From positions 1 through 35,056 of the forward strand of contig JANXWY010000022.1 of assembly GCA_025350905.1 (NCBI GenBank): a stretch of 35,056 bases of DNA, written 5' to 3'. The position numbers and the translations under genes were made by a program. This document shows, one piece after another, positions 1 through 35,056 of the stretch. The notes under the pieces are model-generated. The model was not told the DNA's origin and did not search any database. It saw nothing but the letters and a program-made list of their open reading frames with translations. Each line of letters starts with the position of its first letter. Within the stretch, counting starts at the first letter, position 1. The DNA is from Verrucomicrobiota bacterium (GTDB lineage: Bacteria > Verrucomicrobiota > Verrucomicrobiia > Limisphaerales > JADLHS01).

Positions 1-5
1 TGCCG

Positions 6-142
6 CCCGGGAGTAACGTTGCGAGGACGGGCCGACTGCCGAAAGCTCCAACGCGGCGGACGATGCGAGGCGTGGTCGCCGGGCTGGAAGCCACGGCTCT
101 ACGGCAGGCACGGATGCCTGGCCGCTACTTGGGTTGACCGCC
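6..142. repeat. Dispersed repeat, copy 1 (partner at 34632-34770)
   Basis: This stretch aligns, in the same orientation and almost without gaps, with 34632-34770 at the other end of the window. By eye roughly three quarters of the bases match, including blocks such as AGTAACGT, CGGGCCGAC, GCCACGGCTCT and GGTTGACCGCC. It contains a perfect hairpin CAGGCA-CGGA-TGCCTG. It lies just upstream of the helicase start and is not expected to be coding, although the reading frame stays open through it. It may extend beyond the left edge of the window. Confidence 0.75.
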
Positions 143-219
143 ACTTCCGGTCCGCACCCAGAATTGTCTCTCGTTCCGGGGCGAACCCTGCTAGGGTGCA
201 AAAGTCGCGAAGACACCAC

Positions 220-2367
220 ATGACACCAAAACTTTTTTCCGAACTCGGCCTGTCCGCCGAAGTCCAGAAGGCCATTGATAAACTCGGGTTCGAAAAGGCG
301 GCGCCGATTCAGGCTGCGGCCATCCCCGTGTTGCTGGCCGGGCACGACGTCGTGGGCCAGTCGCAGACCGGCTCCGGCAAGACCGCAGCCTTCGCCATTC
401 CGGCCATCGAGAAGACCGATCCCAACCTGCGTGCGGTGCAGGTCATCATTCTTTGCCCGACGCGCGAGCTGGCGGTGCAGGTGTCCGAGGAGGTGCACAA
501 GCTGGCGCTCTTCAAGCGCGGCATCAATGCGCTGCCGATATATGGCGGCCAATCCTACGAGCGCCAGTTCTACGGCCTGAAGCAGGGTGCGCAGATTGTC
601 ATCGGCACGCCGGGCCGCGTCATGGATCACATGCGCCGCGGCACGCTGCGGCTCGAGACCGTAAAGATGGTCATCCTCGACGAAGCCGACGTGATGCTCA
701 ACATGGGTTTCCGCGAGGACATCGAAACCATTCTCAAGGGCGTGCCGAAAGAACGGCAAACGGTGTTCTTCTCCGCCACCATGCCGCGACCGATTCGTGA
801 CTTGATTGAAAAGTTTTCCCGCGATCCGCAAACCGTGAAGGTGGAGCAGAAGGCCATGACGGTGCCGACGGTCGAGCAGGTGTATTACGAAGTGGATCGG
901 CGCTACAAAATCGAACTCCTGACGCGGCTGATTGACATCCATGATCTCAAGCTCGGCATTATTTTTTGCAACACCAAGCGTATGGTGGACGACCTCGTGG
1001 ATCATCTCGAGGCGCAGGGTTACATGGCAGATCGGTTGCATGGCGACATGACCCAGGCGCAGCGCGACCGGGTCATGAACAAGTTCCGCAAGTCCGGCCT
1101 GGAATTTCTCGTCGCGACCGACATTGCCGCGCGGGGCATTGACGTGGATGACATCCAGGTGGTGTTCAATTACGACTTGCCGTACGACGGCGAGGATTAC
1201 GTGCACCGCATCGGGCGGACGGGCCGCGCGGGCCGGACGGGCCGCGCGATTTCGTTCGCGTCCGGCCGGGAGCTGTTTCAGATCCGCAACATCGAGCGTT
1301 ATACCAACACCCGGATCCAACGCGCGCGCATTCCGACCGAGGCGGAAGTGGGCGAGGCGCGGGAAAATGTTTTCCTCGGCAAACTCCGCGCGACGTTGCA
1401 AAGCGGCGAATATCAAAAGCAGGACCACCTCATCGAACGCTTGTTGGAAGAAGGCTTCAGTTCCACCGACCTGGCGTCCGCGCTGATTCATTTGTTGAAA
1501 GGCGGCGAAGAAGCCACTGCCCGCCCGCCGCGCACCGAAGAGTATGAGCGGCCCGACCGAACCGATCGGCCCCCGGAGCGCGAACGGTTTCGCGACGGCC
1601 CGCGCGAGCGCCCCGATGACCGCCGGGCGCCCCGCTACGAAAGTCGTGGTCCCAGCGAACGGCCGCAACGCTTTGCCGATCGGCGGGACGACCGTCCGGC
1701 GCGTGCCCCGGTTGTCCCAATTGTCCGGACGGCGCGACCCGAGAAGCCGCCGGTGGCCCGCGCCCCGGTCGCGGTCCCGGCCCCGCCCAAAGTCGTTGCG
1801 GCCGCCGCTACTGATGTCGCTCCAGCGGCGGCGCGTCCCGCCGCCCGCCCGGTCGTTCCGCCCTCCGCCAGCAGCGCGCCCGCCGGGACGCGTCCGGCCA
1901 GCGAGTCTCCCGTGGAGGCCAGGGCCGAAAAGATTGCACCGGTGCTGGTGGTTCAACCGGAAATTCAAAAGAGCTACTCCGACCAGGAGATTTTAGCTTC
2001 CGTAAAACCCGAATTTCGCAAGCCGCTGGAATCAAAATCGCCGGGCAAGTCCAACCGGCCGTGGGAACGCCGCGAACCCGTCGAAGCCAAGCCCGCCTTT
2101 ATTCGTCCGCCCAATAAGACCCGTCCGCCCGGCGCCGAATACACGCGCCTGCACATGAATCTGGGTGAAGAGATGGGCGTCACGCCCATCGACATCGTGA
2201 ACACCATCGCCGGGGAGACCGGTCTGCCCGGAAAAGTCGTCGGCAAAGTGGACATCCGCGAGCGGCATCTGTTTGTGGACGTCGCCACCGACCACGCTAA
2301 CGCCATTCTCGCCAAGCTGAACCGCGCGAGTGTCAAGGGCAACAAGGTCAAAGTCAAAGCCGCGTGA
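220..2367 (+). CDS. DEAD-box ATP-dependent RNA helicase with C-terminal DbpA-type RNA-binding domain
   Basis: This 715-aa cytoplasmic RNA helicase should unwind structured RNA in ribosome assembly or mRNA turnover, like DeaD/CsdA and DbpA. Visible motifs in order are the Q motif (FSELGLS, then PIQ at 29-31), motif I SQTGSGKT (48-55), PTREL, TPGR, DEAD at 154-157, SAT at 185-187, IIFCNT, ATDIAARGIDV, and motif VI HRIGRTGR at 329-336. A long low-complexity linker rich in R, P, E and A (about 430-640) joins the core to a DbpA-like RRM at about 641-712. The frame is open from position 19, but homology begins at ATG 220 and the upstream part is repeat sequence, so 220 is chosen. No clear Shine-Dalgarno precedes it. 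The class is certain; the exact paralogue (DeaD versus RhlE/DbpA) is not. Confidence 0.96.
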   Translation: MTPKLFSELGLSAEVQKAIDKLGFEKAAPIQAAAIPVLLAGHDVVGQSQTGSGKTAAFAIPAIEKTDPNLRAVQVIILCPTRELAVQVSEEVHKLALFKRGINALPIYGGQSYERQFYGLKQGAQIVIGTPGRVMDHMRRGTLRLETVKMVILDEADVMLNMGFREDIETILKGVPKERQTVFFSATMPRPIRDLIEKFSRDPQTVKVEQKAMTVPTVEQVYYEVDRRYKIELLTRLIDIHDLKLGIIFCNTKRMVDDLVDHLEAQGYMADRLHGDMTQAQRDRVMNKFRKSGLEFLVATDIAARGIDVDDIQVVFNYDLPYDGEDYVHRIGRTGRAGRTGRAISFASGRELFQIRNIERYTNTRIQRARIPTEAEVGEARENVFLGKLRATLQSGEYQKQDHLIERLLEEGFSSTDLASALIHLLKGGEEATARPPRTEEYERPDRTDRPPERERFRDGPRERPDDRRAPRYESRGPSERPQRFADRRDDRPARAPVVPIVRTARPEKPPVARAPVAVPAPPKVVAAAATDVAPAAARPAARPVVPPSASSAPAGTRPASESPVEARAEKIAPVLVVQPEIQKSYSDQEILASVKPEFRKPLESKSPGKSNRPWERREPVEAKPAFIRPPNKTRPPGAEYTRLHMNLGEEMGVTPIDIVNTIAGETGLPGKVVGKVDIRERHLFVDVATDHANAILAKLNRASVKGNKVKVKAA

Positions 2368-2384
2368 TGGGCAAATCGCTTTTT

Positions 2385-2495
2385 GGTAGGGACGCCGCGC
2401 TGCGGTGTCACCGGCCCGTACAGGGCCGGAAAAGTTCGGGCGAACCCGGACCCTGCGTGATTGATTGCACCGCTCGACGCGGCGCCGTCCCTACC
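2385..2495. repeat. Intergenic inverted-repeat element with inner hairpin
   Basis: The outer arms GGTAGGGACGCCGCGC (2385-2400) and its imperfect reverse complement at 2476-2495 enclose a perfect small hairpin CCGGCCC-GTACA-GGGCCGG (2411-2429). It fills nearly the whole gap between the helicase and the L7Ae-like gene. It has the form of a REP-type palindromic element. The inner hairpin lacks a T-run, so an intrinsic terminator is less likely. Confidence 0.6.
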
Positions 2496-2506
2496 GCCAA
2501 CGCGGA

Positions 2507-2884
2507 ATGAATAATTCAGCTCCGATCCGACCGGTGGCACGACTGTTCCCGTTCGTCTTGCGCGCGGGGATTTTAATGATCGGCCGCGACACGCTGGCCC
2601 GGAACAAGGGCAAGTTGCATTTTGTGCTGATCACCGAGGACATTTCGGAACCGGTCCGGGATGAAATCCTGGTGGACTTCAAACACTACCCGGTCGTGCA
2701 ACATTACGGACCGGCGGACCTGGAAAAGCATTTCGGCATCAAAGGGGCGAAGACGATTGGTTTCACGAAGTCCGGCCTCGCGCAATCGATCTACGCCGAA
2801 CTGAAGGAGTATCGGATCAATCAGCCGGTGACGCCGACGAAGCCGCCCGCCGCGGCGCAAAAACCTCCCGCCCGCCGCCGCTGA
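2507..2884 (+). CDS. L7Ae/L30e/YlxQ-like RNA-binding protein
   Basis: This small basic protein (125 aa from ATG 2507) resembles the L7Ae/L30e/YlxQ family. Key stretches are the N-terminal LRAGILMIGRDTLARNKGK, then FVLITEDISE, and later FGIKGAKTIGFTKSGLAQSI, matching the family pattern of an early RAGK-like helix, a central strand with D/S residues, and a late T/A-L helix. Such proteins bind kink-turn RNA or act as ribosome-associated factors. A basic proline/alanine/arginine tail of about 20 residues follows the domain. An upstream in-frame start exists at 2465 but would lie inside the inverted repeat, so 2507 is preferred. The gene follows the helicase, also an RNA gene. The family call is by pattern only and moderately sure. 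Confidence 0.6.
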   Translation: MNNSAPIRPVARLFPFVLRAGILMIGRDTLARNKGKLHFVLITEDISEPVRDEILVDFKHYPVVQHYGPADLEKHFGIKGAKTIGFTKSGLAQSIYAELKEYRINQPVTPTKPPAAAQKPPARRR

Positions 2885-3018
2885 GATTGCAAACGCACCG
2901 GGCTGGACGCCTTGGCGATGGCCAGGGCAATGGCCAAGGGACGGCGCCGTTCAGTCTGCGGATAGGCTGGGGACGAAAGTTGAACCCGTGGCGAAAATGG
3001 GAATTTCCCACTGCCTGG

Positions 3019-3102
3019 GAGCGCCGGCATCCCTGCCGGCGAGTGGCAAAATTGCGTGCCTCCCCGTGACATCGAAGCCCGTCGGCAGGGATGCCGGCGC
3101 TC
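3019..3102. repeat. Large palindromic intergenic repeat
   Basis: The two 22-nt arms 3019-3040 and 3081-3102 are reverse complements except for one base (core GCCGGCATCCCTGCC against GGCAGGGATGCCGGC). They are separated by 40 nt. The element lies in the 332-nt gap between the L7Ae-like gene and the permease. The rest of that gap has a weaker inverted repeat (CCTTGGC...GCCAAGG near 2910-2940) and no gene that I can support. Confidence 0.75.
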
Positions 3103-3216
3103 GCACCAGCGTGGCGATGCCACCACCACATTCTGTCGCCCTCAGACGACAGTTCTGCCTTGCGCTGGGGATGCTGAAATTGAACTCTTGCCCACGAAAA
3201 ATCACTGGCAATCCAC

Positions 3217-4602
3217 GTGGCTACCAACTCCCCTGTTTCCGCTTCCGGTCCCGGCTTGAGGCGCGTACTCACGCTCCCGGCGTTGGTGCTGTACGGAATC
3301 ATCCTGATCCAGCCCACCGCCCCGATGCCGCTGTTTGGCGCGGCCGCCGAGCAGGCGCAAGGCCATGTGGTAACTGTGATTTTGATCGGCATGGTGGCCA
3401 TGCTGTTTACCGCCTTGAGTTACGGGCGCATGGCCAATGTGTATCCCAGCGCCGGGTCCGCCTACACGTATGTCAGTCGGGAAATTCATCCCGCGCTCGG
3501 CTATTTGGTCGGCTGGGGCATGATCTTCGATTACGTCATGAACCCGATCATCTGCGTCATCTGGGCGAGCAAGGCGGCGATGAATTTCGTGCCGGAAATT
3601 CCCTTTGCGGTATATGCCATCGGCTTCACGGTGCTTTTCACGGCCATGAATCTGCGCGGCATCGAAGCCAGTTCGCGCACCAATGCCATCATCGCGGCCA
3701 GCTTGAGCGTGGTCATCGTGCTTTTCCTCGGGGCGGCGGGGCGGTATCTCTGGTTGCAACCGCCCGCGGGCCTCGCCGGCTGGACGCAGCCGTTTTATGA
3801 TCCAAAAACTTTTTCGTTCTCCGTCGTTTCCGGCGGCGCCGCGCTGGCGGTACTGACTTATATCGGCTTCGATGGCATCTCGACGTTGTCGGAGGAAGTC
3901 CACAATCCGCGGCGCAACATTCTCCGGGCGACGGTGCTGGTCTGCCTGATCACTGGCGTGCTGGCCTCCATCCAGGTTTATGCCGCGCAACTCGTCTGGC
4001 CGGAGATCAAATTCCCGGACACCGACACGGCCTTTTGTTACGTGGCCGGGAAGGCCGGCGGGCAATGGTTGTTTATGACCGTGAACCTGGCGTTGCTGGT
4101 CGCCACGATCGGCTCGGGCGCGGGCGCGCACCTTGGGGCCGGCCGGTTGCTTTACGGTATGGGGCGGGACAACGCCATTCCGAGCCGCTTCTTCGCCGCC
4201 ATCAACCCGCGCACGCATATTCCCAGCAACAACATTCTCCTCGTTGGCGTGGCCACGCTGATTGGCGCGTTCACGCTCACCTATTCCCTCGGCGCGGAGC
4301 TGCTGAACTTCGGGGCCTTGATTGCCTTCATGGGGGTCAACGCGGCGGCGTTCGTCCACTATTTTCTGCGCAGCGACCGCCGGACCCTCGGAAATTTTCT
4401 TTCGCCGTTGCTGGGTTTTCTCGTGTGTTTCTATCTTTGGTACAGCTTGGGCCCGAAGGCCAAGTTCGCCGGCCTTGGCTGGCTGGCGGCGGGCGTACTT
4501 TACGGCGCCGGGCGCACGGCCTGCTTCACCAAACCGCTCCCCTTCGCCAAAATTGAAAAGGACGAGGGGCCGCCGGAAACTCCGCGCTCCGGTAAATCTT
4601 GA
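3217..4602 (+). CDS. APC superfamily amino acid/polyamine permease
   Basis: This 461-aa inner-membrane protein shows about 12 hydrophobic segments and the general layout of the amino acid-polyamine-organocation superfamily. After a short polar N-terminus comes the first helix (LVLYGIILIQPTAPMPLFG, near 23-41), where the substrate-site glycine-rich break of APC transporters normally lies. It continues with YPSAGSAYTYVSREI and IGFDGISTLSEEVHNPRRN, the latter close to the family consensus FDGxxxxxEEVxNPxR. Substrate cannot be fixed from sequence; amino acids or polyamines such as putrescine are usual. The start is a GTG at 3217; the next in-frame ATG lies inside the first helix. It is preceded by a palindromic repeat and appears monocistronic. 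Confidence 0.88.
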   Translation: MATNSPVSASGPGLRRVLTLPALVLYGIILIQPTAPMPLFGAAAEQAQGHVVTVILIGMVAMLFTALSYGRMANVYPSAGSAYTYVSREIHPALGYLVGWGMIFDYVMNPIICVIWASKAAMNFVPEIPFAVYAIGFTVLFTAMNLRGIEASSRTNAIIAASLSVVIVLFLGAAGRYLWLQPPAGLAGWTQPFYDPKTFSFSVVSGGAALAVLTYIGFDGISTLSEEVHNPRRNILRATVLVCLITGVLASIQVYAAQLVWPEIKFPDTDTAFCYVAGKAGGQWLFMTVNLALLVATIGSGAGAHLGAGRLLYGMGRDNAIPSRFFAAINPRTHIPSNNILLVGVATLIGAFTLTYSLGAELLNFGALIAFMGVNAAAFVHYFLRSDRRTLGNFLSPLLGFLVCFYLWYSLGPKAKFAGLGWLAAGVLYGAGRTACFTKPLPFAKIEKDEGPPETPRSGKS

Positions 4603-4767
4603 GATGGCGCACTTGGGGTGGTCCGGTTTTACCGAGCATCATGGGGGCCCAGAAAATCTCCCGCGCGCCGCGCAGAGTCTTGAATTGCTGCGGCAGACCG
4701 CAGCGCGACTGTGGGATCGAATTCGTTTCGGCGTGAGTGAAATCCACCGTGTACCTTTCGGACAACA
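4603..4767. other. Intergenic segment downstream of permease, no gene seen
   Basis: About 165 nt without a supported gene. It contains the arm-like pair GCTGCGGCAGACCGCAGC (near 4688-4706), a compact imperfect palindrome that could be part of another short dispersed repeat or the permease transcript end. Confidence 0.4.
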
Positions 4768-4798
4768 CCCTCTCCTCCATTCAGAATGGAGGAGAGGG
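4768..4798. repeat. Perfect hairpin, left flank of DUF559 gene
   Basis: The arms CCCTCTCCTCCATTC and GAATGGAGGAGAGGG are perfect reverse complements around a single centre base. Together with the adjoining CCGGGGAGAGGAGG it forms an inverted copy of 5321-5365 on the other side of the DUF559 gene. Over the compared 45 nt only two bases differ. There is no T-run, so a repeat is favoured over an intrinsic terminator. Confidence 0.85.
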
Positions 4799-4824
4799 CC
4801 GGGGAGAGGAGGTTTCGTTTTATT

Positions 4825-5277
4825 TCACGAGCGCGACCGGCACATCGGCGGCTCGGCTGGCTTCTCAAGCAACTGTTCCGGATTTGGCGGCACGAAACGG
4901 TGATTCCACTCCTTCCTCATCATTTTCACAGAACCCGTGCGACGATGCAGTGCGGCCCAGATATCCAACAGGATGCCATCCCGATTCTGGTGCCACTGAT
5001 GGTTCCAAAACCGTAACTCCTCAATGCCCTCCGCCGCCAGAAACCTGGCCCGCGCTTCATCGCGCTGCATGATGTCCGGCAACCCATGCTGAAAACCGTC
5101 CAGCTCGATCGACAGCCGGGCGGCCGGGCAGAAAAAGTCTAGGAAGTATTTCCCAAGCGGATGTTGACGGCGGAATTTAAAACCGGCGAGCCGTCCCGCC
5201 TTGAACGCGCGCCATAATTCCTTTTCTTCATCCGTCTGGTCGCGGCGGAGTCGGCGGGCGACGGCGGTGGGATTCAT
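4825..5277 (-). CDS. DUF559 domain protein, predicted Vsr-like/PD-(D/E)XK endonuclease
   Basis: This 150-aa protein matches the DUF559 family. It has an N-terminal helix ARRLRRDQTDEEKELWRAF, then GFKFRRQHPLGKYFLDFFC, SIELDGFQHG and the C-terminal LRFWNHQW block. The acidic residues in FLDF and IELDG and the histidine in DGFQH occupy the positions expected for the active site of very-short-patch-repair-like nucleases. Function in this family is not established; roles in repair, restriction or mobile elements have been suggested. It is the only - strand gene in the left third and is bracketed by inverted hairpins at 4768-4798 and 5335-5365, so it may have entered as a unit. The C-terminal 20 residues run beyond the usual domain end. 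Confidence 0.88.
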   Translation of the reverse strand: MNPTAVARRLRRDQTDEEKELWRAFKAGRLAGFKFRRQHPLGKYFLDFFCPAARLSIELDGFQHGLPDIMQRDEARARFLAAEGIEELRFWNHQWHQNRDGILLDIWAALHRRTGSVKMMRKEWNHRFVPPNPEQLLEKPAEPPMCRSRS

Positions 5278-5334
5278 GCGGAGAGACTACACGCCTCGAG
5301 CATTGGCAGGCAACCTCGCACCTCCTCTCCCCGA

Positions 5335-5365
5335 CCCTCTCCTCCATTCGGAATGGAGGAGAGGG
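5335..5365. repeat. Perfect hairpin, right flank of DUF559 gene
   Basis: CCCTCTCCTCCATTC and GAATGGAGGAGAGGG pair perfectly around one centre base. With the preceding CCTCCTCTCCCCGA it is the reverse-complement copy of the element at 4768-4812. It lies 57 nt upstream of the DUF559 start codon and about 200 nt upstream of the divergent O-GlcNAcase operon. Confidence 0.85.
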
Positions 5366-5406
5366 AGAAGTTACGCTGGCTTCGTGTCCCTCCAATGACG
5401 ATTTGG

Positions 5407-5436
5407 TTGACAGCGCACTTCAAACGCTGGGCACAT
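5407..5436 (+). promoter_or_regulatory. Weak candidate sigma-70 promoter for the O-GlcNAcase operon
   Basis: A consensus TTGACA lies at 5407-5412, but the best -10 match at a suitable distance (CACATT, 19 nt spacer) is poor. It is reported only because it is the single good -35 box in the 289-nt divergent gap. The rest of the gap (5437-5566) holds no recognisable feature. Confidence 0.15.
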
Positions 5437-5566
5437 TTCGGGATGGCGTTGTGCCTCGCCACCCCTCCAGAGTTCCGGGGAGCCCCGCGGCGAACCCGCG
5501 TGCCCAGCAGTCTTGCCAGAGGATTGGTTCGCCGCGTAGCTTGTGCGCGTCACATCGGGTGAGCGC

Positions 5567-6934
5567 ATGGCAACACAAGCGACAACCAATTTCCTGGCCG
5601 GAGTGATCGAAGGCTTCTATGGGCCGCCGTGGACCCAGGCGGAACGCTTTGAGTTGTTCGACTGGATGGCCCGCGGGGGGCTGAACACCTATTTCTACGC
5701 GCCCAAGGATGACTTGAAACAACGCGCGATCTGGCGGGAACTTTATGTGGCGACCGAAGCGCAGGCCCTCGGCCAATTGATTCAGACGTGCCGACAGCGT
5801 GAGCTCCGTTTCGTTTATGCGCTCAGTCCCGGATTGGATATCCGTTACAGCGACGCGACCGAGCTGGATAATCTCAAACGACGTTTTGAGCAGATGCTGG
5901 CCTTGGGCTGCCAAAATTTCTCCCTGCTCTTCGATGACATTCCCGATCGCATGGATCCCGCGGACCGACAGCGCTTCGGTTCGTTTGCATCCGCGCAATG
6001 TCATGTGGTCAATGCCCTGTTCCGCTGGACGCGCGAGCGCTGTCCGCCCGCCCGGTTTCTATTCTGTCCCACGCCCTATTGCGGAAGAATGGCGGCGGCC
6101 CAATTGGGCGGTGAGAACTATCTCGCCACCGTCGGACGGGAATTGCTCCCGGAAATTGACATCTTCTGGACGGGCCCGGAAATCATCTCCCGCGAAATCA
6201 CCGTGGCGCATGTCCAGGAACTGCAAACCGTGCTGCGTCGGAAGCCGCTCATTTGGGACAATCTTCACGCCAACGATTACGACGGGCGTCGGTTTTTCTG
6301 CGGACCCTACAGCGGACGGTCGCCGGAGTTGCGGGGCGCCGTCAGCGGCCTGCTCCTAAATCCGAACACGGAGTTTCCGTTTAACTTTGTCGCGGTGCAT
6401 ACGCTGGCGGCGTTCGTGCGGGGAGGCGGATCGTGGGATGCCCGCCAGGCCTATCTGGCCGCGATGGGCGAGTGGTTACCTTATTTCGCCACCTCGGGTT
6501 CGCCGCTCGCGCTGGCGGATTTGATCCTGCTCGGCGACTGCTATTACCTGCCGTACGAAGATGGTGCGGAGGCCAAAGCTCTCTTTGAACACGCGCGCGA
6601 TTTGCTCACGCGGAATCCGGCGACTTGGGGTGGCGAAGCGGTAACCTTGCGCCAGCACCTTGCCCGCTTGCGGGAATTCTGCTTCCGGCTGACCGAGTTG
6701 CGTCATCGGCCGTTGTTTTATGCGCTGAATCGCCGGGTTTGGGAACTACGCGAAGAGTTGGACTTGCTGGAGCGTTACATTGCATTCAAGTCGGCGCCGG
6801 GCAATCAGAATGCCGATTACCATCCGGATTCGCATCTGCCGGGCACGTACCGCGGAGGGATGGCGGCCAGATTGCAGCGATTGTTGTTGCTGCGCGCCGA
6901 CGGGACAATCGCGGTTGAGCTTGAGTGCGAGTAA
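5567..6934 (+). CDS. GH84 protein O-GlcNAcase (metazoan OGA-like, with stalk region)
   Basis: This 455-aa enzyme is predicted to hydrolyse beta-N-acetylglucosamine from Ser/Thr of proteins or similar O-GlcNAc glycosides by substrate-assisted catalysis. The catalytic Asp pair lies in LLFDDI (D123, D124). Other active-site motifs are GVIEGFYG (12-19), YAPKDD (44-49), PGLDI, FLFCPTPYCG, WTGP, WDNLHANDYD (230-239) and NPNTEF. These match human OGA motif by motif, from memory of that sequence. The region after about 300 (YYLPYEDG at 326-333, RGGMAARLQRLL from 429) matches the human stalk domain. No signal peptide is seen, so it should be cytoplasmic. ATG 5567 is preferred over GTG 5543 because GGTGAG precedes it. 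It heads a four-gene operon whose last gene resembles the human OGA pseudo-HAT domain. Confidence 0.93.
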   Translation: MATQATTNFLAGVIEGFYGPPWTQAERFELFDWMARGGLNTYFYAPKDDLKQRAIWRELYVATEAQALGQLIQTCRQRELRFVYALSPGLDIRYSDATELDNLKRRFEQMLALGCQNFSLLFDDIPDRMDPADRQRFGSFASAQCHVVNALFRWTRERCPPARFLFCPTPYCGRMAAAQLGGENYLATVGRELLPEIDIFWTGPEIISREITVAHVQELQTVLRRKPLIWDNLHANDYDGRRFFCGPYSGRSPELRGAVSGLLLNPNTEFPFNFVAVHTLAAFVRGGGSWDARQAYLAAMGEWLPYFATSGSPLALADLILLGDCYYLPYEDGAEAKALFEHARDLLTRNPATWGGEAVTLRQHLARLREFCFRLTELRHRPLFYALNRRVWELREELDLLERYIAFKSAPGNQNADYHPDSHLPGTYRGGMAARLQRLLLLRADGTIAVELECE

Positions 6935-6944
6935 GCTGCAGATC

Positions 6945-7547
6945 ATGAAGCCAAGGAAGCCCATTGAATCCCTGATTCTCGACCTGCGCGGCCAGAAGGT
7001 GATTCTGGATGCCGACCTGGCAGAACTTTACGGCGTGCCGACGAAAGTTTTCAACCAAGCTTGCAAACGGAATCGGCAGCGGTTTCCCGAAGATTTCGCG
7101 TTTCAGATTACGGCCAAAGAGTTTGCCGGCTTGCGGTCGCAGTTGATGGTTGCGAACTCATCGCAAATTGCGATGAGTTCATTACAGGTGGCTGAAGACG
7201 GAAGCTCTGTTCCGAACTGGTCACAATTTGTGACCAGTTCCAAAAAGCATCGCGGGGCTGCCTATCGCCCATGGGCGTTTACCGAACACGGCGCGCTCAT
7301 GGCGGCGAACCTCCTCCGCAGTGATCCGGCGGTGGAAATGAGCGTGTTTGTGATTCGTGCGTTTGTGCGCATCCGCGAACAGATCACCGCCAATGCCGCC
7401 GTGCTCAAGCGGTTGGCGGAAATTGACAAGACGCTGTTGGAACACGATTCCGCTTTGCGGGATGTTTATCGGAAATTGCTCCCCTTGTTGCAACCGTCCC
7501 CCGAACCACCCCGCCGCCCGATTGGCTTCAACCGCGATAAAGAATAA
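6945..7547 (+). CDS. ORF6N-domain DNA-binding protein
   Basis: This 200-aa protein has an N-terminal ORF6N domain (about 8-115). It shows the family pattern LRGQKVILDADLAELYG, FNQACKRNRQRFPEDFAFQ and, later, YRPWAFTEHGALMAANLL. ORF6N is a KilA-N-related fold common in phages and in bacterial chromosomes and is thought to bind DNA. Residues 71-79 and 91-99 (NSSQIAMSS, NWSQFVTSS) are encoded by two perfect 27-nt palindromes 60 nt apart, an insert that splits the domain. The C-terminal third is predicted helical or coiled-coil (KRLAEIDKTLLEHDSALRDVYRKL). It begins 10 nt after the O-GlcNAcase stop and ends 10 nt before the next gene, so it is co-transcribed. Its role in this operon is unknown. 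Confidence 0.85.
   Translation: MKPRKPIESLILDLRGQKVILDADLAELYGVPTKVFNQACKRNRQRFPEDFAFQITAKEFAGLRSQLMVANSSQIAMSSLQVAEDGSSVPNWSQFVTSSKKHRGAAYRPWAFTEHGALMAANLLRSDPAVEMSVFVIRAFVRIREQITANAAVLKRLAEIDKTLLEHDSALRDVYRKLLPLLQPSPEPPRRPIGFNRDKE
7154..7180. repeat. Perfect 27-nt palindrome inside ORF6N gene, copy 1
   Basis: GAACTCATCGCAA, one centre base, then TTGCGATGAGTTC. Arms are 13 bp with no mismatch. It shares the outer GAACT...AGTTC and inner CAA...TTG with copy 2, while the five bases between differ and covary. Confidence 0.95.
7214..7240. repeat. Perfect 27-nt palindrome inside ORF6N gene, copy 2
   Basis: GAACTGGTCACAA, one centre base, then TTGTGACCAGTTC. It starts exactly 60 nt (20 codons) after copy 1, in the same reading frame. 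The middle five base pairs (GGTCA/TGACC) replace CATCG/CGATG of copy 1 while pairing stays perfect. Confidence 0.95.
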
Positions 7548-7557
7548 ATTTTCCACC

Positions 7558-7794
7558 ATGCCCGAATCCCGTCCAGACAGCTATATCCTCAGCGACGCCG
7601 CGGAACGCGACCTCGCCAAACTCATCGGCTCCAGCAAACCGCTCCCGGAGAAGTACCGCTGCTGCCGCTTCGACGACGAACGCGAAGTCGAACTCGACTG
7701 GAAAGGTATGACCCGAGAAGTCTGCCCCGCCATCCTCCCGTTCCAGACGCTAAAATCCATTGACGAGCCCCGGGAGGAAAAGTGCCAGATGTGA
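7558..7794 (+). CDS. Small protein of unknown function (78 aa)
   Basis: I do not firmly recognise this gene. The protein has an N-terminal helix (LSDAAERDLAKLIGSSKPLPEKY), then a strand-rich part (RFDDEREVELDWKGMTREVCPAILPF) and ends in IDEPREEKCQM. By memory it resembles the leading segment of some site-specific adenine DNA methyltransferases, so it may be a stand-alone version or relic of that segment, but this is weak. No methyltransferase motif is present. It sits 10 nt after the ORF6N gene and 8 nt before the GNAT gene, which supports real translation within the operon. It has two adjacent cysteines and a further pair of single cysteines but no clear metal-binding spacing. Confidence 0.6.
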   Translation: MPESRPDSYILSDAAERDLAKLIGSSKPLPEKYRCCRFDDEREVELDWKGMTREVCPAILPFQTLKSIDEPREEKCQM

Positions 7795-7802
7795 ACCCCA
7801 CT

Positions 7803-8426
7803 ATGAAAAATTGCACCATTAGACCCGCGCGGCCTGGCGATCAGCCGGGCGCTTACCATGTCTGCCTCAAGACCGGCAACTTCGGCCAGGATGGCGAACC
7901 GTTTTACCGCGACGATCCCGACGCCTTGGGCCGAATTTTTGTCGGCCCGTATCTGGCCTACGAGCCGGAACTGAGTCTCATCTTGGAGGACGAACACGGC
8001 ATCTGCGGTTACGCGCTCGGCGCATTTGACTCAAAGGCGTTCTTCGCCCGCTACGAAAAGGAGTGGCGACCAAAACTCTGTGCTGAGTTTCCCATGCCGA
8101 CCGGCGATCCCGAAAAATGGTCCCGATCACAAATGGTTCACTCGTGGTATCACAGCCCGGATTACACCATGCCGGAACCATACGCAGAGTATCCGTCGCA
8201 TCTGCACATTGATTTGCTCGAGCGCGCGCAAGGTCGCGGTTACGGCCGGCGCATGATGGAAATGGTGATGGACAAACTCCGTCAGCGCGGCGCGCCCGGG
8301 GCGCATCTGGGCGTGAGCATGATGAACACGCCGGCGTTTGGCTTTTACCACAAGCTCGGCTTCAAGGAACTGCTCCGCGTCGGCGAAGGGAAAGACGGGT
8401 GCGTCTATTTGGGCAAGAAGTTTTGA
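7803..8426 (+). CDS. GNAT acetyltransferase related to the pseudo-HAT domain of animal O-GlcNAcase
   Basis: This 207-aa protein is a GNAT-fold N-acetyltransferase. The start (TIRPARPGD), the central LEDEHGICGYALG (61-73), the strand-turn YPSHLHIDLLERAQGRGYG and the end GFYHKLGFKELLRVG fit the fold. The RAQGRGYG loop (141-148) is the acetyl-CoA pyrophosphate-binding motif. LEDEHGICGYALG is nearly identical to LEDEDGICGYALG in the human OGA C-terminal domain, recalled from memory, and the ends of both proteins also correspond. The human domain lacks the acetyl-CoA loop, while this one keeps it, so it should bind the cofactor. The substrate is unknown. ATG 7803 is chosen over GTG 7782, which overlaps the upstream gene. 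It is the last gene of the operon. Confidence 0.9.
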   Translation: MKNCTIRPARPGDQPGAYHVCLKTGNFGQDGEPFYRDDPDALGRIFVGPYLAYEPELSLILEDEHGICGYALGAFDSKAFFARYEKEWRPKLCAEFPMPTGDPEKWSRSQMVHSWYHSPDYTMPEPYAEYPSHLHIDLLERAQGRGYGRRMMEMVMDKLRQRGAPGAHLGVSMMNTPAFGFYHKLGFKELLRVGEGKDGCVYLGKKF

Positions 8427-8430
8427 AGAA

Positions 8431-8742
8431 AAGCTAAAGGCCCAAGGCTAAAAACCGGGAATCTATGGAGAAGGACATGAATGAGCTGGGAACAAAGTAT
8501 GTTTAACGCTCGCCCTCATCCCGGCCTTCTCCCCCGGGGAGAAGGAGGAATATTCGCCATCTCCTCCGAAAACTTGTGACTGAGTTCGAGTGGTCGTTGC
8601 GCCATCAGCCGATGCACGATGGCATTTCCCTCTCCTTGGGGAGAGGGTCAGGGTGAGGGAGGTTCGTTCGCAACTCTCAATAAACGCTCAAAAGACAATT
8701 CTTAGACTTTAACCTTCAGCCTTTAGCCTTTAGCCTTACTTT
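8431..8742. repeat. Composite nested inverted-repeat region
   Basis: This 316-nt gap has no gene. Its edges carry heptamer arrays in opposite orientation: CTAAAGG/CCCAAGG/CTAAAAA at 8434-8454, and TTTAACC/TTCAGCC/TTTAGCC/TTTAGCC at 8708-8735, ending seven bases before the next start codon. Inside lie two inverted REP-like arms, one with CTTCTCCCCCGGGGAGAAGG (about 8527-8546) and one with CCCTCTCCTTGGGGAGAGGG (about 8629-8648) followed by TCAGGGTGAGGGAGG. The second is related to the hairpins flanking the DUF559 gene. Confidence 0.75.
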
Positions 8743-9990
8743 ATGAAACTCGCTCTTCTGGGTGGCAAACCCATCCGCAACCGACCTTTCACCGCCTGGC
8801 CGATCTTTGGCAAGCCGGAGGAAAAGCGGCTGCTCCGCACGTTGCGCAGCGGCAAATGGGGCAAGCTGAACGGACCGGAAGTCGCCGAATTTGAAAAACG
8901 CTTCGCCGCGATGCACGGCTGCAAACACGGGATTGGTGTCGTGAACGGCACGGTCTCCCTGCGGATTGCCCTGCTGGCGGCCGGCATTCGCGCCGAGGAC
9001 GAAGTCATCGTGCCGACGTACACTTTTTTCTCGACGGCCTCCGCCGTGATCGAGGCCAACGCGGTGCCGGTCTTTGTGGACATTGACCTCGATACGTTCA
9101 ACCTGGATCCAAAGGCGGTGGCCGCCGCCATCACCCCGCGCACCAAAGCCATCATCCCAGTTCATTTCGCCGGGCAACCGGCCGACATGCAGGCCATCAT
9201 GGCTCTTGCCCGCAAGCACAAACTGGTTGTGATTGAAGATGCGGCCCACGCTCACGGTGCGAGTTATCGGAACCAACCTGCGGGATCCATTGGCCACATG
9301 GCGTCGTTCTCGTTTCAATCCAGCAAGAACCTCACGTCCGGCGAGGGCGGCCTCCTGACCATGAACGATGACAAGTGGGCGGAAGCGTGTCGTTCCATCC
9401 ACAATTGCGGCCGCATTCCAACAGGGATCTGGTATGAGCACCACGTCATCTCCGGCAATTACCGGCTGGGCGAATTTCAGGGCGCCGTGCTGAACGCCCA
9501 ACTCGATCGTCTGGAGACGCAAACGAAAACGCGCAACCGCAATGGCCAATACCTCGCGTCCCGGCTCGCGCAGTTGCCCGGGGTGCATCCGCAAAAGCGC
9601 GACGCCGATTGCACCCGGCACAGTTACCACCTGTTCATGATGCGCGTGGACGGTGCCGCGTTTGGCGCGCCCCGGGCCGCGGTCATCAAGGCGTTGCAGG
9701 CCGAGGGCATTCCCTGCTCGGGCGGTTATGGTTTATCCCTGCACCATCAGCCGCTGTTCCGAAACAAGGACTTCGGGCCTTATCTGCCCAAGGCTTTAGC
9801 GAAACTCAACTACCAGAAGACCCAGTGTCCGAATAGCGACCTGATTTGCCGCGAGCAATGCATCTGGCTCGAACACGGCATTTTCCTCGGCTCGCGCTCC
9901 GATATGGACGATGTCGCCCGTGCCTTCGAGAAGATCTACGAAAACCGTGACACGTTAAGCGGTTGGTCCAAGAAGCAGTCGGCGAAATGA
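8743..9990 (+). CDS. DegT/DnrJ/EryC1/StrS-family PLP-dependent aminotransferase
   Basis: This 415-aa protein belongs to the sugar-aminotransferase group of fold-type I PLP enzymes, which make amino sugars for surface glycans or act on related keto substrates. Motifs include the N-terminal LLGGKPI and the substrate-binding GKWGKLNGPEVAEFEKRFA. NGTVSLRIAL follows in the cofactor region, then VPTYTFFSTASAV, PVHFAGQPADM, IEDAAHAHGA and FSFQSSKNLTSGEGG. The lysine in SSKNLTSGEGG is the expected Schiff-base residue. Full length for the family. The exact substrate cannot be told. It is not clearly operonic with neighbours, and its leader is a heptamer repeat array that ends at the start codon, leaving no ordinary Shine-Dalgarno. 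Confidence 0.93.
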   Translation: MKLALLGGKPIRNRPFTAWPIFGKPEEKRLLRTLRSGKWGKLNGPEVAEFEKRFAAMHGCKHGIGVVNGTVSLRIALLAAGIRAEDEVIVPTYTFFSTASAVIEANAVPVFVDIDLDTFNLDPKAVAAAITPRTKAIIPVHFAGQPADMQAIMALARKHKLVVIEDAAHAHGASYRNQPAGSIGHMASFSFQSSKNLTSGEGGLLTMNDDKWAEACRSIHNCGRIPTGIWYEHHVISGNYRLGEFQGAVLNAQLDRLETQTKTRNRNGQYLASRLAQLPGVHPQKRDADCTRHSYHLFMMRVDGAAFGAPRAAVIKALQAEGIPCSGGYGLSLHHQPLFRNKDFGPYLPKALAKLNYQKTQCPNSDLICREQCIWLEHGIFLGSRSDMDDVARAFEKIYENRDTLSGWSKKQSAK

Positions 9991-10118
9991 CTCAAGAGTC
10001 GATAAACCACTTTGCCAAGCCGAAAGTTAAATTCATGAACCTCGCTCCGCTGCAAACTCTCGGTTCAACATAAGTTAGCAGTTGGGAGTATCGCTCACGC
10101 CTTACCGTCTTACGAGAG

Positions 10119-10928
10119 ATGAAAACGCACTGGCCAAAACTAATGCGTCGGCATGGAGATCGACCTACAACAGGATTCACTCTCGTTGAGTTGTTGGTCG
10201 TTGTTGCCATCATCGCGCTTCTGGCCGCTTTGCTACTCCCGACTATTTCAAAGGCCAAGGCTCAGAGTCGAAACGCCACTTGCAAGAACCGCCTCAGCCA
10301 AATTGGGCGCGCAATGGCGATGTACGTCGGGGATTTCAACCGCTATCCCCCGATGTTCGGCAAAGCGTTGGGACCGTCGTCATTTGAAACTTGGGGAGAC
10401 AAAATATTCCATTACTATCCACTCCATTGGACAAACGTTTCCTGGCACTGCCCAACATATATCGCAAATAAGGGCGTCGTGGAGTTCAAAAAGCCGGCCG
10501 ACGAGGGCGGCAAGTTCGTGGACCGGACTAGTTACGCGTACAATTCCTTAGGCGTCGGCGGGATGCGCGGTCGGCCGAATTTTGGTTTGGGAATGTTCCC
10601 ACGTTTAGCCATCGGTGAACAGGAAGTGCGAGTGCCGAGCGAGATGTACACCGTTGCCGATGCGAGGTCATATTATGACAAGGACCTCGACGGACCGACA
10701 GGCAAACCCTCCATGGATCCGTGGATTTTACCGCCGGGATTTGTCGAACGCGAAGCGGAGGCACCACATTCGCAAGGTTACAATGTTCTATTCGGCGATG
10801 AGCACGTGTCGTTGGTGAAGCGAAGAGATTTACTTTATCCGCCGCGAACCGCACACAGTTGGAACCGCGACAATCAGCCGCACCCGGAGGCGTGGGCGAC
10901 TACCAATCAATGGGCGATACAAAATTAA
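10119..10928 (+). CDS. Type II secretion-like prepilin protein (orphan pseudopilin)
   Basis: This 269-aa protein has a classical prepilin N-terminus: a positively charged 19-residue leader ending in TTG, then FTLVELLVVVAIIALLAALLLP. Cleavage is expected between G19 and F20, and E24 is the conserved fifth residue. The rest is a globular domain with the C-terminal HSQGYNVLFGDEHVSL, a variant of the H-X9-DG motif found in many planctomycete and verrucomicrobial prepilins. Such proteins are very numerous in these phyla and mostly of unknown function. No secretion or pilus genes are nearby. A weak purine-rich ACGAGAG precedes the ATG. Confidence 0.9.
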   Translation: MKTHWPKLMRRHGDRPTTGFTLVELLVVVAIIALLAALLLPTISKAKAQSRNATCKNRLSQIGRAMAMYVGDFNRYPPMFGKALGPSSFETWGDKIFHYYPLHWTNVSWHCPTYIANKGVVEFKKPADEGGKFVDRTSYAYNSLGVGGMRGRPNFGLGMFPRLAIGEQEVRVPSEMYTVADARSYYDKDLDGPTGKPSMDPWILPPGFVEREAEAPHSQGYNVLFGDEHVSLVKRRDLLYPPRTAHSWNRDNQPHPEAWATTNQWAIQN

Positions 10929-11283
10929 TCTACTTTGTTTGGAAGCGATTCGGAGCGACACCTAATTCAGTCACTGAACCCTGCAAGTGTTGGTGGCGAC
11001 CGAGCGTGTCGCAAACACATTACGCAATCAAATCGTTGATGACGCGGGCCGGTTCGACGCCGGGGTTTGAGCCCAAGGTATCGACCTGACAAAGTCCAAA
11101 CTGAACGGAAAAACTTAGTGTTTCCAACCGTCACGGTACGCCCGGTTGCCGTAAGCGTTGGCGGCAGACACGATTTTTACAGTTCTTTCAATCCTGGGCC
11201 AAGTCTATCTGGCTGTGCTCTGGCTTTGGGAATCGGGCCAGCCCGGATATGTCACAAACCTTGGACCGCGGCATGCAGGCACT
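10929..11283. other. Intergenic region, no gene recognised
   Basis: About 355 nt without a supportable coding region. Short open frames exist in several phases but none has recognisable protein features or a credible start. A CCGG-TTCGACG-CCGG stem-loop near 11053 resembles a tRNA T-arm, but no other tRNA parts are present. Confidence 0.5.
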
Positions 11284-11431
11284 CTCATTAACACCCTGCT
11301 TTAGCTGGGTGACGCTCGGGCCGGAGCGGGGCGCAACCGTTTCAACGGTTTCGACAGTGTGAGGCAAACCGTTGAAACGGTTCTCCGCCTCGGTGCCCCT
11401 CCACACCCAGCTAAAGCAGGGTGCTAATGAG
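11284..11431. repeat. Nested cruciform-like inverted repeat (148 nt)
   Basis: The outer 28-nt arms (11284-11311 and 11404-11431; core CACCCTGCTTTAGCTGGGTG) are reverse complements with one mismatch. Inside are two 17-nt arms, AACCGTTTCAACGGTTT (11335-11351) and its perfect reverse complement (11366-11382), each itself nearly palindromic. It separates the + strand prepilin gene from the - strand GH95 gene, which converge here. Confidence 0.9.
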
Positions 11432-11547
11432 AAAATCCCAGCCAGAGCGGAGCGCGTGTGAAATATCCGGGCTAGTCGCCATCGTGGCGGCCAAATCTTT
11501 CTTGTGACGGAGACCAAGCGCGGACTGCCTTCGAAAGTTCTTCTTTG

Positions 11548-11570
11548 GTGATCAAAAAAACATTGATCAC
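11548..11570 (-). terminator. Possible hairpin at end of GH95 gene
   Basis: GTGATCA and TGATCAC pair around a T-rich loop on the - strand, overlapping the TGA stop of the GH95 gene. The T-run sits in the loop rather than after the stem, so this is at best an atypical terminator. Confidence 0.25.
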
Positions 11571-14029
11571 TTGTTGGCGTTAAACCGCACTTCATACGTC
11601 TGGCCTTTTTTCAATTGCATGCCCGCCGTGCCATTGGCGTTGGGCTTGATGGACACCGGGTGGCCTTGGCAATTGACGCTGGCGATGGTCTGACCCTTCG
11701 GTGGGACCACCATGGCGGGGCCGGCGGAAAAGGCCTTGAGCGTGGCTGACACGGCCCGACCGTCCTTCCAAGTCAGGTCCACTTCAATGTCGCCGCGCGT
11801 GCGCAGGCCGCGAAAGGAACCAGTGGGCCAGGCGGCGGGCAACGCGGGCAACAGTTGGATCACCGGCATGGCGTCACCATGACTTTGCAGCAACATTTCG
11901 GCGATGCCGGCGCAGCCGCCGAAATTGCCATCGATCTGAAACGGCGGATGGAAGCAAAACAAATTGTCCGCCGAGCCGCCGCCGCCCATGTAATTCATGG
12001 CGGAGCCGCTGACGGGCCGCAGCAGCATCTGCAATAATTTATAGGCGCGATCGCCGTCGCCAAGCCGGGCCCAAAAGTTGATCTTCCAGGCGAGCGACCA
12101 ACCGGTGCCTTCGTCCCCGCGGCCTTCGAGTAATTTGCGGGTGGCCAGCGCGAGCTCCGGCGTGTCCGTGGGCGTGATCTCGTCGTACGGATGCAAACCA
12201 TACAGCGGCGAGACGTGCCGATGATGCGGCTCGGGTTCGGGATAGGGCTGCAGCCATTCCTGCAGCCGACCATCCGGCGCGATCTGATTGGGGGCGAGGC
12301 GCGCGCGCTTCTGTGCCAGCTCACGGCGGAGTTCGTCGTCCACGCCGAGAATTTCCGCGGCGCGCGCGGTGTTACCGAACAGTTCGCGCAACTGCTGCAT
12401 GTCAATCGTCGGGCCCATGCAGACCTGGGCGGTGCGGCCGTCGGGCAGCTTGAAGGAGTTCTCGGGCGAGTTCGACGGCCCGGTCACCAGCCAATGGTGT
12501 TCCGGTTCCTCCCAGATGTTATCGAGGTAAAACAGCGCGCACTCCTTCAGGATGGGATACGCCCAGGCGAGGAACTTGCGATTCCGCGTATAGGCATATT
12601 GCGTCCAGAGATGTTCGCAGAGCCAGGCCGAACCGCCCGTGGTCGCGCCCCACGACGCCTGCTCGCCGGGCGCGGTGAAGCCCCACGGGTTGGTGATGAC
12701 GTGCGCGACCCAACCGCGCGAGTTGTAATAGGCCTTCGCGGTTTTGCGACCCGGCGCAACCAGGAAAGCGATGAGTTGGTTGAGCGGCTCCTGCAGCTCG
12801 GAAAGATTAGCGACCTGCGCCGGCCAATAATTCATTTGCACATTGATGTCGAGATGCCAGTCGCCATTCCACGGCGTTTGAATTTCCTCGGCCTAAATCC
12901 CTTGCAGATTCGCCGGCAACCCGCCGGGCCGCGAAGAACTGATGAGCAGATAACGCCCGAAGTTGAAATACAGCGCGGCCAATTCCGGATCGGGCGCGCC
13001 CTTGGCAAAGCCCGCGAGTCGCTGTGGCATCGAGAAGGCGGCATTCGGCGAAGGCCGGCCGTCGCTCAGATTCAATGCGACCCGGTCGAACCATTTCTCG
13101 TGATCTGCTTTCTGGGTGGCCCGAAGTTTGGTAAAGGTTTTCTTCGCAGCCTTATCGAGGTCCTTTCGCGTCGCACCGACGGGGTCGCTGAGTTGGCGGC
13201 CCGCGAAACCACGGTAATCCGTGGCCGCGGCGAACAGCAAAACCACTTCGTCGGCTTTCTCGATGACGAGCCTGCCCGCGTTGGCTTTCACCGTGCCGCC
13301 TTGCGCCAGCACGCGGAGTCGCCCGGCATAGCTGACGCCCTTGCCGCCGCGCCCGTCGTTGAGCGTTCCGGTCATCAGTAACTCGCGATCATTCACTTCA
13401 ACCGTCTGAAACCGTTCCTTTCGATCCAGCGCCACCGTGAACGACAACGCGCCCGGACGGTCAGCGGTCAGGCGTGAGACAAAAACTTGATCCGGCGCGC
13501 TGACAAAGTACTCGCGCGCAAATCGTACTCCGTTTGCCTCGTAGGAGACCTCCCCGACGGCGGTTCGAAGATCGAGGGTTCGCGAATAGTTGCTGGCCGA
13601 GCCGACGCCGAAGGTGAGCCGCAAATCACCAAGCGTTTGATAGCAACCAAACGGAACGTTGGCCCCGTTACCCTGACCGGAACCCACACCCTGGCAGGTG
13701 AAATTCTTCATCACGAGGTCGGCCGCCTCGGGATTTTCCCCTGCGGCCAGGAGCCGACGGATTTCCGGCAGCGCCTTGAAGGCGTCAGCGCGATCGTTGG
13801 ATGCGGGCGAGCCGGACCACATTGAACTTTCGTTGAGAACAATGCGCTCCTCGTCCACCCCGCCGAAGATCATCGCGCCCAGCCGCCCGTTGCCCAGCGG
13901 CAAGGATTGTTCAAACTTGGGCGCGGGAGTAGTGAACCACAACGCGGTCGCGGGGTCGGCGGCCCGCGCGGGTCCGGCGGCGAGCCAAAGGGCAGTGAGT
14001 GCGGTTGTGAGTAGTTTCATCGTTTTCAT
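11567..14029 (-). pseudogene. GH95 family glycosidase (alpha-L-fucosidase/galactosidase), interrupted by in-frame TAG
   Basis: Read through, this is an 819-residue GH95 enzyme of normal family length, expected to cleave terminal alpha-L-fucose or alpha-L-galactose from glycans outside the cytoplasm. The signal peptide is MKTMKLLTTALTALWLAAGPARA, given here as two pieces MKTMKLLTTALTALW and LAAGPARA. Motifs include [43 protein letters not shown] (likely general acid Glu) and QIDGNFGG (conserved Asp). At codon 379 (12895-12893) a TAG occurs exactly where homologues have the Trp of LQGIW, and the frame continues correctly on the other side. The change is a single G-to-A step from TGG. The truncated 378-aa product would lack the catalytic barrel. 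Either a pseudogene, a strain polymorphism or a sequence error. Confidence 0.85.
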
Positions 14030-14232
14030 TTTTGCGCGACGGAACCAGGTGACAACTTGTGGTGTTGTGGCCGTGGAAGGGCCGGCGGCCTTTGAATCAT
14101 CGTGATCCTATTTATGAGGACTCAACAAGTAATTTTATCGCGTCAATCCAGACCGGTGGAATGGGTACGACTGGATATGGCGATCAATCGCGGTAGCGGT
14201 CATACCTCCCGACACGCTACGCCATTTCGGGT
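14030..14232. other. Gap between DUF5703 and GH95 genes, likely leader of GH95
   Basis: This 203-nt gap is much longer than the 4-36 nt spacings upstream, so GH95 may have its own promoter. The - strand reads through AT-rich stretches (GATAAAATTAC, CATAAATAGGATC near 14105-14145), but I cannot assign a convincing -35/-10 pair. Confidence 0.3.
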
Positions 14233-16938
14233 TCAGTTTGGGCCCGTGGCGAGCACCACATCCGTCCGCCGCGAGGCGGGCGTAACTTTCAACGATGCCA
14301 GCTTGCCGTTGCGATAGACGCCTTCGACGGTGGTGTTTTTCGGGGCGTGCAATTTGAATTTCACTTTCCAGTCAGCCGGCCAGGCGGGCAGGAGATAAAT
14401 CTTTTCGCCCGTGCTTGCCAGCGCCATGTGTTGCAACGTGAGCATGATGTTGCTGCCGTGGTCCTGATCGGGCAGCCAGTCGTAGTTGGGCCCCCACATG
14501 GCCGGGAAACGGAAGTTCGGATGGGAGTTGCGAATCTTGCCCAGCAGGATTTGTCTGGCGTCGTCCGTCAGACCGAGGATGCCGGCGCACTGGCCGTCGT
14601 ATTGCCAGCCGATGGAAGCTTTCTCGGTGCGATGCTTGAACGTCGCCCGACCCAGTTCCAAATCGGGGCGGCCCACGCCGTAAAGGCGGAACGGCCAGAT
14701 CGCGAACAGTTCGGGATTCTCGACATTGCTGCGTTCCGGCTGGAACGCTTCCGCCATGGTCACGCGACCATTCCGGAGGGGCAGGGCCGGCGTCGCCGCT
14801 TTCATGCGCTGCCAGAACTCGCGTTCCGCGGGTGGGGCTGCAACCTTCAACCACCGGTCCAGTACGTCCTGCAAACCCGCCACGCTCGGCGTGTCGTTGG
14901 TCACGCCATGCCAGTAAGTTTCCACCGCTTGCGTCGGACTGATGACGAGTTTGCCTTTGGCGTCGCGTTGGAAGCGAGTGTCGTAATAACTCAATACCGC
15001 GTGCGCCATCGGAATCAATTCCTCGTTCAGGAATTTCGTATCGCGAGTGTGTTCGTAGCAATCCAGCATCAAGGCAGTCAACTCCAGGCCCTGCTGCCAG
15101 GCGTATTGCCACCACGGACTGAGCACTTCCCTGGGCTGATGGCCCTGGCGGTTCCAGCCATAATCATTGTTCGCGTAGGTGCCGAAGATGGTCATCGTCT
15201 CCGGAAAGTAGGCGCCGGTGGCGTCGTGGTAGAGCTTGGCGCGCGCTTCGCACAACGGCAGGACCTCGCGGTAAAGGCGGAACAGAACGGACAGCTCGTC
15301 AAAGTCGCCCCGCGCGATCATCGGAAAATAGGGCAGCCGCGTGTTCTGCCACCAAAAGCAATCGCCCCACCGCCGCCAGTCGGCGTTATAGTCCGGGCCG
15401 CCGGCGAATTTCGGGTCCACGGTGAAGATCGAGCCGTTGAACTTGATCGGATAATGGCCGCGTCCGCCGCAGGCCGTCATCCAACGCTGCAACACTTAGG
15501 CCTGGGTGACCCGGGAAGGCGTCGGGCTGCTGCCACCGCCTTCCGCTTGGAGTAACCGGCCGTTCAGGAAAAGCTGCCGGACCCCGGTCGTAGCATTGAC
15601 CGTGGCGGCGACATGCTGCCACACGCCGGGCTGCAAGCAGTTTGGCACCGCCATCTCGTCCGCACCCACAATCAATCGCAGCGCGAGACCGGGATGCGTG
15701 TCGAAGAGAAATCCGTCCCTACCGCCCGCCGTAATTTTGTCGAAGATGCGCCCCTGTTCGCCGGGTGCGGGCTTGATCCACGCGGCGACCGTGAAGCCAT
15801 TCGTCAGGGCGATGTCGGCCCACGGTGCGGCGGTTTCCGGTCGGACGGCCGCCAGCTTCGCAATCTCCGCTGCGCTCAGCACCTCGGCTTTGGCCACCGC
15901 CCCGGTGAGGATTCCCGAAAACCGACTCGCGCCGGTCGAGTCCACGCCGAGCCGCAGCGGGTGTTTACTGTTGGGCATCCCCGACTCGGCCTGGTCGCCT
16001 TCGACCAAAATCCAGCTCCGATGCCAAAAGGCGTTCCACCAAGTCGCCGTTCGCCGGGCGGCGATCGTGGCATCCACCGGTGGCACGATCTCTTGTTGCC
16101 AAATATTCGCATTCGGCGTTTGCGCGGTGTGAGTGGCGATGCTCAAGGAGAAATCTTTCGCCGGCTTGGCCGATTTCAGCGTGTGGTTGCCTTCACTGAC
16201 GAAGCCCGAACCGGTCATGCGTCCGCCGAAGGTGCGATTCAACAACGGATCGCGCACGAGATGGGCCAACGATTCCAGACCCTGATGTTTGAGGGTGAGC
16301 GGGACGACGGAATATTCGTTCCGATGATACCAGGTCACGGCGGCCGGCGTGGAGGTAACGACATCCGGACTCTCCCAGACTTCAATCCCGGCGGGGGCCG
16401 CCTGCATCGTCCAGCTCGAGGCCAGTTCCTCCCCGATCAGCCGGCGTTTTTCGGTCCGCCAGTTTTCGAGCGTGGCTGTCACCGTGCGCGGCGTCTGGCC
16501 GTGGCCGACGACATGAATCACCGGCGCGTCGGCGTCCACGAAGACGCGCAGCGTCGCATCGCCGGCGGTAATTTCGATCTGGCCGTCGCGCAGTTTCAAC
16601 GCCTGACGGAACGGCGTTCCGCTGACGAATGGATTCGGTGAAAGGTTGACGCGCACGCGGCCCAGTTTCAGCAAACGATTGCACTCGCTCCACGCATCGG
16701 TGCGGGCGAGGTAAAAAAGCAAGTCACCGCCGGCTTCGACCCAGACGTTCAAGCCGACCTCCCCGTTGCCAATCGGCATCGAGCCGGCGGGATTCTGACT
16801 GGGCGAGTCCCACACGACATTGTAGCGGTCGAGCTCCGCCAGCGGGTCCGCCGCGGCCGGCGCCGAGCCAAGCAACGATGGGCAACCGGCGAGCGCCAGG
16901 AGGCCGAGGATTGGAAATGGAGCAAGGCCTTTTTTCAT
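14233..16938 (-). pseudogene. DUF5703-type glycosidase with inserted LamG domain, interrupted by in-frame TAA
   Basis: Read through, this is a 900-residue secreted protein. The N-terminus is a lipoprotein-like signal (LLALAGC). A DUF5703 beta-sandwich follows (about 33-330; NPAGSMPIGNGEVGLNVWVE, LFYLARTDAWSECNRLLKLG). A LamG/concanavalin-like domain occupies about 325-475 (FTVAAWIKPAPGEQGRIFDK, WQHVAATVNATTGVRQLFLN). An alpha/alpha-toroid region runs from about 482 (LQRWMTACGGRGHYPIKFN) to the end. At codon 481 (15498-15496) TAA stands where related proteins usually have Tyr in a QAYVLQRW-like motif. The frame is unchanged after it. Substrate is not known; the fold resembles GH95/GH65-type glycosidases. 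Its start overlaps the upstream stop by four bases (ATGA). Confidence 0.8.
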
Positions 16939-19151
16939 TTTTTGTCCGTGCTGGAACTTTTGAAGGAGTCTGGTTTGGCGGCCTGGACGCGAAGGGGAGC
17001 GGCGCGCCGGCCATTCTTCATTTCATAAAGGATCCACTGGTTGTTCCCGGCCGGGGCCAATTGAAATTCGCGCTGATTGTCGCGTAACGCGGTCTTGATT
17101 TCCGGCGGGAACGCGCCGGCCATCCGCGCCGTTTCCCATTGCCGGACGGCTTCCAGAATGGCCGGGGTCGAGCCGAACTGCTGGAGGGTTTCAGCGGAAG
17201 CCGGGTCGGCGGACAGCTGGGCCGTACTGGCCAGACTGGTCGCCAGGGCAAAGCCCGCGTCATAACCGGCCGCCCGGGCCAGCAGCCATTCCGCGTCCGC
17301 CAGCGTGGTTTTGGCGCTCAGGGAAAACCAGCCGAGCATGTGCGGCATCAGGTTGCGCTCGAAAAAGAGCTGGTTTTTGAAGCGGTAGAGCGTCTGGCTT
17401 TCGCGGAAGCCGGCATACCAGGGTTCGCCCCAGTTCATGCGCGTGAAGATGTGCCACGTGAAGTGCCCCGGGTTGCTCGCGTCGTTGATGGTTTCGCGCA
17501 GCGCGGGCTGGAGGGCGTCATACCACGCCTCCGTGAACAGCGCGCGGCCGTATTGCCCGAGCCCGGTGGCAAAAGTGCCTTCCACCCCATCCAGGGAAAT
17601 TTGCCGGGTGCCCGCCGCGTTGCAAAGGCCGGCCAGATTTTCCGCCACCTCCCGCGTCAGGTCCGGGTTGGTGAGAAATACCTTGTAGTCGTGGTCCGCC
17701 AATTTGGCCACGGCGACGTCTTTCGCGTGCGGGGTCGGGCGGGTATTCCACGCGCCGCGCCGGCACTTGAGCAGGCGCCACGGCGATTCGGCCGAGACGG
17801 ACTCATAACGCACCAGTTCATGGTCCAACAGCACCGTGTTCATGGCGGTTGGTTTGCGGAAAAAATCGGGCGCGGCCACGGGAATCTCCGTCTGCTCCGC
17901 GTCCAGGTCCGCGGTCAGCCGGCTGAAGCCAACTTGCGCCAAACGCGGATCGGGCGTCGGCGTCACATACGCGTCATTGGGAGTGATGAAATTGGACAGC
18001 GTATGAATGCCGACCCGAATTCCGGCGCGGTTCGCTTTTGCCACGCAGCTTTGCAGTCCCGCGACGCCGTGGGGAAACAAGCCGGGCTTGAGCTGGAAAT
18101 GGCCCCAGGTTTCGAACGGCGAACTGTGGTAAAGATAGTGAAGGCCGGCGCGCCGGGTCATTTCGACGGCGCGGTCAATCGTGCTTTCGCTGAAGTCCAC
18201 GATCAGGTAGGACGCCGTGGCGCCGGGCGACTGTTTGGCCCAGACGCCATGGAGCATGGGGTGCGGCAGCCCTTCGGCGACCTCGATGGCGGCGATGCGG
18301 TTCAGGGTTTGGGAGGTGGGACCGGCAAAGAGCGCGATCTTGCTGCCGGTCACGCCGCCGTCGGGCCAGGCCGGCGCGAGATACTTTTCGTGGCCCCAGT
18401 TGGCAATGAGGCGGTCCTGGTCCCGGTTGCGGCAATAACACTGCAGGGTGCTGCCAAAGGCCGTGCGCCGCGCGGTGTCGCCGCGAAAGGATTGTTCCCG
18501 GTTTAACTCCGCCGGGAGATTCGGATAATGGCCCGCATCCTCCGCCGCGGATCCGTTCTCGGTGTCATCCGCATGCGCGGGCGAGCCACCCAGCGTCTTG
18601 GCGTTGAGCGACTGGATGCCGACGGCGAACTTGGGATCGCGCACCACGCCGACCACCTCGCCGATGATGTCGCCAATGGTGGTGGGATACGGTCCCCAGA
18701 GAACCAATTCCACGGGCTTGGACGACTCGAGGGCCAACAGCTCAAACACCAGATGCGTCGACTTGGCCTCCACTTGAACCACGGCCGTGGCGGCGACACC
18801 CTTGTAATGCAGCGTCAAGCGTCCGGCTTTGGCGTCCCAGGCAGCGTGGTCCGGAACCTGCCAGGTGTCCGCGATTTTCAACTGCAGCAACGGGGCGGGC
18901 TCGGCGGCGGGCACATAGTTCTTCCCGGTACCAGCCGCGATAATTTTGCCGACGGATCCGTTGGCATTGATGGCGAAGGTCGCGGTGTCGGTGCTCAACA
19001 CGAGTGCTTGCGTCCCAGCGTCCCATTGGCGCCGCGGGACTTGAGTCAGGCAGCCGGAACCGGCGGCGAACAGGATCGCGATGGGAAAGAAACTTTTCGC
19101 CCGGCGGCAGAAACCGCCAGCCAAGGCGGCGGCGCGAATAATGGTTTTCAT
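16935..19151 (-). CDS. Secreted glycosidase-like protein of unassigned family
   Basis: This 738-aa protein begins with a signal region that ends in a possible lipobox (AAGSGC). An N-terminal beta-sandwich (about 45-300) is followed by a TIM-barrel-like region. That region has YLYHSSPFETWGHFQL, GIRVGIHTLSNFITPND, VFLTNPDLTREVAENLAGL and ISLDGVEGTF, where the Asp after ISL is a plausible catalytic or substrate-binding residue. The layout recalls clan GH-D or GH31-like enzymes, but I cannot match the motifs to a numbered GH family. ATG 19151 is chosen because it starts the signal sequence; the frame is open to 19181. It follows the GH36 gene by 36 nt and overlaps the next start by 4 nt, so it is translationally coupled in the locus. 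Confidence 0.6.
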   Translation of the reverse strand: MKTIIRAAALAGGFCRRAKSFFPIAILFAAGSGCLTQVPRRQWDAGTQALVLSTDTATFAINANGSVGKIIAAGTGKNYVPAAEPAPLLQLKIADTWQVPDHAAWDAKAGRLTLHYKGVAATAVVQVEAKSTHLVFELLALESSKPVELVLWGPYPTTIGDIIGEVVGVVRDPKFAVGIQSLNAKTLGGSPAHADDTENGSAAEDAGHYPNLPAELNREQSFRGDTARRTAFGSTLQCYCRNRDQDRLIANWGHEKYLAPAWPDGGVTGSKIALFAGPTSQTLNRIAAIEVAEGLPHPMLHGVWAKQSPGATASYLIVDFSESTIDRAVEMTRRAGLHYLYHSSPFETWGHFQLKPGLFPHGVAGLQSCVAKANRAGIRVGIHTLSNFITPNDAYVTPTPDPRLAQVGFSRLTADLDAEQTEIPVAAPDFFRKPTAMNTVLLDHELVRYESVSAESPWRLLKCRRGAWNTRPTPHAKDVAVAKLADHDYKVFLTNPDLTREVAENLAGLCNAAGTRQISLDGVEGTFATGLGQYGRALFTEAWYDALQPALRETINDASNPGHFTWHIFTRMNWGEPWYAGFRESQTLYRFKNQLFFERNLMPHMLGWFSLSAKTTLADAEWLLARAAGYDAGFALATSLASTAQLSADPASAETLQQFGSTPAILEAVRQWETARMAGAFPPEIKTALRDNQREFQLAPAGNNQWILYEMKNGRRAAPLRVQAAKPDSFKSSSTDKK

Positions 19152-19187
19152 GGTTTCGTCTTCATCGCAACCGTTGTTCACCCAGGA

Positions 19188-21527
19188 CTATCGGTCGGCC
19201 GTGAATCGCAGCGTCCAGTGGACGGCGCGGCTTTTTTTTGCACCGATGCCGACGCGACCCCAACCCGTCTCGGCGGCGACCGCGGGCTTCACCGTGATCA
19301 CGACGCCCGCGGCTTGATCGTCGGCGGACACGGTGGCGGAGGCGAGCTTCCATTTCCGGGGGCCCGGGTTCAGGCCGGCGATGCGCAGTTCATAGGCGTC
19401 CTGACCGACAATCTGGCTGACGCCGGAAAGCGTCTGGCGGGCGGCCTGCCACTTTTCGCCGGTGACGTCCACCATGCCCTGCGTGACATGGCGTGAGGTG
19501 CTGACGAGCACCGGATATCCCTCGTCGGCGCGCACCGCGAGGATCCGGCAGGAAGTCGGCGGGACTTCACAATTAAACTGGCCTTGAAACGACGGCACGG
19601 GCGCGTCGGCCCAAAAGTCGAAGGCGTAATAATTCTTCGTCGGGTCCAGCCCGAGTTTCGCGCAGGGATAATCCACCTTCAGCCCGGCGTCGTCCTGGTT
19701 GAACACGCCGATGACGTCGCGGCGGACGGATTGACTGGTATCAGTGACGAGCCACGTGGTCGGCAGGAAGTTGTCGAAATAATCCACCGGCCGCGCGGTG
19801 GCATCGTGATGCGGCATCGTGCGCTTCATGACTTCCAGCCGGTCCGGAGGCAAGTCGGGAAGCCAATCGCTGTTCAGATAGAACTGGCCAGCGATGGAAA
19901 CCCAGGAAGCGCCGAGCCGGGCCTGGGCTAGCGAAACCGGATGGACGCCCATGGCCGTTCCCGACGCGCGGACGATGGACGGATCGGGATCGTTCCACCA
20001 AACCCGGCCGTTCAGAAAATACAACCGCGATCCGCGGATCGGCCCGGTCTTCACGCCGTGCCCGTCGGCGTTGTAATCCGGTCCGACGCGCATGGAATCC
20101 ACCAGGCCGAGGGCGCACAGCTCGCGCATGTTCTGGCTGAGGCAGCAGCCGGAAAAAAAGACCCCCGCGCCCGCACTCTGGCGAATCAGCTTCAAGCCGT
20201 CGCGATACGTCTCGATGTTGCTCTTGAGCGGATCATGGAACGGCCGGTGGTTGCCGAAATGATCGTCCTGGTAACCGTCGTTGATATAGATCTGTTCGCA
20301 CGCCGCGCCGGTCCACAGACCGTCCATCTTGTAATAGGTCACGCCCCACGAGCGGATGGTTTTCGCGAGTCTCGCCAGATGCGCCTGCACCTCGGGATGC
20401 GTCAGGTCGAGGCAAGTGCCGCCCCAGGGCGTGTCGTATGGCTGGCCATCCAGCCGCTTCACGAACCAGTCCTGACGGTCCTTGTATTCGGGGTCCTGAA
20501 AATTGCGCGCGAACGGCAGCCACCACAGACCAAACGTCAAACCGACCTGCTCAACCGCTGCCGCCACCGGCGCGATGCCGTGCGGGTACGGGCCGTCCGG
20601 GCGCACCCGGCCGAAGCCGCGGCGCGGGCCGTTGAGCTTCGGACCGTCCTGCCACTCATCATCAATCTGCACCGCACCAAATCCGAACGGCTTCAGTTCC
20701 GTGGCCGCAAACTTCGCCAGTTCCACCGTGGATTTTTCGTCCCCGGCCTCGCCGTGCTTTTCCGCATACCATGAGCAATACACGGCCGGTGGCGGCGGCA
20801 GCTTGATGGCGTATTGCCGCTGGATCGCATCGGCGTATAACTCCGAGCCGATCCGCGCGTCCTAGAAGATGCCGGCCGCCATCGTCTCGAGGGTCGCCGA
20901 CCCTCCGGCGGGAATCCGCAGATGACCATAATCAATCTGCGCCTTGAACCCGACCTGGCCATCCTTCACATCGGAGAAAACTGCGCCACTGCCGCGATCC
21001 TCCGTGACCCAGCCGGCCACCACGCCGCGCCGCGTCGCCGGGTCGGCGCAGGTGAGAAAGAGATAGCTGCCGGGATTTTTGTCCGGCGCCAATAATCCGC
21101 CCGTGCCCACCGTGCGGAGTCCGGCGGCTGGCTTCCCGAGATCAAGCGTAAAGGTGGCCGGCACCGCGTTGGTCAGGTCGAGCAACCCCTTCCCGCCGTT
21201 GTGGCGGGTGCCCCGCACGAGGAGGAAGGGGAGGCGGCGATAGAGCTCGAGCGAATTTGCACCGCCGTCGTTACGCGTGACGACGATGCGCCGGCCCTTC
21301 CCGAAAACGCGATCCCGCGCGGCTTCGACGCGGACTTTGACCGGTGTGCCTTCCAGCTGGCCCGCCGTCAGAAAGCATTTCCCGCTAGCTGACTCGGCGG
21401 CCGTGAAGGTTTGCCCCACTTCGTCGTACGTCACCCGGAGCGATTCATTCGCGATGGTTTCCGCGGCGGGGCCGGGGAGCGCGACCCAGCAGAGCGGGAG
21501 GATCATCAGGGCGGCGATTCGATTCAT
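19188..21527 (-). pseudogene. GH36/GH27-clan alpha-galactosidase-like enzyme, interrupted by in-frame TAG
   Basis: Read through, this is a 778-residue secreted enzyme of clan GH-D, expected to remove alpha-galactosyl residues, for example from raffinose-type sugars. The signal peptide starts at MNRIAALMILPLCW. A beta-sandwich (about 25-220) precedes a TIM barrel with YCSWYAEKHG, QIDDEWQDG, FGLWWLPFA, TYYKMDGLW (D402 is the likely nucleophile) and DSMRVGPDY (likely acid/base Asp). A C-terminal beta domain follows. At codon 222 (20864-20862) a TAG lies at the junction of the two domains, between GIF and DARIGSELYADA, with the frame preserved. A start at 20783 could make the catalytic part alone, without signal peptide. 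Start 21527 lies 13 nt after the GH32-like gene. Confidence 0.8.
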
Positions 21528-21540
21528 GGGGTGGCGGCGT

Positions 21541-24500
21541 TCAATATGGATTTGCGGGCTGCATCTCCCAGGCCTTGATGTGCTTGAACCGCGCGTTCCC
21601 TTCCTGGGCGAAGGCGACCACGCCAAGGCTGTCGAGACGCGTGGGGTAAACCCGGCGGCTGATGGCCTGGCGGTCGTTGGCGAAAATTTCCACCACGGAT
21701 TTGTCTACGAAGACGCGCAGCTTGAGCGGCTCGCCCGAATTCAAGGTTAACGGAGCGCGTTCAACTACCTTGCGGCCGTCCTGACCGCTGCGGGTGGAAT
21801 CGAACACCAGTTCCCGTTGGTCCGCGTCATAATACAGGAGTGTTTCCTCCTCGCCGTTGGCGGCGGCCCGGACCTTTACCCCGCAACGGCGAGCGCTGCC
21901 GACTTCGATCTCCAGCTCCAGTTCGCAACTCTGCCCGGTGACTCCGGCCAAGGTCTTCGTAGCGCCGGCGGCAAGGGTTAGGTCGTTCCAGGATTTCATG
22001 GCCCCGCGCAGGGTCTCGAGTTCCTTCACCGGTTGAAAGCGCAACGCCCCATCGTCCCCCAACCAAAGGGAACGCGGCAGACCATAAACACCCGACCAAC
22101 CTTTTTCCTTTTCGCCCGCCGGATTGTCGAGCAACCACGCCCACATGATCTGCCGGCCCTGGCCATCAATGAGCGCCTCGGGCGCGAAATACGTGTTGTC
22201 TACCCAGGTCATGCGTCCGTGATGGTCGGGGGCAAACCGGTCGTCACGATAGTCGCCGATGTAGTACTGGCAGCCTTTATTGTGACTGATGAAGAGCAGG
22301 AGATGTTTGCCGCTGGGTGGCCCCCCGGCCGGACTCGCCGGGAGTGGCAGAAAGCTGGGACACATGTTGTCCTCGCTGCGGTCCGTCCATTCCGGCTTCC
22401 GTTCATAAAAGACGTGCCGATATTTCCAGTGGTTCAAATCTTCCGAACTGAAGAGGTAGAGTCGGTCCCCCTGATCCGCCGCCGCGGCTTCGGGGGCGCG
22501 GCCAATTTTGTTCAGCACCAGCAAATTGCCGGTCAACATGTAGTAGCGGCCATCTTGCTTCCAGATGTTGGACGGGTCGGCGGAACCGTAGCAGGAAGAT
22601 TTCCCGCTCGAATCCTTGAGCTCGGTGACGCCCCACTCGGTGGATTGGATGACGGGATTCGCCGCCAGTTTGGTCCAGTCGTCGAACTCGGGGCCACGGC
22701 TTTTGGCCAGCCCGATGCCGCGCGCGCCCCAGAGCATCCAGTAGGACAGGTAGGCGCTGCCGTCCTCGTCCACGAAGGCGCCCCCGCTGAAACAGCCTTC
22801 ATCGCCATGCCCGGGACCGATCGCGTCGGGATGATGTCGCCAATGAACCAGGTCGCCGCTCGAAACGTGGCCCCAGCAAAAACCCGAGCCGCTGCGGTTG
22901 TAGAGATACATCAAATGATACCGGCCGTTGTGAAAAAACGCCCCATTGGGATCGCCGGGCATGCCCATATCCTCCGGCACGCAGAAGTGGTAGGTCGGGC
23001 GATAAGGGTCCGCGAGCAACCGCTCCCGCAGCAGCCGCGCGGAACGGACCGCGGCCTCCGGCACCGCACTGCTCAGCGACCACGTGCGCGGCACAGGTGT
23101 CTGGTCCGCGTCCCCGCCACTCGCGCCGGAGGTGATGACGGTGGCGCCTTTGCCCGGCAGGACCAGGCAACCGTCCTGGATGTGAATGTCGCCTAAAAGG
23201 CTGATCTGATTGAAGCGCCCCGTTTTTTCCCGCAAGCCTTCATCGGCGAACGACCACCACGCCCAGGGCTTGAGTTCTCCGGTGACCACGCCGGGCGCCA
23301 AGGCGGCGATGGTTTCCCGATCCAGCGGTTGATCGTAAATGCGCGCGTCGCGGATCCGTCCGGCAAAGGAATGTTCCGGATCACCGGCGTCGAGGTGACG
23401 CCGACCAAACAACACGACCGACGACGGACCAAATGTTTGCGGCGGATTCGGCAGGGTGTAGTGCGCGTAATCGTGGCCGTTGCGGAAAACGGAGACCGCT
23501 CGACCCCGGTAAACCATCGCCAGCTGGACGAACGTCCCGGGCGCCGCGGTTTCGTCCGGCCAATCCCCCTGCTCCCGCGCGGTGCGCCGGAATCCGTCGC
23601 TGCCGGGCATCCACTTCCGGGGCGTGATTTCGCCGAAGACAATTCCATCAAAATGCGCTTCGCCGTCATCCAGCGTCAGCGCGCTGCCGGCCTGTTGCGT
23701 CAGGTTGGCGGGCGCCGCCCAGACGACCAGGGTTTTGTCGCCCAGCAACGGGGCGGCGGGCGCTGGCGCGACGACGGTTTGCGCCCCGGCTCTCGGCTTC
23801 AGGACCTTGATCTGAATGTCCTTGAACTGCGCCGTGGTGGTTGGACCCGTGTGCAGCTGCAGTCCGAGGAGGCCGGACAAATCGCGTTGCGCAGGATCAT
23901 TGTCCGTGACCTCCGCCGCCAGCCGACCATCGACGTTGAGGATCAGATGCGGCCCCTGGCAGATCAGGTGATACTCATGCCACGCCTCGAGCTTGAACCA
24001 CGCGGCGCCCTGGGCCTCCGGGATCTCGGTGTGCGTGGCTTTGCCGCGCTCATCGAACACCGTGCGTTGACCGCGCCAGGCCAGCGTCTCCCGGCCGTGC
24101 TCATCATACAGGCGCACCAGCCAGTCCGTGTCGAGATTGTTGTCCACCTGATAGCCGGCCAGGTCGTGATTGGGCCATTCCCGGCTGCGGAATTGGAAAC
24201 CGTTGTTAATGCCTTTGGAACCGAAGACCCGGGATTTCAATTTCAGTTCAAAGTCCGCGAGGTCACCGCCTTGCCAGATCAAATACAGGTTTTCCTTGAG
24301 GGGATGTTCCGGGGTGATCCGGCCGGTAATTGCGCCGTCCGCAACGGACCAATAAGTCATGTCGGCGGCGTGCCAGCCCGAAAGGGTCTGGCCATCGAAC
24401 AGATTTGTGAATCCTTCATCGGCGGCAACCGGCAGAGCCGGTGCGGCCCCCAGGCCACCGACCAGGCAAGCCGCGACGAGCAACCTTTCGCAGCCTTGCT

Positions 24501-24591
24501 TCCGGCGCGAGGTGAGCGCGGAGGATTGAGCGGTTGCCATGGGCCGGGCAGGTCGCGGCGGGAGGCAGGTTGTTCCGGATCGCATTTTCAT
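21541..24591 (-). CDS. DUF1080 - LamG - divergent GH32-like multidomain protein
   Basis: This 1016-aa exported protein joins three modules. The first (about 60-265; FTNLFDGQTLSGWHAAD, NGFQFRSREWPNHDLAGYQV) is a DUF1080 domain, known as a 3-keto-disaccharide hydrolase or sugar-binding fold. The second (about 285-440) is a LamG/concanavalin-like domain. The third (about 525-1005) is a five-bladed GH32-like domain with a C-terminal beta-sandwich. Its key positions differ from normal GH32: GDPNG (D547) replaces WMNDPNG, ADPSNIW (D672) replaces RDP, and EDNMCPS (E740) stands near the usual EC site. The fructosidase role is therefore inferred. The N-terminus has a long basic stretch before the hydrophobic signal, so ATG at residue 18 (24540) is an alternative start. 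It begins 6 nt after the permease stop. Confidence 0.82.
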   Translation of the reverse strand: MKMRSGTTCLPPRPARPMATAQSSALTSRRKQGCERLLVAACLVGGLGAAPALPVAADEGFTNLFDGQTLSGWHAADMTYWSVADGAITGRITPEHPLKENLYLIWQGGDLADFELKLKSRVFGSKGINNGFQFRSREWPNHDLAGYQVDNNLDTDWLVRLYDEHGRETLAWRGQRTVFDERGKATHTEIPEAQGAAWFKLEAWHEYHLICQGPHLILNVDGRLAAEVTDNDPAQRDLSGLLGLQLHTGPTTTAQFKDIQIKVLKPRAGAQTVVAPAPAAPLLGDKTLVVWAAPANLTQQAGSALTLDDGEAHFDGIVFGEITPRKWMPGSDGFRRTAREQGDWPDETAAPGTFVQLAMVYRGRAVSVFRNGHDYAHYTLPNPPQTFGPSSVVLFGRRHLDAGDPEHSFAGRIRDARIYDQPLDRETIAALAPGVVTGELKPWAWWSFADEGLREKTGRFNQISLLGDIHIQDGCLVLPGKGATVITSGASGGDADQTPVPRTWSLSSAVPEAAVRSARLLRERLLADPYRPTYHFCVPEDMGMPGDPNGAFFHNGRYHLMYLYNRSGSGFCWGHVSSGDLVHWRHHPDAIGPGHGDEGCFSGGAFVDEDGSAYLSYWMLWGARGIGLAKSRGPEFDDWTKLAANPVIQSTEWGVTELKDSSGKSSCYGSADPSNIWKQDGRYYMLTGNLLVLNKIGRAPEAAAADQGDRLYLFSSEDLNHWKYRHVFYERKPEWTDRSEDNMCPSFLPLPASPAGGPPSGKHLLLFISHNKGCQYYIGDYRDDRFAPDHHGRMTWVDNTYFAPEALIDGQGRQIMWAWLLDNPAGEKEKGWSGVYGLPRSLWLGDDGALRFQPVKELETLRGAMKSWNDLTLAAGATKTLAGVTGQSCELELEIEVGSARRCGVKVRAAANGEEETLLYYDADQRELVFDSTRSGQDGRKVVERAPLTLNSGEPLKLRVFVDKSVVEIFANDRQAISRRVYPTRLDSLGVVAFAQEGNARFKHIKAWEMQPANPY

Positions 24592-24597
24592 GGTTGG

Positions 24598-25539
24598 CTA
24601 TTGTTTGCGGCGCCGCACGTCGAGATAAACGGCCGCGAGAATCACGAGCCCCTTTACGATGTATTGCAGGGAGAAGTGTACCCCGGCCTGATTGAGCCCC
24701 TTGTCGAGGACGCCAATGACAATGGCGCCGATCAAGGTGCCCCGCACCGAACCGATGCCGCCGGTGAAACTCGTGCCGCCCACTACCACCGCGGCGATGG
24801 CGTTCAATTCGAATCCCTGGCCGGCCGCCGGCTCGGCCGAGTAGAGTTGCGAGGCGTGGATCATCCCGGCCAGGCCGGCCAGCAAGGCGCAGAGCACATA
24901 GACGAGGACCTCGTTGCGCGCGAGCGGAATGCCGGTGAAGCGGGCGGCTTCCCGGTTTCCGCCGATGGCGTAGAGGTGTTGACCCCAGCGCGTTCGATGC
25001 AGCAAAACCGCCGTCACGGTGAATGCCGCGAGCATCAACAGCACCGGCACCGGCAGGAAGCCAAAGAGCCGCGCATTCCCCAAGCCGAGAAAAAATCGTT
25101 CCGCGTCCGGCACGGCCAGCGGACGACCATCATTGAACCGGAGCGCAACGCCGCGCGCCACCAACATCGTGGCCAGGGTGATGATGAACGGCGGCATCCG
25201 GGTGCCGGCGGCACACACGCCATTGATGATCCCAAACAGCGTCGCCATGGCAAACCCGGCGCATATTCCTAACGCCACCCCATGATGGGCGAGGCCCGCA
25301 ACCGTCACCGTTCCCACCAGGGCCACGACCGCGCCGACGGATAGGTCAATGCCGCCGATGAGAATCACCAGCGTCATCCCGTAAGCCAGAATGGCGTTCA
25401 CGGAGATTTGTTGGGCGAGGTCGAGCAGGTTTTCCGCCCCTAAAAATTGCGGCACCCAAATCCGGAACAATCCCATCAGCACCGCGATGGCGAGGAGCAA
25501 CGGCAACCCGGAACGGATGGATTTGAAGGCGGAAGTCAT
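24598..25539 (-). CDS. Ribose/fructose-type sugar ABC transporter permease
   Basis: This 313-aa inner-membrane protein is an RbsC/FrcC-family permease with about eight to ten hydrophobic segments. The family motif GGIDLSVGAVVALVG is present, as are TLATMLVARGVAL and GGNREAARFTGI. The cytoplasmic EAA-like loop and the late GGTSFTGGIGSVRGTLIGA are as expected. A much longer open frame reaches 26073 but is a shadow of the ATPase gene; the true start is ATG 25539, eight nt after the ATPase stop. With the ATPase and lipoprotein it forms an importer of a monosaccharide, most likely fructose given two GH32-type neighbours. Confidence 0.95.
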   Translation of the reverse strand: MTSAFKSIRSGLPLLLAIAVLMGLFRIWVPQFLGAENLLDLAQQISVNAILAYGMTLVILIGGIDLSVGAVVALVGTVTVAGLAHHGVALGICAGFAMATLFGIINGVCAAGTRMPPFIITLATMLVARGVALRFNDGRPLAVPDAERFFLGLGNARLFGFLPVPVLLMLAAFTVTAVLLHRTRWGQHLYAIGGNREAARFTGIPLARNEVLVYVLCALLAGLAGMIHASQLYSAEPAAGQGFELNAIAAVVVGGTSFTGGIGSVRGTLIGAIVIGVLDKGLNQAGVHFSLQYIVKGLVILAAVYLDVRRRKQ

Positions 25540-25547
25540 GAGCAGGT

Positions 25548-27053
25548 TCAGTTGCGGGTTAGTTCGGCCATGACGGCTTCGGGGGTGATGTCCTGGGCGG
25601 CCACTTCCCGCACGATCCGGCCCGACCGGTACAGCGCGAGGCGATGGGAAAGATTCATCACCTCGGGCAGATCCGAGGAGATGAGCACAATGGCCATGCC
25701 TTGCGCCACCAGCCGGTGGAGGATGGCGAACATCTCTTCGCGCGCGCCCACGTCTACCCCGCGGGTGGGTTCGTCGAGGATCAGAATCCGGGGTGGATGT
25801 TCCATCCATTTTCCGACCACGACTTTCTGCTGATTGCCGCCCGAGAGACTGCCGATGGCTTGTTCCGGATCGGAAATCTTGATGCCAAAATTTTGCACGG
25901 CCCGCGAAACGATCTGACTCCGTCGCCGCAGATTGGGCACGCAACCCCGGATCCATTCGCGCACCCAGGGAAGCGCCAGGTTGAACGCCACGGAGGCGGT
26001 CATCACCAGGCCGGCGCCTTTGCGATCCTCCGGCACAAAGGCGATCCCTGCGGCAAGCGCGTCCCCCGGGCAACGGAAGTGGACGGATAGCCCACCCACG
26101 CGAATCTCGCCTGCGTGCAGCGGATCCAGGCCGAAAAGCGCGCGGGCGAGTTCGGTACGACCGGCCCCCACCAGCCCCGCGAAACCCAGGATTTCGCCCG
26201 CGTGCAGATCAAAACTGACATCGTGCACTTGCGCGTTCCGCAAATTCCGCACTTGCAGGGCGACGGCCCCGGGATGCCACGGCGGCCGTGGGTAATGCGC
26301 AGCGAGATCCCGGCCGACCATCCAATGAATCAACGCGGCCTGGTCCAACTCGGCGCTGATCTGGGTGCCGATCGAGCGTCCGTCCCGCAAGACGGTGACC
26401 CGGTGGGCGAGCTGTTGGATTTCCTCCAAGCGATGGGAGATATAGATAATACCTACGCCCTGACGGCAAAGTCCGCGCAGCTTGACGAACAGCGCCGAAG
26501 TTTCCGCCGCCGAAAGCGAGGCTGTCGGTTCGTCCAGAATCAGAATGCGCGCGCGGGCCGAGAGCGCCCGGGCAATTTCGACGAGCTGTTGTTGCGCCAC
26601 GCTCAAATCCGCCACGCGCGCCGCCACCGGTCCGATTTCGGGCAACCCCAATTCCGTCACGAGCGCCTGCGCCTGAATCTGCAGCCGACCGCGGTCCAGG
26701 AAACCGAAGCGCGCCGGCTCGCGACCCAGGAAAATATTTTCCGCCACGGACAAATTCGGCGCGAGCGAGAGCTCCTGATGCAGGAGCCGGATGCCGAGCC
26801 GATCCGCGGCGGCCACATCGGGGATCGCCACGACCTGGCCAGCCACGCGGATGACGCCGGCATCCGGTCGGTGCAAGCCCCCGAGAATCTTGATCAGGGT
26901 GGATTTGCCGGCGCCGTTCTCGCCGAGCAGTGCGTGAATCTCCCCGGCCTGCAACTCGAAGTTTACTTCCGCCAGCGCGGTCACGGCGCCAAATCGTTTC
27001 CCGAGGCCGCGCAGCTCCAGCAGTGGCGTTGGCGCTTGGCTTCCGGGATTCAT
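25548..27053 (-). CDS. Ribose/fructose-type sugar ABC transporter ATP-binding protein (tandem ATPase)
   Basis: This 501-aa cytoplasmic protein has two fused ABC domains, typical of RbsA/MglA-type importers. The N-terminal domain has Walker A GENGAGKST (44-52), a modified signature LSVAQQQLVEIARAL and Walker B ILILDEPTASL. The C-terminal domain has a degenerate Walker A (GLVGAGRTELARALFG), an intact signature IGSLSGGNQQKVVVGKW and ILILDEPTRGVDVGA. This asymmetry is normal in the family. It lies 35 nt after the GH32 gene and 8 nt before the permease. Energises import of the sugar delivered by the lipoprotein encoded at 29263-30210. Confidence 0.96.
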   Translation of the reverse strand: MNPGSQAPTPLLELRGLGKRFGAVTALAEVNFELQAGEIHALLGENGAGKSTLIKILGGLHRPDAGVIRVAGQVVAIPDVAAADRLGIRLLHQELSLAPNLSVAENIFLGREPARFGFLDRGRLQIQAQALVTELGLPEIGPVAARVADLSVAQQQLVEIARALSARARILILDEPTASLSAAETSALFVKLRGLCRQGVGIIYISHRLEEIQQLAHRVTVLRDGRSIGTQISAELDQAALIHWMVGRDLAAHYPRPPWHPGAVALQVRNLRNAQVHDVSFDLHAGEILGFAGLVGAGRTELARALFGLDPLHAGEIRVGGLSVHFRCPGDALAAGIAFVPEDRKGAGLVMTASVAFNLALPWVREWIRGCVPNLRRRSQIVSRAVQNFGIKISDPEQAIGSLSGGNQQKVVVGKWMEHPPRILILDEPTRGVDVGAREEMFAILHRLVAQGMAIVLISSDLPEVMNLSHRLALYRSGRIVREVAAQDITPEAVMAELTRN

Positions 27054-27088
27054 GCTGCCTCCATTGGGATTCGGGTCCAGGGTCCGGT

Positions 27089-29236
27089 CTAAGGGCTCAT
27101 CACCGGGCCCGGAGGCCAGCTCGATTTCAACTCAAAGATTTCCAGCGACCGGATCGTGGCCGTGCCGCGCTGGGAGAGCACCGAAAGCGAAGTGTCGTTC
27201 GGGTCCAGGTTGATGGGGAAGGGCAAATACGTTAGCCCATCAGCCGCGATGACTTCCAGGCTGGTCCGGTCCACGTAAAGGATCAGCGACTGCTGGCCAT
27301 TGCGCAGCGGCGCCGGCGCGCGCTTTCCGTTCACAACGATTTCCTCATGTTTGAATTCGTAGCTCACCGAAACGCCGCGCACTTTGAAGTTCATTTCCGT
27401 GGCGGTGCCCGGCTCGAGGACCGCGCGAATTTCCAGCAATTCGCCGGAAACTCCAGCCAGGAGATCGCGGCCCGGCGGAAGGGGGCCGGAGAATTTAGCC
27501 AGCTGTTTACCGCGGAGCGCGGCCAACTCCGCGACCGGTTGCCATGCCAACCGCGGGCCGGCGTGGGTCTGGCGCAGACTGAGTTCGAACGGCAGCGACA
27601 TCCCCTGATTGAACGGCATTCCGGGCGTGGCGGTTTGCAACCAGCCGATCTGCACGACGCGTCCGTGGGGCTCCCGGCTGAAGGTTTGGGCGGCATAAAA
27701 GCCTTGGCCACGATGCCCCAACAGTTTGGGCGTCTCCGGCGTGAAGGTGGTGCCGTCAAAGGCGCCGACCATGTATTCGCTGCTCGCGGCGGTGAGCACC
27801 CAGCGGCGTTGCGACGGGTCGCCCGCGACCGGCAGTTCGAACAAATCCGGACACTCAAAAAAACCTTCGATGCGGCTGGCGAATTTCCAGGTGCGTAGGT
27901 CCGGAGAAGTGTAGAAAGCGATCCACTGTTTTTTCTCGTACTCATCGTAGAGCGCCATCACCCAGCGCCGGGTCGGGGCATGCCAGAGCAGCCGCGGGTC
28001 GCGGCCCGTATGTTTCACGACGGGATTGCCTTCGAATTCACTCCAGGTCCGTCCGCGGTCATTGGAATACACGATGCACTCGCCCCGGCCAGTGCTGGTA
28101 AACGCGGCCACCAGCAACTCGTTGTCGCCCTGCTTCCATCCGCTGGTGTTCTCCAAGTCCACCACGGCGCTCCCGGAAAAGACCGCGTCGTCCGGCGCAT
28201 GCGGGTAGAGAGCGATGGGCAATTCTTCCCAATGCACAAGATCCCGGCTCACCGCGTGGCCCCAATGCATATTGCCCCAGTTCCAGCCATACGGGTTTTG
28301 CTGGAAGTAGAGGTGGAATTCGCCCTGCGACCAGACGAGCCCATTCGGGTCGTTGTTCCAGCCACGCCGGGGCGAGAAGTGGAATTGCGCGCGGAGAGGT
28401 TCGCGGTAAAGCTGCTCGCCGCCCAGCAACGTGTCCGCCTGGGTCAATTGCGTCAGCGCCCGGGAATCTGCGGCCAGCTTGTCAACCTGCACCCGGAGGT
28501 GTCGCCCGGCCCAGCCGGAGATATCAAGTGGCGCCCACCAATCCGGCGGACCATCGGCGAGTTCGATTTCGAAATAGCGCTGCGGCTGAACGTCCACGAA
28601 CACCGTGACGTGGCGCTTGGGGGCGCCGGTCTTGACGGGAAATTGCAGCAGCCGTTTGTCGGCCACTAATGTGCGCGTGGCATTCGTGGTCACGCCGGGC
28701 GGCTTGTGGTTGGTTTGAACAATTTGGTCCACGTTGATGTGGCCCCAACCGCCCTTGCGTTGGTCCACGATTTCGAGGACCGCCTCGCGATCGACGAATT
28801 CAGCGACGTCCCACGCTAGCGGCTCGAGCCTTTCGCTTCCGCCGGGCAGGGTGTTAGGGCCTGTGGCCGTGCGAACGACCTTGCCCTGCACGCGCAGATT
28901 CAGGCACGTCTCCGGCCAACCGCCGCCGCCGATGAGAAACGTGATGAACGGGCGTTCGATTCGGAAAGCCGGAGAGGTGAGGTTGCCGGTGGCGTCGTCC
29001 CCGCCGACGAAGGAATTGGCGAGGCCATGACCAAGAAAACCCTCGACGGGCATCTGCCCGCTGAGGGTGCCGCGGGCCGGCCCCTTACCAAAGGCCGTCC
29101 CTTCCACCTTCCAGTTGCCGTAATCATTCGCCTCGAAGTCGGCGATCAGGAGGTCCTGCGGCTCGTCGGCCCGACCGGCGGTAGGTAGCAGGATGAGGAG
29201 GAGCGAAGCCGCAAGCAGAGGGAGGCGTTGCATCAA
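27089..29236 (-). CDS. Secreted GH32 fructosidase (levanase/inulinase/invertase type)
   Basis: This 715-aa enzyme hydrolyses beta-fructosyl bonds in sucrose, raffinose or fructans, releasing fructose in the periplasm or outside. The signal peptide is clear (MMQRLPLLAASLLLILLPTAGRA in two parts, MMQRLPLLAASL and LLILLPTAGRA). An N-terminal extra module (about 25-265) with ENDYGNWKVEG-like features (ANDYGNWKVEGTAFG, GPARGTLSG) precedes the catalytic domain. Catalytic motifs are WNNDPNG (nucleophile D296), GRDPRLLWH (transition-state stabiliser D413) and FECPDLFEL (acid/base E461), all intact. A C-terminal GH32 beta-sandwich ends the protein. The N-terminal module resembles the one common in PVC and Bacteroidetes levanases. 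It lies 26 nt downstream of the sugar-binding lipoprotein gene. Confidence 0.95.
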   Translation of the reverse strand: MMQRLPLLAASLLLILLPTAGRADEPQDLLIADFEANDYGNWKVEGTAFGKGPARGTLSGQMPVEGFLGHGLANSFVGGDDATGNLTSPAFRIERPFITFLIGGGGWPETCLNLRVQGKVVRTATGPNTLPGGSERLEPLAWDVAEFVDREAVLEIVDQRKGGWGHINVDQIVQTNHKPPGVTTNATRTLVADKRLLQFPVKTGAPKRHVTVFVDVQPQRYFEIELADGPPDWWAPLDISGWAGRHLRVQVDKLAADSRALTQLTQADTLLGGEQLYREPLRAQFHFSPRRGWNNDPNGLVWSQGEFHLYFQQNPYGWNWGNMHWGHAVSRDLVHWEELPIALYPHAPDDAVFSGSAVVDLENTSGWKQGDNELLVAAFTSTGRGECIVYSNDRGRTWSEFEGNPVVKHTGRDPRLLWHAPTRRWVMALYDEYEKKQWIAFYTSPDLRTWKFASRIEGFFECPDLFELPVAGDPSQRRWVLTAASSEYMVGAFDGTTFTPETPKLLGHRGQGFYAAQTFSREPHGRVVQIGWLQTATPGMPFNQGMSLPFELSLRQTHAGPRLAWQPVAELAALRGKQLAKFSGPLPPGRDLLAGVSGELLEIRAVLEPGTATEMNFKVRGVSVSYEFKHEEIVVNGKRAPAPLRNGQQSLILYVDRTSLEVIAADGLTYLPFPINLDPNDTSLSVLSQRGTATIRSLEIFELKSSWPPGPVMSP

Positions 29237-29262
29237 ATCGGTTTTCTGGGGGGTTGAGTTTG

Positions 29263-30210
29263 TTACTTGAGGAACTCAGAGGCGTTCGCTTTTGTGACGA
29301 GCTTGACCGGAATTTTCACGTCCTTCGCCACCGGTTTCCCGGCCAGATGATCGTACGCTTTTTCGGCGGCCACGCGACCAATCTCGCCGGGATATTGCGC
29401 CGAAGTGGAATGCAGTTTCCCGCTGACAATGGCCGCCGCGCCTTCGCGCGAGCCATCGACGGTCACCACGGTTACCTGTCCCAGTTTGCCCGCGGACTCG
29501 ATGGCGGAGATACAACCCAGCGCACTCGGGTCGTTGATCGGAAACGCGGCGTCGAGGTCGGGGAAACGGCCCAGCAAATCCCGCATCACCGGGCGCGCGG
29601 CTTCCGTGGTGCCCTTGCCCTCCTGCACGTCGAGAACTTTCATGCCCGGATGCCGGGCCAGTTCGGCTTTGAATCCGTCCACGCGATCGATGCAAGCCTT
29701 GTTCACCGAGAGGTGCAGGATCACAATCCGGGCATTGGGTTTGATTTGGGCCAGCGCTTCGCAGGCGAGCCGGCCAGCTTCCACATTGTCGCTGGCCACC
29801 TGGCAGAGCACCAGGTCCGGATCGCTCACCGGCGCGTCCACGATGATGACCGGAATATTTTTTCGTTTCGCCTCGAGCAGGCTGCCCTTGATGCCCTCCC
29901 AGTTCACCGGGTTGATGAAAATAGCGGCGGGTTGTTGTTGAATCAGATCGGAGATGTCGTTCTTCTGTTTGAGGCTGTTGAACTGCGCGTCCAGCGTCGT
30001 GAGCCGGTCCCCATGGGCTTCAATGCTTTTCTTGAGGCCTTCATTCAAATCCACAAAGAACGGATTGTTCATCGTCTGAAAGGAAACACCGAACTGGCGA
30101 CCCGCGCCGGCGGGCGGAGCGACCGAAGCGGGCTGGTCGCCACAACCGGTGAGGAGACACCCGACGCTGCCTATGAGAAGCCAACGCAATTTGAGCGGAA
30201 TGTTTTTCAT
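29263..30210 (-). CDS. Periplasmic sugar-binding lipoprotein of the ribose/fructose ABC importer
   Basis: This 315-aa protein is a type I periplasmic-binding (RbsB/FrcB-like) protein. It has a signal peptide with lipobox LLTGC (cysteine 23), so it is membrane-tethered. Family features are VSFQTMNNPFFVDLNEGLK near the N-terminus, then LIQQQPAAIFINPVNWEGI, IPVIIVDAPVSD, IVILHLSVNKACIDRVDGF, FPINDPSALGCISAI and VTVDGSREG. It delivers a monosaccharide to the permease and ATPase encoded downstream; with neighbouring GH32 genes, fructose is the best guess. It is the first gene after a 267-nt gap and probably starts the transport operon. Its start-codon region is duplicated about 200 nt upstream (30405-30460). 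Confidence 0.93.
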   Translation of the reverse strand: MKNIPLKLRWLLIGSVGCLLTGCGDQPASVAPPAGAGRQFGVSFQTMNNPFFVDLNEGLKKSIEAHGDRLTTLDAQFNSLKQKNDISDLIQQQPAAIFINPVNWEGIKGSLLEAKRKNIPVIIVDAPVSDPDLVLCQVASDNVEAGRLACEALAQIKPNARIVILHLSVNKACIDRVDGFKAELARHPGMKVLDVQEGKGTTEAARPVMRDLLGRFPDLDAAFPINDPSALGCISAIESAGKLGQVTVVTVDGSREGAAAIVSGKLHSTSAQYPGEIGRVAAEKAYDHLAGKPVAKDVKIPVKLVTKANASEFLK

Positions 30211-30259
30211 AGTTGAGGACCAGAGTTTAACCAGCGAGGCGCTCCTTTTCCCAGCAAAC
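30204..30259 (-). repeat. Duplicated leader, copy A, covering start of sugar-binding gene
   Basis: This 56-nt stretch aligns without gaps to 30405-30460; by direct counting 44 of 56 positions agree. It spans the ATG of the lipoprotein gene and its upstream purine-rich GGGAAAAGGAGCGCC block (- strand). Confidence 0.75.
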
Positions 30260-30322
30260 TGATGAATCCCTGGGATCGGCGACGCAGTTGGGAATCAGCC
30301 TGCGGCGCCGCGGAGCGATTCT

Positions 30323-30349
30323 CCCTCGCCCCTTCCGCAGGGGCGAGGG
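30323..30349. repeat. Perfect 10-bp hairpin in the gap upstream of the sugar-binding gene
   Basis: CCCTCGCCCC and GGGGCGAGGG pair perfectly around a 7-nt loop (TTCCGCA). It resembles the CCCTC-rich REP-like hairpins elsewhere in the window. On the - strand it could also end the cytochrome-gene transcript, but no T-run follows. Confidence 0.75.
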
Positions 30350-30404
30350 AATCCGCTTCGTGCGCGTGACGTCCTTCCGGTGGACTCCTGAGTAAGCAGA
30401 GCGG

Positions 30405-30460
30405 TTTTCATATTTGATGGCCGGAGTTTAATCAAAGGTGCGCTCCCTTTCCCATCCAAC
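30405..30460 (-). repeat. Duplicated leader, copy B, with own ATG
   Basis: The partner of 30204-30259. It contains an ATG at 30410-30408 in the same context (CATCAAATATGAAAAC). That ATG opens only a 38-codon frame without recognisable features, so it is probably a relic of a lost gene start or a duplicated regulatory leader. Confidence 0.7.
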
Positions 30461-30477
30461 ATTTATAAAATTCGGCG

Positions 30478-33096
30478 CTACGGGAATGCATGAATCGTAT
30501 TATGGATTTGCCGGTTGATGGGCGCACCGTCGGCGCCACGGATTGCCACCTTGATCTCCATGCCCCAGGTGGGTTGGATGTCGGCGATTTCGAGCGCCAC
30601 GGTTTTGCAGTCGGGCGAGAGCCGGGCGATTTTGACCGGGAGCGTTTTTTCGTTGGTGCGGGGCGAGCCGTAGTTCTCCGATCGTTTGAGCCCCCAAGTC
30701 GTCACGGTATAGTTCGTCACCGCCTGTGCGGTGGCGGGATCCAAGGGCTCAGTGAAGGTCAACCGCACGCCGTTGGTGACGGCATTAATTCTCACCGGCA
30801 AATAACACGGCTGGCCGGTGGAGCGCACCCGAAAAAATCCGCCGTCCGCCGTGCGGTTGCCCGCCCAGCCAAACAGGCCGCAGGTATAGAGTTGCCCGTC
30901 CCGGGGATTGAAACGGCCGCGCATGATGCCGGTCGGGAACAGCGGCAGCGGCAAGGCCACCACGCCCCCTTGCAGTTTCTGCCCCGCGGTTTCGTAGGGC
31001 ACGAGAAAAATCTGGCCCGTGCCGTAAGAGAGGCTGAGCAACGATCCTTGCAGCGCGCCCCAACTGCCTTTCGGGATGCGGACAATCTCGGCGGGGGAGC
31101 GGTCCATCGGCGGCACGATCCACACCAGCGGTTGTTCCATCGCCTCGTCCGCCGCACTAGCTGGATGATCATACGCCCACATGTAACCGTAGAATTTTCC
31201 CGGACGCAGCTTTTCAATCCGGTTCCCCGGCGTCCAATGCCCTTCCTGATCCGTGACGATGCAGCCGCCATCGTCATCGACGCACATCCCATTGATGGCG
31301 CGGAAACCGTGGGCCAGAATTTCAGTGGCCCGGCCGTCCGCGCTGACCTTGAGCACGGTGCCATGCTGAGGTACGACCGCCGGCAAACCGTGGCGCCCAC
31401 ATTTGGCATAATAAAAATTCCCGTCCGCATCCGTCTGCAGCCCGGTGGCGAATTCATGAAAATGTTCGGTGACTTGATGGTCATTGTTGAAATTCTCGAT
31501 GAAATCGATGCCACCGTCGCCATGGCGGTCCTGCAAACGTGCGATCTGGTCGCGGCATCCGACATAGATGTGATCGTCCACGATCTTCAACCCCAATGGC
31601 TGGAAGAGCCCGGTCGCGATGCGCTGCCAGGTCAATTTTTCCAAGGTAGCGTCGAGGCCTTTCACGAGCCAGACCTCGCCGTTCCACGTGCAAACGGCGG
31701 CCGAATGTCCGTCCCTGAAAAAATCAAAGCCACTGAGTCGCATCCACGAGTGGCTGGGCAGTTGGGCGTCCGTCGGCACCGTGATCTCGTCCACCGCGAA
31801 CGCGCCATCGTTGCTCCCCATTTTTCCCTGGGTTTCGATAGCTGGCACCGGTCGCGTTGCCCGCTTCGTTTGCGCCCGCAAATCCGCCGCCGGTTTCGCG
31901 CTCACGGCGAACCCATAAACCACGTTGGGGTCCACGCCCGGCCCTGGGTCGCCCACGAGGACCTTGATCCACAACGGCGTGCTCGCGGCGGGGATGTGCA
32001 GCAGACTCATTCCGTTCGTGCGGGTGATTTTGGCCGGACTCTGCCCGACCAGGAATGCCGGCACGGTTTCCGGCGCGAGGCGGGCGAGGAGGTCGTGACT
32101 GGACTTGGCGATATCCAGCGTGCGGGAAAAGACGGCGACCCCGCCGCTGGTTTCGAGGCCCGCCAATTCCAATACCTCCGCGTCGCCGACCGAGTACGCT
32201 ACGATGACCTCATCCCCGTTCCGCCAGATTCCTTGATAATGGGCCCACGTTCGTGGCAGTGGCCCGTAAGGTTTTTGATCCTTCCCCCGTAGGCGTGGAT
32301 CTTCAAAAGTCCCGGTCGCCGGATTGGCCCAACCCGGGCCGACCGGATTGATGAATGATCGGTTGCCGACAATGCTCGCGTGCGTGCCATGCGACCCGTC
32401 CAAAGCAATTCCCTTCCAATCAATGAACTTGTCTCCGGTCCAGCCCGCCGCCCAACGCATCGTGTCGTGGTCAAACACCATCCACGCGCGGCCGCGTGAA
32501 ATGCCCCCCGGGCCCGGGTCCAACCGCATGGCGATTCCCTTGTAGGCGAAGTTGTTTGATTCCACCTCATACGTCCAGAACAGGACCGGTCCGAAATCCA
32601 TCCGCAGATATTTGGGCCCGCGCTCATACTCGAGCATCTCGGCGGTCTTGCGAAACACCCCGTTGGTACCCTTGGGCAAGGTTGCCAGGTACTCGGGCGT
32701 GACCGGGAAGTACTGTGTCGGGTTAAGCGGCTTGAGAAACGTCTCGCGTAGAAAATGAACCACGTCGTAGCGCTGTTCCGGGGTCAGCCACAACTGCGGC
32801 GGCATTTGGTTCGTGCCGGTGCTGATCGTCTGGTAGAGGCTGAACGGATCACTGCCGTTCTTGAATGGCTCCCTCCAAAAAGCGCGGGACGTCGGCAGGG
32901 TGCCGATCTTGTCCGGCGCGCCGTGACAGGTGATGCAGACCGCCGTATAAAGTTTTTCCCCACGCACCCGACTTGAGGCGTCCCATTGCTGAATGAGGGC
33001 CGCATGATCCACCGAATCTGCGCGGGTTTGCCCCTGGGCTGAACTCACCCCAATCGACAGCACGGCGCCGAGGATCAAGGTCCCGGAATATCTCAT
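30478..33096 (-). CDS. Secreted DUF6797-type protein with N-terminal cytochrome c domain and beta-propeller
   Basis: This 872-aa protein starts with a signal peptide (MRYSGTLILGAVLSIGVSS). A class I cytochrome c domain follows, with the heme motif CITCH (C54, C57, H58) and a likely axial Met in TNQMPPQ. A DUF6797 region occupies about 125-290 (RMDFGPVLFWTYEVESNNFAYKG, seen as RMDFGPVLFW and VESNNFAYKG). An NHL/PQQ-dehydrogenase-like propeller covers about 440-740 (GFDFFRDGHSAAVCTWNGEV, DHIYVGCRDQIARLQDRHGDG in part). A C-terminal beta-sandwich ends the protein. Such membrane-bound-dehydrogenase-like proteins are common in Planctomycetes and Verrucomicrobia and are thought to oxidise sugars or related compounds, but activity is unproven. 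It starts 23 nt after the oxidoreductase stop. Confidence 0.85.
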   Translation of the reverse strand: MRYSGTLILGAVLSIGVSSAQGQTRADSVDHAALIQQWDASSRVRGEKLYTAVCITCHGAPDKIGTLPTSRAFWREPFKNGSDPFSLYQTISTGTNQMPPQLWLTPEQRYDVVHFLRETFLKPLNPTQYFPVTPEYLATLPKGTNGVFRKTAEMLEYERGPKYLRMDFGPVLFWTYEVESNNFAYKGIAMRLDPGPGGISRGRAWMVFDHDTMRWAAGWTGDKFIDWKGIALDGSHGTHASIVGNRSFINPVGPGWANPATGTFEDPRLRGKDQKPYGPLPRTWAHYQGIWRNGDEVIVAYSVGDAEVLELAGLETSGGVAVFSRTLDIAKSSHDLLARLAPETVPAFLVGQSPAKITRTNGMSLLHIPAASTPLWIKVLVGDPGPGVDPNVVYGFAVSAKPAADLRAQTKRATRPVPAIETQGKMGSNDGAFAVDEITVPTDAQLPSHSWMRLSGFDFFRDGHSAAVCTWNGEVWLVKGLDATLEKLTWQRIATGLFQPLGLKIVDDHIYVGCRDQIARLQDRHGDGGIDFIENFNNDHQVTEHFHEFATGLQTDADGNFYYAKCGRHGLPAVVPQHGTVLKVSADGRATEILAHGFRAINGMCVDDDGGCIVTDQEGHWTPGNRIEKLRPGKFYGYMWAYDHPASAADEAMEQPLVWIVPPMDRSPAEIVRIPKGSWGALQGSLLSLSYGTGQIFLVPYETAGQKLQGGVVALPLPLFPTGIMRGRFNPRDGQLYTCGLFGWAGNRTADGGFFRVRSTGQPCYLPVRINAVTNGVRLTFTEPLDPATAQAVTNYTVTTWGLKRSENYGSPRTNEKTLPVKIARLSPDCKTVALEIADIQPTWGMEIKVAIRGADGAPINRQIHNTIHAFP

Positions 33097-33119
33097 GGCG
33101 CCAAGCGGACCGAATAAAC

Positions 33120-34496
33120 TCAGAGTTTCCAGCCGGGGCGGTAGGCCGGGTTGAGGTAAGCGTTGGCCGCAACGTTGTTCGTGAAGCGCATCGCCCGGTC
33201 ATCCCACTTGAGCGTTTCACCTGGGTAACGAATGGCAATGAGCCCGAGCAACGCCACCTGAGTGAGCGGCCCCCCGTAGCCGAAATGAGACCCGGCTTTG
33301 CGTCCGTTGCGAATCGCGTCGGCCCAATCCCAGGCGTGACCCTTGATGCGCGCGATTTTTTGCGCCGGCGCATTTTTCACGGAGTATTGCTCCATGAGGT
33401 TGTCCGGCACGAGATGGCAACCGCCGCCGCCGTGCGAACCGTGGACGATCATGCCCTTGTCCCCCATCAGGATCGCGCCGGTGCCGGGGATTTTTTCATC
33501 CGCCGGGAAATCTTTGGGTTTGGGAATCGTGTTGTTGCCGTCATACCACACCAGTTTGACCGGACCGCGCGCCTTTTTGGCCGGAAATTCGAAAGTGATT
33601 TTAGTCGCGGAAGGATAGCAGAGCCCTTGTTTCGCGGGATCATAGTCGGTCACTTCGGCCTGAACGGTTGCCGGTGCGTCGAGATCCAGCGCCCAGAAGG
33701 TCGGATCCACGACATGACAAATCCAATCGCCGATCGCGCCGCCGCCGAAGGGCATCCAGCCGCGCCAGTTCCAGGGGACCCAGAGCGGGGTGTAAGGGCG
33801 GAACGGCACCGGACCAATCCAGAGATCGTAATCGAGTCCTTTGGGCACTTCGTAGGTCTGGTTCAACTTTTCCAACTTGGGGATCTGGCAGTAAACGTCC
33901 TTGAACGCATCGCAACCCGCATGGACGGTGTGGACCGGTCCGATGGCGCCCGCCCAGACCCACTCGCACAGACGGCGAATGGTATCGCTGGAGTGTCCCT
34001 GATTACCGAGCTGGGTCACCACTTTGTATTTGTCCGCGGCGGCCATGAGCTCGCGGACTTCATGGATCGAATGCGCCAACGGCTTTTCACAATAGACATG
34101 CTTGCCGCGGCGCATGGCTTCCATGGCGATGATGGCGTGGGTATGATCGGGCGTGCCGATGATTACGCCGTCAATCTCCGGGCCCATTTTGTCCAGCATC
34201 ACGCGATAGTCGGTGAAGCGTTTCGCGTTCGGGTATTTGGCGAATTCCTTGGCGGCGTAGTTTTCATCCACGTCGCACAACGCGACGATGTTGTCGCCCA
34301 GGCCTGCCACCTCGGCCACATCGGCGCCACCCCGGCTGCCGATGCCGATGCCGGCCACGTTGAGTTTGTCGTTCTGCGAAAGCCGCCGGCCGCCGCGGGT
34401 GGCACAACCGGGAAGAATACTGAACAGGGCGACGCCCGCCCCGGCGCGATAAAGAAATTGCCGACGATTAATCGGGTTGAATTTGGTTTGTTTCAT
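33120..34496 (-). CDS. Exported Gfo/Idh/MocA-family oxidoreductase with Tat-type signal
   Basis: This 458-aa NAD(P)-dependent oxidoreductase has a twin-arginine signal NRRQFL (10-15) followed by a hydrophobic stretch and a lipobox-like LPGC (C31). It should be exported folded with its cofactor. The Rossmann fold shows VAGIGIGSRGG (47-57), ALCDVDENYA, then IIGTPDHTHA and YCEKPLAHS with the conserved lysine of the EKP motif. The family oxidises or isomerises sugar ring positions; exported members are found next to DUF1080 proteins and GH109-like enzymes. It is the first gene of the - strand locus and precedes the cytochrome/propeller gene by 23 nt, which suggests they act in one oxidation step. 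Confidence 0.93.
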   Translation of the reverse strand: MKQTKFNPINRRQFLYRAGAGVALFSILPGCATRGGRRLSQNDKLNVAGIGIGSRGGADVAEVAGLGDNIVALCDVDENYAAKEFAKYPNAKRFTDYRVMLDKMGPEIDGVIIGTPDHTHAIIAMEAMRRGKHVYCEKPLAHSIHEVRELMAAADKYKVVTQLGNQGHSSDTIRRLCEWVWAGAIGPVHTVHAGCDAFKDVYCQIPKLEKLNQTYEVPKGLDYDLWIGPVPFRPYTPLWVPWNWRGWMPFGGGAIGDWICHVVDPTFWALDLDAPATVQAEVTDYDPAKQGLCYPSATKITFEFPAKKARGPVKLVWYDGNNTIPKPKDFPADEKIPGTGAILMGDKGMIVHGSHGGGGCHLVPDNLMEQYSVKNAPAQKIARIKGHAWDWADAIRNGRKAGSHFGYGGPLTQVALLGLIAIRYPGETLKWDDRAMRFTNNVAANAYLNPAYRPGWKL

Positions 34497-34615
34497 ATTG
34501 CGATAGTTTAGGAGGTTGTGCTGTTCGAAAAATTACTGTCGGCGATAGGCCGGCGTCGAGTCCGAAGTCCAAACCTTCCGGTCGGCGTAGCGTCAGGCCA
34601 GCCAGCTTGATAAGC

Positions 34616-34627
34616 GGGTGCGCACCC
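34616..34627. promoter_or_regulatory. 12-nt perfect palindrome upstream of the oxidoreductase
   Basis: GGGTGCGCACCC is a perfect palindrome about 120 nt upstream of the oxidoreductase start. The - strand block around it (GGGACAAGGGTGCGCACC) resembles the GGGAAAGGGAGCGCACC block in the duplicated leaders upstream of the sugar-binding gene. It could be an operator or the edge of the dispersed repeat that begins at 34632. Confidence 0.35.
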
Positions 34628-34631
34628 TTGT

Positions 34632-34770
34632 CCCGAGGAAGTAACGTCGCAAAATCGGGCCGACATCCGAAAACTCCAATGCCGCGGGCGATGCGGGGCC
34701 CGGCCGCCCGGCAGGAGGCCACGGCTCTCCGGCCGGCACGGAGGCCTGGTCGCTACGGTGGTTGACCGCC
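34632..34770. repeat. Dispersed repeat, copy 2 (partner at 6-142)
   Basis: Direct-orientation partner of 6-142, with shared blocks AGTAACGT, CGGGCCGAC, GCCACGGCTCT and GGTTGACCGCC. The copies are diverged, so this is an old dispersed family rather than a recent duplication. Confidence 0.75.
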
Positions 34771-34851
34771 GCCGATTGTCCCCGGGACAGGGCGCGAAAC
34801 TTGGCGTCCTGCACATCCCGTGGGAAATGCAAGCTAGGAAAGCACCCCATG

Positions 34852-34909
34852 TTCAAGTTTTCCCGACCTGCGCAATTTCAATCAGGGCATCAGTGCCGTA
34901 AAACTTGAA
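34852..34909. repeat. 10-bp inverted repeat in right-hand intergenic region
   Basis: TTCAAGTTTT (34852-34861) and AAAACTTGAA (34900-34909) are perfect reverse complements separated by 38 nt. No gene is visible around them. Confidence 0.6.
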
Positions 34910-35056
34910 TTAATTACACAGTCATCCCACAGGGCTAGAAAACGCGGCCTGATCCTGGCGGTTTCCGAAGAAACGCAGGCCTCCATTCCGAAGTGACTTT
35001 AGGGATTTTCAGATCATCGCAAGGGTATCCCGCCGCTGGCGCGCGGTGGCTATCCC
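34910..35056. other. Right edge, nothing recognised
   Basis: No coding region or RNA gene that I can support in the last 147 nt. An imperfect stem (GGGTATCCCGCCGC against GCGGTGGCTATCCC) ends the window and may belong to a feature that continues beyond it. Confidence 0.4.

Follow-up and report, generated by a model that had tools for sequence, protein, structure and literature searches.

The KilA-N, Bro-N and ORF6N domains are grouped as phage regulator domains, and the protein described here belongs to this family; its PHROGs label is anti-repressor, in the transcription-regulation class. The literature on ORF6N, KilA-N and Bro-N, in the parts accessible to us, yielded neither an in-gene cognate site nor a recognition rule. 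Spo0J/ParB is a helix-turn-helix protein with a palindromic parS site inside its own gene, spo0J, and parS is conserved and present at several chromosomal places. ORF6N genes resemble spo0J in having a palindromic site in their own coding sequence, but their site changes with the helix of the protein and lies mostly in or near the gene. The nearest precedent is phage lambda O with ori-lambda: O is a DNA-binding protein with inverted-repeat sites in the middle of its gene, and additional sites make the protein longer without shifting its frame (PMC7466680, from the portion of the article available). The likeness is one of arrangement only: the inverted-repeat sites that a protein reads lie within its own gene. 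Lambda has, as far as that portion describes, imperfect 19-bp repeats, four to six in number and almost identical, at a replication origin, whereas ORF6N genes have one to three near-perfect palindromes of 27 bp, a specificity that tracks the protein, a distribution over many phyla and a candidate origin role that found no support. Rickettsia palindromic elements (RPEs), according to the excerpted source, are about 100–150 nt long, with intergenic regions, RNAs and coding sequences as their places of insertion (PMC4316617); they too place a palindrome in coding DNA with the frame preserved, but the ORF6N element is 27 bp long, mainly confined to one gene family and tied to a protein helix. Similarly, PARCEL shows dyad symmetry in coding DNA and has spread horizontally; it consists of tandem 25-residue repeats that are mostly recognised by DUF285, and the text available for it, unlike our results for ORF6N, describes no link to DNA recognition (PMC2996958, in part).

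The window analysed here is a 35,056-nt stretch of a Verrucomicrobiota genome, and its ORF6N gene (6945..7547, + strand) encodes 200 amino acids that match Pfam PF10543 with an E-value of 3.1e-28 and 98.3 bits against a curated cut-off of 27.8, which places the protein among ORF6N domain members; NCBIfam gave no name for it. In an AlphaFold2 model built from 59 sequences (mean pLDDT 83.9), an N-terminal helix-turn-helix-like domain is followed by a low-confidence stretch and a C-terminal long helix, with helices at residues 22–29, 33–42, 57–78, 114–124 and 127–182 (the long helix) and strands at 52–54 and 110–112. Helix 33–42 is the predicted recognition helix (TKVFNQACKR, codons 7041..7070, + strand) and carries K34 (codon 7044–7046) and Q38 (codon 7056–7058). 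A Foldseek search with the model gave no match at E ≤ 0.001, and a profile search of solved structures returned just coiled-coil-like matches to the C-terminal long helix. VIA-align listed a granulovirus Orf22 domain (Z 5.9), SKI/Dachshund (Z 4.8–5.6) and RacA (Z 4.3–5.0); several of its rows are DNA-binding domains, with Z at best 5.9 and so in a range that is possibly accidental.

Consistent with the initial annotation, the gene contains two perfect 27-nt palindromes, site 1 (GAACTCATCGCAAATTGCGATGAGTTC, 7154..7180) and site 2 (GAACTGGTCACAATTTGTGACCAGTTC, 7214..7240), neither assigned to a strand, each with 13-bp arms of full complementarity around one base and with starts 60 nt apart in the same frame. 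They encode NSSQIAMSS (codons 7155–7181) and NWSQFVTSS (codons 7215–7241), respectively. The middle five pairs had been said to differ completely; in fact, counting k positions outward from the palindrome centre, k4, k7 and k8 differ and k5 (C) and k6 (T) are common to both. In the model, the site-1 peptide (residues 71–79, block mean pLDDT 66) forms the end of the low-confidence helix 57–78, not a loop, and the site-2 peptide (residues 91–99) has a block mean pLDDT of 45. A six-protein alignment placed the first in-gene site of related genes at the LRSQL codons (7131..7145, + strand), where, on inspection of the sequence, a palindrome is no longer recognisable. Perfect arms of at least 13 with loops of 0–3 gave six counts in the window, which include two unrelated palindromes at 4768 and 5335 and count one palindrome repeatedly where several loop lengths qualify, against none in 20 first-order shuffles. 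Further, a 17-base form of the element, GKTCRCAANTTGYGAMC, occurred at three places in the 6.27-Mb genome, two inside and one just before ORF6N genes, and the reversed-pattern control occurred at none.

Both palindromes are members of a 27-base element that lies inside nearly every ORF6N gene examined. Within the order of the window, ORF6N was present in 52 of 146 relative genomes, and 29 of the first 32 ORF6N loci fetched (three of them from the window's own genome) showed one or more short palindromes within the scanned stretch. The wider sample comprised the best 80 of at least 573 relatives from a public-genome scan and 16 from a viral scan. In the 150 genes that could be anchored on the FTE motif, a palindrome score of at least 10 was found before FTE in 125, upstream in 39 and after FTE in 11 (92, 31 and 4, respectively, when a CAAnTTG core was required). 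Overall, 130 of 138 distinct ORF6N genes had an in-gene palindrome at threshold, and one of the eight scored as lacking it (L097) has a palindrome before FTE, its start having been misplaced. The main site was present in 66 of the 74 named-collection loci with an anchored gene and was seen in 13 named phyla plus unranked entries (NCBI phylum), although these are mostly metagenome assemblies and single phylum labels may be wrong. It lies at the same gene position across phyla, and its usual peptide is LRSQIVTSS, one class reading it in a different frame as EVVTNCDHL. The comparison of homologues that had been proposed at the outset found the palindrome kept in these 130 genes and in-gene copy numbers varying from none to three; the pattern that would have pointed to coincidence, homologues with the same peptide and no palindrome, was not seen.

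Copies also occur outside the coding sequence, with an upstream site within 160 nt in 36 of the 138 genes. Outer-arm types recur between coding and non-coding copies, and different arms are found within a single locus: 3 of 94 within-locus site pairs were identical, and site similarity within a locus (0.633) was modestly above that of 500 shuffles (0.550, maximum 0.605). In-gene and upstream sites were considered as mutual substitutes, but this was not borne out (an upstream site is present in 4 of the 8 genes that lack one within the gene; Fisher p 0.21). In three loci (L022, L054 and L065), four or five upstream palindromes with differing arms stand before one ORF6N gene.

The initial annotation had placed the constraint on the DNA and not on the peptide, and this view held up in three ways. 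First, for 132 of 147 genes the best palindrome of the homologous region scored above every one of 100 synonymous-codon shuffles, which used each gene's own codon usage; the median score was 12, and the null averaged 3.9. Second, the element is used in two reading frames, 147 sites lying in frame 0 (LRSQIVTSS-like) and 16 in the next frame (EVVTNCDHL-like), so that one DNA element yields two different peptides. Third, base frequencies at each of k1–k13 were nearly equal in 48 upstream non-coding and 130 in-gene frame-0 sites. The results suggest that the conserved LRSQIVTS stretch of the family is largely the translation of a DNA site. Across 132 unique sites, 1,400 of 1,452 cells at k2–k12 were paired, a rate that stems partly from the choice of sites with at least 10 of 12 pairs at k2–k13; the unpaired cells comprised 12 G-T, 20 A-C and 20 other combinations. 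The symmetric stretch ends past k13 (114 of the 132 sites pair at k13 and 56 at k14); k14–k16 were outside the site choice, and both the edge at k14 and the missing G-T excess are independent of that selection.

We then compared the letters of the site with the protein by computing mutual information between site positions and 136 proteins aligned without the palindrome peptide. The columns of the predicted recognition helix covaried most strongly, with k4, k5 and k7, and the highest-ranking pair joined k4 to residue X of the helix TK.LN[X].VKRN, which is Q38 in the window (z 34). Site halves read TCACAA with Q at X, TCGCAA with E, TGCCAA with R and TTCCAA with K. At k4 and k5, Q went with A,C in 73 genes, E with G,C in 36, R with C,G in 10 or C,T in 2, and K with C,T in 7; the exceptions at k4 were Q-G (2), E-A (1) and R-G (1), and 4 genes had other residues or gaps. 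Thus, of the 136 genes of this first set that passed the site threshold, 132 have Q, E, R or K at X. Of these, 128 agree with the rule at k4 in both halves, compared with 55.8 on average and at most 74 in shuffles, and 124 agree at k4 and k5 together. The usual amino acid-base contacts are Q-A, E-C, R-G and K-G, and the rule agrees with them. A second residue, in the column of K34, covaried with k7: K went with G in 77 of 77 genes of the first set and 43 of 44 of a later set, G, F, I, S or E with A in 24 of 25, and R with A in 17 of 27. Wing residues before FTE covaried with the outer arm, the commonest combinations including GRRY-TTGA, H.KY-TTAA, FSP-AGGT, DPRF-AACC and G..YRP-AACT.

The later set consisted of 68 loci from other genomes of the phylum, fetched once the rule had been written down; the genes are new, yet they come from the phylum of the window and their ancestry is not fully independent. 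Of 72 ORFs with a profile match, 6 had no FTE anchor and one (L262) no site, and 1 of the remaining 65 had no residue in the column, leaving 64. At a site threshold of 9 of 12 pairs (10 of 12 in the first set), 60 of these 64 fit at k4 on both halves (shuffle mean 21.3, maximum 36–38) and 57 at k4 and k5. This count rests on the alignment; a regular expression caught just 24 of 58 genes, all 24 of which fit at k4. A tree built without the helix columns requires no fewer than 43 changes of residue X and 41 of k4. Among independent pairs taken from its supported branches, the predicted direction was followed 8 times for E/G, 6 for Q/A, 5 for R or K/C (too few for significance alone) and 8 for K with G at k7, and in such pairs the site either went the predicted way or did not differ, with no reversal.

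Different classes of site obeyed the rule to different extents. Agreement was seen for 105 of 107 main in-gene sites (shuffles averaged 44.5 and reached 61) and for 21 of 24 extra ones (shuffles averaged 13.5 and reached 20), whereas upstream non-coding copies within 200 nt fit on both halves in 26 of 48, within the shuffle range (left half, 28 of 48; shuffle mean 22.5, maximum 31); these 107, 24 and 48 sites are part of the whole, as the regular expression found the residue in 142 of 193 ORFs. A cognate relation of upstream sites to their gene was not borne out. Among sites truly in frame +1, 14 of 15 obey the rule, a count reached from 19 listed genes (18 fitting) by removing four with frame-0 sites (L160_3180, L139_2680, L137_5341 and L156_1333) that had been mis-framed since their loci hold two ORF6N genes. 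Because a DNA change in frame +1 alters a different peptide, this fit argues against an intra-protein contact as the source of the covariation.

The two sites of the window differ in their fit to the protein that they help to encode. Site 2 follows the rule, with A and C at k4 and k5 for Q38 and G at k7 for K34, and is the predicted cognate site of the window protein. Its outer arm, AACT, is common to six genes, five of which have the G..YRP wing; in the window the predicted wing, GAAYRP (codons 7254..7271, + strand), belongs to the columns whose mutual information links them to the outer arm at k9–k13, with strand 110–112 coming after it in the model. Site 1 is off the rule: Q38 and K34 predict TCAC with G at k7, but the site has TCGC with A at k7 and departs from the predicted letters on both halves, yet is perfectly symmetric. 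No other place in the genome lies within fewer than three mismatches of a site 1 half. Because the other two ORF6N proteins of this genome (L001 and L002) also carry Q, site 1 may be a relic or the target of another reader.

We consider it probable that the palindromes are the ORF6N protein's own recognition sites inside its own gene and that they most likely limit its transcription. The element is read as a binding site because its letters match the DNA-reading amino acids closely, and ORF6N very probably binds the palindrome inside its own gene. The two features expected of a self-encoded cognate site, an in-gene site kept at the DNA level and letters that follow the residues of the protein, were both found. 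In the mechanism that we propose, the starting point is a site that the sequences show to be kept as DNA within the gene, in the codons between the recognition helix and the wing strand before FTE, and whose letters statistically follow the helix. Two subunits would read the two halves of the 27-bp site, dimer binding being strongly indicated, with residue X likely contacting k4 and k5, the K34 residue k7, and the wing before FTE the outer arm at k9–k13. Binding could then plausibly limit transcription of the gene as a roadblock, sometimes together with upstream copies, and would equally limit any further copy that arrives, so that a gene moving between unrelated places would carry its own dosage control. 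Simple promoter autoregulation is poorly supported because the upstream copies are off the rule, and cognate sites were not found at most promoters or starts. The misfit of site 1 to the window protein, the weak structural matches and the modelling of the site-1 peptide as a helix end also speak against the self-binding reading. For several copies, which stand within a few nucleotides of unrelated genes, an own promoter is doubtful: ORF6N genes in L153, L135, L137 and L116 lie within ~30 nt of unrelated housekeeping genes, the Pedobacter copy (L153) between the genes of a dihydroxy-acid dehydratase and a thiamine-pyrophosphate enzyme.

Self-binding could also serve a purpose other than repression, be it initiation or nucleation like that of the iterons in lambda gene O, movement of the gene, or exclusion of rival copies. 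We regard this as unlikely, albeit the strongest of the alternatives, and the lambda O precedent may, by analogy, keep origin-like or mobility roles open. Several observations accord with such a purpose: the upstream sites lack a cognate fit, ORF6N genes occur singly next to unrelated neighbors, and two relatives have no counterpart of the window copy at the same place. These relatives share the flanking DNA (their upstream gene has 86% and 84% protein identity to that of the window) and have 113 and 105 nt where the window has ~940 nt. That stretch also holds a 78-aa ORF (7558..7794, + strand), which had no family match alone and no name in NCBIfam; by tblastn it is 64% and 61% identical to ORFs in L195 and L196, which stand behind Bro-N genes and extend for 320 and 302 aa before running off the fetched stretch. 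The longer ORF of L195 matches Pfam N6_N4_Mtase, and the 78-aa ORF appears to be what is left of the 5' part of a DNA methylase gene. Against a purpose other than repression, there are one to three sites per gene, most copies come from genome assemblies and not from known replicons, and the window protein has no nuclease or transposase domain in Pfam.

The initial annotation had offered, besides a self-binding site, which the residue-to-base rule favors, a small mobile palindromic element inserted in frame and a diversification site; nothing found points to the latter. A mobile palindrome of the RPE or MITE type, inserted in frame and then spread, predicts a dispersed element in unrelated genes, and we surveyed the order for a degenerate form of the element, its places being taken from among the matches listed. 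It matched 47 of 146 genomes, comprising 39 of the 52 that carry ORF6N and 8 of the 94 that lack it, and a reversed control matched one genome. In ORF6N-less genomes, L037 holds a gene of Bro-N type with a copy inside it and three more upstream, L036, L043 and L044 are lone sites, and no palindrome was found around the pattern in L039, L041 and L042. In L038 (1504) and L040 (1543), also from genomes in which no ORF6N gene was found, an ORF6N-type palindrome lies in intergenic DNA a few tens of nucleotides upstream of atpG. In ORF6N-bearing genomes, two places (L045 and L048) resemble remnants of ORF6N, and a lone site is present at each of L046 and L047. A dispersed multi-copy element in unrelated genes was not seen among these places, which include a few lone copies, and a mobile palindrome was rejected as the main reading. 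The variable copy number, the copies upstream of ORF6N and of atpG, the lone copies and the recurrence of arm types in coding and non-coding DNA are what a mobile palindrome would leave, but we consider it very improbable, as the 17-base form in the window's own genome is confined to ORF6N genes and the DNA just ahead of them, the degenerate form follows ORF6N among the relatives, the codon position is the same across phyla and an inserting element would not track the helix residue of the protein. Least probable of all is that a hairpin in RNA or single-stranded DNA is selected, with arms free to vary while paired: variable positions do remain paired, arms differ within one locus and site 1 is symmetric without matching the window protein, but the missing G-T excess tells against the G-U preference expected of an RNA hairpin, the palindromic core is kept in non-coding copies too, and protein residues predict the arms, which pairing alone does not explain.

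If ORF6N proteins do read these sites, the target of a widespread phage-type domain becomes testable and its specificity predictable. What appears, from the sequences, to be a similar design is seen in DUF1016 genes and in some Bro-N genes. In 70 DUF1016_N loci the pattern found 47 ORFs (45 distinct), 43 of the 45 having one or more palindromes with 10 or more of 12 pairs, a raw count without a shuffle null; in the earlier 30 loci, where 24 genes were recognised, 16 scored above every one of 60 synonymous shuffles of the whole gene. The in-gene palindromes of these loci (L222–L251 and L320–L359) are 25 bp long (ATTnTnnnnnCACTG...), often with two or more per gene and matching arms. Site likeness was 0.79 within a gene and 0.37 between genes (40 genes), and 15 of 32 within-gene pairs were identical at k3–k9. 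The variable residue of WS[V/T/K]R.LERQI covaried with k3 (z 11.9; 40 genes, effectively ~18, with kinship ignored): V was paired with A in 14 genes and with T in 3, residue T with G in 11 and with base T in 3, K with C in 8, and residue A with G in 1. For Bro-N, a sample of 30 loci (L192–L221) gave nine ORFs by pattern, six of which beat all 60 shuffles, and at least three types of in-gene palindrome were found, including GGGGCAAATTGCCCC and GACCATTTCGTTGA..., as well as one encoding SQLVTNCNQL. Tentatively, and with slightly less than an even chance of being right, we propose a general design in which mobile single genes (ORF6N, the DUF1016/YhcG-type nuclease and Bro-N) carry a palindromic address that their protein reads, address and reader change together, and the genes travel between phyla alone or with restriction-modification genes. 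In a scan of 20 neighbors, ORF6N adjoined N6_N4_Mtase in L096 and HsdM in L149. If the design holds, the built-in address would serve self-limitation, exclusion of rival copies or movement, and, since each gene shows both reader and target, the DNA-recognition codes of whole families, including the nuclease family in which the same design is pointed to, could be read from sequence alone.

Elsewhere in the window, a DUF559 nuclease-like gene (4825–5277, − strand) is flanked by perfect 31-bp palindromes at 4768–4798 and 5335–5365, which are nearly identical to each other (CCCTCTCCTCCATTC[A/G]GAATGGAGGAGAGGG).
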